From NCBI GenBank assembly GCA_029243485.1, contig JAQWRY010000028.1:62001-126000 (forward strand): 64,000 bases of DNA. Direction: 5' to 3'. Made by a program: the position numbers and the translations under genes. This DNA is from Candidatus Binatia bacterium. Lineage in GTDB: Bacteria > Desulfobacterota > Binatia > UBA12015. Positions 1-64,000 of the stretch are shown piece after piece (the first letter of the stretch is position 1; each line of letters starts with the position of its first letter). The notes below the pieces were generated by a model. That model saw only the letters and a list, made by a program, of their open reading frames with translations. It was not told the origin of the DNA and made no database searches.

Positions 1-378
1 GTCGCGCACCGAGCGGTCGCCGCTCGTCTGCGAAGGGGCGAAGCCATGCCCGGGTTCGGCCATCCCCTGTACCCGGACGGTGATCCCCGCGGCGCATTGC
101 TCATGGGGCTCGTTCGGGAGCGATGTGCCGGCTCGCACGGCGTGAAGGTGGCGAGCGCACTCGCCGACGCCGTGTGGGACTTGATGGGCGAGCGACCGAC
201 GGTGGATTTCGCTCTGGTGACCCTGTGTCGCGCCTTGGAGCTTCCTTCACAGGCGCCGCTGGGGCTCCTGGCGATCGGCCGCACCGTCGGGTGGATCGCG
301 CACGCGATCGAGCAGTACGGCGAAGGTCGCTTGATCCGGCCGCGGGCTCGCTACACGGGAGAGCCGCCCACCTCGTGA
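1..378 (+). CDS. Citrate synthase family enzyme, C-terminal part (partial at left edge)
   Basis: The frame is open at the left edge, so only the last 125 residues are present. They carry the signature PGFGHPLYPDGDPR of the citrate synthase fold, then PTVDFAL, which holds the Asp that acts as catalytic base in this family, and near the end IGRTVGWIAHAIEQ followed by LIRPRARYTG, the usual closing region with the citrate-binding Arg. The family condenses an acyl-CoA (normally acetyl-CoA) with oxaloacetate in the cytoplasm. The wording of these motifs resembles the bacterial 'citrate synthase family protein' paralogs more than housekeeping GltA, so 2-methylcitrate synthase or an accessory citrate synthase are alternatives. 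The gene ends 30 bp before the remnant of an esterase on the other strand. Confidence 0.9.
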   Translation, partial: VAHRAVAARLRRGEAMPGFGHPLYPDGDPRGALLMGLVRERCAGSHGVKVASALADAVWDLMGERPTVDFALVTLCRALELPSQAPLGLLAIGRTVGWIAHAIEQYGEGRLIRPRARYTGEPPTS

Positions 379-407
379 TTCCGCGCACCCGGAAGATGGC
401 GCCGGTG

Positions 408-887
408 TCAGTGGGGGGCTGTCGTGAACGAGACGACCTCGGCGAGATGTCCGCCCGCGGAGCCGCCGGCGAGTACGATTCGAGCGGGGTCGAGGCCGAG
501 GGCCTGGGCGTTTTCGTGCACGTACCGGTACGCGGCCCGAGCATCTTCGACGGCCGCAAACGCGGTCGTGCCGTGGGGGAGGTGAACGCGGTAGTCCACG
601 GTGATGCCGAGCCATCCGAACGAAGCGAAGTGCTTGGCCCAAGGATGGAACTGCATCGGAGAGCCGCTCGTCCACCCGCCGCCGAAGAAAAACAAAATCG
701 TCGGGCGAGGTGCGTCCACTACCGGCTCCGGCTCGAAGAGCTGAAGCCTGAGAGTGACGTCGTCCATGTCTCGGTAGACGAGCTCTCGCGTCGGCGCGTA
801 CGTGAATCGGAATGAGGCTTACGCGGCGAGAGACAAGAGGCCGAGCCCCAGCGCCGTCACGAGCGCGTACCTCCCCAGTTTCCTCAT
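408..887 (-). pseudogene. Broken secreted alpha/beta hydrolase (HSL/BD-FAE esterase type)
   Basis: An ATG at 887 starts a 22-residue signal peptide (MRKLGRYALVTALGLG, then LLSLAA) that is closed by TAA at 821-819. The same reading frame continues without further stops into hydrolase sequence: FFGGGW (oxyanion-hole region), a TVDYR strand and the nucleophile elbow GGSAGGH. The frame ends with TGA at 410-408 only about 15 residues after the elbow. Family members run about 280-320 residues, so the Asp and His of the catalytic triad are missing, and the DNA beyond is the coding end of the citrate synthase gene. One in-frame nonsense codon plus loss of the 3' half means no active product is expected. 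A shorter ORF from the ATG at 767 could still be translated but would be an incomplete enzyme. Confidence 0.8.
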
Positions 888-929
888 CGCGCGGTCACAC
901 TGCGGTACCCCGCCCCGCGGTCTCGACGC

Positions 930-1403
930 TCAGACGGACCGGGCCGGCAGGCGGATCAGCGGGATGCGACGTTCGGTCTTCGCCTGGTACTCGACGTAGT
1001 AGGGGCGATCTTTGACGAGGGCGTTCCAGGTGCGCTGGTGGTCGACGCCTTCGAGGATGATCGCGGTGACGAGCCCTTCCTCGGCGCGGTCCTTTATCCA
1101 GATCTGCGGGTTGGCAGTCTTGTCGCAGAGGTTGTGGAACCAGGCGGGGTTCTTGGGACCGCCGGCGTAGGATGCGGCGACGATCCGGGTCTGGTCGGCG
1201 TCGCACCAGTACGGCAGGGCAACGGTGTGCACCTTGCCCGATTTGCGGCCTACGGTGCGCAGGAGGAGATGGCGCATCCCCGCGCGCACCCACGCGGATT
1301 CATCGTCGGTCGTCTCGAGATGTCCGACGTGGCGCCGCGTGATCGAGGGGATCTCCGCTAGGTCCGGTGTTTCGAACTCGTCGTTGCGCTGGTCTTCACT
1401 CAT
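930..1403 (-). CDS. DUF385 deazaflavin (F420)-dependent nitroreductase family protein
   Basis: 157 residues, a normal length for the Ddn/FGR-like split beta-barrel family that uses reduced cofactor F420 to reduce quinones or nitro compounds. Visible family features are TVGRKSGKVHTV (residues about 49-60), which contacts the cofactor, then VAASYAGGPKNPAWFHNL and the late strand RTWNALVKDRPYY. There is no signal peptide. The start is well placed: GAGGAATC lies just upstream of the ATG. It is a single gene on the minus strand, between the decayed esterase and an exported hydrolase on the other strand. Together with the LLM oxidoreductase at 53,000 it suggests that the organism makes F420. The substrate cannot be read from the sequence. 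Confidence 0.88.
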   Translation of the reverse strand: MSEDQRNDEFETPDLAEIPSITRRHVGHLETTDDESAWVRAGMRHLLLRTVGRKSGKVHTVALPYWCDADQTRIVAASYAGGPKNPAWFHNLCDKTANPQIWIKDRAEEGLVTAIILEGVDHQRTWNALVKDRPYYVEYQAKTERRIPLIRLPARSV

Positions 1404-1533
1404 GATTCCTCGTTCCTAGCCGCCTCGGCGGCTTGGTTCCAGTTCTGTGCGGAGTGCTTCGTCGGCCGTGGGAGAATGCCCTTGACCGGGTGTGGACGTG
1501 TGGGAGAGAACGCCCGAAGGGAGGACCCACCGA

Positions 1534-3102
1534 ATGGACCTAAGGAATGTCGTCCGAACGCTCTCGATCGCGCTGCTTGGCGCTGCGATTCTCTTGCCCG
1601 AGCCCGCCAGTGCCGCACGGTGCCGCAGCGGCCTGACCACCGATGGGCGAATCGCGGTTCGCCAGCGTTGCGTCTCCCCAGTGTCGGACCGTCCCAGCGC
1701 GTCCGTTCCGACGCCGATGGTCGAGGGGCCCGTCACCGGCGGTGGGGGTGCACCCGTCGTGCAGGCGACCAGCTTCGACCTCGCCGACGTCGGCTACATG
1801 GTCGAGGAGTTCTTCCTCGCCGGAACGGCGGAGGCCTATGTGAACGTCGAGCCGCTCCGGTCGAACGGTCGCTGGTCGATCTCGCCGGGAAGCACGGCAG
1901 ACTATAAGACGCGGATCGTCGTCTATCGGCCTCTCGATGACGCTGCGTTCAGCGGCACGGTCATCGTCGAGTGGCTCAATGTGAGTGGTGGTCTCGACGC
2001 CGCGCCGGACTGGACGATGCTTCACACCGAGATCACGCGCGAAGGCCATGTGTGGGTCGGAGTCTCCGCGCAGGTCGTGGGCATCGAGGGCGCGCCGGGC
2101 GGGGGGCCGATCCCCGGCTTGAACCTTTCTCTGAAGGGCGCCGATCCGGAGCGGTACAGATCGCTCGTGCATCCCGGGGATTCCTTCTCGTACGACATGT
2201 ACTCTCAGGCCGGTCAGGCGCTTCGCTCGGTGACCGAGGTCGACCCTCTCGGGGGTCTTCGTCCCGAGCGCATCCTTTCGGTGGGCGAGTCGCAGTCCGC
2301 GTTTCGATTGATGACCTATGTGAACGCGGTCGAGCCGCATCACCGCATGTACGACGGCTATCTGATTCACAGCCGCGGTGGAGGTGGAGCGTTCCTCTCG
2401 CAGGAGCCGGAGCCTGTCATCTCGGCCCCGAGGGTTCTGCACGTTCGCGACGATCTCGAGGTCCCGGTGTTGATGCTCCAGACCGAGACCGATCTCTTCA
2501 CGCTCGGCTCTCTCGCGGATCGCCAGTCGGACTCGCGGGGCTTCCGGCTCTGGGAAGTGGCCGGCACCGCGCACGCCGACACGTACACGTTGATGGTCGG
2601 CTTCACCGACGTGGGCGACGATCCGAGTGCGACCGACGTGGTAGTCACGGCCTCGCCGATTCCCGGCATCATCGATTGCGAGAGCCCGATCAACTCCGGC
2701 CCGCAGCACATCGTCTTGAAGGCGGCGTTTGCGGGGCTCGATCGGTGGGTTCGAACTGGGGCGGCGCCGCGCCGTGCTCCGCGTCTCCAGGTCGCGGGCA
2801 ATCCTGCGGCGTACGTGCTCGACGACTACGGAAACGCGCGCGGCGGGATCCGGACTTCGTGGGTCGATGCGCCGGTCGCGATCCTGTCCGGGCTCGGTCA
2901 GAGCGGCGGGAGCTTCTGCGGGATCTTCGGAACGACGATCCCGTTCGATGCGGCGATGCTCGACGAGCTCTACCCGGATCACCGGACGTACGTGAACAAG
3001 GTGCGCGGTTCGACGAACCGAGCGGCCTTCCAAGGCTACATTCGCCCAGCGGACGCCGCGCTGATCAATCAGGCTGCGGAGGAATCCGACATCGGGCGCT
3101 GA
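1534..3102 (+). CDS. Exported alpha/beta hydrolase domain protein (Abhydrolase_10-like)
   Basis: 522 residues from the ATG at 1534. I chose this start over an upstream in-frame one at 1492 because AAGGGAGG precedes it with good spacing and it begins directly with a signal peptide (MDLRNVVRTLSIALLG, cleavage near ASA-AR). The mature protein contains EWLNVSGGLDA and a nucleophile elbow GESQSA (around residue 254), both typical of the large uncharacterised alpha/beta-hydrolase family often found with CoA and lipid catabolism genes in environmental bacteria. The likely role is hydrolysis of an ester or amide in the periplasm or at the cell surface; the substrate is unknown. It converges on orn, with the two stop codons 9 bp apart. 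Confidence 0.85.
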   Translation: MDLRNVVRTLSIALLGAAILLPEPASAARCRSGLTTDGRIAVRQRCVSPVSDRPSASVPTPMVEGPVTGGGGAPVVQATSFDLADVGYMVEEFFLAGTAEAYVNVEPLRSNGRWSISPGSTADYKTRIVVYRPLDDAAFSGTVIVEWLNVSGGLDAAPDWTMLHTEITREGHVWVGVSAQVVGIEGAPGGGPIPGLNLSLKGADPERYRSLVHPGDSFSYDMYSQAGQALRSVTEVDPLGGLRPERILSVGESQSAFRLMTYVNAVEPHHRMYDGYLIHSRGGGGAFLSQEPEPVISAPRVLHVRDDLEVPVLMLQTETDLFTLGSLADRQSDSRGFRLWEVAGTAHADTYTLMVGFTDVGDDPSATDVVVTASPIPGIIDCESPINSGPQHIVLKAAFAGLDRWVRTGAAPRRAPRLQVAGNPAAYVLDDYGNARGGIRTSWVDAPVAILSGLGQSGGSFCGIFGTTIPFDAAMLDELYPDHRTYVNKVRGSTNRAAFQGYIRPADAALINQAAEESDIGR

Positions 3103-3111
3103 GGGCGGACC

Positions 3112-3654
3112 TCAACGGAAACAGCGGCCTCGATAGAAGGACAACTCGGCAATGGACTGCCTTGTGTCGGCGAGGGCCGTGTGGTCGCTGTCGGGTTTGG
3201 GGAAGATCGCGTCCGGTCCGTACCAGCGCCGTACGAGTTCCTTCATGGTCGAGACGTCGACCATGCGGTAGTGGAGCGTCGCCTCGAGCTTCGGGAAGTA
3301 GCGGACGATGAAGCGGCGATCCTGGTGGATCGAGTTCCCGGAGAGGAGACCTTCTCCCTCGGGGCAGTGTTTTCCTACGAGGGCCGCAACCGCTGCATCG
3401 GCTACTTCGAGTGTCGTCGAGGACGCGGCCACCTTCGTAAGGAGTCCGTTCTCGGTGTGCATGTTGAGGACGAAGTCGTTCATCGAGGCGAGGGCGGCTT
3501 CCTCCTGGTGGATCACCGCGTGATAGGTCTCGAGCTCTTCGAGATCCGGCGTCGTGATGATGATCGCGACTTCGATGGGGACGCAGGTCTCGGGATCGAG
3601 GCCCGTCATCTCCATGTCGAGCCACACGAGGAGATCGCTCTTGGGATCGCCCAT
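3112..3654 (-). CDS. orn: Oligoribonuclease
   Basis: 180 residues, the usual length for Orn, the 3'-5' exonuclease that finishes RNA decay and degrades pGpG and other dinucleotides. The DEDDh metal-binding residues are all present: D and E in LDMEMTGLD, D in NSIHQDRRF, and the H...D pair in HTALADTRQSI, where most members have HRALDDI. Its ATG at 3654 shares a base with the TGA of the upstream phosphotriesterase-like gene (TGATG), so translation is probably coupled. Cytoplasmic housekeeping enzyme; assignment is secure. Confidence 0.96.
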   Translation of the reverse strand: MGDPKSDLLVWLDMEMTGLDPETCVPIEVAIIITTPDLEELETYHAVIHQEEAALASMNDFVLNMHTENGLLTKVAASSTTLEVADAAVAALVGKHCPEGEGLLSGNSIHQDRRFIVRYFPKLEATLHYRMVDVSTMKELVRRWYGPDAIFPKPDSDHTALADTRQSIAELSFYRGRCFR

Positions 3655-4643
3655 CAGGGCACCTCGGTTCCGGCGAACCAGCGGCCGGGATTCTCGTCGG
3701 TCATGGTGGTGATCGCCTCATCGGAGACTCCGGCGTCACGGAGCTTCGGGATGACGCGCTCGAAGAGATGGGTCGGCGTCCAGTCGGGCATCGCTTGCGC
3801 GATCATGGAGGCGGGGTCGTCGACCACGACGCCGGGGCCGAGTATGGGCCGTCCGAGCCAGTTGCACACGGAGTCGTGCGAGAGGCAGACGTGTCGCCCG
3901 TGGCCTTCATTCACAAGGCTCACGATGTTCTTCATGCGGATGTCGTCGGGCAGGATGGTCTCGATGCCGAGACGATCGAAGCCGATGTAGGATCCGCCGC
4001 CGACGATCTCGCGGTGGTAAGTGGGGTCGTCGATGCCGTCGGAGTGTCCCACGAGGAGGCGGTGCGCCGGGACGCCTTCGCCGGTCACGATCTCGATCTG
4101 GTCGGGGCCGCACGTGCCTTCCTGGGTGTGGGAGATCAGGGGTACGTCGCAACGCTTGGCCGCCCGCGCCGCGGCTGTGAGCAGCTTTCGCTCGTAGTCG
4201 CTCACCTTGCCGTGGCCGGTTGCGATCTTGATGAGACCGGCATGGATGCCGGTCTCGTCGATGCCCTCAGTGATCTCCTTTTCGTAGATCGCCGCGATGT
4301 CGTCGACCGGGAGATTGGCGAAGGTGTAGGTGATGCCCTGTTCCTCGAAGTAGCCGCCGGTCGTACAAATGATCTGCATTCCCGATGCCTGCGCGCACTC
4401 CGCCATGAACTCGACATCGCGACCCAGGTCCATCGGGCAGGGGTCGAGAAAGCTCTTTACGCCGTGGGCCTGGAGGCTCTGCAGCATCTCGACCGTGCGC
4501 GCCTTCGCGTCGTTGCGCTTGAAGCGTGCCGCGAGCGCGTCCATTTGCCAGCCCGGGTAGCCGACCATGATGTGTTCGTGGACGAGGGTTCGACCGAGGT
4601 CGGCCGGCGTGCACGTTCCGGTAACGGTGTTGATCGTGTCCAT
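3654..4643 (-). CDS. Phosphotriesterase-like amidohydrolase (PTE/PLL family)
   Basis: Binuclear-metal TIM-barrel hydrolase of about 329 residues. The metal ligands and carbamylated lysine are recognisable: HEH near residue 23 (TLVHEHIMV), K in LIKIATGHG, H in ISHTQEG, H in VGHSDG and the catalytic D in LSHDSV. Family members are phosphotriesterases, N-acyl-homoserine-lactone lactonases or other lactonases; the loops that would decide cannot be judged by eye. The start is uncertain: the ATG at 4643 gives the normal family N-terminus, and an in-frame GTG at 4664 would add seven residues. Neither has a clear ribosome binding site. It overlaps orn by one base (TGATG) and follows the peptidase gene by about 40 bp, so the three probably form one transcript. 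Confidence 0.85.
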   Translation of the reverse strand: MDTINTVTGTCTPADLGRTLVHEHIMVGYPGWQMDALAARFKRNDAKARTVEMLQSLQAHGVKSFLDPCPMDLGRDVEFMAECAQASGMQIICTTGGYFEEQGITYTFANLPVDDIAAIYEKEITEGIDETGIHAGLIKIATGHGKVSDYERKLLTAAARAAKRCDVPLISHTQEGTCGPDQIEIVTGEGVPAHRLLVGHSDGIDDPTYHREIVGGGSYIGFDRLGIETILPDDIRMKNIVSLVNEGHGRHVCLSHDSVCNWLGRPILGPGVVVDDPASMIAQAMPDWTPTHLFERVIPKLRDAGVSDEAITTMTDENPGRWFAGTEVP

Positions 4644-4686
4644 GCCGGGGCATGAATCACCCACGCGCGAACTTGTCCAGGAGAGT

Positions 4687-5919
4687 TTAGCGTCCGAGCC
4701 GCTGCTCGAAGAACTTGCGCAGGCTTCGGCCCGACACCTCTTGGGCGATTTCCCGGAAGCGGCGGGTGGTCACCGGAGCGCGCTCCGTCTGGAGAATCCG
4801 CGCGACGTCGTCCAGGCTCTTCTTGTCGCGCGTGGACTTCCGAATGCGTGCGTCGAGCTCCGCGAGGATCACGGCACCTCTGGCGGCGACACCGGCACCG
4901 GCACTCGCGACCAGTAGGTCGTCGATGCCCTCGCCTTTCTCGGCGAGCTTTCCGAGGGCACGTTCGTAGCGCCGCTTGGAGATGGTGCGGGAGCGCCGCA
5001 GGAGCGCGAGTGAGTAGTACTCGGCGATCCCTTCGACGATCCAATCCCCATCCTTGCCAGCCTTGGCGTGCATGAAGGAGTGCACGAGCTCGTGCAGGAT
5101 TGGGCTCGTGCCGTCGCTTTGGATGAGAGGTCGCTCCGCGTGGAGATAGAGCGAGTCGGGCCCGGAAAGCCCGCCGCGCCACATGGGATCGGCCGCGCCC
5201 ACGATTGCGAAACGCTCGGGGTGCTCGGGGAAGACGTCGACCAGGTCGTCGAGCGTCCAACGGAGGAGCGCGAGAATGTCGAGGCGATGCAGGCCATGGC
5301 CCCAGGGGTTCGCGATCGCGAAGTGGATCCCAGCGACCTTTTCTCGCGTGACACCGAGCCGGCCGGCCAGGACCCACCCGGTAGGTCGGTCGACGTATCG
5401 GTGTTCCTGCTCAATCTCGAACGTGTTGTCGCCCAGGCGCTTCCAAGGAGTGACGACCGACCACTCCTCGGGCAGATGCATGGTGAGTGTGGCGTTGGAT
5501 TCGAGGTGCGCTTCGGTCGTCACCGCCAGGGTCGGGAACAGGTCCTCGCCGCGGAAGAGCGCCCAGCTGTCGGTGATGGCCGCGTCTTTGCCCGGTCCGT
5601 TGCGGTCGTGATCGATCCGCACGTTGTAGCGGAGCTTCCCTCCGCTCTTCGGAACCCGCCAGACCAATCGTCCCTTTTCCATCTCGATCTCGCCGGTTCC
5701 GGTGAAATCGACGTGCCGACGGGGGTCGATTCGAAAGCGCAGGATGCTGGGCAGACCCTGGCCGTCGAGAGCGATCGTGATGCGGGCGAGCCCGTCTCCG
5801 GGGAGCAGAAGGACGTCGTAGCCGACGTCGAATGCGGGGGTGGGGGCAGCGGCGCCAGGGGGGGGGAGAAGAAACAGGCACAGGAGCGCGGCCGCAAGAG
5901 TGCAGGGGGTTCGGATCAC
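4687..5919 (-). CDS. Secreted gluzincin metallopeptidase-like protein (M1/M61 type)
   Basis: 410 residues with a clear signal peptide (MIRTPCTLAAALLCLFLL, cleavage near GAAA-P). The catalytic zinc motif HELVHSF lies around residue 278, and the third ligand is E in EGIAEYY about 20 residues later, the HExxH-(18)-E arrangement of gluzincins. The N-terminal half is rich in beta strands, as in M61 glycyl-aminopeptidase-type proteins. The likely role is periplasmic or extracytoplasmic peptide cleavage. It lies 15 bp after the stop of the AspA-like gene and upstream of the phosphotriesterase-like gene on the same strand, consistent with a leftward operon. The exact family is inferred from motifs only. 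Confidence 0.8.
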   Translation of the reverse strand: MIRTPCTLAAALLCLFLLPPPGAAAPTPAFDVGYDVLLLPGDGLARITIALDGQGLPSILRFRIDPRRHVDFTGTGEIEMEKGRLVWRVPKSGGKLRYNVRIDHDRNGPGKDAAITDSWALFRGEDLFPTLAVTTEAHLESNATLTMHLPEEWSVVTPWKRLGDNTFEIEQEHRYVDRPTGWVLAGRLGVTREKVAGIHFAIANPWGHGLHRLDILALLRWTLDDLVDVFPEHPERFAIVGAADPMWRGGLSGPDSLYLHAERPLIQSDGTSPILHELVHSFMHAKAGKDGDWIVEGIAEYYSLALLRRSRTISKRRYERALGKLAEKGEGIDDLLVASAGAGVAARGAVILAELDARIRKSTRDKKSLDDVARILQTERAPVTTRRFREIAQEVSGRSLRKFFEQRLGR

Positions 5920-5933
5920 AGCAGCCGCTCTGT

Positions 5934-7340
5934 CTACTCCGTATGTTCGAGATCCGCCACTTCCGGTCGGGGGTCCCCCGGACCGGCCGGTTCGGGCTGA
6001 GGGGCTCGTTCGTCACCGATGTGAAACGCCGCAAAGCCCGGGATGACGACCTGGGCCATCGCCATGCCGATTACCCGCCCCGCGATCGGGGCGCGGACGA
6101 CGGCGCGCTCGCCGCCGAGGGGGTCGAAAACCGTTGCGAGCGCCGCATCGACCTCGACGCGATCACCGAGCTCGACCGAGGGAACGAAAATCCCACCATG
6201 ATTGACGCGGACCCAGTTCGAGTCGAAGAAGAATTCCTGCTCGCGCTCCTCGACCTCGTAGGGCACATTCAACATCCCGATGTAGCGCAGGAGTCGCAGG
6301 ACGCCATTCTCGCCGCGCTGAATTTCCGGGCCTTGGAGCCGCAGCGACTCGCCGCCTTCGTAGAGCACCGTAGGGATCTCCTGGACGGTCGCCTCGCGGC
6401 GCAACGTCCCCACTATGCCGGGATGGTGGACCGCCACGGCGACCCCGAGCCCGCGCGCCAACTCGAGGATATCTGTCGACGTGAAGTCGCCGCGCACCTG
6501 CGGAAGATTGCTTCGATGGAAGGAGCCGCTGTGGAAGTCGATCAGCGCATCGCAGTGTCGGATAACGCCTTCGAAGATCACGTTCGCGATTCGCGAGGCC
6601 GAGCTTCCGTGGGGACTGCCGGGGAAATGGCGGTTCAGGTCGCGCCGATCCGGCAGGTACCGGCTGCGGCTGCGGAATCCGTGCACGTTTACGATGGGCA
6701 GGCCGATGAGCGTGCCGTCGAGATCCTCGGGTCCGATCCGCGCGAGGACGCGTCGGACGGTCTCGGTGCCGTTGAGCTCGTCTCCGTGGATGCCTGCGGT
6801 GAGGCAGAGCGTGGGGCCCGCGGCGTGACCACGAATGATCACGACCGGTGTTTCGACACTCGCGCCGACGAAGGACTCGCTCGCGTGCAGGACGATGCGC
6901 TGTTTGGTGCCGGGTTCGATCTCCTGGCCACCGATCTCGATGCGGGGGAGGGCCGCCTCCGGTGCGAGATCCGGGAGCGCCGCGTTCTTGGGGCCGATGG
7001 GCTCGACTTCGTGAGGGATGTCGTCTGCGATGGGGATCGGATCGAGTTCCGGAAAGGGATCGCCCGCGGCCGCAGGCGCGTCGACGTCGTCTGCGACGTC
7101 ATTCGAATTTGCGACTGGTGCGATGTTGACCAGGGCGTCGCCCGAACTCGTGAGTGGGGCGATGTCGGTCAGCACGTCGCCCGCAGCGATGCCGGCGTCG
7201 ACCTCGGGGTCGATGGGGCGGGCCACTCCGGCTTCCAGGAACGCCGCCTCAGCCCGCGATTCGGCGCCGGCCAGGGCGAACAGGAACGCGAGGGTGAGGA
7301 CGGCGGTGATCGCCAAGGGGCGAGTCGGAACGCCCTTCAT
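5934..7340 (-). CDS. Secreted succinylglutamate desuccinylase/aspartoacylase (M14) family protein
   Basis: 468 residues. A signal peptide (MKGVPTRPLAITAVLTLAFL, cleavage near AEA) is followed by about 110 residues of Asp/Ala/Pro-rich low-complexity sequence with loosely repeated units (for example DVLTDIAPL and DALVNIAPV). A zinc-dependent AstE/AspA domain then starts near residue 130. Zinc ligands are H and E in GIHGDELNG and H in DFHSGSFH; substrate-binding Arg residues appear in DRRDLNRHFPG. The C-terminal domain is the small beta domain usual in AspA-like proteins. Most relatives are cytoplasmic and shorter, so the export signal and acidic spacer are unusual. It is the first gene of a leftward set with the peptidase, phosphotriesterase-like and orn genes. 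The substrate is probably an N-acyl amino acid or small amide (inference). Confidence 0.85.
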   Translation of the reverse strand: MKGVPTRPLAITAVLTLAFLFALAGAESRAEAAFLEAGVARPIDPEVDAGIAAGDVLTDIAPLTSSGDALVNIAPVANSNDVADDVDAPAAAGDPFPELDPIPIADDIPHEVEPIGPKNAALPDLAPEAALPRIEIGGQEIEPGTKQRIVLHASESFVGASVETPVVIIRGHAAGPTLCLTAGIHGDELNGTETVRRVLARIGPEDLDGTLIGLPIVNVHGFRSRSRYLPDRRDLNRHFPGSPHGSSASRIANVIFEGVIRHCDALIDFHSGSFHRSNLPQVRGDFTSTDILELARGLGVAVAVHHPGIVGTLRREATVQEIPTVLYEGGESLRLQGPEIQRGENGVLRLLRYIGMLNVPYEVEEREQEFFFDSNWVRVNHGGIFVPSVELGDRVEVDAALATVFDPLGGERAVVRAPIAGRVIGMAMAQVVIPGFAAFHIGDERAPQPEPAGPGDPRPEVADLEHTE

Positions 7341-7383
7341 CCGACGACGTTAGCAGGCCCGCAGGGCTGAGGTGAACGCCAGG

Positions 7384-7394
7384 GTTTGCCAAAC
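7384..7394. promoter_or_regulatory. Short perfect palindrome between divergent genes (possible operator)
   Basis: GTTTGCCAAAC is a perfect palindrome with a one-base centre in the 80-bp gap between the divergent AspA-like gene and the cyclic-nucleotide-binding protein, 26 bp before the latter's ATG. It could be a repressor site, but it is short and seen once. No clear -35/-10 pair accompanies it. Confidence 0.25.
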
Positions 7395-7420
7395 CTGCGG
7401 GCTGTCATAGGCTCCGGCAC

Positions 7421-7924
7421 ATGGCCGCGCCGGGTGAGGTCTTGCGGAATCTCGCCATCTTTGGCGCGCTCTCCGACGAAACCCTGGAGTTTTTGTACGA
7501 TCGCCTCGAAACGGTGACGGTGGCCGCGGGCGAGTCCTTCTTCGTCGAAGGCGAGACCGGCGATTCTGTGTACGTGCTCGAGGACGGTTGCGCCGACGTC
7601 GTGAAGTCCCGGGAGGGCCGGACCATCGCCCTTGCCACCCTGGAGCCGGGCGCGTGTTTCGGAGAGATCGCACTCGTCGCGATTTGCCCCCGGAGCGCGA
7701 CGGTGAACGCGGTGACGGCATGCCGCGCCGTGCGTCTCGAGAATCGTGTCCTCTTCGAGCTCCACGGGCGCGACCTCGAACAATTCACTCTGGTACAGAT
7801 GAACCTGGCGCGCGAGATCGCACGTCGGTTGAACGAGACGAGCGAGCTTCTGTTCGAGCACTTGCTCGTCGAGGCAAAACAGGACACGCGGGTCGCCGGT
7901 CTTCTGGGGAACGCGCTCAAATAG
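7421..7924 (+). CDS. Single-domain cyclic-nucleotide-binding protein (Crp-like cap domain)
   Basis: 167 residues consisting of one cNMP-binding beta-barrel (residues about 8-125) and a short C-terminal helix; there is no HTH. The phosphate-binding cassette region reads CFGEIALVAICPRSATVNA, close to the FGEIAL...RSATV consensus of cAMP/cGMP-binding domains. Such stand-alone cap domains act as regulatory subunits or membrane-associated sensors, and the partner is not evident here. It diverges from the AspA-like gene, and its last 8 bases overlap the end of a PhoD-like remnant on the other strand. Confidence 0.82.
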   Translation: MAAPGEVLRNLAIFGALSDETLEFLYDRLETVTVAAGESFFVEGETGDSVYVLEDGCADVVKSREGRTIALATLEPGACFGEIALVAICPRSATVNAVTACRAVRLENRVLFELHGRDLEQFTLVQMNLAREIARRLNETSELLFEHLLVEAKQDTRVAGLLGNALK

Positions 7925-8241
7925 ACTCGACCGGGAACGGAGGTGAGCCGTCGAGGGCAACGGCAACCGGGACCGTTTCGCCGGACTCGAGCCGGAAGCG
8001 CACCCGGCGGATCACCGGCGAGACTCGTCTCGAACCAGGCCCGCTGCTCGGCTCCAAGAAGGGTCCCGCCGGGGCTCTCGGGTTGGGGGTCGGCAGAGGC
8101 CACACCCTGAGCGAACCGGACGTCGGTGGAGGAGGCCGTGGCCCTGCGGACGAGTGGGCAGAAGGGGGCCGAGGCGATTGCCGTGAAGCAACCGGCTCCG
8201 AAGAGGAGGAGTCGCAGAAAGTCGTGGCGTGCCGTCGTCAC
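7917..8241 (-). pseudogene. Remnant of a PhoD-like phosphatase/phosphodiesterase
   Basis: Reading leftward from a GTG at 8241 there is a Tat-like leader (TTARHDFLRLLLFGAG) followed by VRFAQGVASADPQ, which matches the start of the PhoD family (compare FQHGVASGDP in the intact PhoD at 34,894). The next recognisable piece, TLLGAEQRAWFETSL, corresponds to the middle of PhoD (compare MLGFDQEEWFADRV). The intervening 250 or so residues, with most metal ligands, are missing. After that the frame shifts; a short tail (RVRFRLESGETVPVAV) in another frame ends at TGA 7919-7917. Internal deletion plus frameshift make this a dead gene. Confidence 0.7.
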
Positions 8242-8330
8242 GCACGGGTTGTGTCCGCCGCGGATCGCGATCGTCGACCGCGCGCCTTCCACGCTTGCGA
8301 CACGCCCGGGGGGGGGCGTAGACCTGAGAT

Positions 8331-9542
8331 ATGAGCCGACCACTCGAAGGAATCCGCGTCATCGACTGGACCATCTGGCAGCAGGGGCCCGTCGCCTCGA
8401 TGATGCTCGCCGATCTCGGTGCCGATGTCATTAAAATCGAAGAACGGGTCGGGGGCGATCCGGGCCGCGGGGTCTTGCGCGCGTCCGGGATCGATCTTGG
8501 AAGTCTCCCGAACTTCTACTTCGAGGCGCACAATCGCGGGAAGCGCAGCCTCGCGCTCGACCTGAAGAAGCCGGAGGCGCGCGAAATCGTGTACGCGCTC
8601 GCCGATCGCGCCGACGTTTTCATCCAGAACTTTCGGCCTGGGGCGGCCGAGCGGCTTGGGTTGGACGCCTCGGTCCTTCGGGCGCGAAACTCGCGACTGA
8701 TCTACGCGAGTGGCAGTGGGTTTGGGCGCAAGGGTCCGGATGCCGAGCGGCCGTGCATGGATTACCTCGGCCTCGCGCGCTCCGGGATCATGAACGCGGT
8801 CGGCGGGCCGGAAGATCCTCCGCAGTCCGTACAAGGCGCGATCGCCGATCAGGCGGGCGCGACGATGCTCGGGTTCGCGGTCATGACCGCACTCTTCGAG
8901 CGCGAGAGGAGCGGGGAGGGGCAGGAGGTCGACGCCTCCTTGCTCGGTGCGATGAGCTGGATGCAAGGCCTCTCGGTCGCGTCGCGCCTGATGATGGGCT
9001 TCGAGATGCTGCGCTTCTCGCGTCGTTCGACGTTCAATCCGCTGTGGAACCACTATCGTTGCGCCGACGACAAGTGGATCGCGTTCGCGATGGCCCAGGC
9101 GGATCGCTGGTGGGCAGATCTCGTTCGCGCGATCGGCGCACCGGAACTCGCGACGGACGAGCGTTTCGCCACCATGGCGACGCGGGGCCCGCACGGTGAA
9201 GAGCTGATCGCTCGCTTCGACGAGATCTTCGCGACGCGGCCTCGTCACGAGTGGGCGAAGGTTCTCGACGAGGGTGGGGATTTCATCTGGAGCGTGGTGA
9301 ACTCTGTGTCCGACCTCCCCGACGACCCGCAGATGCGCGCGAACGACTACATCGCGTCGGTCGAGCATCCGACCCATGGTCCGCTGGAGATGTTGAACGT
9401 GCCGATCGGCTTCTCGCGCACGCCACCCTCGATCGAGAGTACCGCGCCGGAGTTCGGGCAGCACACGGAGCAGGTTCTCGTGGACGACCTCGGTTACACG
9501 TGGGATCAGATCGGTCTTCTGAAAGAGGCCGAGGTCATCTAG
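8331..9542 (+). CDS. Family III CoA transferase (CaiB/BaiF type)
   Basis: 403 residues, normal for CaiB/BaiF CoA transferases, which move CoA between acyl groups in the cytoplasm. The start MSRPLEGIRVIDWT and the segment MLADLGADVIKIEER are classic for the family. The catalytic Asp that forms the acyl anhydride is in CMDYLGLARSG (around residue 144). The remaining motifs (ALDLKKPEAREI, FIQNFRPGAAERLGLD) agree. The gene starts a rightward run with TesB and an SDR, so a role in activating or deactivating a catabolic acyl-CoA is likely; the acid is not identifiable. An inverted repeat begins in its stop codon. Confidence 0.93.
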   Translation: MSRPLEGIRVIDWTIWQQGPVASMMLADLGADVIKIEERVGGDPGRGVLRASGIDLGSLPNFYFEAHNRGKRSLALDLKKPEAREIVYALADRADVFIQNFRPGAAERLGLDASVLRARNSRLIYASGSGFGRKGPDAERPCMDYLGLARSGIMNAVGGPEDPPQSVQGAIADQAGATMLGFAVMTALFERERSGEGQEVDASLLGAMSWMQGLSVASRLMMGFEMLRFSRRSTFNPLWNHYRCADDKWIAFAMAQADRWWADLVRAIGAPELATDERFATMATRGPHGEELIARFDEIFATRPRHEWAKVLDEGGDFIWSVVNSVSDLPDDPQMRANDYIASVEHPTHGPLEMLNVPIGFSRTPPSIESTAPEFGQHTEQVLVDDLGYTWDQIGLLKEAEVI

Positions 9543-9604
9543 GAGCCTGGTGCATGATGGATCGGCAGGAGGTCGTCGTGAACCATCTTGGGTCAGGCTC
9601 CTAG
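9539..9604. repeat. 11-bp perfect inverted repeat around a 44-bp centre (possible hairpin)
   Basis: CTAGGAGCCTG at 9539-9549, which includes the TAG stop of the CoA transferase, is matched by its exact reverse complement CAGGCTCCTAG at 9594-9604. Inside, GATGG (9556-9560) and CCATC (9583-9587) can also pair. There is no T-run after it, so it is not a standard intrinsic terminator. It may be an mRNA 3' hairpin or a REP-like element; only one copy was noticed in this window. Confidence 0.5.
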
Positions 9605-9647
9605 CGCGGCCTCGCTTCCTCGGGGGCTGTCCCGTACAACGAGCCGC

Positions 9648-10502
9648 ATGAGCACCGTCGAGAAGCTGCTCGAATATCTCGATCTCGAACGACTCGATCG
9701 GGATCTCTTTCGAGGGGAGAATCCTCCCTCTTCACGGGCGCGCGTCTTCGGAGGGCACGTGCTCGGTCAGGGACTCATCGCGGCGCAGCGGACGGTCGAC
9801 GGGCGCCCGGCGCACTCACTTCACGCGTACTTCTTGCGGCCCGGAGATCCGAAGGTCCCCACGATCTTCGAGGTCGATCGCATCCGCGACGGACGCAGCT
9901 TCACGACCCGTCGCGTCGTGGCGCTTCAGGGCGGTGAAGCGATTCTGAACATGTCGGTCTCGTTCCAGGTCGAGACCGAGGGACTCGAGTATCAGATGGC
10001 TCCACCGCCGGGGCCGATGGAGCCCGAGGGCGTGCCCTACCAGGAGGAGATGCGCAGTGGCGTCGAGCGGCTCGGTTTCGCGCCGCCCGAAGGCGACATG
10101 CTGTTCGACCCCCCGGTCGAGGTCCGAACGGTTGGCGGAATGTGCTTCTTCGAGGAGGGGCACGGCTCTCCCACGTTTCGCAGTTGGGTGAGCGCCCGCG
10201 GCGAGATGCCGGACGATCCGGCGATCCATCAGGCGGTTTTGGCGTACGCGTCGGACATGTCGCTTGGTGGCACCGTCATCAAGGCACACAAGATCTCCGT
10301 CACGCAGGGCTTCCTGTCGGCATCGGTCGATCACGCGATGTGGTTTCACCGGCCCGTCGACGTGAGTGATCCCTTGCTCTTCACGCAGGAGTGCGTCGTG
10401 ACGCACGGGACCCGCGGTTTCGCCCGCGGTACGTTTTTCTCTCGCGACGGAAATGTCGTCGCCTCGTGTACGCAGGAAGGTCTGCTCCGAGTCGGAAAGT
10501 AA
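9648..10502 (+). CDS. tesB: Acyl-CoA thioesterase II
   Basis: 284 residues from the ATG at 9648; an in-frame upstream start would add a non-homologous 20-residue leader. Double hotdog fold with FGGHVLGQGLIAAQRTV early in the protein. The catalytic triad seen in E. coli TesB can be placed: Asp in AYASDMSLGG, Thr shortly after (GGTVIKAHK region), and Gln in the closing CTQEGLLRVG. It hydrolyses acyl-CoA to free acid and CoA in the cytoplasm. It follows the CoA transferase on the same strand by about 100 bp and precedes the SDR gene by 13 bp. Confidence 0.93.
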   Translation: MSTVEKLLEYLDLERLDRDLFRGENPPSSRARVFGGHVLGQGLIAAQRTVDGRPAHSLHAYFLRPGDPKVPTIFEVDRIRDGRSFTTRRVVALQGGEAILNMSVSFQVETEGLEYQMAPPPGPMEPEGVPYQEEMRSGVERLGFAPPEGDMLFDPPVEVRTVGGMCFFEEGHGSPTFRSWVSARGEMPDDPAIHQAVLAYASDMSLGGTVIKAHKISVTQGFLSASVDHAMWFHRPVDVSDPLLFTQECVVTHGTRGFARGTFFSRDGNVVASCTQEGLLRVGK

Positions 10503-10515
10503 GAAGGAATCGAAG

Positions 10516-11313
10516 ATGGGACGACTCGAAGGCAAGGTTGCGATCATTACCGGCGCGGGTCGCGGAACCGGTGAAGCCACTGCGCGCATGTTCGCGGGCG
10601 AGGGGGCGAAGGTCGTGGTTGCCGACATCCGCGAGGATGCGGTCGCGGGCGTCGCTGCCGATCTCGCAGGTGACGCGATGGCGCTCGGCCTCGACGTCGG
10701 CTCGGAGGACAGCTGGAAAGAGGGCGTCGCGAAAGTCGTCGAACGATTCGGCACGGTCGACATCCTTGTCAACAATGCGGCGTTGCTCCATCTCGCGTCC
10801 ATCGCCGACACACAGGTCGCGGACTTCGAGCGGCTCATGCGCGTGAACCAGATGGGGGCGTTCCTCGGAATCCGAACGGTCGCGGAGACCATGAAGGAGA
10901 AGAAGAGCGGGTCGATCGTGAACGTTTCTTCGATCGACGGCATGCGCGCGCAGACCGGGATCGTCGCATACTCGTCGACGAAGTGGGCGCTGCGCGGAAT
11001 CACGCGGGTGGCCGCTCTCGAACTCGGGCGTCACGGCATTCGCGTGAACGCGGTCTGTCCGGAGGCCGGTAGCCCGGACATGGTCCAACCCTATATGCCC
11101 GAGGGCGTGGATGCGGCCTCGGTGTTGCCGCACATGCAGCCCAATCTACGGAGCCAGAAGCACCGGACCCAGGCGGACCTCGTCGGCGACGTCGCGAAGA
11201 TGGTTCTGTTCCTCGCGTGCGACGACAGCGCCTCCTGCACGGGCGCGGACTTCCTGGTGGACGGCGGAAACCTGGCAGGCCGAATTGTGAAGGGAACGCC
11301 CGGGGCCGACTAG
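10516..11313 (+). CDS. Short-chain dehydrogenase/reductase (classical SDR)
   Basis: 265 residues from the ATG at 10516, preceded by AGAAGGAA. NAD(P)-binding motif TGAGRGTGE at residues about 12-20, structural NNAA near 88, and the catalytic Ser-Tyr-Lys in VSSIDG and YSSTK. Acidic residues after strand 2 (VVADIRED) suggest NAD(H) rather than NADPH. The C-terminal FLVDGGNLAG is typical of classical SDRs related to hydroxysteroid or 3-hydroxyacyl dehydrogenases. It is probably co-transcribed with tesB. Its TAG stop overlaps the stop of the convergent epimerase gene. The substrate is unknown. Confidence 0.92.
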   Translation: MGRLEGKVAIITGAGRGTGEATARMFAGEGAKVVVADIREDAVAGVAADLAGDAMALGLDVGSEDSWKEGVAKVVERFGTVDILVNNAALLHLASIADTQVADFERLMRVNQMGAFLGIRTVAETMKEKKSGSIVNVSSIDGMRAQTGIVAYSSTKWALRGITRVAALELGRHGIRVNAVCPEAGSPDMVQPYMPEGVDAASVLPHMQPNLRSQKHRTQADLVGDVAKMVLFLACDDSASCTGADFLVDGGNLAGRIVKGTPGAD

Positions 11314-12347
11314 GAGTTTTTGGCTTCGGGCGCGAGGCGCCCGAGGAGTTCCGGTCGGAGGTGCCCTTCGCGACCCATCCACAGCAGCGTGTCGCGCAGG
11401 GTGTCCTCCTTCGGGCGGAATCGCATCCCCAGCTCGCGTTCCGTGCCCGACGCATCGACTCCCGGCCACATCGTCGCGAAGCACATCGCTTCGTACGTGA
11501 GCGGGAAGTCGAAGTCGTAGACCCGCTTGACCACATCACCGATGCGACCGAGGGCCCGCATCACGCCGCCGGAGATTCGTAGGGGCTTCACGGGGACCCC
11601 GGTGAGGGACGTCAGCAGAGGGCCGAAATCTTTCCAGGCGACGAACTCGCCGGCCGCGATGAAGCGCGCGGGGCCGTTTGGGAGCTCCAGCAGACGCAGG
11701 TGCAGTTCCGCTAAGTCGCGAACGTCGAGGAATTGGAGGCCCGACGAAGTGTCGAGGGGTTGCTGGCCGAGCCAGGCGGTGATGGCGTGATTCCCCTCGC
11801 TGATCGCCGGATCGTCGGGGCCCAGGATGCTGACGGGGTAGGAGACCCGGACCGGGGCGCCCTCGCTCTGGAGGCGTCGGACGTAGCGCTCGGCGTCCGC
11901 CTTGGACTGACCGTATGCGCTCGAGGTGGGAGCCAGTTCGCCGTCCAGTGACAGCGGACGGCCTCCGTTGGTCTTTGGGTCAAAGAAGGCGGCGACGCTC
12001 GAGACGTAGAGAATCGATTCGAAGCCGCGCTGAACCGCGCCTCCGATCACGTGCTCCACGCCGAGGCGGTTCGTATCGAGCACGGTTTGCGCCATCGACT
12101 GGCGAAGATCGACCACCGCGGCCGTGTGCGCGACGGCGTCGCAGCCTTCGAGCGCTCGCTCCACATCGTCCTTCCGGGTGACGTCACCGGTGACGGCGTC
12201 GGCGCACAAGGCGGAGTCCGCACCGAAGATGCGTGCGAGCTTCGTCGGATTCCGGACGAGAGGTTGGACCTCGTGCCCGGCGGCCAGCAATGCTCGCGCG
12301 GTGTGGGAGCCGGTGAAACCGGTCGCTCCGGTGAGCATTACTCGCAT
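11310..12347 (-). CDS. NAD-dependent epimerase/dehydratase family protein (extended SDR)
   Basis: 345 residues. Begins MRVMLTGATGFTGSHTARAL, the TGxxGxxG nucleotide-binding motif of extended SDRs, with catalytic Ser in YVSSVAAF and the YxxxK pair in AYGQSKADAERYV. Related to the dihydroflavonol-reductase/3-beta-hydroxysteroid dehydrogenase branch rather than to nucleotide-sugar epimerases, judging from LVRNPTKLARI and ISEGNHAI. Convergent with the upstream SDR, overlapping by four bases at the stops. The upstream flank up to 12,589 holds nothing recognisable. Confidence 0.88.
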   Translation of the reverse strand: MRVMLTGATGFTGSHTARALLAAGHEVQPLVRNPTKLARIFGADSALCADAVTGDVTRKDDVERALEGCDAVAHTAAVVDLRQSMAQTVLDTNRLGVEHVIGGAVQRGFESILYVSSVAAFFDPKTNGGRPLSLDGELAPTSSAYGQSKADAERYVRRLQSEGAPVRVSYPVSILGPDDPAISEGNHAITAWLGQQPLDTSSGLQFLDVRDLAELHLRLLELPNGPARFIAAGEFVAWKDFGPLLTSLTGVPVKPLRISGGVMRALGRIGDVVKRVYDFDFPLTYEAMCFATMWPGVDASGTERELGMRFRPKEDTLRDTLLWMGREGHLRPELLGRLAPEAKNS

Positions 12348-12589
12348 CTGGCGCTCGGGTTCAGGCGACGGGTCTGCTGGTGGGCGTGCACGCAGCGAAG
12401 CTTAGGTGTTGGGTGTTGAACTGCAAAATGATCTTCCGAACGACGAGCGGAAATCGGCACCACCGCCGTTCGACCCAAGAGATGGTGACGCTCGCGCGGA
12501 ACGGCGCCGCCCAAACCCCCGCCCCCTTGGCCCGTGACCTGTCTGCGGGGTGCTCCCCTCCCGATCGTGATTCTTACACGGGAGCTGTC
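12348..12589. other. Intergenic region without a recognisable gene
   Basis: About 240 bp between the divergent epimerase gene and the broken receiver gene. I see no conserved protein, RNA or convincing promoter here. GGAGC just before 12,590 serves as ribosome binding site for the receiver ORF. Confidence 0.5.
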
Positions 12590-13171
12590 ATGAATTCTGA
12601 GCCGACCGTGCTTGTCGTTGACGACAACCGAGTCAATCGGCGACTCCTCGCCGCCATTCTCGAGAAGGACGGGTACGTCGTGCTCGAGGCCGACGATGGT
12701 GGGCCAGGAGTCGAGATCGCCCAGGAGAAGCGGCCGGATCTGATTCTCCTGGACATCATGATGCCGGTGGTCGACGGTTTCGCGGCCTGAGTGCAGCTGA
12801 AGGCGGATCCACGCCCGGCGAGCATCCCGGTGATCTTCTTGGCAGCGCTCTCCGAGGCATCGAACAAGTTAAAGGGGCTCACCCTCGGAGCGGTAGACTA
12901 CATCTCGAAGCCCTTCGAGCGGGCCCTTGTGCTGGCTGGCGTGCGCAGCCACCTCGAATTGCATCGGCTCACCGACCTGATCATGCCGGGGATGAGCGGG
13001 CTGAATGCTTGCCTGCAATTGAAGGCACGGCCGGAGACGCTCGAGATTCCGCTCGTTTTGCTGTCCCTCCGGACCGGTTTTCCCGAGGAAGAGAAGGGGT
13101 GCCAGTTCGGCGCCGTCGAGTACCTGTACAAGCCGTTCGGACGGGCCGAATTTACGGCGTGCGTACCCTGA
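12590..13171 (+). pseudogene. Tandem response-regulator receiver protein with in-frame TGA and partial second domain
   Basis: From the ATG at 12590 (GGAG five bases upstream) a receiver domain begins normally: VLVVDDNRVNRRLL with the acidic pair, then LILLDIMMPVVDGF with the phospho-acceptor Asp. A TGA at 12788-12790 follows FAA. The same frame then continues as VQLKADPRPASIPVIFL, ending the first domain with YISKPFERA. A second receiver follows but lacks its first half: it starts at DLIMPGMSGLNACLQLKA and runs to YLYKPFGRAEF, with no output domain. The TGA sits where the second copy, and many receivers, have Cys (NACLQLK). A TGC-to-TGA nonsense mutation plus an internal deletion is the simplest reading; Sec readthrough is the less likely alternative. 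Confidence 0.75.
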
Positions 13172-13202
13172 GTCTGCGTGCTTGGAGGCGGTCGGGCCGC
13201 GC

Positions 13203-13218
13203 GCCGCCCGGAGGCGGC
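13203..13218. terminator. GC-rich hairpin between convergent genes (weak terminator candidate)
   Basis: GCCGCC-CGGA-GGCGGC forms a perfect 6-bp stem with a tetraloop in the 66 bp between the end of the receiver pseudogene and the end of ahcY. There is no T-run on either side, so termination is only a guess from position. Confidence 0.3.
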
Positions 13219-13237
13219 ACGCGACCCGCAGCATCGC

Positions 13238-14707
13238 CTAGTAGCGGTAGTGGTCGGGCTTGTACGGCCCTTCCACCGGAACGTCGATGTAGTCGGCCTG
13301 TTCCTTGGTGAGCTTCGTGAGCTTCACGCCGAGCTTGTCGAGGTGGAGTCGGGCGACTTCCTCGTCGAGCTTCTTGGGAAGCATGTAGACGTCATTTCCG
13401 TAGTTGCCCGGGTTCTGCCACAGCTCGAGCTGCGCGAGCACCTGGTTGGTGAACGACGCGCTCATCACGAACGACGGGTGGCCGGTCGCACAACCGAGGT
13501 TTAGGAGGCGGCCTTCGGCGAGGATCAGAACGGAGTGGCCATCGGGAAAGACCCACTCGTCGTACTGGGGTTTGATGTTGATCTTCTCGATGCCGGCAAT
13601 CTTCTGTAGGCCGGCCATGTCGATCTCGTTGTCGAAGTGGCCGATGTTCCCGACGATCGCCTTGTCCTTCATGTTGGACATGTGCTCGGCGGTGATGATG
13701 TTGAAGTTGCCCGTCGTGGTGACGAACACGTCGGCGAGGCCGATCACGTCCTCGAGCGGCTTCACTTCGTAGCCCTGCATCGCAGCCTGCAGCGCGCAGA
13801 TCGGATCGATCTCGGTTACGATGACGCGGCAGCCCTGGCCGCGGAGCGACTCGGCCGAACCCTTGCCGACCTCACCGAAGCCGCAGATCACGGCGACCTT
13901 GCCTCCCAGCATGACGTCGGTGGCGCGATTCAGTCCGTCCACGAGCGAGTGGCGGCAGCCGTATACGTTGTCGAACTTCGACTTCGTGACGGAGTCATTG
14001 ACGTTGATGGCCGGGAAGAGGAGCTCGCCTTCCTTCGCCATCTGGTAGAGGCGGTGCACGCCGGTCGTCGTCTCTTCGCTGACGCCGCGCATGCTGGCCG
14101 TGACGCGACCCCACTGGTCGGGGGCTTCCTTCGCGATGCGATTGATGAGTCCCAGGATGACGCCCCACTCTTCGGCGTCGTTCTCGGCGTCGAAGGCGGG
14201 AATCTTGCCGGCCTTCTCGTACTCGAGGCCCTTGTGCAACAGAAGCGTCGCGTCGCCACCGTCGTCGACGATGAGATCGGGGCCCGATCCGTCCGGCCAA
14301 ACGAGCGCCTCGTTGGTGCACCACCAGTACTCTTCGAGGGTCTCGCCCTTCCACGCGAAGACCGGGATGCCCTTGGGGTTCTCGGGTGAGCCCTCACGAC
14401 CGACCGCGATCGCGGCGGCGGCGGAGTCCTGCGTGCTGAAGATGTTGCACGACACCCAGCGCACGTCGGCGCCGAGATCGACCAGGGTCTCGATGAGAAC
14501 GGCGGTCTGCACGGTCATGTGCAGCGATCCCATCACCTTCGCGCCGGCGAGCGGCTTCGAGGCGCCGTGCTGCTCGCGGAGCGCGATGAGGCCCGGCATC
14601 TCCTCTTCGGCGAGTCGGATCTCTTTACGGCCGAGCTCGGAAAGCGCCAGGTCGGCGACCTTGAACGTGGGACGCGACACGGTGTCTATTTTCTCTGCGG
14701 TGCTCAT
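13238..14707 (-). CDS. ahcY: Adenosylhomocysteinase (S-adenosylhomocysteine hydrolase)
   Basis: 489 residues, the long bacterial form with the insertion in the catalytic domain. It converts S-adenosylhomocysteine to adenosine and homocysteine, which relieves product inhibition of methyltransferases. Landmarks: [18 protein letters not shown] near the N-terminus, the NAD-binding [30 protein letters not shown], and the invariant C-terminal KPDHYRY that reaches into the neighbouring subunit. Two start codons are possible. AAAGGGAG abuts the ATG at 14713 but lies 6 bases before the ATG at 14707, so 14707 is the better start. The upstream ArsR-methyltransferase gene stops at 14710, between the two, giving tight coupling. 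Confidence 0.97.
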
Positions 14708-14709
14708 CT

Positions 14710-15741
14710 TCATCTCCCTTTGCCCGGTCGCTTCGTGCGCCGGGGTTGTTCGTGGCCTCGTGGGTGGCTGGAAGCGACGCGTTCGCGTCGCGCAACGGCC
14801 GCGAAGAGTGCAGGGCCTTTAGCCTGCGGGTCAGGCGGGAGGGGGACGACGCGGGCGCCGCCGAAACCGGCGTCGCCGAGCCATTCCTCCAATTGTGCGG
14901 GCTCGAAGCCGAGCCACACATGGCCCATCTGTCGTTGGTACTCGGTTCGTTCGTGGCGGAACATGTCGATGACGAGGAGGCGGCCCCCCGGCGCGAGTGC
15001 GCGCGCCGCGTCGCGCAGGACCGCGGCCGGATCGGGAACGTGATGTAGGACCAGGCAGATCGTCGCGGCATCGAGGCCGCCGTCGTCGACGGGTAGGGCT
15101 TCGAGGTCGCCACGCCGGACCTCGACGTTGTCGCAGTCGCTCAGTCGCTGGCGCGCGGCTTTCAACATCGCCGTCGAGCTGTCGATTGCGATGACCTTCG
15201 AGACGAAGGGTGCGAGGACTTCGGACCATTGTCCGGTGCCGCATCCCAGGTCGCCGACCGTCCATTCGTCATTGAGGAGCCCTGCGAGCGCCATGCGCTC
15301 GAACCGCTCGCCGTACATGTCGGCCCGAAGTCGATCCCACTGTCCGGCCGACGAGCTGAAGAACTCCTGGGAGCGACTTCGGCGCTCGGCGAGGACGCTC
15401 TGCAAGCGCTGGTCATCTTGATCAGCGAGAGCGCTCCCTGATGTCTGTTCGCGCAGAAGGGCCCAAAGGCGGCGTGCGGCGGGGTCGAGATCCTCGGTGG
15501 CCATCCCGTACAGGCGGCTCGTGCCCTCGGGGCGCGCCACGACCCAGCCCTCGTCGGCGAGCACCTTCAGATGGCGGCTCACGGTGGATTGCGGAGCCTG
15601 CAGGACCGAGCAGAGCTCGGCGACGCTGAGCTCGTGTCTCTCGACGAGCCGCAGGGCACGCGCACGGGTGGCGTCTGCCAGGGAGTTCATCCAGCCGAGC
15701 ATGTCGCCTAGGGCTGGGGGGGTGGTGCTGATCTGATTCAT
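14710..15741 (-). CDS. ArsR-type HTH regulator fused to SAM-dependent methyltransferase
   Basis: 343 residues. Residues about 15-100 form a winged HTH of the ArsR family ([31 protein letters not shown]). Residues about 150-270 form a class I methyltransferase with motif [12 protein letters not shown], the acidic end of strand 2 in VIAIDSS, and [13 protein letters not shown]. The fusion is a known architecture next to ahcY in several bacteria; the methyltransferase domain probably senses or uses SAM while the HTH represses. It has no metal-binding ELCVCDL box. The start codon lies inside a perfect inverted repeat (15737-15758), which points to autoregulation. The last residues ([20 protein letters not shown]) are a basic tail. 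Co-transcribed with ahcY. Confidence 0.9.
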
Positions 15742-15758
15742 CCGTTGATCCGGATGAA
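15737..15758. promoter_or_regulatory. Perfect 8-bp inverted repeat: probable operator of the ArsR-methyltransferase
   Basis: TTCATCCG (15737-15744) and CGGATGAA (15751-15758) are exact reverse complements with spacer TTGATC. The repeat covers the start codon of the ArsR-methyltransferase and sits just downstream of its predicted -10 box. It also contains the -35 hexamer of the opposite-facing isomerase gene. Size and symmetry suit an ArsR-family dimer. Confidence 0.6.
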
Positions 15759-15772
15759 AGGTTACTTATGAA
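15745..15772 (+). promoter_or_regulatory. Predicted divergent promoter of the HCCA-isomerase gene
   Basis: TTGATC (15745-15750), a 16-bp spacer, then TATGAA (15767-15772). The -35 is the centre of the inverted repeat, so the operator may control both directions. Weak to moderate match; AGGAAG at 15831 is the ribosome binding site of the downstream gene. Confidence 0.35.
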
Positions 15773-15787
15773 CCCTGCCCGGGTCAA
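15759..15787 (-). promoter_or_regulatory. Predicted promoter of the ArsR-methyltransferase/ahcY operon
   Basis: On the minus strand TTGACC (15787-15782) is followed after 17 bp by TAACCT (15764-15759). The -35 is a good match and the -10 is poor. Transcription would start inside the inverted repeat that overlaps the start codon, giving a nearly leaderless message. Confidence 0.4.
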
Positions 15788-15841
15788 GGCTCTTTAGGGG
15801 GGAACGGGGCCTCGCTGCGCCCGATGCGCTAGGAAGATGCC

Positions 15842-16459
15842 ATGTCGATCCGAGTAGAGTTCGATTTCGATTTCGGGAGCCCCAACGCCTACCTGAGTCA
15901 CCTCGTGATCCCCGGCATCGAGGACCGAACCGGTGTGAAGGTCGAGTACGTCCCGGTGTTGCTCGGTGGAGTGTTCAAGGCGACGGGGAACGTGTCGCCG
16001 GCGATCTCGCTTCAGGGCGTCAAGAACAAACCCGAATACGAGGCGCTCGAGATGCGGCGGTTTCTCGAGAAACACGGCATTCGCGCGTTCAAATTCAACC
16101 CGCATTTCCCGGTGAACACGCTCCAGATCATGCGGGGAGCAGTCGTCGCGAAGGGTGAGGGGTTCCTCGGTCGCTACGTCCACGAGGTGTTCCGCCACAT
16201 GTGGGCGGACCCGAAGAAGATGGATGACCCCGGTGTGATTCGCGCTGCGCTCGAGGAGTCCGGGATCGATGCGGATTTGGTGTTCCGCAGGGTTCAGGAT
16301 CCCGACGTCAAAGTGGAGCTGATCGCGAACACGGAGGCCGCGGTCGCTCGCGGGGTGTTCGGTTCGCCGAGCTTCTTCGTCGGTGAGGAACTCTACTTCG
16401 GGAAGGATCGCTTGCCCGACGTCGAGGAGAAGATCCTCGCGGACAGCCGCAAAGGCTAG
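15842..16459 (+). CDS. 2-hydroxychromene-2-carboxylate isomerase family protein (DsbA-like)
   Basis: 205 residues, the normal length of the kappa-class GST-like isomerase family. The N-terminal FDFDFGSPNAYLSH has the Ser that occupies the glutathione-activating position. PVLLGGVFKATGN and GSPSFFVGEELYFGKDRL near the C-terminus are family signatures. In aromatic degradation the enzyme isomerises 2-hydroxychromene-2-carboxylate (naphthalene pathway), but many relatives act on other compounds. It stands alone, divergent from the ArsR-methyltransferase. AGGAAG precedes the ATG. Its TAG stop overlaps by three bases the stop of the convergent multiheme cytochrome. Confidence 0.9.
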   Translation: MSIRVEFDFDFGSPNAYLSHLVIPGIEDRTGVKVEYVPVLLGGVFKATGNVSPAISLQGVKNKPEYEALEMRRFLEKHGIRAFKFNPHFPVNTLQIMRGAVVAKGEGFLGRYVHEVFRHMWADPKKMDDPGVIRAALEESGIDADLVFRRVQDPDVKVELIANTEAAVARGVFGSPSFFVGEELYFGKDRLPDVEEKILADSRKG

Positions 16460-19400
16460 TGCAGCTCCCCCGATTGGATCTGCTTCATCCTGGCGAGCAT
16501 GCGGCCGGCTTCGGCGCGCTCGCCGTCCCGGCCGCGTAGCCGGTAGAGATCCAGAACCGAGTAGATCCACCGCTTTCGAAGGGCGTCGGCGCGGGCGTCC
16601 GTTCCGGTTCTGGCATGTGTCGCAAGCGCGCGAACGCGAGCGTCGCGCGGGGCGGCAAGATCGAGCGCCGTCAGGGCGACCGCAGCGACGTCGGGGTCCG
16701 GCGCTTCGGCCAGGGCGAGCAGTCGCTGGAGTGCCTCGTCTTCCAAGCGAAGATTGGTTCGGACGTAGCCCCGCACGTAGGCCGAGAGTCCGGCGAACTG
16801 GGCCGCCGTGTGCGCCTCGCCCGGTGCGAGCAGGAGGCGGGCCGCCTCCACGGCGTCCGTTTTCTCGGTCACGGTCAGGATCCGCGCGATCATTGGGTGA
16901 TGCGGCTTCAGGGGGCCCCACCATGCGTCGACGTCTTCCTGCAGCCGCGACGTCGAAAGATCGGGGTGGCACTTGGCGCAGGCGTTCTCGATGCCGAGAG
17001 CCTCGTCGAACACTGGGCGCGGAATCGGGATGGTGTGGTCCGAGCGTGCGAAGACGATCTCGTCGCCGATCGCCTGATGTTGCAGGTACGGCATGTGGCA
17101 GGCGATGCACCGGCTGCCGGGTGAGTCGGTGGGATGGTGTGTGTGTGCGCTCACGTCGCGCGCCTTGCTGGCGTGACAGCCCGTGCACTGTGCGTCGTCG
17201 AAGCGGCCCTCGAGGGCCGTCCGATTCACGTCGCGGTACGTTTGTGAGTGCGGGTCGTGGCAGCTCGTGCAGACCATCGATCCCTCGACGAAGCAGTCGC
17301 TGAATAGATGGTTCTGCTGGTAGCCGAAGCCGTCGATTCGTCCGTCGGGCAGGTAGGCCCCCTGCGCGAGCATGGGGAGCTTGAACGCCATGTGTGCCTC
17401 TTGCGTCGCTCCGACGAGGTATTCGGTGGTGAGGGCCTGCTTGTTCGCGTGGCATCGGAAGCACACCTGCAGGGACTCGTTCTTGTCGAGCACGGCGAGG
17501 GGATCGATGCCGATGTCGGCCTGCTGATCGCGATTGGCAGACCGTGCCCAGACGAGGTGCTCCCGTCCGGGCCCGTGGCAGGATTCGCAGTCGATCCGGA
17601 GAGTCTTCCAGCGCGTCTCGTAGGCAGACGTCTCGGGGTCGTACGTGACGAGGATCTGGCTTCCGTGGCAGTTCTCGCAATTCGAGAGCCTTGCTGCGTT
17701 CCCGAGTGCGCGGTGCGGTGGCCAGTGTTCGAGCTCGTCGAGCCCGATTTCGGGACCGACCGGGATCCAGTGGCTGTCGGCGCGGCGTTGGACGAACCAC
17801 GTCTGCTGCCCGCGGTGGAAGTCGAACGGCAACATCTTCATCGAGCCGTCCGCCATCTCGGTGAAGAAGGTCTGCGTCCCGCCGCCGGCCATGTGACCGC
17901 CGCCTACGACGGCGGCGACCTCGACGTCGAGTTCGGGCTCGCCGTCCGGTCGGACTCGGAACAGCAAGCCGTCTTCGGTCCGGATCGGGAGAACGACGCC
18001 GTTACGGAAGGTCCGCGGCTTTCCGTCAAAGGCGGCGATGACTTCGGCTTCGGCGGGGCGGCCGCCGGCTCGACCGTGCGTCGAGGACTTCCACACTTCG
18101 TATTGCGCGGCGTGACACTCCGCGCAGGCCTCGGCGCCGACGAAGTCCTCGAACGCCGGCGGCGCGTGTGCGGACACCAACATCGATGCGGCCGCCGTTC
18201 GCTCCGGCCTCCTGTCCGTTTCCGTGTGCGCTCCTCCGCCGTCGATTGTCCAGAAGGGGCCTTCGCAGTCGCAGAGCGTCCGCATGTGTCGGACGAGCGC
18301 GGAGATCCGGTCGGGGGAAAGCGTGTCTCCCCACGCAGGCATGAGGTGACTGCGGTCGAGAATTGCGCCGCCGGCGTAGATCCCGTCGTAGAGCGTGTCG
18401 TCGGCGCGGAGGCTCGAGACCGCTGCGTCCGCGTGCGCCGTGGGTGCCGTAGGCAATGACGCCGCATTGAAGCCCCCGCCGTGTCCGCCAACGCCGTGGC
18501 AAGGCGCGCAGTACACGGCGTAGTCGCGCCCGGCGCCCGGTTCGTCGGGCAGCGGGATGGTCGGATTCGCGATGAGCGAGAGATACGCGGTCGCGACGGG
18601 GGTCCGAGGCGCCGAGACGTAGGCCGCGATGAGTGCCCGAGTTTCGGACGTGAGCGGGAGGCGCGGCATCGTGGCGTGCGGCACGGCGTCGTTTGGATTC
18701 GCGATCATCTCGCGCACGAAGGCGGGTTGTAGTCGGGAAGCGGCGTTCGTGAGGTCGGGGGCGATCTCGCCGCCGGCACCGTCGAGGCGGTGGCAGCCGA
18801 GACAGGCAAGCTCCTTGTGGAGAAGGAGGCGCGCCTTCTCCCGCTGGTAGGCAGAGAGAGTCGCCGGCGCCTCGGCTTGTGTCGGCTCGTCAGGCTCCAG
18901 CTCCGCGACGAGGCGGTCGACCTCGGCCTCGGACAGGTCGAAGTCGGGCATCCGCGCGCCGTTCCCGGGACGCGTGCCGAAGGGACGGATGGGCCAGGGG
19001 TGGGAGAGGTAAGCGGGGAGCCATTCCGAACGAACCCGGGTCTTCTCGATACGCAGGTCGGGTGCCGGTTCGACGGCCGCGTGGTCGTCGAACCGGTGGC
19101 AGGCGCGGCAGGCGAGGGCGTCGAAAACGCGGCGGCCCTCTTCGGCGGTGACATCGGGGTATCTCGTGGTTGCGGCTTCGAGCGCAGCGTCGCGATCGTT
19201 GCGGGCGCGCGCGCCCGCGCGCTGCATGTAGTCGACGATCCGACGGAGCTGGGTGGTCGAGTCCTTTTCGACGGGCTTCGCGTGGCCGGATCCGTCGTCG
19301 CGCAGGAACAGCGCGGGCATCACCCCATCCGCGACGCCCCATGCAGACGGCGCGAGCAGGAAGCGACGCATCCATGCCGGCTTCAGTCGGGCCCCGGCGT

Positions 19401-19902
19401 CCACGAGATCCGGCCCGAGCACGCCGCCGCGGTCGCCGCGGGCGTGGCAGGTGAGGCAACTCTGCTGCTCGCCGATGATCTCGACAAACCGCGTATCCGA
19501 TTCGATCTGCTGCGCGGGGGGAACGGGTTCATCGAGTCCAGCGGGGAGGGCGGGTAGGTTGCCCGGCTGCGCTTTCTGCTCTCCGAGGTAGCGCGTCAGC
19601 GCGAGGGCTTCGTCTTGCGCGAGATGGAAGTCCGGCATTCGAGCGGAGCCGAGGTGCCGCCGAACGGCACGAGGCGCTCGGAGGTAGTCGAACAGGTACC
19701 CCGGCTCATACCGGCTCCCGGCATCACCGAGAGGGGGTGCCTTCGACCGGATGTCGGTGGGAATCGGGAGGTCGGTGTGGCACGCTGGGCAGCCGAGATC
19801 GGCGAGGAGGGCATCGGGTCCGGCGCACGCCGGTGCCGGAGGCGTGACCAGCGCGAAGACGAGCCCGAAGCCAAGCAGCCGAAGAACCAGAGAGTGGATC
19901 AA
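16456..19902 (-). CDS. Large multiheme c-type cytochrome (13 CxxCH) with five mono-heme and one eight-heme part
   Basis: 1148 residues from a TTG at 19902 preceded by GGGGA. The frame extends much further upstream but there only mirrors the serine hydrolase gene. A signal peptide (VLRLLGFGLVFALVTPP) ends near residue 27. Heme sites: CPACH 38, CLTCH about 147, CRACH about 263, CLGCH about 365 and CAPCH about 464, each followed by a Met-Pro motif (RMPDF, VMPAL, RMPDF, TMPRL, LMPAW), as in class I cytochrome domains. Eight more follow between about 590 and 980 (CAECH, CENCH, CESCH, CFRCH, CTSCH, CTGCH, CIACH, CAKCH), resembling cytochrome c554-like multiheme proteins. The last 150 residues look alpha-helical, HEAT-like. 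Probably a periplasmic electron-transfer protein or reductase. The TTG overlaps the TGA of the upstream gene (TTGA). Confidence 0.88.
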   Translation of the reverse strand: MIHSLVLRLLGFGLVFALVTPPAPACAGPDALLADLGCPACHTDLPIPTDIRSKAPPLGDAGSRYEPGYLFDYLRAPRAVRRHLGSARMPDFHLAQDEALALTRYLGEQKAQPGNLPALPAGLDEPVPPAQQIESDTRFVEIIGEQQSCLTCHARGDRGGVLGPDLVDAGARLKPAWMRRFLLAPSAWGVADGVMPALFLRDDGSGHAKPVEKDSTTQLRRIVDYMQRAGARARNDRDAALEAATTRYPDVTAEEGRRVFDALACRACHRFDDHAAVEPAPDLRIEKTRVRSEWLPAYLSHPWPIRPFGTRPGNGARMPDFDLSEAEVDRLVAELEPDEPTQAEAPATLSAYQREKARLLLHKELACLGCHRLDGAGGEIAPDLTNAASRLQPAFVREMIANPNDAVPHATMPRLPLTSETRALIAAYVSAPRTPVATAYLSLIANPTIPLPDEPGAGRDYAVYCAPCHGVGGHGGGFNAASLPTAPTAHADAAVSSLRADDTLYDGIYAGGAILDRSHLMPAWGDTLSPDRISALVRHMRTLCDCEGPFWTIDGGGAHTETDRRPERTAAASMLVSAHAPPAFEDFVGAEACAECHAAQYEVWKSSTHGRAGGRPAEAEVIAAFDGKPRTFRNGVVLPIRTEDGLLFRVRPDGEPELDVEVAAVVGGGHMAGGGTQTFFTEMADGSMKMLPFDFHRGQQTWFVQRRADSHWIPVGPEIGLDELEHWPPHRALGNAARLSNCENCHGSQILVTYDPETSAYETRWKTLRIDCESCHGPGREHLVWARSANRDQQADIGIDPLAVLDKNESLQVCFRCHANKQALTTEYLVGATQEAHMAFKLPMLAQGAYLPDGRIDGFGYQQNHLFSDCFVEGSMVCTSCHDPHSQTYRDVNRTALEGRFDDAQCTGCHASKARDVSAHTHHPTDSPGSRCIACHMPYLQHQAIGDEIVFARSDHTIPIPRPVFDEALGIENACAKCHPDLSTSRLQEDVDAWWGPLKPHHPMIARILTVTEKTDAVEAARLLLAPGEAHTAAQFAGLSAYVRGYVRTNLRLEDEALQRLLALAEAPDPDVAAVALTALDLAAPRDARVRALATHARTGTDARADALRKRWIYSVLDLYRLRGRDGERAEAGRMLARMKQIQSGELH

Positions 19903-21059
19903 TCGCGTCCCCGCGGCGGCGCCGCGTCCAGAATGGCGTCGGACATCCGACTGTTGCGCATGAAGTTCGCGACGGATTCCTGCACGCCGTTTGTGAAGTA
20001 GGCCACGGCGAGATCGCGCGTAGGGTCGCCCCAGCCGATGGTGCAGCCCTGACCCGTGTGGCCGAACGTAACCGGGCTCCTCTTCGTTCCGAAGGGAGAC
20101 GGGTCCCCGCCGACGTGGAAGCCGAGCCCCCAACGGATCGGCACCTGCAGGGTGCGGTCCTTCTGGGTTTCTACAGTGACGCCGGTTGCTCGCGCGACGC
20201 TCTCGGGTTTCAGGATGCGGACGCCGTCGAGCTCCCCGCCGTTCACGAGCATCGTGTAGAAGCGCGACAGGTCGCGGGTCGTGGTGACGCCGGTTGCCGC
20301 GCCGCACTCGGTTGCGTGCACTTCGGGCCGGTTGAAGTCCGGAATGTAGTCGTGGTTGCCCGAGAGGTCGATCAGGCGCGCAACCCGTTCGTGCTGCCCC
20401 GCGGGAAGCCCGAGCCACGTGTCGTTCAGGCCGAGAGGTTCGAAGACTTCTCCCTTGAGGAATCGCCCGAGAGAGCGGCCGTCGACTCGATGCAAGATTT
20501 CGCCGAGCACCCAACCGTAGTTCAGCGGGTGGTAGCCGACGTCCGTGCCCGGTTCCCAGCGAAGTCTGCGCTCCTCCATCGCACGGACGATCGCCGAGCG
20601 ATCCCGCCAGTGCTCCCACGTGAGCCAGCCGGGGCCGACCGGGAAGCCTCCCTGGTGACTCAGGACGTGGCGAAGCGTGACTCCTTCTTTCCCATTCGCC
20701 GCGAACCCGGGCCAGTACCGCGCCACGGGCGCATCGAGATCGACTTGCTCGCGCTCGACCAGAATCTGGATCGCCGTCGAGGTGAGGGGTTTGGTGGCGG
20801 AGAAGATGAGAAACAGGGCGTCCGCGGTGACCGCCGGTTCGGCCGCGCCGGGTTGCATCGATCCGCCCCAGGCTTCGAGCACGATCCGGCCCTCACGGCG
20901 GACCGAGAGGGACGCGCCGGGGTGAAGCCCTTGCTCGAGCTGCGCTCGAAACAGGGCGACTACCTTCTCGAGGCCCGCAGGGTCGGTCCCGGTTGCCGCT
21001 GCGGCCGTTTGGTCGATCGTCGAGTCCACCTCGGCAGTGTACCGGGCGGCGCCTGCCAT
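19899..21059 (-). CDS. Serine hydrolase of the beta-lactamase family (class C/EstB-like)
   Basis: 386 residues. The active-site SxxK is SATK (around residue 90), the second motif is YHPLNYG (around 175) in the place of YxN, and the third is GHTGQG (HTG, around 333). This set is typical of penicillin-binding-protein-like esterases (family VIII) rather than true AmpC. No convincing signal peptide is visible, so it is probably cytoplasmic. Its stop overlaps the start of the multiheme cytochrome gene, so the two are on one transcript, an unexpected pairing. A paralog lies at 33,716. Substrates of such proteins are usually esters or lactones and cannot be predicted here. Confidence 0.88.
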   Translation of the reverse strand: MAGAARYTAEVDSTIDQTAAAATGTDPAGLEKVVALFRAQLEQGLHPGASLSVRREGRIVLEAWGGSMQPGAAEPAVTADALFLIFSATKPLTSTAIQILVEREQVDLDAPVARYWPGFAANGKEGVTLRHVLSHQGGFPVGPGWLTWEHWRDRSAIVRAMEERRLRWEPGTDVGYHPLNYGWVLGEILHRVDGRSLGRFLKGEVFEPLGLNDTWLGLPAGQHERVARLIDLSGNHDYIPDFNRPEVHATECGAATGVTTTRDLSRFYTMLVNGGELDGVRILKPESVARATGVTVETQKDRTLQVPIRWGLGFHVGGDPSPFGTKRSPVTFGHTGQGCTIGWGDPTRDLAVAYFTNGVQESVANFMRNSRMSDAILDAAPPRGRD

Positions 21060-21142
21060 CGGAAAGGCAGCGCTTTGCGGACCAAGGGATCGCTCCGAGT
21101 CAAGTCTTGAACTGCGCGGCTGCCTTGTTCATATCTCCCAAA

Positions 21143-21499
21143 GTGGCAGAGCGAGCAGAGATCCTGCAGGGGCCCTGGGCTGCGCCCAAGCGTCCCGAAC
21201 CGGCGGAGCAGGCCCCGTCGGGCGCCGCGTCTGCGCCGCGCAAGGTCGTGCTCGGGATGGTCGTTCGGGAGTGCGCCGTCGATCTGGGGCACGACCCGAG
21301 CGCGCGAGAGCTCGCGACCTGGGCAAACAATCAGCGCGACAGCCGTGGCGATTACTGCCTGTTTGGCAAGGAGATCAGCGACGCCGAGGCGACGGTGATC
21401 CTGAAGAACCCCGCGCGTGAGGTGACCGTTCGGCCCGCGCGGGCCGCCCCGAAACCGGGTCTGGGTCTGGTCGCGATGCCGTCGGGCCGCCGGGACTGA
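21143..21499 (+). CDS. Hypothetical 118-residue protein
   Basis: Not recognised. A GTG at 21143 gives 118 residues, and an in-frame GTG/ATG pair about 45 residues in (LGMVVREC) could be an alternative start. The N-terminus is Pro/Ala-rich and looks disordered. The central part (RECAVDLGHDPSARELATWAN, with RGDYCLFGKEIS) has the composition of a small folded domain with two Cys, and the tail is basic. Divergent from the serine hydrolase. TTGAAC lies 17 bp before CATATC in the gap, which is at best a weak promoter. Coding potential is moderate. Confidence 0.5.
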   Translation: MAERAEILQGPWAAPKRPEPAEQAPSGAASAPRKVVLGMVVRECAVDLGHDPSARELATWANNQRDSRGDYCLFGKEISDAEATVILKNPAREVTVRPARAAPKPGLGLVAMPSGRRD

Positions 21500-21554
21500 G
21501 CCCTGCGGCATCGCGATTTGCGGGCGCCCGTTCGGGTGTCCGAGCCCACCTCCG

Positions 21555-21582
21555 TTGACTCGCCGGGGGGCCGCTCTATAAA
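21555..21582 (+). promoter_or_regulatory. Strong sigma70-type promoter of the PuuD-like gene
   Basis: TTGACT (21555-21560), a 16-bp spacer, then TATAAA (21577-21582); five of six consensus bases in each hexamer. It lies 36 bp before the start codon, giving a leader of about 30 nt that contains GAGAGGAGA as the ribosome binding site. The clearest promoter in the window. Confidence 0.75.
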
Positions 21583-21618
21583 CACCCCGAGAACTCAAGC
21601 CGCACGAGAGGAGAATCA

Positions 21619-22386
21619 ATGGACGGGATGTTTGCTGCACAGTCGATCTTCCGGTGGATGCACATTTTGGCGGGCATCACCTGGATCGGACTTCTTTACT
21701 TCTTCAACTGGGTTAACGGCCCCTTCCAGGCCTCGATCGATGGTGACGCCAAGAAGGCGGTCAACCCTGAGCTGCTTCCGCGTGCGCTGTTCTGGTTCCG
21801 CTGGGGCGCCGCGTACACCTGGATCACTGGCGTCCTGCTGCTCATGATGGTGTTCTACCATGGCGGGTTGATGTTCGAAGGCGGCGCGGGTTGGACGACG
21901 GGTGCGATCATCATGGTCGCCGCAACGTTCCTGGTCGTGTTCGTCTACGACGCGTGCATGAACATCGAGGCGCTCAAGGATATGAAGGTCCTGTTCGTCG
22001 TCGGTCTGATCGACGTAGCGATCATGTGCCTGCTGTACATCAACGTAGGCGGCTTCAGCTATCGCGCCTACGTGATCCATATCGGTGCGATGTTCGGTAC
22101 GATGATGGCCTTCAATGTGTGGTTCCGGATCTGGCCCGCGCAGCAGAAGATCATCACCGCGGTGAAGGAGGGCACCAAGCCCGACGCCGCTCTCGTTGCG
22201 CTCGCCGGGAGCCGGTCGAAGCACAACACGTACATGTCGTTCCCGCTGGTGTGGACGATGATTGATACGCACACCGTCATTCCGTACGCGAGCTACGGCT
22301 TCTGGGGCCTCGTAGTTGCGGTTGGCATCGGCTGGTGGTTCTGCTCGATGATGTACCGTCAGTCGGCGAAGGTGAAGGGCTTCTAA
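21619..22386 (+). CDS. Urate oxidase N-terminal (PuuD-like) integral membrane protein
   Basis: 255 residues, strongly hydrophobic with about seven to eight transmembrane helices. It starts with FRWMHILAGITWIGLLYFFN and contains HNTYMSFPLVWTMI, both signatures of the Urate_ox_N domain found in PuuD, the membrane urate hydroxylase. Full PuuD carries a C-terminal cytochrome c domain, which is absent here; the protein stops shortly after the last helix. No other purine gene is near, so urate oxidation is not assured; a membrane redox role with a separate cytochrome is possible. The gene has its own strong promoter, a good ribosome binding site and an intrinsic terminator, so it is a single well-expressed unit. 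Confidence 0.85.
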   Translation: MDGMFAAQSIFRWMHILAGITWIGLLYFFNWVNGPFQASIDGDAKKAVNPELLPRALFWFRWGAAYTWITGVLLLMMVFYHGGLMFEGGAGWTTGAIIMVAATFLVVFVYDACMNIEALKDMKVLFVVGLIDVAIMCLLYINVGGFSYRAYVIHIGAMFGTMMAFNVWFRIWPAQQKIITAVKEGTKPDAALVALAGSRSKHNTYMSFPLVWTMIDTHTVIPYASYGFWGLVVAVGIGWWFCSMMYRQSAKVKGF

Positions 22387-22415
22387 GCCTCGCACCCAAG
22401 AGTCGTTGAAAAGCG

Positions 22416-22455
22416 AAGAGGGGAGTTCCGCAAGGGGCTCCCCTCTTTTCGTTTA
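22416..22455 (+). terminator. Rho-independent terminator after the PuuD-like gene
   Basis: AAGAGGGGAG (22416-22425) pairs perfectly with CTCCCCTCTT (22438-22447) across a 12-nt loop, followed by TTCGTTT. Ten base pairs and a T-rich tail 30 bp after the stop codon make a convincing terminator. Confidence 0.88.
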
Positions 22456-22510
22456 CGGCCCCCACACCGACTCCCGCGTCCTCGACTCCCGTAGTCTCGA
22501 CGGCGACGCG

Positions 22511-23413
22511 CTAGTGACCGCGGGTTTCGTTCTCGGCGAAGTTGGCGAGTCCGGAGATGGCGTCGTTGGCGCCGTTGGCCGCTGCCTGGGTGACCTGTTG
22601 GGCCTCCGCGCCTAGGGCCGCGCCGATGGTCTCGCCGACCGCGCGACCGCCCACCTGTGTGACCTTGCCGATCACTTCAAGAGACGTGCTTCCGAGAGAT
22701 CCGCTCACGGACGCGAACTCGTGGGCCATCGTGCCCGGGAGGTCGGTCGCGTGGCGGGCGATAGATTCGAGAACGGCCGCGGCTACGAGATTCGTGAGGT
22801 GGCCGACGAGCTCGGTCAGATCTCCGTGCGAGGTGACGTCGCGAAGCACGATCTCGGGGATCCGGACCTTGATGTTCTCGAGGCCGGTCACGGCCTGCGC
22901 GCCCGGGATCGCGCCGAGTTCCGGCAGCATGCGGACGTCGGCTCGGATGTCGCGCACGCGGATCTTCCGGATGACAAACGTGCTGTTCGTGTGGGGTTCT
23001 GGGTCTTGCACGGAGCCGTCGTTGCGATGAAGGCTCCGGAGAACTCGTCCGTAGTTCGTGGATTCGCCGCGGCGTTCAAGATCCACCTGGAGGCCCTGCA
23101 GATCGAGGCTCGGGACATCGACGTGCTCGCCGAGTAGGCCGGGAAGCCACACGTCGAGCCGAATCTCGTCCACGTAAAGAAGGTTCTCCTCTTCGAACCC
23201 GGACGGGTTCCGGATGGAGATGTCGAACAGCTCAACACCGCCGCCGAGAAGCCCGAGGCGGACGAAGCCCACCGCTACGTCGACGCCTAGAACGCCCTTG
23301 GCTCCGCTCTGGATGACACGTCGGGTGACGACCTCGGCATACAGGAACGCTCCGATCGCGGGGATCGCGATGGTGAGTGCGGCCACGGCCAGCCAACGTC
23401 GTTTTCTGGGCAT
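22511..23413 (-). CDS. AsmA/DUF748-like membrane-anchored protein
   Basis: 300 residues from the ATG at 23413; GAGGAG precedes it, while an upstream in-frame start would add 17 residues without a good site. A basic start (MPRKRRW) and one transmembrane helix (about residues 6-26) are followed by a periplasmic domain resembling the N-terminus of AsmA-type lipid-transfer proteins: GVDVAVGFVRLGLLGGGVEL, then ISIRNPSGF and VDEIRLDVWLPGLL. The second half is Ala/Gly-rich and helical. AsmA relatives move or organise phospholipids in the outer-membrane pathway. This one is short and may form only the first repeat. Divergent from the DUF2889 gene. Confidence 0.65.
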   Translation of the reverse strand: MPRKRRWLAVAALTIAIPAIGAFLYAEVVTRRVIQSGAKGVLGVDVAVGFVRLGLLGGGVELFDISIRNPSGFEEENLLYVDEIRLDVWLPGLLGEHVDVPSLDLQGLQVDLERRGESTNYGRVLRSLHRNDGSVQDPEPHTNSTFVIRKIRVRDIRADVRMLPELGAIPGAQAVTGLENIKVRIPEIVLRDVTSHGDLTELVGHLTNLVAAAVLESIARHATDLPGTMAHEFASVSGSLGSTSLEVIGKVTQVGGRAVGETIGAALGAEAQQVTQAAANGANDAISGLANFAENETRGH

Positions 23414-23528
23414 CTCGAACTCCTCGCTCCGTACCGACGGCGATTCCTCGCCGAGGCTCCGCATAGGGTATCGGCGTGCTCGTCCCTACGGATGAGGCCC
23501 GATCCGGGCGGAGTTGTCCACCTTGAGA

Positions 23529-24206
23529 ATGACCGGGCCGAGCAGGTACCCAGGAAGGATGCGCGACTTGTTACCGGTCGACCCCGACCTCGAGCTCATC
23601 CACACCCGAAAGTACGAAACGCAGGTTTATCTCGTGTCGGACGCAGAACTTCTCGCGCGCGGCGCGGTGCGCGACACGAAGCCGCCCGGTCTGTACATCG
23701 AGGGGGATCCCGAGGAGCTCGACATCCACGAGATGCACGTGGAACTGCGCGTCTCGCTGCCCGACCTCGTCATCACCAATGCGCGCGTCGCCTTCGAGAC
23801 GCACCCGGCCGCGAAGTGCCCGCATATCGTGGAGGACTACGAGCGCCTCGTCGGTCTGTCGATCGCGCGGGGATTTACGCACAAAGTGCGGGAGCTCTTC
23901 GGAGGGCCGCGTGGCTGCACGCACACCACCGCTCTCATCCAGGCGATGGCGCCGGCGGTCGTGCAGAGCGTCTGGTCGGTGAATATCCGGCGACGTCGTC
24001 TCTCGGGTGCCTCGGAGGCGGCGGAGAACGACGCTCAGCAGCAGCGCCAGTTCGCCGGCAATCTCAACACGTGCCACGTCTGGGCGGAGGACGGGAACCA
24101 CGTGGCCTTGATCCGCAAGGGCGAGCGCCCGCCGGTGCCTCTCCAACTCACGGAGCGCTTGGTTCAGCTCGGCCGTGACCCTACCAAGTGGGGTGGCCGG
24201 AAGTAG
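23529..24206 (+). CDS. DUF2889 domain protein
   Basis: 225 residues from the ATG at 23529; a TTG at 23514 or an ATG at 23559 are other possible starts, none with ideal spacing to a ribosome binding site. The family signature is GGPRGCTHTTALIQAMAPA (around residue 125), together with IHTRKYETQVYLVSD at the front and KCPHIVEDYERLVGLSI in the middle. DUF2889 proteins are of unknown function and are often near catabolic acyl-CoA genes. The conserved Cys-Thr-His and CPH motifs suggest a metal or catalytic site (inference). Convergent with the TauD gene, overlapping by 26 bp. Confidence 0.82.
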   Translation: MTGPSRYPGRMRDLLPVDPDLELIHTRKYETQVYLVSDAELLARGAVRDTKPPGLYIEGDPEELDIHEMHVELRVSLPDLVITNARVAFETHPAAKCPHIVEDYERLVGLSIARGFTHKVRELFGGPRGCTHTTALIQAMAPAVVQSVWSVNIRRRRLSGASEAAENDAQQQRQFAGNLNTCHVWAEDGNHVALIRKGERPPVPLQLTERLVQLGRDPTKWGGRK

Positions 24207-25011
24207 CGGCGATTACGGGCTCGGTGCCGGCGATGCGGACATGGTGCATCGTTCGGGCGGATTGCTCGTCGAACCCCTGCGCACGGTGCAGCATGCTGCG
24301 GTTGTCCCAGAGGACGAGATCACCGGCCGACCAGGTGTGGCGGTAGACCTCGGTCTCGCGCGTACACCCGGCGAGGAGCCGTTTCAGAAGAGCCCGGCCC
24401 CGACTCTCGGTCTCGCCTTCGATCGTGGGCGCGTGGTCGCTCAGAAAGAGGCCGGGGCGACCGCTTTCCGGGTGAGCCCGCACGATCGGGTGCGCGATCA
24501 AAGGCAAGCCCATGTCCGTATAGTCGTGCACGGCGCGCAAGCCGTAGAGCGCAGTACGAGCCTCGGGCGTGAGGGCGTCCCAGGCGCGCCGCAGGCTCGC
24601 GAAGAACGTGTCGCCGCCGGTGTCCGGCACCCTGACTGCGCGGAGAAGTGAGAAGGCAGCCGGGATCTCGCGGAACGAACTGTCGGTGTGCCAGCGCTTG
24701 TTGAGCGCGAGCGTTCGCATCCGGGCGTCGGAGGCGCCGAGGACGGAACCGTCGTCGGCCACGTTCGAGACGATGAGGACGCCGGGGGACCGGCGTCCCC
24801 CGTCCAGAGAGAGCGTCTCGATCTGGCCGAACCTGGTCCCGAGGCGGCATTGCTCTTCGGGGGTCATCGACGGCTCGCGGGCGAGCACGAGCCCTTCCTC
24901 GACGATGAGGCGCCGCAGTTCCCCCAGACGGCTTGCGGGGAGGTCCCGGCGCAGGTCGACACCGAGGAGCTCGACACCAAAGGGTGCCATGGGGCGTACC
25001 CGGAGCGTCAT
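24181..25011 (-). CDS. TauD/TfdA family Fe(II)/2-oxoglutarate dioxygenase
   Basis: 276 residues from the ATG at 25011 (MTLRVRPMAPFGVEL, the usual family N-terminus). The iron triad is H and D in RWHTDSSF and the distal H in MLHRAQGF; the Arg in SARTMHHVRIAG binds 2-oxoglutarate. PDTGGDTFFASLRRAWDALTP is typical of TfdA/TauD. It hydroxylates an organic substrate with decarboxylation of 2-oxoglutarate; taurine, aryloxyacetates and others are used in the family, so the substrate is open. Overlaps the DUF2889 gene end to end and lies about 110 bp upstream of a gap before the esterase gene. Confidence 0.9.
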   Translation of the reverse strand: MTLRVRPMAPFGVELLGVDLRRDLPASRLGELRRLIVEEGLVLAREPSMTPEEQCRLGTRFGQIETLSLDGGRRSPGVLIVSNVADDGSVLGASDARMRTLALNKRWHTDSSFREIPAAFSLLRAVRVPDTGGDTFFASLRRAWDALTPEARTALYGLRAVHDYTDMGLPLIAHPIVRAHPESGRPGLFLSDHAPTIEGETESRGRALLKRLLAGCTRETEVYRHTWSAGDLVLWDNRSMLHRAQGFDEQSARTMHHVRIAGTEPVIAATSGHPTW

Positions 25012-25120
25012 GATGCACAGTCCCGACCGAACATGTGCTCGAAACCATAGCCCGCGACGGCTGCCCGAGACACAAACTCGTGCCACGGGCTGGTCCAATT
25101 GCTCTGACCGAGCTCGCGGT

Positions 25121-25765
25121 TCAGAGATTCTGGCTGAGCCACCCGACGAGATCTCGCAGGCTCTCCGCGGAGATCTCGTGCCCCATCTCGTACTCCTTGT
25201 AGGTCAGGGGTACGCCGCGTGCCTCGAGCTTCTGCTTCGTGTCGCGTGCGCGGCTGACCGCGATCACCTCATCCTTCGTCCCGTGTTGCACCCACGTGGG
25301 GAGCTTCGATCCGTCGGCCTTCAGGGAGTCGTTCAGGTCGTCCGGCAGCCATGTTGAGAGCGCGGCGAGTGCCTTGAAGCGGTCGGGATCCTTCAGCGCG
25401 AGTGCGAACGCGATCAGCCCGCCCTGGCTGAATCCGAGGAGCGCGATGCGCTTCTCGTCGACGGGATACTTCGCGAGTGCCGCGTCGACGAACGTCTGAG
25501 CGGCGTCGATGCCGGTTGCGACATCCTGCTCGGTCGGGGGTTGCACGAGCGTAAGGGGAAACCAGGCGTAGCCCATGAGTCGGCCCTGGGGATCGAGGGG
25601 CACCTCGAGCGGGGCTTGTGGTGCGATCACGAGCGCTTCCCCGCCGAGGAGGTGGGGGGCGAGCCCGAGGAGATCGTGCGCATTCGCGCCGTAGCCGTGC
25701 ATGACGAGGATCGTCGGGTGCGGCCCGTCCCCGGCCGGTTGGTGAAGAGTGTGCAAGAGATTCAT
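25121..25765 (-). CDS. Phospholipase/carboxylesterase family alpha/beta hydrolase
   Basis: 214 residues, the standard length for the YpfH/EstB carboxylesterase family. ILVMHGYGANAHDL supplies the oxyanion hole, LLGFSQGGLIAF the nucleophile Ser (around residue 112), and the Asp and His are in GTKDEVIAV and YEMGHEIS. No signal peptide, so cytoplasmic. The ATG at 25765 is two bases beyond the stop of the acyl-CoA dehydrogenase; an alternative ATG at 25774 would overlap that stop. It is the last gene of a leftward three-gene unit with the two acyl-CoA dehydrogenases. Confidence 0.9.
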   Translation of the reverse strand: MNLLHTLHQPAGDGPHPTILVMHGYGANAHDLLGLAPHLLGGEALVIAPQAPLEVPLDPQGRLMGYAWFPLTLVQPPTEQDVATGIDAAQTFVDAALAKYPVDEKRIALLGFSQGGLIAFALALKDPDRFKALAALSTWLPDDLNDSLKADGSKLPTWVQHGTKDEVIAVSRARDTKQKLEARGVPLTYKEYEMGHEISAESLRDLVGWLSQNL

Positions 25766-25767
25766 GG

Positions 25768-26904
25768 TCACCATCCGGAGAGCGCGGCGATGCGCTCTCG
25801 GTGAAAGGCCGGACTTCCGAAGAGAGCTTCGTTCGCCTTGGCGCGTTTGAACCAGAAGTGCATGTCGTGCTCCCAGGTAAAGCCGATGCCTCCGTGCATC
25901 TGCACAGCCTTGTTCGTCGCGCGGGCGTACACCTCCGCCAATCGGGCTTTCGCCATCGATGCGGCGCGCGACGCCTCCTTGTTGTTGTTCTGTTGCGCGT
26001 GCGCGGCATACCAAAGCAGCGATCGCGATGGCTCGATCTCGGCGAAGCAGTCCGCGGCCATGTGTTTCACGGCCTGGAAGCTGCCGATCGGCCGCCCGAA
26101 TTGCTCGCGAATCTTCGCGAAGTCGACCGCCATCTCGAGGGCTCGTTCCGCGCCTCCTTGGCATTCCGCGGCGATCGCCACGGAACCGACGTCGAGCATC
26201 CGTTGGAGGGGCTTCCAGGTGGCGCCCTCTCGGCCTATCCTTTGGTCCCGCTCGACGACGACGTCATCGAACTTGATCTCGAACAAGCGACGGGTCGTGT
26301 CGAAGCCCGCAAGTGGTGTGACGGAGAGGCCGACGGCGTCGCTCGGGATGGCGAAGAGGCTGACGCCCTCGGGGCCGAGCCCCGCGGAGGTTCGCGCTGC
26401 GACGAGGTAAACGTCGGCAACATGCGCATCGAGAACGAAGAGCTTCGATCCGGAGAGGCGAAATCGATCGCGGGCGCGTCGAGCGCGCAGTGCGGTGCCG
26501 GCGGGGTCGAGTCGATCGCTCTCCTCGAGCCACGCGACCGTCGCTAGAACCTCGCCACACGCGAGTCGGGGAAGCCAGTAGCGTTTCTGCGAGGCCGAGC
26601 CGGCGAACGATAGCAGGCTCGTTGCGAGGACCGCGGACGACAGGAACGGGCAGGGCGCGAGGAAGCGTCCGAGTTCCGTCAGTAGGACGGCGGCGTCCAG
26701 CATTCCAAGTCCCAGGCCTCCGTTCGCTTTGGGGACCAGGATTCCCGTCCAGCCCTGCTTCGTCATTTTCGCGTTCAGATCGGTGGACTGGCCGACCGGG
26801 TCGTCGCCGAGCCTCCGCACGAGTGCCGGCGGCGACTCCTTTGCCAGAAACGCACGAGCACTCTGGGCGAGCAGAGCCTGATCGCCATTCAAGCCGAAAT
26901 CCAT
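25768..26904 (-). CDS. Acyl-CoA dehydrogenase (subunit-like, second of a pair)
   Basis: 378 residues with the helical N-terminal domain (MDFGLNGDQALLAQSARAFL), a beta domain in the middle and the C-terminal helical domain ending MHGGIGFTWEHDMHFWFKRA, which contacts FAD and substrate. The active-site YEGT-type sequence is not present. It follows another acyl-CoA dehydrogenase by 7 bp. Adjacent, unequal pairs such as this form alpha2beta2 heterotetramers in actinobacterial steroid side-chain degradation (ChsE-type), and a similar heteromeric enzyme is likely here (inference). Role: FAD-dependent alpha,beta-dehydrogenation of an acyl-CoA with electrons passed to ETF. Confidence 0.9.
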   Translation of the reverse strand: MDFGLNGDQALLAQSARAFLAKESPPALVRRLGDDPVGQSTDLNAKMTKQGWTGILVPKANGGLGLGMLDAAVLLTELGRFLAPCPFLSSAVLATSLLSFAGSASQKRYWLPRLACGEVLATVAWLEESDRLDPAGTALRARRARDRFRLSGSKLFVLDAHVADVYLVAARTSAGLGPEGVSLFAIPSDAVGLSVTPLAGFDTTRRLFEIKFDDVVVERDQRIGREGATWKPLQRMLDVGSVAIAAECQGGAERALEMAVDFAKIREQFGRPIGSFQAVKHMAADCFAEIEPSRSLLWYAAHAQQNNNKEASRAASMAKARLAEVYARATNKAVQMHGGIGFTWEHDMHFWFKRAKANEALFGSPAFHRERIAALSGW

Positions 26905-26911
26905 GAGGGGG

Positions 26912-28108
26912 TTAGTTCCCGCGGGGAAGCCCGAGCACGCGCTCGGCGATGATGTTTTTCTGAATCTGGGAAGTGCCGCCGCCGATGATCATGCCGAGTG
27001 TGAACATCCAGTCGCGCGGCCACAGGCCGCGGTCCTCGGCGTGGGGCGAACGGCCGACGAGTGGCCCGTAGTCGCCCAGAAGTTCGAGAGCGACGCTGCA
27101 AATCTCGTGGTTCAACTCCGTTGTCACGAGCTTGTTGATGGAGGCTCCGGCACCGGGGGGTCGGCCGTGGACTTCGTCGGAGAGTTGCTTCCAGGAGTGG
27201 TACTTCATCATGTCGACCCGGATCTGGAGATCAGCGAGCTTCTGGCGGAGCAGCGCATCGCGCGAGACCTTCCCGCCGTTGTCGTTGCGCCGCGCGGCGA
27301 GGCGCAACAGGTCGGCCATGAGTTGTTGGGTGCGCGCCGGATTCGCGAGCATGTTTCGCTCGTGAGAGAGCGTGGTGTTCGCAACCGCCCACCCGCCGTG
27401 CAGTTCACCGACGAGGTTTTCCTTCGGGATCCGCACGTCGGTGAAGAAGACCTCGTTGAACCCCGATTGTCCGGTCATCTGCACCAAGGGGCGGACTTCG
27501 ATCCCCGGGGTGCTCATGTCGATTAGGAGGTATGAAATGCCCTTGTGTTTCGGTGCGTCGGGGTTCGTTCGGACGAGACAGAACATCCAGTCCGCGAAGT
27601 GTGCGGTCGTCGTCCAGATCTTCTGGCCGTTCACCACGAAGAAGTCGCCGTCGATCTCCGCTTTGGTGCGGAGCGATGCGAGGTCAGAGCCGGACCCGGG
27701 CTCGGAATAGCCCTGGCACCAGATCTCTTCGGCCGTGAGGATCTTGGGAAGGAAGCGCTTTCGTTGCGAGTCCGTGCCGCACCGGATCAGCGTGGGGCCG
27801 AGCATGTGGAGCCCGAGTTGTCCGATCAAGCCCGGTGCTCGGTGGGCTACCATCTCTTGGGCAAGGATCGTGTGACGAACGGCGCTCGCGTTTTTGCCGC
27901 CGAAGTCCTCGGGCCAGTCGATGGCCACGTAGCCGGCCTCCTGAACCGTTCGTTGCCACTTCTTCGCCGCCGCGATTTGTTGTGGGCCCTCGAAGTTCAG
28001 GTCTTCGCCGCCATCGATCTCTTCGTGGCGTCTGGGGAGGTGTTTGCGTAGCCACGTGCGCACGCCGCGCCGAAACTTCTCATCCTCCTTGCTGAATGTG
28101 AGATCCAC
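26912..28108 (-). CDS. Acyl-CoA dehydrogenase (first of a pair)
   Basis: 398 residues. Carries WCQGYSEPGSGSDLASLRTKA, the beta-domain motif that binds FAD and the thioester, and ends IIGGGTSQIQKNIIAERVLG, where many family members have YEGTSEIQ. The Glu of that motif is replaced by Gly, as in the large subunits of heteromeric enzymes in which the base lies elsewhere. Upstream is a 150-bp gap and the divergent beta-helix gene, so this is the first gene of the unit with the second dehydrogenase and the carboxylesterase. Probably active on a bulky acyl-CoA rather than on simple fatty acids (inference from the pair architecture). Confidence 0.92.
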   Translation of the reverse strand: MDLTFSKEDEKFRRGVRTWLRKHLPRRHEEIDGGEDLNFEGPQQIAAAKKWQRTVQEAGYVAIDWPEDFGGKNASAVRHTILAQEMVAHRAPGLIGQLGLHMLGPTLIRCGTDSQRKRFLPKILTAEEIWCQGYSEPGSGSDLASLRTKAEIDGDFFVVNGQKIWTTTAHFADWMFCLVRTNPDAPKHKGISYLLIDMSTPGIEVRPLVQMTGQSGFNEVFFTDVRIPKENLVGELHGGWAVANTTLSHERNMLANPARTQQLMADLLRLAARRNDNGGKVSRDALLRQKLADLQIRVDMMKYHSWKQLSDEVHGRPPGAGASINKLVTTELNHEICSVALELLGDYGPLVGRSPHAEDRGLWPRDWMFTLGMIIGGGTSQIQKNIIAERVLGLPRGN

Positions 28109-28269
28109 ACCTGCGGGTATCGCCGGGAACGTGTCGTCGGGTCAAGCCGCGGGCGGGTTCGGCGGCGTCCGATACCTCAAGTGACGCCCGGAGGTCGCCG
28201 AACCATCCTTCGAAGGGATGGGCCCGCGAGGGGCGCGTCCCGTTCGCGCAGTTCGGGGTGGAGGGGACT

Positions 28270-29226
28270 ATGCAGTTTGCGACGGCGTCCGGGTTATTGG
28301 TCGGAATACTCAGCACGGTTCTCGCCGTGGCATCGGCGGATGCGAAGAACTGCGGTGGGGACGTTGCATGCGAATGCGGCGACACGCTGCGCGGTGTCGC
28401 GGTCCTGACCGGCGATCTCCGCAGCTGCGCCGACGACGGCCTGCGGCTGAAGAACGACGCTCTTCTCGACTGCGCGGGGCATGAGCTCTCGGGGAGTCGC
28501 AACGGAGAAGGCGTCCTTCTCGATGGGGCTGTCGGAGCGACCGTCCTCAACTGTCGAATCGCCGGCTTCAAGACGGGCGTCCGGATCCGCGGAGGAAGAG
28601 ACAACCTCGTCTCAGGGAACGAAATTACGGGCAATCGTCGTTACGGCGTCGAACTCGCCAAGGCGACGACCGGGAACCAGCTGCAATCGAATCGCATCGT
28701 CGGCAGCGGGGACGAAGGCGTTCACATCGGTTCCAACGCGCACGGTACGGTCGTCGTCGGAAACGAGATTGAGGACAGCAAGCGCGAGAACCTCTATGTT
28801 CTCTCCGCCGACGGGGGCGTTTTCACGGCGAACTTCCTTAGTGGAAGCGGTGATGCGGCGATCTACGTGAAGCACTCCTCCGGCAACGTGTTTGCTGCGA
28901 ACGAGGTGCGCGGGCACATCGTGCACGTACGCGGCCACTCGATCGCGAATCGATTCGAGGACACGCACATGCAGGGGGGCCGCTTCGTGTTCGAGGCGTA
29001 CAAGGACAAACATCCCGCCGGCGTGAAGGGTTGGACGCGCCCGGCCGACAACGAAGTCGTCGGTGGCGCCGTACTCGATACGAAGACGTGCTTTCAGTTC
29101 AAAGGCGCCTCGGACAACCAGGCGTCGGGTGTCGCCGAGAACGGCTGCAGGGCCAAGAAGCAGAGCAAGAAAGGCGGGCAGAAGGCCAAGCGAAACGCGG
29201 TCTCGCTCGTCGAGTCGCCTACTTGA
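28270..29226 (+). CDS. Secreted parallel beta-helix repeat protein
   Basis: 318 residues from the ATG at 28270; GGAGGGG immediately upstream decides for it over a GTG at 28258. A signal peptide (MQFATASGLLVGILSTVLAV) is followed by a short Cys-rich stretch (CGGDVACECG) and then repeated units of about 22 residues such as NLVSGNEITGNRRYGVEL and NQLQSNRIVGSGDEGVHI, the pattern of right-handed beta-helix (PbH1/NosD-like) repeats. The C-terminal tail is Lys-rich (KKQSKKGGQKAKR). Such proteins bind or cleave polysaccharides or serve as surface adhesins; no catalytic motif was recognised. Convergent with the zinc-ribbon gene, stops overlapping. Confidence 0.8.
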   Translation: MQFATASGLLVGILSTVLAVASADAKNCGGDVACECGDTLRGVAVLTGDLRSCADDGLRLKNDALLDCAGHELSGSRNGEGVLLDGAVGATVLNCRIAGFKTGVRIRGGRDNLVSGNEITGNRRYGVELAKATTGNQLQSNRIVGSGDEGVHIGSNAHGTVVVGNEIEDSKRENLYVLSADGGVFTANFLSGSGDAAIYVKHSSGNVFAANEVRGHIVHVRGHSIANRFEDTHMQGGRFVFEAYKDKHPAGVKGWTRPADNEVVGGAVLDTKTCFQFKGASDNQASGVAENGCRAKKQSKKGGQKAKRNAVSLVESPT

Positions 29227-29650
29227 TGCTCCTGATGCGGCGTCGCCGCCGGGCGATCTCCACAGCGCGGTCGTAGCGCGGATCGGTTGTGGTTTCCTCG
29301 CCCTCGTGGGCCGCCTGGGGATGGAGCACCCGGGCCCCCTCGCTCCCGCGGGCCGCCCGAGCGCAGCCGGGGCAGAGATGGAACGCGAAGACGCGCCCTT
29401 CGGCCCCGGGGACCCGCACCTGAGCGGCGGGAGGCTCCACGCCGCACCACTCGCAGCGACCGGACCGGTGGGCCGCGCGGCGCGCGAGGGACAGAAGGTC
29501 TTCCGGGGAGAGCAGATGGTCCTCGTACCGGCCCGAGCAGGTCGCACAAAGCCAGACCCGACGGTCGGATCGTTCTCCGAGGTGGGTGACGCGGGCGATC
29601 TGTTCCTTCGCGCAGAGGTCACAATCCCGCATCACCGGCTCGTATAGCAT
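29219..29650 (-). CDS. Small protein with four CxxC motifs (double zinc-ribbon-like), function unknown
   Basis: 143 residues from the ATG at 29650 (an ATG at 29632 is also possible). Four Cys pairs are visible: CDLC near the N-terminus, CATC, CEWC and CPGC, spaced like two four-Cys zinc-binding knuckles. The C-terminal tail is highly basic (RRRRRIRSIK), which suggests RNA or DNA binding (inference). No specific family was recognised. It starts 70 bp from the divergent FAD-linked dehydrogenase. Confidence 0.65.
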   Translation of the reverse strand: MLYEPVMRDCDLCAKEQIARVTHLGERSDRRVWLCATCSGRYEDHLLSPEDLLSLARRAAHRSGRCEWCGVEPPAAQVRVPGAEGRVFAFHLCPGCARAARGSEGARVLHPQAAHEGEETTTDPRYDRAVEIARRRRRIRSIK

Positions 29651-29721
29651 GCCACGCCGCGGCAGCTCGACCCGGGGTCGGATCCCTTGACGTCGGTCGG
29701 ACGGACCGAAACGGTGGAGGT

Positions 29722-31146
29722 ATGGACGACCCCGCGTTGGATGACGCGCTTGCCAGAATCCGGAACCTGGTCGGAGCGCGCGGCTGGATCGAAGATACGG
29801 CCGAGATGGAGCCGCACCTCGTCGAGTGGCGCAACAGGTGGCGAGGTCGGGCCCGTGCCGTCGTGCGACCGGGCTCGACGGAGGAGGTCGCCGAGGTGGT
29901 TCGGATCGCCGCGGAGGTCGGGATCCCGATCGTCCCGCAGGCCGGCAACACGTCGCTTTGTGGTGGATCGGTCCCGGACGAGGACGGTCGCGCGATCGTT
30001 CTCTCGGTCTCGCGACTCGCCCGCGTGCGGGAGATCGATGCGCTCGACTACACGATGACCGTCGAGGCGGGATGCGTTCTCGCCGACGTGCAACGAGCCG
30101 CCGCCGCCGCGGATCGGTTGTTCCCCCTGAGCCTCGCCGCGGAAGGGACGTGTGAGATCGGTGGGAATCTGTCGACGAATGCAGGCGGTGTGCACGTTCT
30201 TCGGTATGGCAATGCACGCCAACTCGTCCTCGGACTCGAGGTGGTCTTGCCCGATGGGCGGGTATGGGATGGACTGCGTCGGCTGCGGAAGGACAATACC
30301 GGCTACGCGCTGCGAGAGCTGTTCCTCGGAGCGGAGGGCACGCTGGGAATCATCACCGCGGCCGTGCTGAAGTTGTTTCCGCGCCCGCGCGCGCGGTGGG
30401 TCGCGTTGGCAGCGGTCCGCGATGTCTCAGCCGCTCTCGAGCTCCTTTCGCGGACCCGAGCGGCGACTGGCGACACCGTCTCCAGCTTTGAGCTGATTCC
30501 CCGCATCGCGCTCGACTACGTCTTGCGCCACATCCCCGGAACGACCGATCCCCTTCGCGAACGGCATGAGCGGTACGTCCTCGTGGAACTCGACTCGCCG
30601 GTCGAGGGCGACGGAGATCTCGCGGCTCGCGGCGAGAGTCTGTTCGAGAAGGCTGTGGCCGACGGCCTCGTACTCGATGCCGCCGTGGCCGAGAGCGACG
30701 CGCAGATCGACGCGTTGTGGAAACTGCGTGAGAGCATCTCCGAGGCGCAGAAGGGGGAGGGCGCGAGCGTAAAGCACGATGTCGCCGTGCCTGTCAGTCG
30801 CGTTCCGGAGTTCCTCGATGAGGCGACCCGAAAGGTGGAGGCCGAGTGGCCGGGGGTGCGCGTGGTCGCGTTCGGCCATCTCGGCGATGGCAATATCCAC
30901 TTCAACCTGAGCGTTCCCGAGGGCGGCGCCGACGAGCCGTTTCTGGATCATTGGAGCGCGTTTAGTCGGATCGTGCACGACGTGGTCACGTCGATGAACG
31001 GTAGCATCGCCGCGGAGCACGGCATCGGCCGGCTCAAGCGAGACGACCTCGCGCACTACAAGAGCGCCACCGAGATGGATCTCATGCGTGCGCTGAAGCG
31101 CACCTTGGATCCCAAGGGCATCATGAATCCCGGTCGTGTGGTCTAG
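29722..31146 (+). CDS. FAD-linked oxidase: D-2-hydroxyacid dehydrogenase (GlcD/D2HGDH-like)
   Basis: 474 residues. N-terminal PCMH-type FAD domain with PQAGNTSLCGGSVP and EGTCEIGGNLSTNAGG (residues about 72-85 and 138-153). The C-terminal domain contains GHLGDGNIHFN and EHGIGRLKR, whose His residues bind the catalytic metal in D-lactate and D-2-hydroxyglutarate dehydrogenases. It oxidises a D-2-hydroxy acid to the 2-oxo acid, passing electrons to ETF or a quinone. No iron-sulfur partner (GlcF) is adjacent, which favours the D2HGDH-type enzyme. The stop codon is followed by a run of 11 C residues. Confidence 0.92.
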   Translation: MDDPALDDALARIRNLVGARGWIEDTAEMEPHLVEWRNRWRGRARAVVRPGSTEEVAEVVRIAAEVGIPIVPQAGNTSLCGGSVPDEDGRAIVLSVSRLARVREIDALDYTMTVEAGCVLADVQRAAAAADRLFPLSLAAEGTCEIGGNLSTNAGGVHVLRYGNARQLVLGLEVVLPDGRVWDGLRRLRKDNTGYALRELFLGAEGTLGIITAAVLKLFPRPRARWVALAAVRDVSAALELLSRTRAATGDTVSSFELIPRIALDYVLRHIPGTTDPLRERHERYVLVELDSPVEGDGDLAARGESLFEKAVADGLVLDAAVAESDAQIDALWKLRESISEAQKGEGASVKHDVAVPVSRVPEFLDEATRKVEAEWPGVRVVAFGHLGDGNIHFNLSVPEGGADEPFLDHWSAFSRIVHDVVTSMNGSIAAEHGIGRLKRDDLAHYKSATEMDLMRALKRTLDPKGIMNPGRVV

Positions 31147-31198
31147 GCCCCCCCCCCCGGCCTTGCCGATCGTCCCGTCCGACGATAGCGAATTGGGC

Positions 31199-31996
31199 AT
31201 GAGCGAAGTCTCTCCAGCCGTCCGCTACGAGGTCAGCGAGGCGGGCGTCGCGACCCTGACCCTCGATCGTCCGGATAAGCGCAATGCGATGATGCCCCCG
31301 GATTGGGGCGCGCTGGAGGACGGACTGGACGAGGCCGCCGCGGATGATGCGGTCAAGGTGATCGTCGTCACGGGGGCCGGAGGGACGTTTTGCTCCGGCG
31401 GTGACCTGAAGACGATGGGGGAGCGTCTCGAGCAGTCGCCGGTGAAGCGGTCGACGGAACTCCATCGGCTCGTGCGCTCGACCCAGCGGTTTCGTGAGAC
31501 GCTGAAGCCCGTGATCGGTGCCGTGAACGGGCCTGCGATCGGTGCGGGGTGCGTGCTGGCGCTCGCTTGCGATGTCAGGCTCGCTGCGGCCAGCGCCAGC
31601 TTCTCCGTCCCTTTCCTTCGGATCGGCATGCAGCCGGACTTTGGCGGTGCGTATTTTCTGCCCCGCATCCTGGGGACGGCGAAGACCTTCGAGCTTCTCT
31701 GGATGCAGGATTCGCTATCGGCCGCGCAGGCCGAGGAACTCGGGGTAGTGAATCGCGTCTTCCCAGACGACGAGTTCGTAGGTGGTGTTCGCGCCTTCGC
31801 CGAGCGCGTGGCGCGCAACCCGCCCGGGGCTCTCGCGATGTCGAAGCTCACCGTCTATCACGGTGCCGAACAGTCGCTGCGCGAGTTGCTCGACCTGGAG
31901 GCACTCGCGCAGACGGTTCTCTCGAAATCCGATGACGCCCGGGAGGGCGTCCAAGCTTTCGTCGAAAAGCGCCGACCGCGCTTCCGCGGCGCGTGA
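31199..31996 (+). CDS. Enoyl-CoA hydratase/isomerase (crotonase) family protein
   Basis: 265 residues from the ATG at 31199; the frame is open further upstream but crosses the C-run and lacks homology. Crotonase fold with the oxyanion-hole motif FCSGGDLKTMG (around residue 63) and GPAIGAGCVLALACDVRLA (around 110). In the second catalytic region FLRIGMQPDFGGAYFLPRI, the position of Glu144 of rat hydratase is occupied by Met/Gln, while an Asp lies where Glu164 would be, so classical hydratase chemistry is uncertain; isomerase or another crotonase reaction is possible. Follows the dehydrogenase gene in the same direction. Confidence 0.9.
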   Translation: MSEVSPAVRYEVSEAGVATLTLDRPDKRNAMMPPDWGALEDGLDEAAADDAVKVIVVTGAGGTFCSGGDLKTMGERLEQSPVKRSTELHRLVRSTQRFRETLKPVIGAVNGPAIGAGCVLALACDVRLAAASASFSVPFLRIGMQPDFGGAYFLPRILGTAKTFELLWMQDSLSAAQAEELGVVNRVFPDDEFVGGVRAFAERVARNPPGALAMSKLTVYHGAEQSLRELLDLEALAQTVLSKSDDAREGVQAFVEKRRPRFRGA

Positions 31997-32023
31997 GCGG
32001 GACGTCCCCGCGGGAGGTGTGAG

Positions 32024-32395
32024 GTGGCAGGAAAGATCATCGCGGCCGGTGCGGCGTTCGCCGGCATTGGCGTCGCGCTCGGAGCGTTCGGAGCGCACGG
32101 GCTGAAGGACCGGCTCACGCCGGATCTGCTCGAGATCTATCAAACCGCGGTGCAGTACCAGTTCTACCATTCCTTCGGACTGATCCTGCTGGGTCTGTTC
32201 GTCGCGCAGCGCGGCGAGGTTTCCGGAGCCGGTGCGGCCGCGTGGGCGTTCTCGATAGGCATCCTGCTGTTCTCGGGAAGTCTGTACGTTCTCGCGCTCA
32301 CGGGAGCGAAGTGGCTCGGCGCGATCACTCCACTCGGTGGCCTCGCCTTCCTCGTCGGGTGGGGGCTCTTCGTCTGGGCCGCGATCAAGAGCTAG
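32024..32395 (+). CDS. DUF423 small integral membrane protein
   Basis: 123 residues from a GTG at 32024 with GGGAGG upstream. Four transmembrane helices; the N-terminal GVALGAFGAHGLKDRL and QYQFYHSFGLILLG are the YwdK/DUF423 signatures. Function unknown in the family. Close behind the enoyl-CoA hydratase gene on the same strand and the last intact gene before a decayed porin. Confidence 0.92.
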   Translation: MAGKIIAAGAAFAGIGVALGAFGAHGLKDRLTPDLLEIYQTAVQYQFYHSFGLILLGLFVAQRGEVSGAGAAAWAFSIGILLFSGSLYVLALTGAKWLGAITPLGGLAFLVGWGLFVWAAIKS

Positions 32396-32545
32396 CCGAG
32401 AAGTGCCCTCGTCGAACCGCGGTTCGATTTTGGACGTCGGCGAGCACTGCTGGCGTAATGTAGCGGATGTGTCTGTCACATACGCTGTCTACTCCTGCAT
32501 GGGATATGCAGCTGAGGCGGTGCGGTTAAAGAAGGTCGATTGTGA

Positions 32546-33591
32546 AGGCCCACCCACGACTACAATTTCGTTGGAAACCGCTTCAAGCTCGGGGTCGGGC
32601 TCACCACCGACCACGTCGACGTGGTCGCGCAGTTTCAGCACAGCCTTCTGGGTAGCCTGCCGCAGGGCGCGCCGGGCCCCGGCGGCACGTACTACAAGAA
32701 GACGCCGCAGACTTTCCAGTACTCGCCCCTCCTTCGAAATGCCTGAGCGCGTGTCCGCGGCTCGGGCTCCTTCGAGGGCTACTCGATCATGGGTGGTCGA
32801 ATGCCATACAGCGACGGGAACCAGGCGAAGATTACCGATCCGGCGCTCCGGTTTCTGGTGAACAAGCGCATCAAGGAGCGGCTGCTCGGCACATTCGACT
32901 ACACGATGGTTGGTCGGAGTTTCGACGGCGGCAAAATCCAGGTGACCGCTCCAGCGCTCACGCTCACGGGGCCAAACTCGGAGTGGCTTCCTCGGTCGAC
33001 CGGGCGGCTCTTCTGGTTTCTGTAAAGCGACCAGCGGGACATCGTCGTTCTTGACAACCGCCCGACAGCAGAGCGCGAGGCGGGTCTCGGGCTCGCGATC
33101 AACGTGCATACCCTCGGGACGAACATCGTCCACACTGAGGAGCTCGGACCCGGACGGGCATCACGCGGGGCTCAGGTGATTCGAACCCGACTGATGGCAA
33201 GCACACTACGTTCTTTCAGATGCTCCCAACCGCGCGCATCTACGCGCAGACTCCATTCTACAACATGATGAACAACCAGGACGTGTTCGTTCAGACTTTC
33301 CTCAAGCCCGCCGACAGCGTCTCGATGCAGATCGCCGGGCATTGGCTCCGGGTGAACGATAGCGCCGACTTCGCCTACTTCGGCGGCGGTGCGACCAGCG
33401 ACACGTTCTTCGGTTTCGGAGGCGTCGCGGCGAAGGGTGCAACAGAGCTGGCGTACCTCGCTGACGTTTCGGTGACATGGCAGTCAACCCGAAACGTGAA
33501 ATTCTATGGGTACTACGGCCACGGGTTCGGGCAGGGCATCGTGAACGCGAACTTCATAACGAGCGACCTGAACTACGCTACGGGGAGATGA
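32546..33591 (+). pseudogene. Decayed outer-membrane porin (alginate-export/Alginate_exp family)
   Basis: Beta-barrel sequence survives in pieces. 32546-32743 reads YNFVGNRFKLGVGLTT to FQYSPLLRNA and ends at TGA (32744-32746). The same frame then gives PYSDGNQAKITDPAL, RIKERLLGTFDYTMVGRSFDG and a TAA at 33023-33025, then IVVLDNRPTAEREAGLGLAI and TNIVHTEELGPG. After a deletion and a frame change, 33160-33591 gives NPTDGKHTTFFQMLPTARIY, MNNQDVFVQTFLKP and a barrel-like end. The order and wording match the AlgE-like export family (VGRSFDGA, LDNR, HGTFFQ.LPTPR). The N-terminus with the signal peptide and about 100 central residues are gone. Two stops and at least one frameshift show that it is dead. 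32,396-32,545 holds nothing recognisable. Confidence 0.75.
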
Positions 33592-33715
33592 CCCTGGCCT
33601 TCTGAAACGGGGGCGGTGATCCGCCCAGCCCGGATTTGGTCGGAGTGCCACGGATCCTGCCACGGCACCCGAATCCCGTAGGCAGGACCCGCTCCGTGGT
33701 GGTAGAACTCGGCAG

Positions 33716-34891
33716 ATGTCGGATGCCGAGAGCCAGGGGATATGTGCGCGGCGCTTTGCGCGCGTTCGGGAGGTGTTCGACGAGGGCTTCCGTGAACGGG
33801 GCGAGCTCGGAGCCGCCGTGACCGTCACTGTGGGTGGCGAGACCGTGGTCGATCTCTGGGGCGGCCATGCGGACGTCGGGAAGACAAAGCCGTGGGAGCG
33901 CGACACCCTGGTCAACGTCTACTCGACTACCAAGGGCATGACCGCGATCTGTGCCCATCAGCTCATCGACGAAGGCCTGCTCGATCTCGATGCGCCCGTT
34001 GCAGAGTACTGGCCCGAGTTCGCTCAGGGCGGCAAGGAGCGGATGCCCGTCCGCATGCTGTTCTGCCATCAGGGTGGGCTCGCCGCCGTCGAGGAGGTTC
34101 TCCCCGCGGAGGCGCTCTACAGCTGGACGGCGATGTGTGACGCTCTCGCGGCACAGACGCCGTGGTGGACGCCTGGTGAGAGCCATGGTTACCACGCGGT
34201 CACGTTCGGCTGGCTGGTGGGCGAGCTCGTCTGTCGGTTGCGCGGCAAGAGTCTCGGGACGGTGTTCCGCGAGCGGATCGCCGAGCCGCTCGCCGCCGAC
34301 TTCTGGATCGGATTGCCGCCGAGTGAGCATCCGCGCGTGACGGACATTCAGGCGGCGCCGCCCGGTGCGGTCGGTGACACGATCGCGCTGGCCGAGGCGT
34401 TCCTCACCAACCCGACGGGACTCGTCGCGAAAGCGTTTCTGAACCCGCCATCGATGGCGCTCGGTGCGAACAACGCGCCATGGCGAGAAGCGGAGATCCC
34501 GGGTGCGAACGGCCATGCCACGGCGCGCGGGATCGCCCGCGTATACGCGGCGCTCGCGAACGGGGGAGAGGTCGACGGTGTCCACGTGCTCTCGCCCGAG
34601 GGAGTCGAACGGTGCCGCACCGAGCAGTCGCACGGGCAAGACCTGGTGCTGCAGCGCTCGACGCGTTTCGGCCTCGGGTTCATGCTGCCCCAGGACGAGC
34701 CCGGCGCGCGCATCGGCGGTGACGGTGCGTTCGGCCATCCGGGGGCCGGTGGCTCTCTGGGCTTCGCCGATCCCGAAGCGCGCGTTTCATTCGGATACAC
34801 GATGAACCAGATGGGACCTCACATCTTGCTCGACCCGCGGGCGACCGCGCTCGTCGATGCCACGTACCGCTGTCTCGAACAAGGAGCTTGA
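33716..34891 (+). CDS. Serine hydrolase of the beta-lactamase family (EstB-like esterase)
   Basis: 391 residues. Active-site motif STTK (around residue 70), the YxN-position sequence YHAVTFG (around 160) and GHPGAGG near the C-terminus in place of KTG, the pattern of family VIII carboxylesterases. No signal peptide, so cytoplasmic. VNVYSTTKGMTAICAHQLID and MLFCHQGGLAAV are typical of the group. Its TGA is two bases before the ATG of phoD, so the two are probably co-translated. It is a second paralog besides the protein at 19,899. Confidence 0.9.
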   Translation: MSDAESQGICARRFARVREVFDEGFRERGELGAAVTVTVGGETVVDLWGGHADVGKTKPWERDTLVNVYSTTKGMTAICAHQLIDEGLLDLDAPVAEYWPEFAQGGKERMPVRMLFCHQGGLAAVEEVLPAEALYSWTAMCDALAAQTPWWTPGESHGYHAVTFGWLVGELVCRLRGKSLGTVFRERIAEPLAADFWIGLPPSEHPRVTDIQAAPPGAVGDTIALAEAFLTNPTGLVAKAFLNPPSMALGANNAPWREAEIPGANGHATARGIARVYAALANGGEVDGVHVLSPEGVERCRTEQSHGQDLVLQRSTRFGLGFMLPQDEPGARIGGDGAFGHPGAGGSLGFADPEARVSFGYTMNQMGPHILLDPRATALVDATYRCLEQGA

Positions 34892-34893
34892 TC

Positions 34894-36531
34894 ATGCGAA
34901 CCCGATTCACTCGCCGAGAAATTCTCCGTTTGGCCGCGGTTCTCGGCATCGCGCCCGTCCTGCCGACGATCGCGGGCTGCGGGGACAGCGCGAGTTCGGG
35001 GGATGGCTCGGGCGGCGGCCTGCCGGATTACGAGTACGACGGTCCGCTCGGCCCCGAGGATCTCTTCCAGCACGGCGTCGCCAGTGGTGACCCGCTCGCC
35101 GACGCGGTGATCCTCTGGACGAGGCTCTCGCCCGAGAGCGGCGACGGCCTCGAGGTCTACTGGGAGGTCGCGCGTGATCCGTCGATGCAGGACCGGGTCG
35201 GCGCGGGGTGGTTCGACACGAATGCGGATCGCGATTTCACCGTGAAGCTCGATGCGATCGGCCTCGACGCAGGAACGACGTATTACTATCGCTTCCGCGC
35301 GCTGGGGCGCGCCTCGTCGATCGGACGCACGCGAACCGCGCCGAGCGGGGGTGTGGATCGCCTCCGGATGGCCGTCGTGTCGTGCTCCCGCTACACCGGC
35401 GGCTACTTTCACGCCTATCGGGGCATCGCGGAGCGCCCGGATCTCGATGTCGTCGTGCACCTCGGCGACTACATCTACGAGGACGGTGCGAGTGGCCCGG
35501 TGCGTTCGCACCAGCCGCCGCACGAGATCGTGACGGTCGATGATTACCGGGGTAGGTACGCGCAGTACCGGCTCGATCCCGATCTCCAGGAGGCGCACCG
35601 CCAACACCCGTTCGTCACCGTGTGGGACGATCACGAGTCGGCGAACAACGCGTGGCATAGCGGTGCGAGCGGTCACAATCCCGAGACCGATGGCGACTGG
35701 GCCGAGAGACGCGCGCGTGCAGAGCGTGTCTATTCCGAGTGGCTGCCCATCCGTGATCAGGACGGTGGACAGATCTTCCGCCGACTACAGTTCGGTGACC
35801 TGATCGATCTCCTCATGCTCGACACGCGTCTGTGGGGACGCGATCTTCAGATCGAGGCGACCAACGATCGCGACGGGATCCGGGATCCGTCGCGCACGAT
35901 GCTCGGCTTCGATCAGGAGGAGTGGTTCGCGGATCGCGTCGGCGAATCCTCGGCGCATTGGATCATCGCCGGGCAGCAGGTCGTCCTCTCGCCGTGGAAG
36001 GTCGCTGGTGCACCGGAGTCGGAGGGCGGCGGTGTAATCTCGAACACCGACGCGTGGGACGGCTACTTCCCGGCACGGACACGCCTGCTCGAGGCGCTGC
36101 GCGCCGGCGGTGAACCGAACTTCATCGTCTTGACCGGCGACATCCACAGTTCCTGGGCATTCGACATCACCGAGGATCCCAATGATCCGGCGCACTACGA
36201 TCCCCAGACCGGTGCGGGCTCGCTCGGGGTGGAATTCGTCACCCCGGGCGTGACCTCGGGTTTCCCGGTGCCGGGCGAGGCCTTCCTGTCCATCTTGCTC
36301 CAGGCCAATCCGCACCTGTTATGGGGCGACAACGACAACCGCGGCTACACGATCCTGGACGTGACCCCGGAGCGAGCAGAGGCCGCCTGGTACCATGTAG
36401 ATTCCGTGTTCGAGCCGGAGCGGGGGGAGCATCTGGCGGCGGTCTTCGCCGTGTCTCAGGGCACAAATCACCTGGTGAAGCAGGCGGCGCCGACCGCGCC
36501 ACCGAGCGATCCTCCGGCGCCCGCGCCGTAA
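34894..36531 (+). CDS. phoD: Alkaline phosphatase D / phosphodiesterase (PhoD)
   Basis: 545 residues. The leader TRREILRLAAVLGIAP with a twin-Arg is Tat-type, and IAGCG gives a possible lipobox, so the protein may be a Tat-exported lipoprotein. The N-terminal PhoD domain starts FQHGVASGDPLADAVILWTR. The metal centre follows: CSRYTGGYF, HLGDYIYE, WDDHESANNAW, IIAGQQVV and LTGDIHSSWAF, which are the Cys/Asp/Asn/His ligands of the Fe-Ca PhoD site. It releases phosphate from phosphomono- or diesters, teichoic acid or phospholipids in the periplasm. Coupled to the EstB-like gene upstream. No Pho box was recognised. Confidence 0.93.
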   Translation: MRTRFTRREILRLAAVLGIAPVLPTIAGCGDSASSGDGSGGGLPDYEYDGPLGPEDLFQHGVASGDPLADAVILWTRLSPESGDGLEVYWEVARDPSMQDRVGAGWFDTNADRDFTVKLDAIGLDAGTTYYYRFRALGRASSIGRTRTAPSGGVDRLRMAVVSCSRYTGGYFHAYRGIAERPDLDVVVHLGDYIYEDGASGPVRSHQPPHEIVTVDDYRGRYAQYRLDPDLQEAHRQHPFVTVWDDHESANNAWHSGASGHNPETDGDWAERRARAERVYSEWLPIRDQDGGQIFRRLQFGDLIDLLMLDTRLWGRDLQIEATNDRDGIRDPSRTMLGFDQEEWFADRVGESSAHWIIAGQQVVLSPWKVAGAPESEGGGVISNTDAWDGYFPARTRLLEALRAGGEPNFIVLTGDIHSSWAFDITEDPNDPAHYDPQTGAGSLGVEFVTPGVTSGFPVPGEAFLSILLQANPHLLWGDNDNRGYTILDVTPERAEAAWYHVDSVFEPERGEHLAAVFAVSQGTNHLVKQAAPTAPPSDPPAPAP

Positions 36532-36567
36532 GGGAGCAGCCAGGGCCGCGACGCCGGCCCGGTACGT

Positions 36568-37686
36568 GTGTTCGATCGACATGACTGGAAGGTCAGGCCC
36601 CGTTGTGCGAGTGTTCACGGGGTGTTTCGGTGGCGTCGCCGGGGATTCTCGGGCGCCCCGGAGGTCGGTCTCATCGGCGCGAATCGTCTCAAAACCCTGG
36701 CGCGGGGCGGTCTCCTAGTAGGAATCGTCCTCTTCGTCGCCCTCATCGCCCGCGAAGGTGTGGGCGAGGTGGCGACTGCGCTCTCGGTTGCGGGTTGGGG
36801 CCTTCTGGCGGTGGCGGCGTTTCACCTCGTGCCGATCTTCGCAGACGCGATGGGTTGGCGACGTTTGCTGGCTACGCGCTCGCCGATCTCGATTCGGACG
36901 GCGCTCTACGCCCGCTGGATCGGCGAATCGGTGAACGGCCTCCTGCCGGTCGCTCAGGTCGGCGGCAGTGTCGTGAAGGCCAACCTGGTGAGCCGCCGCG
37001 GCGTTCCGGGTGCGTTCGCGGGCGCGAGCGTCGTTGTCGACATCACTACGCTGGTCGGATCCCAGATCGTGTTTACGCTTCTCGGTCTTGCCCTTCTGAT
37101 CGCGGAGTTCGGCGGGCACGAGCTCGCGCCGACCGCGCTGGCGGGCACGGTGCTGATGGCGCTTCTGCTCTTCGGCTTCTACCTTGCCCAGCGTCGCGGA
37201 ATGTTCGGCGCCATGGCCCGCGGCCTTCGCCGGCTGGCGCCGGGCGGTGGGCCGAGTGCCTTTACCGACGAGGCCGAAAGCATCGATGCCGACGTGGCTC
37301 AGTTGTACGGCGAGAGCCGGGCGGTCCTGGCGGCCCTCGCGTGGCATCTGGTGGCGTGGGTTGTGGGCGCCGGCGAGGTTTGGTTGGCGCTGTGGCTGCT
37401 CGGACACCCGGTGGACCTCTCGACCGCACTCCTCCTCGAGAGCCTGGGGCAGGCGGTGCGCGCGGCTGCCTTCGCGATCCCCGGGGCTCTGGGTGTTCAG
37501 GAGGGCGGCTACGTCCTGCTCGGCCAGGTTCTCGGCATCGGGCCCGAGACCGCCCTGGCGCTGTCGCTCTCCAAACGGGTTCGGGAGCTGACACTTGGAC
37601 TGCCTGGGCTGGTGGCCTGGCAGATCGAGGAGGCGAACGCTTTACTCTTGCCGCGTTCCGACGAAGCGCGGATGGAGAGTCTATGA
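36568..37686 (+). CDS. Lysylphosphatidylglycerol-synthase-type transmembrane protein (HpnL/UPF0104-like)
   Basis: 372 residues from a GTG at 36568; the true start may be the in-frame GTG at 36622, as the first 30 residues lack homology. About seven to eight transmembrane helices. NGLLPVAQVGGSVVKANLV and ALGVQEGGYVLLGQVLG are signatures of the flippase-like domain shared by MprF and HpnL. HpnL-type proteins are linked with hopanoid or other lipid handling. No hopanoid synthesis gene is in the window. It heads a cluster with sulfotransferase, ABC-2 permease, CDP-alcohol phosphatidyltransferase and a polytopic protein; its stop overlaps the next start (ATGA). Confidence 0.82.
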   Translation: MFDRHDWKVRPRCASVHGVFRWRRRGFSGAPEVGLIGANRLKTLARGGLLVGIVLFVALIAREGVGEVATALSVAGWGLLAVAAFHLVPIFADAMGWRRLLATRSPISIRTALYARWIGESVNGLLPVAQVGGSVVKANLVSRRGVPGAFAGASVVVDITTLVGSQIVFTLLGLALLIAEFGGHELAPTALAGTVLMALLLFGFYLAQRRGMFGAMARGLRRLAPGGGPSAFTDEAESIDADVAQLYGESRAVLAALAWHLVAWVVGAGEVWLALWLLGHPVDLSTALLLESLGQAVRAAAFAIPGALGVQEGGYVLLGQVLGIGPETALALSLSKRVRELTLGLPGLVAWQIEEANALLLPRSDEARMESL

Positions 37687-38936
37687 TCACGGGAACCCCA
37701 AAACCTTCCGCGCTCGCGCGCGCCCTGAACATGGGCGGGTGGGCGATGAAGGAAGCGGGCGTCTCGCGGCCGTCGCTCGATCCCGATGGGCTCCTTGAGG
37801 TCGCGCGTCGGCGGACCGGCCTGTCGGACTTCGGCGATCCCACGTTCGAAGCCCCGTTCCGGCTACTCCTGAAGTCGCTCGAAGAAGATGCTGGACTGAG
37901 CCTTCTGGGGCGCATCGCCTCGAGACAGGATCTGAAGCGGGTCCTCTCGAACCGACTGCTGATGGAGGACGACTGTCGTCGCCACCCCGAGATCCGCGAG
38001 GGCGCCGTTCGCAGGCCACTCTTCATCACCGGGATGCCGCGCACGGGCACGACGCTGCTCCACGGCCTGCTGGCACAGGATCCCGTGAGTCGTTCGCCGC
38101 TGGGTTGGGAGACGATGTTCCCGTCGCCTCCGCCGCAGCGTTCGCGCTACAAAAAGGACAAGCGCATCGAGATCGCTCAGCGACAGATGCGGTGGCTCTA
38201 CCGGATCATTCCCGAGTTTAAGAAGATCCATCCTGTCGCAGCCCGTCTTCCGCAGGAGTGCCTCGTCGTTACGGCTCCGTCGTTCTATTCGTTCCAATTC
38301 CAGACGACGCACTACGTGCCGACGTACGAGGGGTGGCTCGAGGCGCAGGACCTCACGCCGAGCTACGTCGGGCACAAGCAATTCCTCCAGCACCTGCAGT
38401 GGCGCTGTGCCGGCGATTGGTGGGTGCTGAAGGCACCGGCGCACATCTTTGGAATGGAGGCGCTGTTCGGAACGTATCCGGACGCGCATGTGGTGATGAC
38501 GCATCGCGATCCGTTGCCGGTGGTTGCATCACTTGCGAGTCTGACCACTGTTCTGCGCAGCGCGTTCAGCGATCAGGTCGACCCGCTCGCGGTCGGACCG
38601 GAGATGTCCGAGCGATGGGGGAGGGGCTTGATGAAGGCTCTCTCCGATCGCGACGAGGGCCGGGTCCCCGCGGGCCAGGTCCTCGATGTAACTTACACAG
38701 ATCTCGTCGACGATCCGATCGGCATGGCGCGTTCCATTTACACATGGGCCGACCTGCCGTTCTCAGCCGCGGCGGAGAAGCGCATGCGCGCGTTCCTCGC
38801 GGATCACCGTAAAGACAAACACGGACGTCACGCGTACACCTTCGAGCAATTCGGACTCGATCCCGAAGAGGAGATCGATCGGTACCGGGAGTACTCGGAG
38901 CGGTTTGGACTCGATGGTCGCCGTCTTCCTCAATGA
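37683..38936 (+). CDS. Sulfotransferase family protein
   Basis: 417 residues from the ATG at 37683, overlapping the upstream gene by four bases. The PAPS-binding 5'-phosphosulfate loop is FITGMPRTGTTLLHGLLAQ (around residue 117) and the 3'-phosphate region is HRDPLPVVASLASL. This is the Sulfotransfer_3 type seen in environmental bacteria, where the acceptor is often a lipid, sterol or glycan. Cytoplasmic. The neighbourhood (flippase-like protein, CDP-alcohol phosphatidyltransferase, ABC-2 permease) suggests a sulfated membrane lipid or glycan as product (inference). Its 3' end overlaps the permease gene. Confidence 0.88.
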   Translation: MITGTPKPSALARALNMGGWAMKEAGVSRPSLDPDGLLEVARRRTGLSDFGDPTFEAPFRLLLKSLEEDAGLSLLGRIASRQDLKRVLSNRLLMEDDCRRHPEIREGAVRRPLFITGMPRTGTTLLHGLLAQDPVSRSPLGWETMFPSPPPQRSRYKKDKRIEIAQRQMRWLYRIIPEFKKIHPVAARLPQECLVVTAPSFYSFQFQTTHYVPTYEGWLEAQDLTPSYVGHKQFLQHLQWRCAGDWWVLKAPAHIFGMEALFGTYPDAHVVMTHRDPLPVVASLASLTTVLRSAFSDQVDPLAVGPEMSERWGRGLMKALSDRDEGRVPAGQVLDVTYTDLVDDPIGMARSIYTWADLPFSAAAEKRMRAFLADHRKDKHGRHAYTFEQFGLDPEEEIDRYREYSERFGLDGRRLPQ

Positions 38937-40011
38937 CCTGAGGCTCCTGCTTCGGGATCGCTGGACGGTCTTCTACACGATCGCCGCGCCCATCCTCGTC
39001 ATCACGATCGTCGTCGCGGCGCGTTACGGCACCGAAGAGGTGCCGCGCATGCCCATTCCGATCGTGAACCTCGATGGTGGTCCGGTCGCCGAGTTGTACA
39101 TCGAGCTTCTGAGCAAGCATGGCGAGCCGCTGGAGATGACGCGCGCCGAGGCCGAGGATGTGGTTCGCGTCCAGAACCGTGCCCCGCTCGCGATGATCAT
39201 CCCGGAAGGGTTCAGCGAGAGCTACGCGCGTGACGAGCCCACGACCTGGGAGTTCCTGACGGATACGGCGCGCCCGGACGACATCCGGGCCGTCGAAGTC
39301 TTGTTGATGGTGGCCCAGAAGGACGCCGAGGCTCTGGATGACCCTTTCGCCGAGGGCCGTATCCAGCTGACAGAGAAGAACCTCACCGGGGACGGGCTGA
39401 GCGTAGAAGCTTACGAGCAGAACGTGCCGGGCTTCGCAGTCATGTTCGTTCTCCTCGCCGCCGTCGCGGGGATCTCGCTGTCGATGCATGCCGAGCGAGA
39501 CAACGGCACCGTCGAGCGCCTGCTGGTCGCGCCGGGGGGCTTTGTGTGGATCCTCGTGGGCAAGCTTGGCGCACGATTCGTCGTGGGCGTCATGCAGATG
39601 CTCGTGCTGCTCTTTTGGGGCAACCTCGTCTTCGGCGTGTCGCTCGGATCGTCCATCTGGGCCTTCCCGGTTCTCACCCTCGCGATCGTCTTCGCGACGG
39701 TGGGGCTCGGCTTCCTCGTCGCGAGCATCGCGACGAGCCGGGAGCAGACGCTCATCTTGAGTTTGGCGGCCGTCCTCGTCTTCTCCGCTCTCGGCGGTCT
39801 TTGGTGGCCCGAGCAGATCGAACCCGACTGGATGCGTCGCTTCTCTCCGATTGTCTTTACGACCTGGGCGATGCGGGGGCTGACCGACATCGTGCTGCGC
39901 AATCGGAACCTCGTCGAGATCGCCTGGCCGGTCACGATGCTGCTCCTCGAGGGTGCGGTCATGATGCTCGTCGCGATGCGGCTGTTTCGATCCCGGTACG
40001 CCTCGCGCTAA
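38914..40011 (+). CDS. ABC-2 type exporter permease
   Basis: 365 residues from the ATG at 38914 (a TTG at 38905 is an alternative); it starts inside the end of the sulfotransferase gene. Topology of the YhgE/ABC-2 type: one N-terminal helix (FYTIAAPILVITIVVAA), an extracytoplasmic domain of about 140 residues, then five or six helices (PGFAVMFVLLAAVAGIS onward). ERDNGTVERLLVAP is the coupling helix region typical of these permeases. No ATPase gene is beside it, so its ATP-binding partner must be encoded elsewhere. The likely cargo is the product of this cluster (inference). Confidence 0.85.
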   Translation: MVAVFLNDLRLLLRDRWTVFYTIAAPILVITIVVAARYGTEEVPRMPIPIVNLDGGPVAELYIELLSKHGEPLEMTRAEAEDVVRVQNRAPLAMIIPEGFSESYARDEPTTWEFLTDTARPDDIRAVEVLLMVAQKDAEALDDPFAEGRIQLTEKNLTGDGLSVEAYEQNVPGFAVMFVLLAAVAGISLSMHAERDNGTVERLLVAPGGFVWILVGKLGARFVVGVMQMLVLLFWGNLVFGVSLGSSIWAFPVLTLAIVFATVGLGFLVASIATSREQTLILSLAAVLVFSALGGLWWPEQIEPDWMRRFSPIVFTTWAMRGLTDIVLRNRNLVEIAWPVTMLLLEGAVMMLVAMRLFRSRYASR

Positions 40012-40023
40012 GCTCGGGCCGGG

Positions 40024-40611
40024 ATGCCGCAGAAACCTTGGGATGCGCAGGTCGCGCGTGCGCTGATCACGCCGTTTGCGGAGACGTGGCTTCACCCGAA
40101 TCACGTCACGACGCTCGGCGTCGGGACGGGGCTTGCGGCCGCCTACTGCTACGCACTCGGGGGCGCGGACGCGAATCTCGGTGGAATTCTCTTCGTGCTC
40201 ACCGGGGTGATCGATCACGCCGACGGCGAGCTCGCACGAATGACGGGGAAGACGTCGGAGTTCGGTCACACGTACGATCGCATCGCCGACCTCGTCGTGA
40301 AGACGAGCCTCTTTGTCGGTATGGGCATCGGGTTGCGGGACGGCTCGCTCGGCGCAGCGGCGGTTCCGATGGGTTTCGTCTCCGGGTTGGCCCTGGGCGC
40401 GATTTTCACGATCCGCGGCGCGCGAGCGAAGCGGAAGGGCCACATCGCCTTCGCGCAGCCCAGTTACGCGGGCTTCGAACTGGAAGATCTCCTCTACCTC
40501 ATCGCTCCCGTGACCTGGTTGGGGGGGCTCGCGACGTTCCTCTCGTTGGCTTTCGTCGGGATCCCGGCGTTCGCGGCCTGGAGCGCCTTTCTGTGGTGGC
40601 GTGACTCCTGA
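40024..40611 (+). CDS. CDP-alcohol phosphatidyltransferase family protein
   Basis: 195 residues with about five to six transmembrane helices. The complete active-site motif D-x2-D-G-x2-A-R-x8-G-x3-D-x3-D is present in DHADGELARMTGKTSEF followed by GHTYDRIAD (around residues 63-88), binding two metals. It transfers a substituted phosphate from CDP-alcohol to another alcohol, as in phosphatidylglycerol phosphate, phosphatidylinositol phosphate or archaetidyl lipid synthesis. The alcohol is unknown. It starts 12 bp after the permease gene and its end overlaps the next gene. Confidence 0.92.
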   Translation: MPQKPWDAQVARALITPFAETWLHPNHVTTLGVGTGLAAAYCYALGGADANLGGILFVLTGVIDHADGELARMTGKTSEFGHTYDRIADLVVKTSLFVGMGIGLRDGSLGAAAVPMGFVSGLALGAIFTIRGARAKRKGHIAFAQPSYAGFELEDLLYLIAPVTWLGGLATFLSLAFVGIPAFAAWSAFLWWRDS

Positions 40612-42418
40612 CGGAGGGTCGCGGGCGGTGGCACCGTGGGCCGAGGCGCTCCTCGTCGTCGCGGTCTACGTCGTCGCAACGGTCGTGATCTTTCAGCCGC
40701 TTCTCTCTGATCCGGTTGGCTCGATGCCCGATCCGCGAGCACTGTTCGAGGGGCGACCCGCAGACGCAGCGTTCAAGGACGGCTTCCTCCTCGCCTGGCT
40801 CTACGCGTGGGGGTGGCATGCCCTGGGTACCGCGCCGGCTTCGCTTTACGACGCAAACGCATTTCATCCGTACGCGAACAGTCTGGGTCTCTCGGAGCAC
40901 TCGATCGGCAAGGTGCTCACGGCGGGGCCGGTGTACGGGCTCACCGGCAACCCGGTTCTCGCTTACGAGGTGGACCTCGTTCTCTCGTTCGCACTGTCCG
41001 GCGCGGCTCTTTACGCGTACCTCCGCCACGCGGGAGTCGGATCGTTCGCCGCGCTGATCACGGGAGCGGTCTACGCGTTCTGTCCGGCGCGTCTCGGGAT
41101 CTACTTCCACACCCATCTGCTGGGGTGGATGTATCTCCCGCTGGCGCTGCTCCTGCTGGACCGCACGCTGACGAAGGGGACGGTGGGATCCGCGTTGGGT
41201 GTCTTCGGGTTCGTTCTCGTCCAGTGCCTCTGCTCGTACTATCTCGCGTTCATGACCCTCATCGGGGTCGGGCTGTATGGCGCGGTCTTTGCCCTCGTGG
41301 CGCGCCGCGAAGTTCGCGCGAGAGGCTTCTGGCTCGCGGTCGGCGCGGGTGTCGCGGCGTGCGCGGCGCTCTCTCTGATCAGCCAGCCGTACCTCGAGAA
41401 TCGCGCTCTGGGCGTCCTGCCCGATTTCGCGCGGCCGGACCGGGCCTCGTTTCCGCTTGCGCACTCGAGTGATCCCTGGCGGGCGTACCTTCTTCCTGTC
41501 GGGAAGGCCTATCTCGGTTGGTTGCCTCTGGCCGCCGCGATCCTCGCGTTGGTCGGCACGCGCGTCGCGAACGTCGAACGGAGGGCCGCGACCTGGGCCG
41601 CCGCCGCGATCGTCGGCGTGGCGTGGGTCCTCTCTCTCGGACCGACTCTGCCCGTGGGGGGCCACGACGTGACTCTGCCGTTCCGCTGGCTCGCCGCGGT
41701 CGTGCCAGGCTTCTCGAGCATGCGGGCGCCCGACCGGTTCGGGCTCCTCGTGATGTTCGGGTTCTCGATTCTCGTGGGCTTTGGGCTCGACCGCGCCGCA
41801 GTCTTGCTGGGTGGTGTCGAGCGAGGGCGACGCTGGTGGCCGGCGGTGGCCGGGGTCGCGTTCCTTGCGGTGGTTGCCGTCGAGTTTCGGATCCCCGACC
41901 GTTCGTTCCCCGGCTACCCGTTTCCGACCAACGCCGCCGCGCTCCCGCTCCACGTCGCGCTCGCGGAGCTTCCCGAGGGTGCGGTGGCAGAGTTCCCCTT
42001 CCATGGATCGATGGGGTTGGATGCCGCGCAGGCGATGGTTCGGAGCACTGCGAACTGGAGGCCGCTGGTGAACGGAAAGAGTGGCTATGAGCCTCGCGGC
42101 CGTGACTTGTTATTGGGCCTTGTCGGCCGCATTCCCGTCGATCCGTCGGCGTTTCGCACGTTCGTGCGGCTCACGGGGGTCCGGTACGTGATCGTTGACC
42201 TGGACCGGGTGGGGCCGATGCAGGCGAGCGCGTGGCGAAGCAATGCGGATGTGCGCTGGGTGCGCGAGGCGGAAGGGCTTCGGCTCGGTGTCGTCGATCC
42301 TTCGCTCACGGGGGATCTGGTCGACGTTCTTCGGTCCTGCTCGGAGCCGGCCGCGTCGTCGGTCGAGCCTGCCGTGCCGGCGTCGTGTGAGGAACTCGCA
42401 CGCCTCACTGCGGGCTGA
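40601..42418 (+). CDS. Polytopic membrane protein, GT-C-like, function unknown
   Basis: 605 residues from a GTG at 40601, overlapping the phosphatidyltransferase gene by 11 bases. About eleven to twelve transmembrane helices in the first 430 residues and a soluble C-terminal domain of about 170 residues. The first extracytoplasmic loop holds ANAFHPYANSLGLSEHS and DGFLLAWLYAWGWHAL. The arrangement of a large first loop, many helices and a C-terminal periplasmic domain (VNGKSGYEPRGRDLLL) resembles polyprenyl-phosphate-dependent GT-C glycosyltransferases. I cannot name the family. In this cluster a glycosyl transfer to the lipid is plausible. Two Cys near the end (RSCSEP, ASCEEL) may form a disulfide. 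Confidence 0.75.
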   Translation: MTPDGGSRAVAPWAEALLVVAVYVVATVVIFQPLLSDPVGSMPDPRALFEGRPADAAFKDGFLLAWLYAWGWHALGTAPASLYDANAFHPYANSLGLSEHSIGKVLTAGPVYGLTGNPVLAYEVDLVLSFALSGAALYAYLRHAGVGSFAALITGAVYAFCPARLGIYFHTHLLGWMYLPLALLLLDRTLTKGTVGSALGVFGFVLVQCLCSYYLAFMTLIGVGLYGAVFALVARREVRARGFWLAVGAGVAACAALSLISQPYLENRALGVLPDFARPDRASFPLAHSSDPWRAYLLPVGKAYLGWLPLAAAILALVGTRVANVERRAATWAAAAIVGVAWVLSLGPTLPVGGHDVTLPFRWLAAVVPGFSSMRAPDRFGLLVMFGFSILVGFGLDRAAVLLGGVERGRRWWPAVAGVAFLAVVAVEFRIPDRSFPGYPFPTNAAALPLHVALAELPEGAVAEFPFHGSMGLDAAQAMVRSTANWRPLVNGKSGYEPRGRDLLLGLVGRIPVDPSAFRTFVRLTGVRYVIVDLDRVGPMQASAWRSNADVRWVREAEGLRLGVVDPSLTGDLVDVLRSCSEPAASSVEPAVPASCEELARLTAG

Positions 42419-42430
42419 GGCGAGCCGCAG

Positions 42431-43831
42431 TCAGTCCTGCAGGTAGCCCAACGCCTCGAGTTGCTCGACCACTTTTGGCGTGAGTTCGACCGGCGTCTGC
42501 GCGGCCTTGTTCGGCCGAAGGGCTTGCCGTGAGAGCTTGATGGCGTCGAGCTGCCTCGAGAGGGCCTCGACCATCCCCGGCCGCATCGCGGCGACGTCGT
42601 GCTTCTCTCCGGGGTCGCGCTTCAGATCATAGAGTTCGGCGTCGCCGTTTGCGGCTCGCAGCAGCGACCACTCCAAGGTTCGGAGCTTCTCGGGCTTTCC
42701 GTAGATGTGCAGGGAGCTGCGGCCGGCGGAGCGATTCTCGATGAGGGGAAGCAGGCTAGTTCCGATGACTCCCGGTGGCGTCGCCGTAGCCGTGACTTCG
42801 AGAACCGTCGGGGCGACATCCATTATTCCAACGAGCCCGCGAGCGCGCGAGCCACCGTGTTCTCCGCCGGGGAGCTTGATCAGAACGGGTACGCGGACCA
42901 GTTCGTCGTAGATTTGCTCGTGGAGCATCAGCCCGTGATCGAGGAATTCTTCGCCGTGGTCCGAGATGACGACGATGAGGGCATTGTCGTAGAGTCCCCG
43001 CTTCGTCAGTTCCGCGATGAGTTGGCCGAAGCGCGCGTCGGTATAGGCGACGCCCCCATCGTAGAGGTCGGTCACGTACTGGACTTCTTCCGGCGTGAAG
43101 TAGGTGGCGAGGTCGACAGATCCCTTGCGAGCCTTCTGGTTGAGCCCGGCGAGGAGCTTGGACGCGCAGATGCCGTCCCGGCATCCGTCGAACGTACCGG
43201 GGTTCTTTTCACCGACGAACTGGTCGCGGTAGGGGAGAGGTGCGTCGTAGGGCAGTTCGTCCCAGTCGGAATGGATGTCGAGAGTGTGGAGGAACAGGAA
43301 CGGAGGGCGCGGATCGGCTTGGTCGAGCCAGGCGAGCGCCTTCGGCAGGATCTGCTCGAAGCCGCGGCCCGCGTCGTCGAACGAATCGAATCCTTGGTTG
43401 AAGCCCCAACGCGCTCGGACGTAGCCCGCGCCCGTGAAGCCGGCCGTGCGGTAGCCGGCGCTGCGCAACAACTCGGCGAGTGTCTTGTGCCCGGTGGCGA
43501 GTCGGCGGTCGCTCTGCGCCGTGACGCCGTGAACGCTCGGCGGAAGGCCGGTGAGGAGCGTCATGTGGGCGGGGAGTGTCCCCCCGCCGGACGTAAAGGC
43601 GCGATCGAAGGAGACGGCGTCCTTCGCGAACGCATCGAGAAACGGTGTCGTGTTGCGCTCGTAGCCGTAGGAGCCGACGTGATCGGCGCGTAGCGTGTCG
43701 AGCGAGATCAGGACCACGGGTGGCGGCTGGGCACGAAGCACCGCCGTCGGACCCGGCTCGGGAGCGGCATGGCTCGGGCTGCTCCATAGAAAGGCCGACA
43801 GCGCGAGGAGTCTGAGGAGAGGCTTCGTCAT
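42431..43831 (-). CDS. Exported sulfatase-superfamily protein with Thr at the nucleophile position
   Basis: 466 residues from the ATG at 43831, overlapping the stop of the acyl-CoA ligase gene (ATGA). A signal peptide (MTKPLLRLLALSAFLWSSPSHA) precedes an alkaline-phosphatase-type fold. VVLISLDTLRADHVGSYGY gives the first metal Asp pair, and VISDHGEEFLDHG the second. The position of the formylglycine in true sulfatases (C/S-x-P-x-R) reads TLPAHMTLLTG here. Thr as nucleophile, without the Arg, is typical of phosphoglycerol transferase-like or phosphodiesterase members, so sulfate-ester hydrolysis is doubtful. Acts in the periplasm. Convergent with the lipid cluster, stops 12 bp apart. Confidence 0.88.
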   Translation of the reverse strand: MTKPLLRLLALSAFLWSSPSHAAPEPGPTAVLRAQPPPVVLISLDTLRADHVGSYGYERNTTPFLDAFAKDAVSFDRAFTSGGGTLPAHMTLLTGLPPSVHGVTAQSDRRLATGHKTLAELLRSAGYRTAGFTGAGYVRARWGFNQGFDSFDDAGRGFEQILPKALAWLDQADPRPPFLFLHTLDIHSDWDELPYDAPLPYRDQFVGEKNPGTFDGCRDGICASKLLAGLNQKARKGSVDLATYFTPEEVQYVTDLYDGGVAYTDARFGQLIAELTKRGLYDNALIVVISDHGEEFLDHGLMLHEQIYDELVRVPVLIKLPGGEHGGSRARGLVGIMDVAPTVLEVTATATPPGVIGTSLLPLIENRSAGRSSLHIYGKPEKLRTLEWSLLRAANGDAELYDLKRDPGEKHDVAAMRPGMVEALSRQLDAIKLSRQALRPNKAAQTPVELTPKVVEQLEALGYLQD

Positions 43832-45375
43832 TCGACTCGCTCCACCGCGATGCGGCCGTCCGCGACCCGGTCGCGCAACTCGCGTTTCAGGACCTTTTGC
43901 GACGGGCCGAGAGGGAGGCTCTCGAGGATCGCCCACTCGCGCGGCAGCTTGTTCCGAGCCACGTGTTGCGTGGCCCACGCCCGTAAGGCGGCCAGGTCCG
44001 GATGTGCGTTTGGGTTGGGGACGATCAACGCGACGATCTCTTCCCCGTAGTGTGGGTCCGGCCGGCCCACGACGGCGACCTCACGCACGTCGGGATGCTC
44101 GGCGAGGACGGCCTCGAGTTCGGAGGGATAAACGTTGTAGCCCCCGCGGATGATCATGTCTTTCACGCGGTCGACGACGTAGAGGCGGCCCGTTTCGTCC
44201 AGGCGGCCGATGTCGCCGGTTCGCATCCACCCGTCGCCGAGCGCCAGGGCGGTTGCCGGCTTGTCGTCGAGGTAGCCCGACATCAGGTTGCGGCCGCGAA
44301 CGCGCACTTCGCCCGTCTCTCCGGCCGCGACGTCGCGTCCGTTCTCGGCGGTCACACGGACTTCCACGCCGTGGGCTGGTCGACCGACGCTGTCGATGAC
44401 GCGTTCGTCGGGCGGGGAGTTGATCGTGGAGAAGGTGGCCTCGGTCATTCCGTAGCCCTGGCGGATCTTGGCGCCGAGACGGCGCTCGGCGCGGTGCAGG
44501 ATCTCCTCGGCGAGGGGGGAGCCGGCCGAGAGGCACCACCGAAGCGATTCGACCGTGGGTCCCTCGGGCAGCGCGGCCCACGCCGAGAACATCGTCGGCA
44601 CGGCCGCGATCCAGGTTATCTTCTCGCGTCGGGCCAGTTCGAGGGTCTTTGCGGCGTCGAACCGGGGGACGAGCACGGCACAGCAGCCGGCTCGGAACGT
44701 CGCGAGCAGAACCATGCGGAGGCCGTAGGAGTGCGCGAGCGGCAGTACGCCGAGCACTCGGTCGTTCTCGCCGAGGCCGAGCGCGTGGTCGCCGATGCCT
44801 TGCGCGTGCGCGAGCAGGGTCTGATGGGAGATGACGGCGCCCTTGGGCCGGCCCGTCGTGCCCGACGTGTACAGGATCATGGCGCCGCTTGTGGGATCGA
44901 TCGATTCCGGAAGGTTGCCGGGCGCGGGGCCGTCGTCGGTGAGGTCGGCGATGGGGATTCGCCGGCGGGTGCCGGCGCTCGCTTCGGCGAGATCGGCGCG
45001 GCCCTCATCGTGTACGATCGCGGCGCAGTTGCTGTGTTCCAGACGGAACGCGATCTCGGCGGCGGCGGACAGGATGAGAATCGGGACTACGGTGGCCCCC
45101 GCGTACGCGATTCCGAACCACGCGGTGACGACGTCGAGGCCGTTGGTGGCGATGAGCGCGACCCGATCTCCCGGTTGGACTCCGGCGGCGCGCAGGCGGC
45201 CGGCGGCACGACGGGCGCTCGCGTCCAGTTCGGCGTAGGTCGCCCGGCGTGGTTCTTCCTCTGCCGAGAGCAGGGCGACGCGGTCGGGCCAGCGCGCGGC
45301 GGCGCTCGCCAGCAGCGCCCCGACGCCACGTGGATCGGTGGATACGGGCGGGGTTGTGAGGACTTCGCGAGACAT
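43828..45375 (-). CDS. AMP-dependent acyl-CoA synthetase/ligase
   Basis: 515 residues from the ATG at 45375; an earlier in-frame start at 45441 would run into the divergent DUF547 gene. The P-loop YTSGTTGRPKGA (around residue 157), GYGMTEATFS (adenylate-binding), DGWMRTGDIGRLDETGRLYV, and the C-terminal catalytic Lys in GPSQKVLKREL are all present. Activates a carboxylic acid to its CoA thioester in two steps. It is most like the medium/long-chain fatty acid or cyclohexanecarboxylate CoA ligase branch. Co-transcribed with the sulfatase-fold protein. Confidence 0.92.
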   Translation of the reverse strand: MSREVLTTPPVSTDPRGVGALLASAAARWPDRVALLSAEEEPRRATYAELDASARRAAGRLRAAGVQPGDRVALIATNGLDVVTAWFGIAYAGATVVPILILSAAAEIAFRLEHSNCAAIVHDEGRADLAEASAGTRRRIPIADLTDDGPAPGNLPESIDPTSGAMILYTSGTTGRPKGAVISHQTLLAHAQGIGDHALGLGENDRVLGVLPLAHSYGLRMVLLATFRAGCCAVLVPRFDAAKTLELARREKITWIAAVPTMFSAWAALPEGPTVESLRWCLSAGSPLAEEILHRAERRLGAKIRQGYGMTEATFSTINSPPDERVIDSVGRPAHGVEVRVTAENGRDVAAGETGEVRVRGRNLMSGYLDDKPATALALGDGWMRTGDIGRLDETGRLYVVDRVKDMIIRGGYNVYPSELEAVLAEHPDVREVAVVGRPDPHYGEEIVALIVPNPNAHPDLAALRAWATQHVARNKLPREWAILESLPLGPSQKVLKRELRDRVADGRIAVERVE

Positions 45376-45439
45376 CTCGATCCGGGCTACGACCCTTTCT
45401 CCGTAACGAATGACGTGCGCCGCGCGTAGTGGGGGTGAC

Positions 45440-46249
45440 ATGAGCGAGAGGATGCGAGGAAACAGGTCGAAGAGGCGCTGTGGCGCCGCGTGGATGGCTT
45501 TTCTGCTGGGCGCTTTCCTGGCGCCGGGCCCGTCGGTTGCGGCCGACGATGCCTATGCGCGGTTGCTGGCCCATCACGTTACGCCCGGGACCGTTTCGGG
45601 GATCCAGCTGAATCTCGTGGACTACCAGGGGGTGGCCGCGGACCCGGATTACCCCAAGGCGCTGGCCGATCTGGCGGCTGCGAAGCCTGGTGCCCTGGAC
45701 GAGTCGGACCGCTTCCCGTTTTGGGTCAACGCCTACAACCTCCTGGCCATCAAGACCGTGCTCGATCGCTATCCGGTCAGCAGCATCAAAGATGGCGGGA
45801 ACTTCCTGTTCCCGATCTGGAAGAAGAAGGTCGGGACGGCGGCGGGCAAGGAGTACTCCCTCGACGAGATCGAGCACGGGATCCTCCGCAAGGAGTTCTC
45901 CGAGCCCCGTGTCCACTTCGCCGTCGTCTGCGCTTCGCTGTCGTGCCCGGACCTGAGGCCCGAGCCCTACGAGGGGGCGCGGCTGGACGAACAGCTCGAC
46001 GACCAGGCCGAGCGCTTCCTCGCGAACCGGACGAAGGGGCTCGTTCCTGGGGCCGACCGAAAGAGTGCGGAGGTCTCCTCGGTATTCAAGTGGTTCGGTG
46101 ACGACTTCGAGGCTACCGGGGGCGTCGCTGGGTTCATCCGAGACCACGCCGCCCCGAAGACCCGGGCTGCGGTCGCGGACCTGAAGGACGACGGGCTCTC
46201 CTATCTCGACTACGACTGGACCCTGAACGACCAGGCGCGCGCCCGCTGA
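45440..46249 (+). CDS. Exported DUF547 protein
   Basis: 269 residues with a signal peptide (basic MSERMRGNRSKRR, hydrophobic MAFLLGAFLAPG, cleavage near VAA). DUF547 signatures: FPFWVNAYNLLAIKTVLDRY, then SLDEIEHGILR, VHFAVVCASLSCPDLRPE with the conserved Cys-Pro, and VSSVFKWFGDDFE. A function for the family is not established; a papain-like or transglutaminase-like fold has been suggested from conserved Cys/His. Periplasmic. First gene of a rightward run with the aminotransferase. Confidence 0.9.
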   Translation: MSERMRGNRSKRRCGAAWMAFLLGAFLAPGPSVAADDAYARLLAHHVTPGTVSGIQLNLVDYQGVAADPDYPKALADLAAAKPGALDESDRFPFWVNAYNLLAIKTVLDRYPVSSIKDGGNFLFPIWKKKVGTAAGKEYSLDEIEHGILRKEFSEPRVHFAVVCASLSCPDLRPEPYEGARLDEQLDDQAERFLANRTKGLVPGADRKSAEVSSVFKWFGDDFEATGGVAGFIRDHAAPKTRAAVADLKDDGLSYLDYDWTLNDQARAR

Positions 46250-46286
46250 GCTTTGTCGCGGGCGAGCTTCCGGATAACGTCCGGAC

Positions 46287-47666
46287 ATGGATCGCACCGA
46301 ACGAGAGCTCGCCCGGCTGGATCGGGCCCACCTGGTCCACGGGTTCGGCTCGCCGGCCCAGACCGACCGCGACGGCACCGTCCGGTTGGTGAAGGGACGG
46401 GGCATCCACGTGTGGGATTCCGAAGGGCGTCGCTACGTGGATGGGGTCTCATCGCTCTGGAACGTCAACGTGGGCCACGGTCGTCCGGAGATCGCGAGGG
46501 CGATCTCGCAGCAGACGCGGGCAATCGAGTACGCGCCGACTCTGATCGGGTTCTCTTCCGAGCCCGCGATCCGGCTCGCCGCCCGCATCGCGAAGATGGC
46601 CCCGAAGGGTCTCAACCGCGTGATGTTCACCGGCGGCGGCTCGGAGTCGAATGAGACGGTGATCCGGCTCGTGCGGCTTCTGGCGAGTCTGTCGGGCAAG
46701 CCGGGCAAGGTCGGGATCGTCGCGCTGACACGTGCCTACCACGGCTCGTCGACCGGAGCGGCAAGCCTCACGGGGCTCGAGAGCTTCCATCGCCACTACG
46801 AACCTCTGATGGAGGGGGTATTCCGGATGGCGCGGCCGGATTGCTACCGCTGCGAGCTCGGCAAGACCTATCCGCAGTGTGCACTCGCCTGTGCGGATGA
46901 GCTCGAGCGGTTGGTCGAACGCGAGGGCGCCGATCGGATCGGCGCCTTCATCTGCGAGCCCGTGCAGGGCGTCGGCGGGGTGATCCCTCCGCCGGCCGGC
47001 TGGCTCGCGCGCATTCGCGAGATTTGCGATAGGCACGACATCCTTCTCGTCGCCGACGAAGTCATCACCGGGTTTGGGCGCCTCGGGCGGAACTTCGGCG
47101 TGCAAGCGGCGAAGGTCGTCCCCGACATGATCGCTTTCGCGAAGGGGGTCACGAGTGGCTATGTCCCGCTCGGTGGGGTGATCCTGCACGAACGGCTCTA
47201 CCAGATCATCCTGGATGCCGGTGAGGACTTCGTATTGCACCACGGCTACACGTACTCGGGTCACCCGGTCGCGTGTGCGGCCGGCCTCGCGAATCTCGAC
47301 GTCCTCGAAGCCGAAGATCTGATCCCCGGCGTCCGTCGCAAGAGCAAACCCTTTGCGCGCGCGCTTGCCGGGTTGTCCCGTCATCCGATCGTCGGTGGGA
47401 CGCGGACCGCCGGCCTGATGGGGGCGGTCGAGCTCGTACGCGATCGAGATTCACGCGAGCCCTTCGCCGACGCGGAGAAGGTCCCGTGGCGTGTGCGGCA
47501 GGCGGCGCTGCGCCGCGGCGTCCTCCTGCGCGCGGGCCTGAGCTTCGTGGTGGTCTGTCCGCCGTTCGTGATCACCGACGATCAAATCGATGATCTGATC
47601 GGGCGACTCGACGAGGCGATCGCCGAGGTCCAGGCCGAGCTCGGCTACGGATCGCGGCCCGGCTGA
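46287..47666 (+). CDS. Class III pyridoxal-phosphate aminotransferase (omega-transaminase type)
   Basis: 459 residues. PLP motifs: FTGGGSESNETVIRL (phosphate binding), the Asp in LLVADEVITGFGRLG that holds the pyridine nitrogen, and the Schiff-base Lys in IAFAKGVTSGYVPLGG. The N-terminal YVDGVSSLWNVNVGHG places it with omega-amino acid:pyruvate transaminases (subgroup III). It has an unusual Cys cluster (CYRCELGKTYPQCALACADEL), which could be a metal-binding insert and is also seen in some related bacterial transaminases. The substrate is an amine or beta-amino acid, unknown. Confidence 0.93.
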   Translation: MDRTERELARLDRAHLVHGFGSPAQTDRDGTVRLVKGRGIHVWDSEGRRYVDGVSSLWNVNVGHGRPEIARAISQQTRAIEYAPTLIGFSSEPAIRLAARIAKMAPKGLNRVMFTGGGSESNETVIRLVRLLASLSGKPGKVGIVALTRAYHGSSTGAASLTGLESFHRHYEPLMEGVFRMARPDCYRCELGKTYPQCALACADELERLVEREGADRIGAFICEPVQGVGGVIPPPAGWLARIREICDRHDILLVADEVITGFGRLGRNFGVQAAKVVPDMIAFAKGVTSGYVPLGGVILHERLYQIILDAGEDFVLHHGYTYSGHPVACAAGLANLDVLEAEDLIPGVRRKSKPFARALAGLSRHPIVGGTRTAGLMGAVELVRDRDSREPFADAEKVPWRVRQAALRRGVLLRAGLSFVVVCPPFVITDDQIDDLIGRLDEAIAEVQAELGYGSRPG

Positions 47667-47672
47667 TTCTCG

Positions 47673-47936
47673 ATGCTCCTCCTTCTTCCGATCGTGCTCC
47701 TCGCCTACTTCGCCTGGCAGGGTGGACACGCGCTGGGCATCGTTTTCATCGTCGTCGGGCTGGGGATCGAGCTGACGTTGGTGCTTCGGATGGTGCGCGC
47801 CACGGTGGGTGGTGTCGGCGGTCACGCGGAATGGGTGCGTGACGTGTCGCGACGGCCGCGCCTCGCGCGCGACCCGATGTGGTCGTGGGCGACGGCGCTC
47901 GTCATCGTCGGCGGACTCTTGGCGGCATTCCTCTAG
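47673..47936 (+). CDS. Small membrane protein, unknown
   Basis: 87 residues with two or three hydrophobic helices (LLLLPIVLLAYFAW, LGIVFIVVGLGIELTLVL, WATALVIVGGLLAAF) and a short positively charged loop. No family recognised. It begins 6 bp after the aminotransferase stop, so probably the last gene of that unit, and overlaps the end of the TauE gene by 4 bp. Confidence 0.6.
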   Translation: MLLLLPIVLLAYFAWQGGHALGIVFIVVGLGIELTLVLRMVRATVGGVGGHAEWVRDVSRRPRLARDPMWSWATALVIVGGLLAAFL

Positions 47937-48751
47937 CGGTGGTTGAAGAAGTCGAAGGCCAGGTCGGCCGCGACAATCATCAAGAAGATCGCGAAGCTTC
48001 GAGACAACAACTCCTTGCTCATCCGGTTCGCGGTGCGAACGCCCATCGGTGACGTCAGCAGAACGGCGGGGGCCATGACGGCGACTGCCAGGACGTCGAT
48101 GTAGCCGAGCGAGAAATGCGGCAGGTGGCTTGCGTGGATGCCGTTCACGACGGATCCGACCGCGCCGACCGAGGAGACGCTGAGCGCCGTCACCGTCGAG
48201 ACGGCGAGCGCCCGGCGCAGCGGATAGCTGAGCGCGACGAGGGTCGGCGTCGTGAACGCGCCGCCGGAGATCCCGAGGGCGACGGAAAGTGCGCCGATGA
48301 AGGCGGCAATCAGCCACCGAACCGGGCCCGTGGGTACCTGCGAGCCGAAATGAAGCTTGTCGCGGCCGATCAGCATCTGCAGCGATTGGAGAAAGAGAAC
48401 GATGGCGAACACGAGGATCAGAAGGTGGCCGGACACGAATCGCTGCACGGTGAGGCCGCCGAGGACGCCGACGAGGAGCGCCGGCACCCAGGTCTTTGCG
48501 AAATCGAGATCGAGATTGCCGGCCTGATGCTGCGCGCGGGCGGCGGAGATCGTTCCGGGGACGGCCACCGCGAGCGAGGTGCCGGCCGCCATGTGCATGA
48601 CGAGCTCCGGAGCCACGCCGAACATCGGGAACAGGTAGAGGAAGAGGGGGACGCGCAGCAGCCCGCCGCCGATCCCGAATAGGCCGCCGGAAAAACCCGA
48701 CGCGAGCCCGGATGCGAAGAGCGCACCTGCGTATACGAGATCCCCTTCCAC
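47933..48751 (-). CDS. TauE/SafE family sulfite/anion exporter
   Basis: 272 residues with eight predicted helices in two inverted halves. The paired family motifs are visible: GLASGFSGGLFGIGGGLLRVP in the first half and LSVALGISGGAFTTPTL in the second. Members export sulfoacetate, sulfite or other small organic anions, or act as transporters of unknown cargo. Linkage to sulfur metabolism here is only suggested by the TauD gene 23 kb away. Convergent with the small membrane protein. Confidence 0.92.
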   Translation of the reverse strand: MEGDLVYAGALFASGLASGFSGGLFGIGGGLLRVPLFLYLFPMFGVAPELVMHMAAGTSLAVAVPGTISAARAQHQAGNLDLDFAKTWVPALLVGVLGGLTVQRFVSGHLLILVFAIVLFLQSLQMLIGRDKLHFGSQVPTGPVRWLIAAFIGALSVALGISGGAFTTPTLVALSYPLRRALAVSTVTALSVSSVGAVGSVVNGIHASHLPHFSLGYIDVLAVAVMAPAVLLTSPMGVRTANRMSKELLSRSFAIFLMIVAADLAFDFFNHR

Positions 48752-48890
48752 CTTCGGCGTACTATGGCCGAATGCCCCGTTCGGGTCGAACCGGGAAGGG
48801 GTGTCCGAAACCGCGAAGTCGTGCCTCGAACTGCTGTTCGCCCGAGCCTAAGGAATCCAGTACAGTGCCAATCGCGAGAGACCGATTCGT

Positions 48891-50252
48891 ATGTCCGAAG
48901 CATCAGCCAGGCTGTTCCTCACGACCCCCGAAGGGGATACACGTATCGTGCCTCTGGGAGACCTCACACGAATCGGTCGTGCGGCGAACAGCGATCTCGT
49001 CATCGAAGATTCGAGCGTCTCGCGCCGCCACGCACTGATCCAGCTTCAGGACGACGGGGGCCACATCCTCACCGATCTCGGAAGCGCCAATGGCACCACG
49101 GTCAACGACGAGCTGATCAGCCTCCCAGTGGTCCTTCGTGACGGCGACAGTGTCGGCATCGCGGGCTACCAGATCGTCTTCTCCGGGGAACGACCCGGGG
49201 ATGCGGACGGGCAGTCCGGCGACACTCTGTTCAACACCGAAGACTCGACGGTCAACGAAGAGCGCGGTCACCGGCGACACCATCGGGTTCAGATCGTCGG
49301 CGGCGGTCCCGGGATGCTCGAGGTCCTCGGGCAGGTTCGGCAGGCGGCGTCGTCCAGCATCCCGGTGCTCATCACCGGCGAGACCGGGACGGGCAAGGAA
49401 CTGGTTGCGCGCTCCATCCACCAGGGCGGCTCGCGGGCCTCGCAGGTGTTCGTTCCGATCAACTGTTCGGCCTTGCCCGAGGCCCTGCTCGAGAGTGAGC
49501 TGTTCGGTCACCGGCGGGGGGCCTTTACCGGCGCTCAGCAGGACCGCGCGGGCCTCTTTGAAGCCGCAAAAGGCGGAACGGTCTTCCTCGACGAGGTCGG
49601 GGAACTACCCATCCAAATGCAGCCGAAGCTTCTGCGATTCCTGCAGGACGGCGAGGTTCGTCGTGTGGGCGACGTCGAGCCACGGCACGTCGATGTGCGC
49701 GTGATTTCCGCGACGAACCGTGACCTCAAGAGTGAGATCGAGCGCGAGGCCTTCCGCGAGGATCTCTACTTCCGCCTGAGCACGTTCACGATCGAGTTGC
49801 CGCCGTTGCGCGCTCGCCCCGAAGACATCGCTCTCCTGGCCGAGCGGCTCCTGCGCACGCAGGCGGAATTGCAGAAGAAGAGGGTGCGGGGCATCGAGCC
49901 CGCCGCCCTGGAGGCCCTCGGTCGGTATGATTGGCCCGGGAACGTGCGCGAACTCGAGAACGAGCTCGCCCGCGCTGTGGCGATTCTTCACGAGGGTGAT
50001 CGGATCACGCTGTCGACGCTCTCTCCGCGGGTCTCGGGGCCACAGCCCGACGCGGCGAGCACGGGCGACGCGACGCCACCTCCTGCCACCGATCACCCAA
50101 CCGAGCTACGCGGTGCGATGACGGATTTTGAGCGCACGCACATTGCCGAGGTGCTGGAGCAGAACGGGGGCAACGTTTCGAAGGCCGCCCAAGCTCTGGG
50201 CCTCTCCCGTGGAGGACTCCACAAGAAGCTGAAGGAGCTGGGGCTGCGGTAG
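48891..50252 (+). CDS. FHA-domain sigma54-dependent transcriptional activator
   Basis: 453 residues. An FHA phosphothreonine-binding domain (residues about 8-100) has the signature IGRAANSDLVIEDSSVSRRH and GSANGTTVN. A sigma54 AAA+ domain follows with Walker A GETGTGKE, the sigma54 contact loop GAFTGA and Walker B GGTVFLDEVGEL. The C-terminal Fis-type HTH reads NVSKAAQALGLSRGGLHKKL. There is no receiver domain, so activity is probably controlled through the FHA domain binding a phosphorylated Thr on a partner, the obvious candidate being the kinase encoded 78 bp downstream. No -24/-12 promoter was found in the window, so the target genes are unknown. Confidence 0.95.
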   Translation: MSEASARLFLTTPEGDTRIVPLGDLTRIGRAANSDLVIEDSSVSRRHALIQLQDDGGHILTDLGSANGTTVNDELISLPVVLRDGDSVGIAGYQIVFSGERPGDADGQSGDTLFNTEDSTVNEERGHRRHHRVQIVGGGPGMLEVLGQVRQAASSSIPVLITGETGTGKELVARSIHQGGSRASQVFVPINCSALPEALLESELFGHRRGAFTGAQQDRAGLFEAAKGGTVFLDEVGELPIQMQPKLLRFLQDGEVRRVGDVEPRHVDVRVISATNRDLKSEIEREAFREDLYFRLSTFTIELPPLRARPEDIALLAERLLRTQAELQKKRVRGIEPAALEALGRYDWPGNVRELENELARAVAILHEGDRITLSTLSPRVSGPQPDAASTGDATPPPATDHPTELRGAMTDFERTHIAEVLEQNGGNVSKAAQALGLSRGGLHKKLKELGLR

Positions 50253-50330
50253 TCCGGTCCGCGCCGGAATCTGAACTTCGGGCTCAGGACACTAGCGAGG
50301 ATCCCGAACCTTCCTGCTAGAGTACGGCCG

Positions 50331-52319
50331 GTGAACGAGAGCACCCTCCGTAAGCTGCTGGGGACCGACCTGGCCGAGGCCTCGGGTTCCGATCTCCGCG
50401 GAACCCTCGGTGCCGGGGTGACATTGTCGGATACTGAAGCCGACGTCGACCCTGACGCGCTGACGCTGGTCCTCGATGGCCAGGGAGTCTCGACGGGCGA
50501 GGATGGGATCGAACCGCTCGGCGAGTCGCACCTCATCGATACCGGCTACGAGCTCGTCGAGGAGGTCGGGCGGGGCGGCATGAACGTCGTCTTCCGGGCT
50601 CGCCAGATGGGCTTGGAGCGTGAGGTGGCGGTGAAGCGCCTGCGCTCGAAGAGGCGCGCCAGCCGTTCCGCGCGTTGGGCGTTCCTCTCCGAGGCGGCCG
50701 TGACCGCGCAACTCGATCATCCGAACGTCATCTCGATCTACGGCATGTCGGTCGATGCCGCCGGGGACGTCGCGCTCGCGATGAAGCTCATGCGCGGGAA
50801 GTCCTGGTCGCACCGTCTCCGCCAGGATTTCGCTGGGCACGAACCCGGGAGCCCGCCTCCGAAGCTCGACGAGAACCTTCAGGTGCTGCTGGGTGTGGCG
50901 AACGCGATTGCGTTCGCGCACAGCCGCGGCGTGCTACATCGCGACCTGAAACCCGAGAACGTCATGATCGGCGACTTCGGAGAAGTGCTCGTCGTCGACT
51001 GGGGTCTCGCCGTCCGCTTTTCGGACACCGATATGGGCGTCCGGGCGCCCCACAAGTCGGGAGTACGGCGAACCGCCGGGACCCCGGTCTACATGGCGCC
51101 CGAGATGGTCGAGGCGACCGGTGATGGCCTCGGTCCCTGGACCGACGTTTATCTGCTCGGAGGACTGCTGCACGAAATCCTCACGGGTCGTCCGCCGCAC
51201 AAGGGTTCGAAGCTGCTCGATGTGCTCCTCTCCGCGTTCGACTCGTCGCCCCCGATCTTCGCGGCCGAGGTTCCGGTCGAGCTGCAGGACGTGTGTCGCC
51301 GCGCGCTCGCGCGGGAACCCGCCGATCGATACGCGACCGTGGTCGAGTTCCGCGATGCGGTTCGCGAGTACCTTGCGCACAGCGAGAGCCTACGAATCTG
51401 TCAGCGGTCGGCGCTTCGCCTGGCGGAGGCTCGAGAGACGCTCGAATCCGGGATCGACGTCGAGAATCGTGCGCAGGTGTACTCGGAGCTCCGTGACGTC
51501 ATCGCCGGTTTCGCCGCGGCTCGCGATGTGTGGGACGAGAACCGGGTGGCGACCGAGGGGGAGTCCGATGCGCGCCTGCTCCTCGCGCAATCTGCTCTGG
51601 AGATGGGCGAGCTCGGGACCGCGGAGTCGGCGCTGCGCGGGCAGTCCAGTGACGAGGCCGAGACGCTCCGGGTTCAGATCGGCGACACCGCGCTTACGCG
51701 AGAACGGACGCTGCGAACGACCCGCCACGTCAGTGTTTCCCTGCTCCTGCTCCAGCTGGCGATTGGCCTCGCGCTCGCGTTCTGGGGTTTCTTCGAGCTG
51801 CGCGCGTACCACCACGAGGTCGAGGTCGCGGAGTTGAAACGGCTCACGCCGCTTGCCGCGCTGATCGTGAAGGGCGCCAGGACGACCGACTCCGCCGAGC
51901 TGAATCCCCTGATCGCTCGGATCGTTCGTGACATGGCGAGCCAGGGGCCCCTGCGGCTGACGGTCACGGATCCAAGCGGCGACGTCGTCGCCGATTCGGA
52001 AGCGGATCCGTCCGAGCTCCCGAATCATGCCACACGGCCCGAATTCATAGCGGCTGCTCGGCTAGGAGCAGGCACCTCGACACGGATGAGCAACACGCTG
52101 CATGAGGAGATGGTCTACTTTGCGCTGCCGGTCCGGGATGCGGCCGGGGAGCCAATACTGTTCGTGCGGGCCGCGCTACCGCTGGACTTCGTGACCACGA
52201 AGCTCCGGGCGCTCGTGGCGGCGGTGGGTGTGTCGTTTCTCGTCTCGATCGTGGCGATGTGCCTGGTCACGATGCTGCTGACTCGACATCTGACGCGCGC
52301 GATCGAGCGAATTCGTTAG
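50331..52319 (+). CDS. Hanks-type Ser/Thr protein kinase with C-terminal membrane sensor
   Basis: 662 residues from a GTG at 50331. The kinase domain (about 73-345) has the Gly loop VGRGGMNVVF, VAVKRL with the ATP Lys, catalytic HRDLKPENVM, VDWG instead of DFG, and GTPVYMAPEM. After a helical segment there is a first membrane helix (about 469-490), an extracytoplasmic domain of about 135 residues that resembles PhoR/Cache-type sensors, and a second helix (about 627-648). The protein ends at LTRHLTRAIERIR, which looks like the very start of a HAMP domain. Sensor after kinase is the usual order for bacterial membrane kinases, but the HAMP-like stub is odd. Very likely pairs with the FHA-sigma54 regulator. 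Confidence 0.9.
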   Translation: MNESTLRKLLGTDLAEASGSDLRGTLGAGVTLSDTEADVDPDALTLVLDGQGVSTGEDGIEPLGESHLIDTGYELVEEVGRGGMNVVFRARQMGLEREVAVKRLRSKRRASRSARWAFLSEAAVTAQLDHPNVISIYGMSVDAAGDVALAMKLMRGKSWSHRLRQDFAGHEPGSPPPKLDENLQVLLGVANAIAFAHSRGVLHRDLKPENVMIGDFGEVLVVDWGLAVRFSDTDMGVRAPHKSGVRRTAGTPVYMAPEMVEATGDGLGPWTDVYLLGGLLHEILTGRPPHKGSKLLDVLLSAFDSSPPIFAAEVPVELQDVCRRALAREPADRYATVVEFRDAVREYLAHSESLRICQRSALRLAEARETLESGIDVENRAQVYSELRDVIAGFAAARDVWDENRVATEGESDARLLLAQSALEMGELGTAESALRGQSSDEAETLRVQIGDTALTRERTLRTTRHVSVSLLLLQLAIGLALAFWGFFELRAYHHEVEVAELKRLTPLAALIVKGARTTDSAELNPLIARIVRDMASQGPLRLTVTDPSGDVVADSEADPSELPNHATRPEFIAAARLGAGTSTRMSNTLHEEMVYFALPVRDAAGEPILFVRAALPLDFVTTKLRALVAAVGVSFLVSIVAMCLVTMLLTRHLTRAIERIR

Positions 52320-52396
52320 CGGCCGGATCGACCTGGCGTCGCTCCGAGAAGCGTGCCGCGGATGTACTTGCCGGCGGGTTTCCGCGATAAGCGGGC

Positions 52397-52975
52397 ATGA
52401 GATCCGAGCGACACAAGGTCGTCCTCGCGCGCCACGGTGAAACCGAGTGGAGCAAAGCGTGGAAGCACACCTCGTACACCGACATCCCGCTGACGGAGAA
52501 CGGCCGTGCGCGCGCCGAGTCTCTCGTGACGCAGATGGCGAAGTGGGAGCCCGTTCTGGTTTTGTCGAGCCCGCTGGTCCGAGCGTTCGAGACCTGCCGG
52601 ATCGCTGGCCTCGCAGACCGCGCTGAGATCGAGCCGGATCTGGTCGAGTGGAACTACGGCGAGTATGAGGGCATCACGACGGCGGAGATCCGCAAGACGG
52701 TCCCCGGCTGGACGGTATTCAGCCACCCCTCGCCCGGGGGAGAGACGGCGGAACAGGTGGCGGAGCGGGTCGATCGCGTGATCGCCCGCGCGCGAGCCGC
52801 CGATGGCGACGTCGTGCTCTTCGCGCACGGCCACGTCCTGCGCGTATTGACGGCCCGCTGGCTCGAGCTCGACCCCCGGATGGGAAAGCACTTCGTACTC
52901 TCCACCGGAACGGTGTCCGTTCTGGGGTGGGAACGCGACACACCGGCGCTCGAACTCTGGAACAGCGGCGGCTGA
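52397..52975 (+). CDS. Histidine phosphatase family protein (phosphoglycerate mutase-like)
   Basis: 192 residues. Catalytic RHGETEW at residues about 12-18 with the phospho-His, LSSPLVRAFETCRI with the second Arg, Glu in WNYGEYEG, and the second His in LFAHGHVLRVL. This is the cobC/GpmB-like branch that dephosphorylates small metabolites. Only 77 bp after the kinase gene on the same strand, so it may belong to that unit, but a role against the kinase is not implied by the family. Confidence 0.92.
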   Translation: MRSERHKVVLARHGETEWSKAWKHTSYTDIPLTENGRARAESLVTQMAKWEPVLVLSSPLVRAFETCRIAGLADRAEIEPDLVEWNYGEYEGITTAEIRKTVPGWTVFSHPSPGGETAEQVAERVDRVIARARAADGDVVLFAHGHVLRVLTARWLELDPRMGKHFVLSTGTVSVLGWERDTPALELWNSGG

Positions 52976-52999
52976 GCGCGCGGCCGGGCCGGCCCGTGG

Positions 53000-54031
53000 T
53001 CAGCGCGCGAGGCGCGCGATCAGTTCCATGGCCTCGGGCTGTGCGGCGTGGACCGTCAGGCCGGTCGCGCCGGAGTCCTGCCATGCGCGGAACTTGGCCG
53101 TGATGCGTGTCTCGTCGCCGATCATCGCGCCCTCGTCTAGGTACTCGTCGGGAACCGCGTCGACGGCCTCCTGCCGTTTCCCGGCGAGGAAGAGCTCCTG
53201 AATTCGGGTCGCGGCTTCGGCGAAGCCACGGCGTTCCATCTGGTCTTTGTGGAAATTCTTCTTCTCGTGGCCCATTCCGCCGACGTAGAGCGCCGTGACC
53301 GGCTTCATTGCGGCGAGTGCGCCTTTGACGTCGTCGGTGATGGAGATCTGGGATTGGGCCTGGATCTCGAAGTTCGCGAACGACTTTCCGTTGCCCGCGC
53401 GACGGAATCCCTCTTCCAGCCACGGCCGGTAGACCTTCATCATGCCCGGCACGAAGCCCATGGGCAGCCAGCCATCGGCGATCTCGGCGGTGAGTTTCAC
53501 CATCGCTTCGTTGCCGGTGGCGAGCCAGATGGGGAGGTCCGGGTTCATGTGCAGGATCGACTTCAGCGGTTTCCCGATGCCGAGAGCGCCGTCCCCTTTG
53601 AACGGAAGCTGAAACTCCCGTCCGTCGTGCTCGACCGGTCCCTCGCGGCGGAACACCTTGCGCATGATCTCGACGTAGTCGCGCATCCGGTAGTACGGCT
53701 TACCCCACGGCTGACCGTACCAACCCTCGACGATCTGGGGTCCCGACACCCCGAGGCCGGCGATCGCGCGGCCGCGTCCGGCCAACTCGTCGATCGTTCC
53801 CATCTGCATCGCAGTCATCGCCGGCGTGCGTCCGGCGAGTTGGGCGATGCCGGTTCCGAGCCGGAGCTTCTCCGTCTTGCCGGCGAGGAAGGCGAGGGGA
53901 GTGATCGCATCGGAGCCGTACGCCTCGGCGCTCCATACCGAATCGAACCCGAGACGTTCGGCGTGTTGGATCCTCTCGACGGGGATGTCGAAGCGCGCGC
54001 CGGAGTAGTTGAGGAAGAAGCCGAGTTTCAT
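53000..54031 (-). CDS. LLM class F420-dependent oxidoreductase
   Basis: 343 residues, luciferase-like TIM barrel. The N-terminal MKLGFFLNYSGARFDIPVERI, the segment IAQLAGRTPAMTAMQM and GRAIAGLGVSGPQIVEGWYG are typical of F420-dependent members of the LLM superfamily (Mer/Fgd-like), rather than FMN monooxygenases. It transfers hydride from reduced F420 to an unknown substrate in the cytoplasm. With the DUF385 protein at 930 it supports F420 use in this organism. Upstream of it on the same strand is the membrane isomerase-like gene, 22 bp away. Confidence 0.9.
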   Translation of the reverse strand: MKLGFFLNYSGARFDIPVERIQHAERLGFDSVWSAEAYGSDAITPLAFLAGKTEKLRLGTGIAQLAGRTPAMTAMQMGTIDELAGRGRAIAGLGVSGPQIVEGWYGQPWGKPYYRMRDYVEIMRKVFRREGPVEHDGREFQLPFKGDGALGIGKPLKSILHMNPDLPIWLATGNEAMVKLTAEIADGWLPMGFVPGMMKVYRPWLEEGFRRAGNGKSFANFEIQAQSQISITDDVKGALAAMKPVTALYVGGMGHEKKNFHKDQMERRGFAEAATRIQELFLAGKRQEAVDAVPDEYLDEGAMIGDETRITAKFRAWQDSGATGLTVHAAQPEAMELIARLAR

Positions 54032-54053
54032 GGGAGTCTCCTATTCGTCCCGG

Positions 54054-54545
54054 TCAGTTCGCGCTCGCGCTCGCGAAGGCGGCCCGGGCTGCGATCCCGA
54101 GCGAGAGGAGTACGAGAATCGCGGCGACGAACGCCGGCGCGAATCCGAAGACGCCGGCGAGGCTCGCTTCGCCGAATCGATTCGCTCCCATGCTGAGGGC
54201 GCGGTTCGGAGCCAGCGGCCCGAACGCGTAGAAGCCGACGTTTCCCCAGGCCGTGAAGAGGAGGCCCCAGGACACCCACTTCGCTGCGCGCAGCGAGAGC
54301 GACAACGTAGGCAGGGCCAGGGCGACGGCGACGACCATCAGGCCGTTCAGGATGGAGCCCGTGTGGGCGACGGCCCAGCCACGCGGTGTTCCGGGGATCG
54401 ATGCGGCGACCGCCGGGAACGGCCAGATGTCGATCGCTTCCAGGAGAGAGAAGCCGAGCAGGAACCCGAACAGCATCCCGGCGATCATCACTAGGAAGCC
54501 GTGGCCGAGCATCATCGCCTGGATCCGTTTGGTGTCCGCGTCCAT
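54054..54545 (-). CDS. Four-helix membrane protein resembling styrene-oxide isomerase (StyC)
   Basis: 163 residues from the ATG at 54545, with GGAGG upstream. Four hydrophobic helices; MLGHGFLVMIAGMLFGFLLG and AVAHTGSILNGLMVVAVALA place conserved His, Asn and Gly residues in helices 1 and 2 as in StyC-type epoxide isomerases, in which helix His residues hold heme b. The third helix contains WGNVGFYAFGPLAPNRALS. Function by analogy would be a membrane isomerase of an epoxide, but the match is motif-level only. Immediately upstream of the LLM oxidoreductase in the same direction, so they may act together. Confidence 0.6.
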   Translation of the reverse strand: MDADTKRIQAMMLGHGFLVMIAGMLFGFLLGFSLLEAIDIWPFPAVAASIPGTPRGWAVAHTGSILNGLMVVAVALALPTLSLSLRAAKWVSWGLLFTAWGNVGFYAFGPLAPNRALSMGANRFGEASLAGVFGFAPAFVAAILVLLSLGIAARAAFASASAN

Positions 54546-54628
54546 CCGAGCCTCCTTCGCTGCAAAGGAGCGGCACCGTATCAATCCGTCGGCGGGAAGC
54601 GAACCTTCCCGACCACCTAGTGCACGGC

Positions 54629-54870
54629 CTAGTCGAGCACGGCCGCGGGGCCCGGCTTCAGAACACCGCCTGAGTCGAAGAGGCCCCAGTGCGAGCTGAC
54701 GCCGTCCCATTCGGTGTCGTCCTTCCACGGCTCGTCGAAGGCGGCGAACCTCGCTAGACCGACGTCCTCGTGCTCGCTCCAGGCGAGCACTTCGGTGAGG
54801 TGGCGCTCCTGGTTCTCAGGTGTCGCGACGGCGAGTCCGCTCACGAACCACCCGTGGTCGGTGCCGCCAG
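54629..54870 (-). pseudogene. C-terminal fragment of a GH17-like glycosidase
   Basis: On the minus strand about 75 residues remain: GLAVATPENQERHLTEVLAW, then FAAFDEPWKDD and SHWGLFDSGGVLKPGP, the typical ending of bacterial GH17-like beta-glucanase proteins (ENQ...FDEPWK...HWG). Upstream of GTDHGW no homologous sequence or start is seen, so catalytic residues at the front of the barrel are missing. A gene remnant without an expected product. Confidence 0.6.
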
Positions 54871-55041
54871 GCTTGTCGAATCGGCCGGCCCGGCCGCGTG
54901 GAGGTTCAGGGTCGATCCGAAAAGGTCGCCTGGGCGCGGCGCGTTCTGTCCGGTTCGCATTGCGGCGTGCGTTGTCTCGGCAATCGAAGCCTGGCAGTAT
55001 ACGAAATGAGGCCGACACGAGCCTCCAAGAGGAGAGAATCG

Positions 55042-55452
55042 ATGACTCGCTGGAACGTATCGGGATGGATGGCGGCCGTACTGGTCGGAGGGACGATGTT
55101 GGCCGGGTGTACTGCAATCAAACGCGACAACGCCCTGCAGACGGAGCGCACGCTCGCCGCGGCGGGCTTTCAGATGAAGTTCGCCGATGACTCCGGCAAG
55201 CTCTCGAACGCTGGCCAGATCCAGCCGCAGCGCACGCTGGTGACGCAGAGCCTCGATGGCGAGGCACGCTTCGTTTATGCCGACGCCGAGTTCTGCAAAT
55301 GCGTCTACGTCGGAACCCCACGCGCATATCAGCAGTACCAGAAGCTCGCGATCCAGCAGCAAATCTCGCAGGCCCGTCTGTCGGCCGCTCAGGCGCAGGC
55401 GAGTGCGGCGATGAACTGGGGCATGTGGGGCGGCTGGGGTCCCTGGTACTGA
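55042..55452 (+). CDS. Small exported lipoprotein
   Basis: 136 residues from the ATG at 55042 with AGGAGAGA upstream. Signal peptide with lipobox LAGC (Cys at about residue 22). The mature protein has FCKCVYVGTPRAYQQYQKLAIQQQISQ, a motif shared by a widespread family of small proteobacterial lipoproteins of unknown function, a Gln/Ala-rich helical stretch, and an aromatic end (MNWGMWGGWGPWY). Probably anchored at the inner or outer membrane. A TATACG box about 40 bp upstream may be the -10, but the -35 spacing is poor. Confidence 0.85.
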   Translation: MTRWNVSGWMAAVLVGGTMLAGCTAIKRDNALQTERTLAAAGFQMKFADDSGKLSNAGQIQPQRTLVTQSLDGEARFVYADAEFCKCVYVGTPRAYQQYQKLAIQQQISQARLSAAQAQASAAMNWGMWGGWGPWY

Positions 55453-55510
55453 CGGAGCTCTCTCCGAAAAGGAAGCGCGCGCCGCCCTTTGGTGTGGCCA
55501 GGCTGAAGCC

Positions 55511-55826
55511 ATGATGGAACAGCGCGCGTTTCTTCGGATGGGGCTGGGCGGCGCGGTGCAGTCACGGTTCTCTCCGCGGGCCCCCGTGGCTGGCTTGCAT
55601 TGCGAACGCCGCCGCAGCAGCGGGCGAAGGTCGCTTTGGGCCGGTCTTGGTGCCCGACGAGAACGGCATCCGGTTGCCGCGAGGCTGCAAGTCGCGGTTG
55701 TTGATTCGTTCCCCGGTGCTCAGCTCAGTGGCGTCGACAACATTGATGGGAGCCGCAGCGGTGATCTGATCATCGCGCAAGACGGCGGGAACATGGAACT
55801 CGTGGTGATTACGCCGCTCCTCATCG
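55511..55826 (+). pseudogene. Remnant of a PhoX-like (DUF839) exported protein
   Basis: An ATG at 55514 gives MEQRAFLRMGLGGA, a leader-like start that then loses frame. About 60 bp later another frame reads GPPWLACIANAAAA, then FGPVLVPDENGIRLPRGCKS, the start of the DUF839/PhoX mature domain (compare GPLQ..DANGLRLP.GF.SR), closing at TGA near 55770. A third frame picks up GDLIIAQDGGNMELVVITP, a later part of PhoX (GDL.ICEDGGG). Hundreds of residues between are absent. Two frame changes and a deletion mean no functional product. Its end meets the stop of the selenoprotein gene on the other strand. Confidence 0.6.
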
Positions 55827-56912
55827 GAAGAGCTTCTCTAAGGTCTCCGTTTTGTGGTCTCCGCTCGTGGGACGGAGGTCGGTGTTCGATGCCCCGGCGT
55901 ACGACTCGAGGCCGAGTGCCTCGCGGAACTCTCCGGACGCGTCGCGTGTGCCGTCATCGAGGGGGATGCCGCTGGCATCCGCGGTGCGAACCAGGCCGTT
56001 GAAGATGCCGACGATCCCTGCGGCCTCGACGAACCCGGCGGGGCCGACGGCTTCGATCAGTGCGTCTCGTGCCCCGCCGGCGTCTTCCCCCTTCGAGACG
56101 GCTTCACCGAAGCGAACGATCTCCTCGCCGTGCGGTAGGCCTCCACTCCCACCGCGGCCCACGGTCGCGTCCAGCGTAGCGTTCTCACCGATTGCCTCGC
56201 TGCTCGCACGGAGCAGCGTCACATGGGAGGTCGTTCAATAGAAGCACTCGTTCACGGAGGAGACGCGTGCGGCCAGGAGCTCGACCTGCGGGCGGCTGAG
56301 GGGGCCGTCTTCCCACACCATCTCGAAGAAGCTCTGTGGGCCGCCGTACATCGTCATGACGATCCCGAAGAACATCGCGTTTTGCGCGGGCACGAGACTG
56401 AGCGCGCGCCCGACGTTTGGTCCTTGCCACGGGTCCTGCAGCGGCACGTACGCGCCCGCGTCGACGGTCTGTTCGTTCTTTACGCCGTCGGGTTCGCCGG
56501 CCTGCGGTTCCGGGAGGGGCTCGCAGGGGACGCCTAGTGCCTCGGCAAACGTGTCGATCGCGCAGGTCGTGGCGACCAGCGCGGCGATCTCGACGTACGC
56601 CGCATCGCCGAGTTCCGAAATCTTTGGCTCGGCCCACGCTCGATCGATCTTGTGTGCGTCGGCGGCAATCGTCCGCGCGACCTCGACCGCTGCCGCTGGC
56701 AGGAGATCGCCGGCGTCGGGGAGGCCGTCGCGCAGCCACGGTGGATTTCTACGCTGACGGCGGGCCTCGCGCGCCTGCGTCGCGAGCGCGACGCGTTGGG
56801 CGCCGGTCCACGCGCAGCCTGCCGCGGCAATCATGTCCCACGCAGCACGCTGCGCCGCAATGATGTCTGCCCGCACCGGATGCGCGAGACCGCGGTAAGC
56901 GAACCGCTCCAC
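55821..56912 (-). CDS. AhpD-like (carboxymuconolactone decarboxylase fold) protein, candidate selenoprotein with CxxU motif
   Basis: Translated through one in-frame TGA, the gene gives 363 residues from the GTG at 56912. The TGA (56237-56235) is codon 226. Before it the frame reads VSSVNECFY and after it TTSHVTLLRASSEAIG, so with selenocysteine the motif is C-F-Y-U-T-T-S-H. This is the CxxCxxxH redox motif of AhpD peroxidases with Sec at the second Cys. The downstream part keeps family sequence (VRFGEAVSKGEDAGG, then IVGIFNGLVRTADASGIPLD), and no other stop interrupts it. A SECIS-like hairpin lies 16 nt after the TGA. Family role: thiol-dependent peroxidase or reductase, cytoplasmic. If the TGA were simply a mutation, a 225-residue fragment without the second redox residue would result. 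Lies 60 bp after the lipocalin-like gene. Confidence 0.78.
56198..56218 (-). promoter_or_regulatory. SECIS-like hairpin downstream of the in-frame TGA
   Basis: On the coding strand CGCTGCTC and GAGCAGCG form a perfect 8-bp stem around the 5-nt loop CGTGC. The stem starts 16 nt and the loop 24 nt after the TGA, within the 16-37 nt window known for bacterial SECIS elements, and the second loop base is G as required by SelB binding. Confidence 0.7.
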
Positions 56913-56971
56913 GCCGCGTAGGCTATACCGAACCGGGCTACGAAGCGAGGCAGGAAAGAATCCTGGGGGCC

Positions 56972-57955
56972 TTACGCATCTCCCTCGAGAGTGCGCAGGA
57001 ACTCGCTCAGGCCGTAGCCGACCTGGCCATCGAGCGTCCATTCCGTCATGCCTTCGCCGATCTGGGTGGTCATGCCGCCCCGTCGGTTCCGGAGCGGGAT
57101 GAATCCCAGCACCTTGCCGTCGATGTGCAGCTCTTCGCCGCTTCCCGTTTTGACGTCGGCGCGCACCGTGCGGTGGAACGGGGTGCCTTCCTCGTACTCG
57201 GCGGTGACGTCCGCGTAGACGAGCGGTTCCAGCTTGTCGCCTCGGATCATGACGCCGCCGCGGCGGATGTTGTCCTCATCTCTCTTGATGACGGAGACCA
57301 TGAGACCGAGATCCGGCCCGAAGTTCATGGTGAGCCACTCGTACGCCGCGATCGACTGCCAGTAGCGCGGGCCCCAGGAGTGATCGCGGAGGCCATGGCC
57401 GGACAGGTGGATGGTCTCGCCGTCGACTTTGAGCGTTCCGGAGACGGCCATGTGTTGCTCGTAGTGCGCCTTGCCGAACTGTTCCTCCGCCGGTCGGTCG
57501 GCCTCCTTCTTGTCCTTCGAGCCGCCGTACATCGCGCCGACCGCGTCGTGGACGAGGTCGAGCTCGATCTTCTTCGGGGTGTTTTGGGTGAAGGCGGCCT
57601 TGGGGTCGGTGAGGACGCGCGGTTCCTTCAGGTCCAGAACCGAACCGCGGTAGGTCGTGCGGAGCCTTTGTGCCGGCTCGATCACTTCGAACTTGAGGCC
57701 GCCGGCATCAAATGCGTCGTTGTTGGGGATCTCGGCGCGTTTGAACATGAACATGGCCGTGCCGTCGGGGCGGTACAGCGCCACCGTCATCTCCGCGCGT
57801 CCCTCGTTGGCGCGGTTGCCCAGGCGGACGAATCCGCCCATGCGCTTCGTCGGGTCGAAGAAGTTGAAGTACATCGACTCGTTGAAGTTGGTTTCGGCCC
57901 CGAGCGGGTGTGTGTAGTCGTCTTCGGGGACGAGGTTTCCGATGATCTTCGCCAT
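56972..57955 (-). CDS. Lipocalin-like (AttH/CrtC-type, DUF7064/7065-like) protein
   Basis: 327 residues from the ATG at 57955, with CGGAGAAG upstream. The central motif SGHGLRDHSWGPRYW (around residue 185) is the RDHSWG signature of the AttH/CrtC-like lipocalin domains found in carotenoid 1,2-hydratase relatives and many uncharacterised environmental proteins. GNRANEGRAEMTVALYRPDG at the front forms the first beta half. No signal peptide. Function unknown; binding or modification of a hydrophobic compound is plausible. Same strand as the candidate selenoprotein and immediately upstream of it, so probably one transcript. Confidence 0.75.
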   Translation of the reverse strand: MAKIIGNLVPEDDYTHPLGAETNFNESMYFNFFDPTKRMGGFVRLGNRANEGRAEMTVALYRPDGTAMFMFKRAEIPNNDAFDAGGLKFEVIEPAQRLRTTYRGSVLDLKEPRVLTDPKAAFTQNTPKKIELDLVHDAVGAMYGGSKDKKEADRPAEEQFGKAHYEQHMAVSGTLKVDGETIHLSGHGLRDHSWGPRYWQSIAAYEWLTMNFGPDLGLMVSVIKRDEDNIRRGGVMIRGDKLEPLVYADVTAEYEEGTPFHRTVRADVKTGSGEELHIDGKVLGFIPLRNRRGGMTTQIGEGMTEWTLDGQVGYGLSEFLRTLEGDA

Positions 57956-58075
57956 GGTGCTTCTCCGTTGGATGAGGGCGGGGAAGGCCGCAGACCCACT
58001 GTCGGGGTGGGCGGACCTGGTTGTCAAATTCGGGGCTCGTATTGACGCGCCGGGAAGCGTTTCGGAGAGTGACGC

Positions 58076-59242
58076 ATGGTGGTTCGGGGCGTATTGATCT
58101 TGGCGGTGGGGGTTCTCCTCGTCGGCTGCGTCCGTGCGCCGGACTCGTTGACCGTCGCCATGGCGCTCCTCCCGAGTGAGCTCGCGCCGTACCGGGCCAT
58201 CCTCGCGGACTTTGAGAAGGCGACCGGGACGCGGGTCGTTCTCGTCCCGCAGCAGTATCCGGACATCCGGCGGGCGCTGGCCGCGGAGGCCGCGGCCGGG
58301 GAGGGGACTCTCGATCTAGTCGAGCTCGATGTCTACTCGCTCGCACCGGCCGCGAGCCAGGTGCGGCTGCTCGCCATGGACGGACTCGGCACGGAAGTGG
58401 ACGCCCTCGAGCCTCAGACCGTGCGCGCCGGGACGATCGATGGACTGCGCTTCCTGCCACACCGCGTCTCCTGGCAGGCGCTCGTCTACGATCACTCCGT
58501 GCTCGGCGCGCCCCCCGCGACGTGGGAAGAACTCCTGGCGGTGGCGCGGGCGCATCCCGGGAAGATCGGGTTGAAGGGCGCCCTCTACGAGGGCCTTACG
58601 TGCGACGTCCTGCCGTTCGTCTGGGCCGCGGGGGGTTCCGGCGCCGATCTCGGCGACGCCGGCGCACAGAAGGCGTTCGAGCTCTTCTCGGCGCTCGCTC
58701 CGTACCTCGATCCGCGCAGCGCGGTGTTCAAGGAGGCGACGATCGCCGAGGCTATGGCGCGGGGGGAACTCGTGCTGCACCTGAATTGGCCGTTCGTGAT
58801 GTCGCTGTACGCGAGTGAAGACCTCGCACCAGAGCGGTTTCGTGCGGCACCGCTGCCGCTGGGGCCGGACGGACGTGCCACCGTTCTCGGTGGCGGCTAT
58901 ATCGCGATTCCGGTCAACGCACCGCACGCGGACGAGGCCCTCGCGCTGGCTCGGTTCCTCCTCGCGCAAAAAACCCAGGAACGCTTCGCGCGAGAGTTGG
59001 GGTGGTTCTCGGCCCGGCGCGACATTCCATTCGGGGGTGGCTCGCCGCTTCTTGCCGGCTACGCCGACATGCGTTCCGAGGTTCGGCCTCGGCCTGAGCG
59101 CGCGGATTACCCGGAGATCAGTCGTCAGTGGCAACGCGCGTTTCGACGCGTTGCGTTCGAGGGTGTCGCACCGGAGCGCGCGCTGCGCGAAGGGCAGGCG
59201 GCCCTCGAAGCGAATGCCGACGCGCGGGGGAGTGCCGAATGA
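58076..59242 (+). CDS. ABC importer substrate-binding lipoprotein (sugar-type)
   Basis: 388 residues with a lipoprotein signal (VLILAVGVLLVGC, Cys at about residue 18). Two-lobed periplasmic binding protein of the extracellular solute-binding family 1: FEKATGTRVVLVPQQYPDIR, TLDLVELDVYSL, HRVSWQALVYDHSVLG and LGGGYIAIPVNAPH are in the expected places. Delivers a sugar, polyol or similar compound to the permeases encoded next. First gene of a five-gene operon; its stop overlaps the next start by four bases (ATGA). The ligand cannot be told from sequence. Confidence 0.92.
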   Translation: MVVRGVLILAVGVLLVGCVRAPDSLTVAMALLPSELAPYRAILADFEKATGTRVVLVPQQYPDIRRALAAEAAAGEGTLDLVELDVYSLAPAASQVRLLAMDGLGTEVDALEPQTVRAGTIDGLRFLPHRVSWQALVYDHSVLGAPPATWEELLAVARAHPGKIGLKGALYEGLTCDVLPFVWAAGGSGADLGDAGAQKAFELFSALAPYLDPRSAVFKEATIAEAMARGELVLHLNWPFVMSLYASEDLAPERFRAAPLPLGPDGRATVLGGGYIAIPVNAPHADEALALARFLLAQKTQERFARELGWFSARRDIPFGGGSPLLAGYADMRSEVRPRPERADYPEISRQWQRAFRRVAFEGVAPERALREGQAALEANADARGSAE

Positions 59243-60060
59243 GAGCATGGCTTCTCGCCGTCCCGCTGCTGGTCTATCTGGCCGTCTTCCTGGTCTATCC
59301 GATGGGTGAGGCGGTTCGCTTGGCCTTCACGGATTCGGTCTCGGGGAGCTTTCCGAGCCTCGCGAGCTTCCGCATCCTTGCAGACGACCGGCTCTTTCGG
59401 GACGCGCTCGTGGTCAATCTTCTCTTGCCGATGGTCGCGGTCGCGCTCGAGGTGGTCGCGGGCCTCGGCCTCGCGCTGCTTCTTGCGGAGCGTCTGCCGG
59501 CGCGCCGACTTCTCCGGGCCGCCGTGCTCCTTCCCTTTGCTCTGCCGGAGATCGTCTTCCTGACGATCTTGCGGAACGTTCTGACCCCGCGGGGCTATCT
59601 GAACGGGGCCTTCGCGATGGTGGGCGTCGCGCCTGTCGATCTCTTGTCACCCGGAACCGCGTCGAGTTTCGTTTCGGTTGCCTTCGTCGATGCCTGGAGG
59701 ACCACGCCGGTCGTTTTTCTGATCTTGCTCGGCGCGCTCGCTGCGCTTCCTGCGGAGATCGGCCAGGCGGCCCGCGTCGACGGCGCATCGAGCTGGAGGC
59801 GGTTCTGGCACGTGACCCTTCCGCTTCTGCGACCGGCCCTCGTCGCCGCCATTCTGCTCCGGGGACTCGATGCGCTCCGGCTCTTCGCGGCACCGCTCGT
59901 CCTGACCGGGGTCGAAGGGGTGCCGGTGCTTTCGACCTACGCCTATCACCAATGGTCGGATTACGGGGACGACGGGGCGGCCGCGGCGGCGTCGGTCGTG
60001 CTGGCGCTCCTGTGTCTTCTCGCGAGCGCGCCGCTTCTGCGGCGGCGGGTGACGGCGTGA
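59239..60060 (+). CDS. ABC importer permease 1 (MalF/UgpA-like)
   Basis: 273 residues, six helices. The EAA loop reads EIGQAARVDGASSWRRFWHV (around residue 170), which couples to the ATPase. FLVYPMGEAVRLAFTDS at the front is typical of MalF/UgpA-type permeases. Starts four bases inside the binding-protein gene and its TGA is overlapped by the next start (GTGA). Confidence 0.93.
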   Translation: MRAWLLAVPLLVYLAVFLVYPMGEAVRLAFTDSVSGSFPSLASFRILADDRLFRDALVVNLLLPMVAVALEVVAGLGLALLLAERLPARRLLRAAVLLPFALPEIVFLTILRNVLTPRGYLNGAFAMVGVAPVDLLSPGTASSFVSVAFVDAWRTTPVVFLILLGALAALPAEIGQAARVDGASSWRRFWHVTLPLLRPALVAAILLRGLDALRLFAAPLVLTGVEGVPVLSTYAYHQWSDYGDDGAAAAASVVLALLCLLASAPLLRRRVTA

Positions 60061-60860
60061 AGAGACAGCTCCTCGTCGGGGTCGCGTTCGCGATCGCCAC
60101 GGTGAACCTCTTGCCGCTGTGGCTCGTCGTGAAGCAGGCCGTCACGCCGGAGGGGGAGAGCTTCGCGTGGCCGCCGACCTGGGTGCCGCACGAGTTCACG
60201 CTCGCAAACTTCGGCGCAGCGGCAGATGCTGTGCCGCTGGGGCAGGGGCTCGCTCTGAGCCTCTCGGTCGCTCTCGCCACCGTCGTCTCGGCGCTCGCGA
60301 TCGCGTTGCCGGCCGCCTGGCTCGCGGCTCGCCGCGAGAAGGCCGGCACGAGACTCGATGGCGTGATGGTGGTCGCCCGCCTGTTCCCGACGATCGCCAT
60401 CGCGGTGCCCTTGGCCGTGATCTTCGTGCGGTTCGGGCTCTACAACGACCCGAATGGCGTCGGGCTGTGGTTCGCCCACACGTTGCTGGGCCTTCCGTTC
60501 GCGTTCCTCATTCTCCGTGCGGCGTTTCGCGGTGTGCCGACTGAGTTGGAAGACGCGGCCCTCCTCGACGGAGCCAGCGCGTGGAGCTCTTTCCTTCGGG
60601 TCAGTCTGCCGCTCGTCCGCCCGTCTCTTGGGGCGGCGGCGATGTTGGTTTTCCTCGTCTCGTGGGACGAGTTCGCGTACGCGCTTCTCCTGCAGGTGAC
60701 CAATCGGACGTTGCCTCCGTTGCTCTACTACCTGTCGGCCTTCGGCTATCCGGGGCTGTCCAGCGCGGTTGCGGTTCTGATGTTGCTGCCGGCCGTGGTG
60801 ATCCTGCTCTTGCTCGAGCCAGCTCTCCGTTCGGGAGTGTTGGCAGGAAGTGGTCGCTGA
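60057..60860 (+). CDS. ABC importer permease 2 (MalG/UgpE-like)
   Basis: 267 residues from a GTG at 60057, six helices. EAA loop ELEDAALLDGASAWSSFLRV (around residue 162) with the expected A-L-D-G-A core. LARLFPTIAI-like and SWDEFAYALLLQ segments are MalG/UgpE signatures. Overlaps neighbours at both ends (GTGA upstream, TGATG downstream), which implies coupled translation and fixed stoichiometry. Confidence 0.93.
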   Translation: MKRQLLVGVAFAIATVNLLPLWLVVKQAVTPEGESFAWPPTWVPHEFTLANFGAAADAVPLGQGLALSLSVALATVVSALAIALPAAWLAARREKAGTRLDGVMVVARLFPTIAIAVPLAVIFVRFGLYNDPNGVGLWFAHTLLGLPFAFLILRAAFRGVPTELEDAALLDGASAWSSFLRVSLPLVRPSLGAAAMLVFLVSWDEFAYALLLQVTNRTLPPLLYYLSAFGYPGLSSAVAVLMLLPAVVILLLLEPALRSGVLAGSGR

Positions 60861-61924
60861 TGGCACGCGCGCGAATCGAGGGTCTCACGAAACGCTACGG
60901 TGATGCCGTCGTTTTGGACGACTTCTCGCTCGACATCGCAGACGGCGAACTCGTCGTGGTCGTGGGGCCGTCGGGTTGCGGGAAATCCACGCTACTACGT
61001 CTCCTCGCCGGCCTCGATGAGCAGAGTGCCGGAGAGATCCATCTCGGCGATCGGCGGGTCGATGGGCTCGCGCCACAGCACCGCGACGTGGCCATGGTCT
61101 TCCAGAACTACGCGCTCTATCCGCACATGACTGTTCGCGGGAACGTGGAGTTTCCCCTGCGGATGCGGGGAGTGGGGAAGCGGGAGCGTCGGGTGCGCGC
61201 CGAGGAGGTCGCCGAACTCCTCGAGATCGGCGAATTCCTGGACCGAAGGCCCGCAGCGTTGTCCGGGGGCCAGCGGCAGCGGGTCGCGCTGGCGCGCGCG
61301 CTGGTCCGCGAGCCGGACCTTTTTCTGCTCGACGAGCCGCTGTCGAATCTCGACGCGCGCTTGCGCACAGACGTTCGCCAGCACATCCGGGATCTCCAGC
61401 GTCGGCTCGGCGTTACCACTCTCTACGTGACGCACGACCAGACCGAGGCGATGACGCTGGGGCATCGGGTCGTGGTCCTCGATCACGGCCGGACGCAGAT
61501 GGTGGCGCCTCCGCTAGTCGCGTACGAGCGGCCCGAGAACGCGTTCGTCGCGGGATTTCTCGGGGCGCCGGCCATGAACCTCGTTCCCGGTCGGGTCGAT
61601 GGCGGCACTCTTCGGTTGGGCGAGCAGAGCCTCGAGTTGCCGGCGGCGCTTGCCGAGGTACTCGCGACCGGCGTTGTCACCGTGGGCGTTCGACCGGAGG
61701 CGTTCGGGCCGAGCGTCGACGGCAGCCCCGACGTGCTCGCGCAGCCCAAGCCCGCGACGGTCGAGGCCCTCGGGAGTGAGACGCTTCTCGCGGCTACGCT
61801 CGCGGACCGGGACATCGCGATCCGTCTCCCCGGGAATGTGGAGACGGCCGCGGAGTCGTTTTCAGCTCCCATCGACGCGCTGCACTTCTTCTCTCCGGTG
61901 GATGGACGGCGGCTCGCGCCGTGA
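60860..61924 (+). CDS. ABC importer ATPase (MalK/UgpC-like)
   Basis: 354 residues. Walker A GPSGCGKST (residues about 36-44), Q-loop MVFQNYALYPHM, signature LSGGQRQRVALARAL, Walker B LFLLDEPLSNLD, and the switch His in VTHDQTEAMTL. The C-terminal 120 residues form the regulatory TOBE domain (VTVGVRPEAFGPS) of MalK/UgpC-type importers. Energises the two permeases encoded upstream. Its start shares the A of the previous stop (TGATG), and its TGA overlaps the start of the MATE gene. Confidence 0.95.
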   Translation: MARARIEGLTKRYGDAVVLDDFSLDIADGELVVVVGPSGCGKSTLLRLLAGLDEQSAGEIHLGDRRVDGLAPQHRDVAMVFQNYALYPHMTVRGNVEFPLRMRGVGKRERRVRAEEVAELLEIGEFLDRRPAALSGGQRQRVALARALVREPDLFLLDEPLSNLDARLRTDVRQHIRDLQRRLGVTTLYVTHDQTEAMTLGHRVVVLDHGRTQMVAPPLVAYERPENAFVAGFLGAPAMNLVPGRVDGGTLRLGEQSLELPAALAEVLATGVVTVGVRPEAFGPSVDGSPDVLAQPKPATVEALGSETLLAATLADRDIAIRLPGNVETAAESFSAPIDALHFFSPVDGRRLAP

Positions 61925-63279
61925 GCGCGCCACGGGCGGAACCGGACTCCGTTGAGAACCACGAGTTCGTTCGCGCTCCGAATCGGGCGCTCCTTCGTCT
62001 GGCGTTCCCGGTTCTGTTCTCCCTGATCGCCGAGCCTCTTACGGGCATCGCCGACACCGCATTCGTCGCCCGTCTTGGTTCGACCCCTCTCGCGGCGCTC
62101 GGCGTCGCGGTGACGCTCCTGAGCAGTCTGTTCTGGGTGTTCAATTTTCTGGGCATTGGGACGCAGACGGCCGTCGCGCAGGCGTTTGGTCGCGGCGAGT
62201 TGTCGACTGCGCGGGAAGCCGGCACGTCGGCGGCCGTCTTGGCGGTCGCCCTCGGTACGACGATGGCGCTGCTCGCCTGGCCGTGGCTCGATTCCCTCGC
62301 CTCGTTCATGGGCGCTGACGGGCCGATGGCCGACGACGCGGTCGCCTACCTTGGGATCCGTTTCCTTGCGGCGCCAGCGATTCTCGCGACGATGGCGGCC
62401 TTCGGCGCGTTGCGCGGCCTCCAGGACATGCGGACGCCCTTCTTGATCGCTGTCAGCCTGAACGTGGTGAACATCGCGCTCGATGGTGTCCTGATCTTCG
62501 GCCTGGGACCGGTCCCGGCGTTCGGCCTGCGCGGCGCCGCCTGGGCGACGGTAGCGAGTCAGTGGTTCGGCGCGACGTGGGCACTTCTTGCAGCGCGTTC
62601 CGCGCTTGGTGGGATGGCGCCGCTACGCCTTGCCCCTGTCACGGCCTTGCTCGTCGTGGGACGCGATCTCGCTGCTCGTACGGGGCTGCTCCTGGTGTTC
62701 CTTCTTCTCGCCACCCGGGCGGCAACGCAGATCGGGCCGCATGAGGGCGCCGCGCAGCAGGCGGTGCGGCAGGTCTGGATGCTGGCGGCGTTCCTCCTCG
62801 ATGCGTTTGCTGCGAGTGCGCAAAGCCTGATCGGCTTCTTCGTAGGAGCTGGCGACCGTGCTCTGGCGCGACGGGTGGCGCGGGTCGCCTGTGCGTGGGG
62901 CCTTGGTGCCGGGGTCGGGGTCACGGTGCTCTTCGGCCTCGCCGAAAGCCAGATCGCGTGGCTTCTCGTTCCGGTGGAAGCGAGGGAGGCGTTCGCCGCC
63001 GTGTGGTTCGTCGCGATCGTCGCGCAGCCGTTGAACGCTCTTGCGTTCGTGACCGACGGTATCCACTGGGGGACGGGGGACTACCGGTACCTGCGCAACG
63101 TCATGGTCCTGGCGAGTGGCGTCGGTGCGCTGGTCCTCGCACTGCTCGATCGAAGCGAGGCGGGTGCCTTCGTTTGGGTCTGGATAGTCACTGACGTGTG
63201 GATCGGTGTTCGCGCGTCGTTCGGGCTCCTGCGCGTCTGGCCTGGGATCGGACGGGCGCCCCTTCGCGAAATGGGATGA
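61921..63279 (+). CDS. MATE family efflux transporter (DinF-like)
   Basis: 452 residues from a GTG at 61921, twelve predicted helices in two halves. ALLRLAFPVLFSLIAEPLTGIADTAF starts the first half; ALRGLQDMRTPFLIAVSLNVVNIALDGVLIFGLG is the DinF-type signature. Exports drugs or metabolites using a Na+ or H+ gradient. The start overlaps the stop of the ABC ATPase (GTGA), so an exporter is translationally coupled to an importer, an unusual pairing. Confidence 0.93.
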   Translation: MSAPRAEPDSVENHEFVRAPNRALLRLAFPVLFSLIAEPLTGIADTAFVARLGSTPLAALGVAVTLLSSLFWVFNFLGIGTQTAVAQAFGRGELSTAREAGTSAAVLAVALGTTMALLAWPWLDSLASFMGADGPMADDAVAYLGIRFLAAPAILATMAAFGALRGLQDMRTPFLIAVSLNVVNIALDGVLIFGLGPVPAFGLRGAAWATVASQWFGATWALLAARSALGGMAPLRLAPVTALLVVGRDLAARTGLLLVFLLLATRAATQIGPHEGAAQQAVRQVWMLAAFLLDAFAASAQSLIGFFVGAGDRALARRVARVACAWGLGAGVGVTVLFGLAESQIAWLLVPVEAREAFAAVWFVAIVAQPLNALAFVTDGIHWGTGDYRYLRNVMVLASGVGALVLALLDRSEAGAFVWVWIVTDVWIGVRASFGLLRVWPGIGRAPLREMG

Positions 63280-63285
63280 GCCGGC

Positions 63286-64000
63286 TCAGGATGCCTCGGA
63301 GGGGCTCGAACCGCTGAGCAGGTCGGTGTGTAGGTTGCTGGTAGCGCCGCTCGGTCGAGCACAGGAGAGTCGGTCTCCGACGGCGAGAACCTCGCCGGCG
63401 GTCGCGACGAGTACGGAGTCGCCGCGCCGAAGCGCGATCGCGAACTCGCCTTCCGCGTACGGCAGCTCGGAGAGCTTACGACCCTTCCACTCCGCCGCCT
63501 CGACCTCGTGTTCCACGGTCTCCAGCCGGCCGAGGCGCACGAGCCTATTGGCCTCATCGACGCCCGGGAAGTTGCCGGGGAAGAGCTGGGAGTCGTCGTC
63601 CTCGCTGTTTTCATGAATGGCGAGAACGCGCTCGACCAAGAGGTTCTCGTGAACGCGTTTCGCAGCGAGCTCGTTCAGAGAGGCGTTCGTGGTGATCGCG
63701 AGCACGGTATCGGCGTAGCGTCCGCCGGCTCGCTCGAGGTCGTCGAGCGAGAAGGCGTCGCCGGTAATTGCGACGAGGCCTTCGCTCTGGGCGGCGCGGC
63801 ACAGCGATGGGTTGCGGTCGACGAGGACGACGTTTCGCCCGAGATCGACCAGCGTTCGCGCAACCAGACGCGAGAAGCGGCTTGCGCCGATGACGAGTGT
63901 CCCCTGCAACGAGGGGAAGTCGATTTTCAGCAGGTTGGCGAGCGGTCGTGCGGTGAGGCCTTGGAGGGTCACGGTCGCGGCGACAGTGACAAAGACCAGG
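63286..64000 (-). CDS. Cation/proton antiporter with C-terminal TrkA-N (RCK) domain, partial at right edge
   Basis: The frame stays open to the right edge, so only about 237 C-terminal residues are seen. They begin in the last membrane helix (LVFVTVAATVTLQGLTARPL), the usual end of CPA1/NhaP-type antiporters. A TrkA-N Rossmann domain follows: GTLVIGASRFSRLVARTLVDL, then VLVDRNPSLCRAAQ and ITGDAF. The last 90 residues resemble a TrkA-C-type regulatory domain. The protein exchanges Na+ or K+ for H+ across the inner membrane and is gated by nucleotide binding to the TrkA-N domain. Convergent with the MATE gene. Confidence 0.88.
   Translation of the reverse strand, partial: LVFVTVAATVTLQGLTARPLANLLKIDFPSLQGTLVIGASRFSRLVARTLVDLGRNVVLVDRNPSLCRAAQSEGLVAITGDAFSLDDLERAGGRYADTVLAITTNASLNELAAKRVHENLLVERVLAIHENSEDDDSQLFPGNFPGVDEANRLVRLGRLETVEHEVEAAEWKGRKLSELPYAEGEFAIALRRGDSVLVATAGEVLAVGDRLSCARPSGATSNLHTDLLSGSSPSEAS

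Follow-up and report, generated by a model that had tools for sequence, protein, structure and literature searches.

An AhpD-related gene split at an in-frame TGA in a Candidatus Binatia genome is very probably an intact selenoprotein gene

The stretch of DNA analysed here (the window, 64 kb) carries on its minus strand a gene that can be read through from 56912 to 55821 and contains a single internal TGA, codon 226 (56237-56235). Between this TGA and the stop codon, itself a TGA (55823-55821, codon 364), lie 137 codons, and the read-through product has 363 aa. Residues around the internal TGA are N-E-C-F-Y-U-T-T-S-H, where U denotes the proposed selenocysteine (Sec) and CFYUT corresponds to codons 223-227. 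An earlier reading made from the letters alone (the sequence-only reading), which gave no strand, had claimed an in-frame TGA at the second cysteine of a CxxCxxxH motif, with the same uninterrupted length behind it and no other stop, and had expected a standard caller to split the gene in two. Translation of the frame confirms the first claim, and the standard ORF list indeed breaks the gene into pieces of 268 aa (56235-57041) and 133 aa (55821-56222). GTG at 56912 is the probable start; it is weakly supported by one relative (L029), whose alignment row opens with methionine opposite this GTG. An alternative start, ATG 57041, lies within the upstream gene, which codes for a DUF7065/DUF7064 protein (56972-58027, same strand) and is located 59 nt before the GTG.

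The read-through protein matches the NCBIfam equivalog NF041238 ("alkylhydroperoxidase-related (seleno)protein", AhpD_rel_CFYUT) with 303.8 bits against a cut-off of 175, along profile positions 1-356 of 357, and the Pfam CMD model PF02627 is passed around the CFYUT motif. The homologue alignment called for by the sequence-only reading shows that family homology persists through the TGA from one end of the protein to the other. As a family member the window copy is divergent: it reaches 295.2 bits in a search in which the best of its class has 476.5. NF041238 is entered as a CxxU family in a table of a 2026 review (PMC13188914), and, going by the entries in the two papers, it is the protein that appears as "hypothetical protein 1" in the Sargasso Sea selenoproteome of 2005 (PMC1088965, PMC13188914). 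Passages of the 2005 paper that deal with this protein describe a CXXU motif and a SECIS-like stem-loop and offer no functional evidence (PMC1088965). This kind of selenoprotein is therefore already known. Of the two-part, 363-residue selenoprotein that had been proposed, the selenoprotein nature is supported, but novelty does not extend to the two-part build of roughly 360 residues: the NF041238 model spans 357 positions and describes the protein of 2005. The window protein resembles members of the family in matching along nearly the whole length, in having CxxU at the equivalent position and in a SECIS-like stem-loop downstream; it differs in its divergence and in the absence of an N-terminal CxxC, which is seen in the N-terminal domain of 96 of the 129 aligned members.

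Codon 226 was compared across the family, as had likewise been suggested. The pool held 136 family stretches, among them that of the window and some duplicates. Of these, 133 extend as far as the site and all 133 have TGA; L050, L051 and L061 end before it and were excluded. Within the class, 28 of 148 genomes contain a family match above cut-off; 37 of the 40 matches have TGA and the other three stop short of the site. In an even draw from the phylum, five of 395 genomes match at E 1e-30; three of the five, own genome included, belong to the same class. An alignment-based scan of named genomes with two patterns, one of them written for Cys codons, confirmed 297 relatives. The best 80 of these 297 were compared, and their titles name Myxococcota, Delta-, Alpha- and Gammaproteobacteria, Chloroflexota/Dehalococcoidia and others. 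Some of these loci probably belong to genomes already present in the pool; L111 and L028, for example, sit on equally long contigs. A single-sequence pattern scan of genome contigs produced 18 pattern matches, none of which was confirmed, and no family match was detected in plasmids at E 0.001. Cys forms were not seen in the 133 stretches, for which the pattern covers C or U only and the best 80 of 297 relatives were taken. Since a table of PMC1088965 moreover apparently lists 7 and 5 Cys homologues, we do not claim that the family uses Sec exclusively.

The TGA might have arisen by plain nonsense mutation in a gene for a CxxC protein, which would make the locus a pseudogene, and one sister copy in the same genome does contain two further in-frame stops, both TAG. 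However, all 133 stretches, whose records bear the names of several phyla, carry this TGA, and selection is similar before and after it. Between the window gene and G101, a relative of the same family with 57% identity, dN and dS are 0.43 and 1.38 before the TGA and 0.37 and 1.37 after it; beyond the first 20 codons after the TGA they are 0.43 and 1.72. Similar values on either side speak against downstream decay, and a pseudogene is, in our opinion, highly improbable. Still more improbable is a sequencing or assembly error in a Cys codon: the assembly consists of 88 contigs, but TGA also stands at this position in other species, which were assembled separately, together with a conserved core of the hairpin described below.

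This hairpin, which is predicted by folding and is read as a SECIS element, begins 16 nt past the TGA. It comprises 21 nt, CGCTGCTC-CGTGC-GAGCAGCG (56218-56198, minus strand), with an 8-bp stem and the loop CGUGC, whose second base is G. A bacterial SECIS is defined in PMC1088965 as a stem-loop directly after UGA that has a small apical loop with guanosine, and the hairpin at codon 226 agrees with this definition in its location directly downstream and in its small loop with G. Its stability relative to shuffled sequences is modest (z -2.0 over 45 nt, -1.4 over 81 nt); for the 45 nt from stop codon 364 there is no gain over shuffles (z 0.36). When both strands and all frames are counted, 9 of the window's 1285 TGAs, codon 226 among them, are accompanied by a comparable hairpin with at least 8 Watson-Crick pairs, G in the first two loop bases and a start 11-25 nt after TGA. 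No Rfam family matches at gathering score anywhere in the window, and a lax Rfam scan of 56080-56300 returned only two weak matches, both to other families. Taken singly, the hairpin is not exceptional and constitutes weak evidence; it is the family comparison that decides.

Within the first 15 codons that follow the TGA, the window gene and G101 share the third position in 80%; the corresponding values are 42% before the TGA and 41% for the whole run of 136 codons behind it. In the family as a whole, 132 hairpins were collapsed to 126 distinct sequences. Among these, the inner five stem pairs are paired in 96-100% and the outer three in 44-61%, and every one of the 126 has G as its second loop base. 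The 8-bp stem is thus best described as a family core of five pairs with a lineage extension. The sequence-only reading had claimed a perfect 8-bp SECIS hairpin; the hairpin is there and its core is conserved, but its length of 8 bp is partly a trait of the lineage. Fourteen codons after the TGA were examined in the same 126 sequences. Third-position entropy amounts to 0.00-0.55 bits in codons 7-11, where the hairpin core lies (the zero value of codon 7 being partly due to Met, a single-codon residue), and to 0.99-1.96 bits in codons 1-6 and 12-14. In an alignment of 40 sequences (39 distinct), 88.8% of stem cells are paired and 16 cells are changed on both sides; none of 500 shuffles, which ignore the relatedness of the sequences, was as high on either measure. 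Two of five pairing measures were matched by shuffles, namely double-change pairs (86/500) and further pair types (97/500). Three stem pairs are invariant across this alignment, and with the stem slid by 1-3 columns at most 52.2% of cells are paired.

Presence of selA, selB, selC and selD in the genome had been predicted, and all four were found above cut-offs. The tRNA-Sec model, which is not fully specific as its second match above cut-off (contig C47) is a tRNA-Leu, scores 75.6 bits on contig C86, above the curated cut-off, and ARAGORN calls tRNA-SeC with anticodon tca there. The same contig carries selA and selB in adjacent positions and contig C47 carries selD, each above its curated cut-off. 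Low-level read-through of UGA is a general phenomenon, and it counts in favour of an explanation without Sec, in which some other amino acid is placed at the TGA or each half works as a protein of its own. Against this stand the complete Sec system, the nearly frozen hairpin core and loop G, and the position of the TGA exactly where AhpD has its redox Cys; moreover, the downstream half alone would be devoid of Cys223. We regard such an explanation as very unlikely.

Considering the frame, the NF041238 match, the sel genes, TGA in every stretch that reaches the site, selection on both sides of it and the frozen hairpin core, we conclude that 55821-56912 (minus strand) is a genuine, intact selenoprotein gene of NF041238, with a probability of roughly 0.94. 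A selenoprotein gene split by ORF calling is thereby confirmed in a genome with Sec machinery. Upon arrival of the ribosome at UGA 226, SelB carrying Sec-tRNA would bind the hairpin just downstream and Sec would be inserted at 226, an event to which the frame, the conservation of the hairpin and the complete sel set point.

At the putative active site, Glu211 (56280-56282), Cys223 (56244-56246), the Sec226 position and His230 (56223-56225), all on the minus strand, show no variation among the 129 aligned members. Together with Tyr225 they display the same spacing as the five-residue proton relay of PA0269, reported to be formed by Glu36, Cys48, Tyr50, Cys51 and His55 (PMC3141380). By this analogy, Glu211, spaced as Glu36, and His230 may act in proton relay, and Cys223 may be the partner thiol of the CxxU pair. 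The relay Glu-(12)-Cys-x-Tyr-Cys/Sec-xxx-His and the C-terminal fold are common to the window protein and to AhpD-like proteins (PA0269, M. tuberculosis AhpD, 6k40, 2prr), except that M. tuberculosis AhpD has His where the relay Tyr stands in the others. Unlike these AhpD-like, peroxidase-related proteins, the window protein has Sec for the second Cys and an extra degenerate N-terminal domain.

An AlphaFold model constructed from 37 sequences (pLDDT 91.3, pTM 0.91) predicts two AhpD-like domains in one chain. The C-terminal catalytic domain (residues 151-336; 55905-56462, minus strand) includes the PF02627 region, and helices 207-220 and 224-240, which bear CxxUxxxH, are intact in the model. 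Single-domain AhpD/CMD-like PDB chains align with Z of 8.0-12.8, nearly all of them on this half. The N-terminal half (residues 1-150; 56463-56912, minus strand; pLDDT 91.1) has no CxxC and looks like a second, degenerate AhpD-like domain. When folded alone, its best 15 rows are all AhpD/CMD-like with Z of 6.6-9.2, which is below the caution level for helical folds yet set apart from lower rows, the next of which has 3.7. When Foldseek candidates are aligned structurally with the whole model, the top place goes to human Sestrin2 (5t0n_A), which has 239 residues aligned within model 1-317 at Z 17.6 and rmsd 3.5, middling Z being common among helical folds. In the ranking by Foldseek itself, AhpD-like chains lead with E no better than 0.017 and Sestrin2 occupies only rank 13 (E 0.83). 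The likeness to sestrin therefore rests on the second aligner and on the helical fold.

Two AhpD-like domains per chain are also found in Sestrins and in bacterial fused AhpD dimers (PMC11429811, PMC4674687). The latter were described in 2024 as sestrin-like chains in which the C-terminal domain is catalytic and the N-terminal one has no cysteine (PMC11429811), so that the two-domain architecture, too, is already known. The text of that article does not mention Sec for these dimers, and the word "selenoprotein" occurs 0 times in it, whereas the window protein would use Sec. Human Sestrin2 has Cys125 in its N-terminal domain, whereas the catalytic site of the window protein is in the C-terminal domain; in sestrin, an electronegative hinge (DDYDY) replaces the helix-turn-helix of the C domain, whereas DDYDY is absent from the window protein. 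On these two grounds, we rejected the window protein as a sestrin. With 37 members searched up to E 10, a setting in which HMMER filters drop weak matches, the Pfam sestrin model is absent among the matched families, and a literature search on sestrin, selenoprotein and AhpD returned titles concerning other subjects.

The N-terminal CxxC is missing from the window gene, G101, L074, a neighbouring group and the listed Chloroflexota copies. In a midpoint-rooted FastTree phylogram, the window gene, L074 and G101 group together with support of 0.998, and the CxxC-less members do not form one clade. Having no CxxC in the N-terminal domain, the window subclade would mirror, with the domains swapped, the state of sestrins, in which one domain is catalytic and the other is not. 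We tentatively suggest that NF041238 might be a Sec-using branch of fused AhpD pseudo-dimers, possible ancestors of sestrins, and that its members could be sestrin-shaped two-domain organic-hydroperoxide reductases with Sec in the redox pair.

As for chemistry, analogy with AhpD-like proteins makes peroxidase activity, i.e. hydroperoxide reduction, the best and a fairly probable guess for the window protein. The Cys223/Sec226 pair, activated through His230 and Glu211, would reduce a hydroperoxide, probably an organic one; a selenosulfide intermediate would form and would be reopened by a reductant. The same selenoprotein might instead function as a thiol-disulfide reductase, a Bmp8-type reductive dehalogenase-like enzyme or a sestrin-like sensor, given that Bmp8 debrominase aligns with the predicted model at Z 12.5 and Sestrin2 at Z 17.6. 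The relay residues nevertheless match those of PA0269, a peroxidase, albeit one of weak activity (PMC3141380), and the missing DDYDY speaks against a sensor of the sestrin type; another function is thus rather unlikely. The family was described two decades ago without function, and the relay match together with the sestrin-like model leads to the hypothesis of a Sec peroxidase of sestrin architecture. Our additions are modest: an exact relay match combined with a two-domain model, and the absent N-terminal CxxC in the window subclade.

Further, we examined the neighbourhood of the gene. The upstream DUF7065/DUF7064 gene reaches 63.2 bits with the Rv3169 family, below the cut-off of 150, and has no match in those neighbourhoods of relatives that were searched. 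A conserved operon is not apparent, as no neighbour of the window gene recurs in ten neighbourhoods compared, except a sigma-54-type regulator ORF (48852-50249), whose matches of 39% lie near L065 and L069, both of them more distant copies. By raw counts without background control in 81 neighbourhoods, the commonest neighbour cluster occurs in 20 and the next in 17, and the window's neighbours belong to clusters of 3 and 2 loci; with counts of this kind we make no operon claim. Inspected by eye in the flanks of L074-L153, the commonest cluster (20/81) looks enoyl-CoA hydratase-like and the second (17/81) CoA-transferase-like. Elsewhere in the window, 53000-54031 (minus strand) encodes an LLM-class F420-dependent oxidoreductase of the Rv3520c type (378.2 bits, cut-off 335), and 58076-61924 (plus strand) a probable ABC importer composed of solute-binding protein, permease and ATPase with MalK-type OB domain.

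Two more family matches above cut-off are located in the same genome, on contigs C13 and C10. The first (L017, C13:3102-4145) is the sister copy with two in-frame TAGs besides the Sec TGA; it shares 80% identity with a same-genus copy without TAGs. Pyrrolysine was rejected as an explanation of these TAGs, PylS reaching 25.8 bits where 178.15 are required and matches turning up in 13 of 14 control genomes too, and the copy is therefore read as probably decaying. The second (L019, C10:79056-79775) matches only profile positions 100-355, its N-terminal part being missing or out of frame. Among the best 80 of 297 relatives, 13 loci have two family genes on the same strand (L075, L077, L083, L085, L086, L087, L097, L103, L113, L131, L138, L141 and L152); the two genes are adjacent in the ten of these 13 loci that are titled Chloroflexota/Chloroflexi/Dehalococcoidia. 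In L074, a second family copy is found on the opposite strand.
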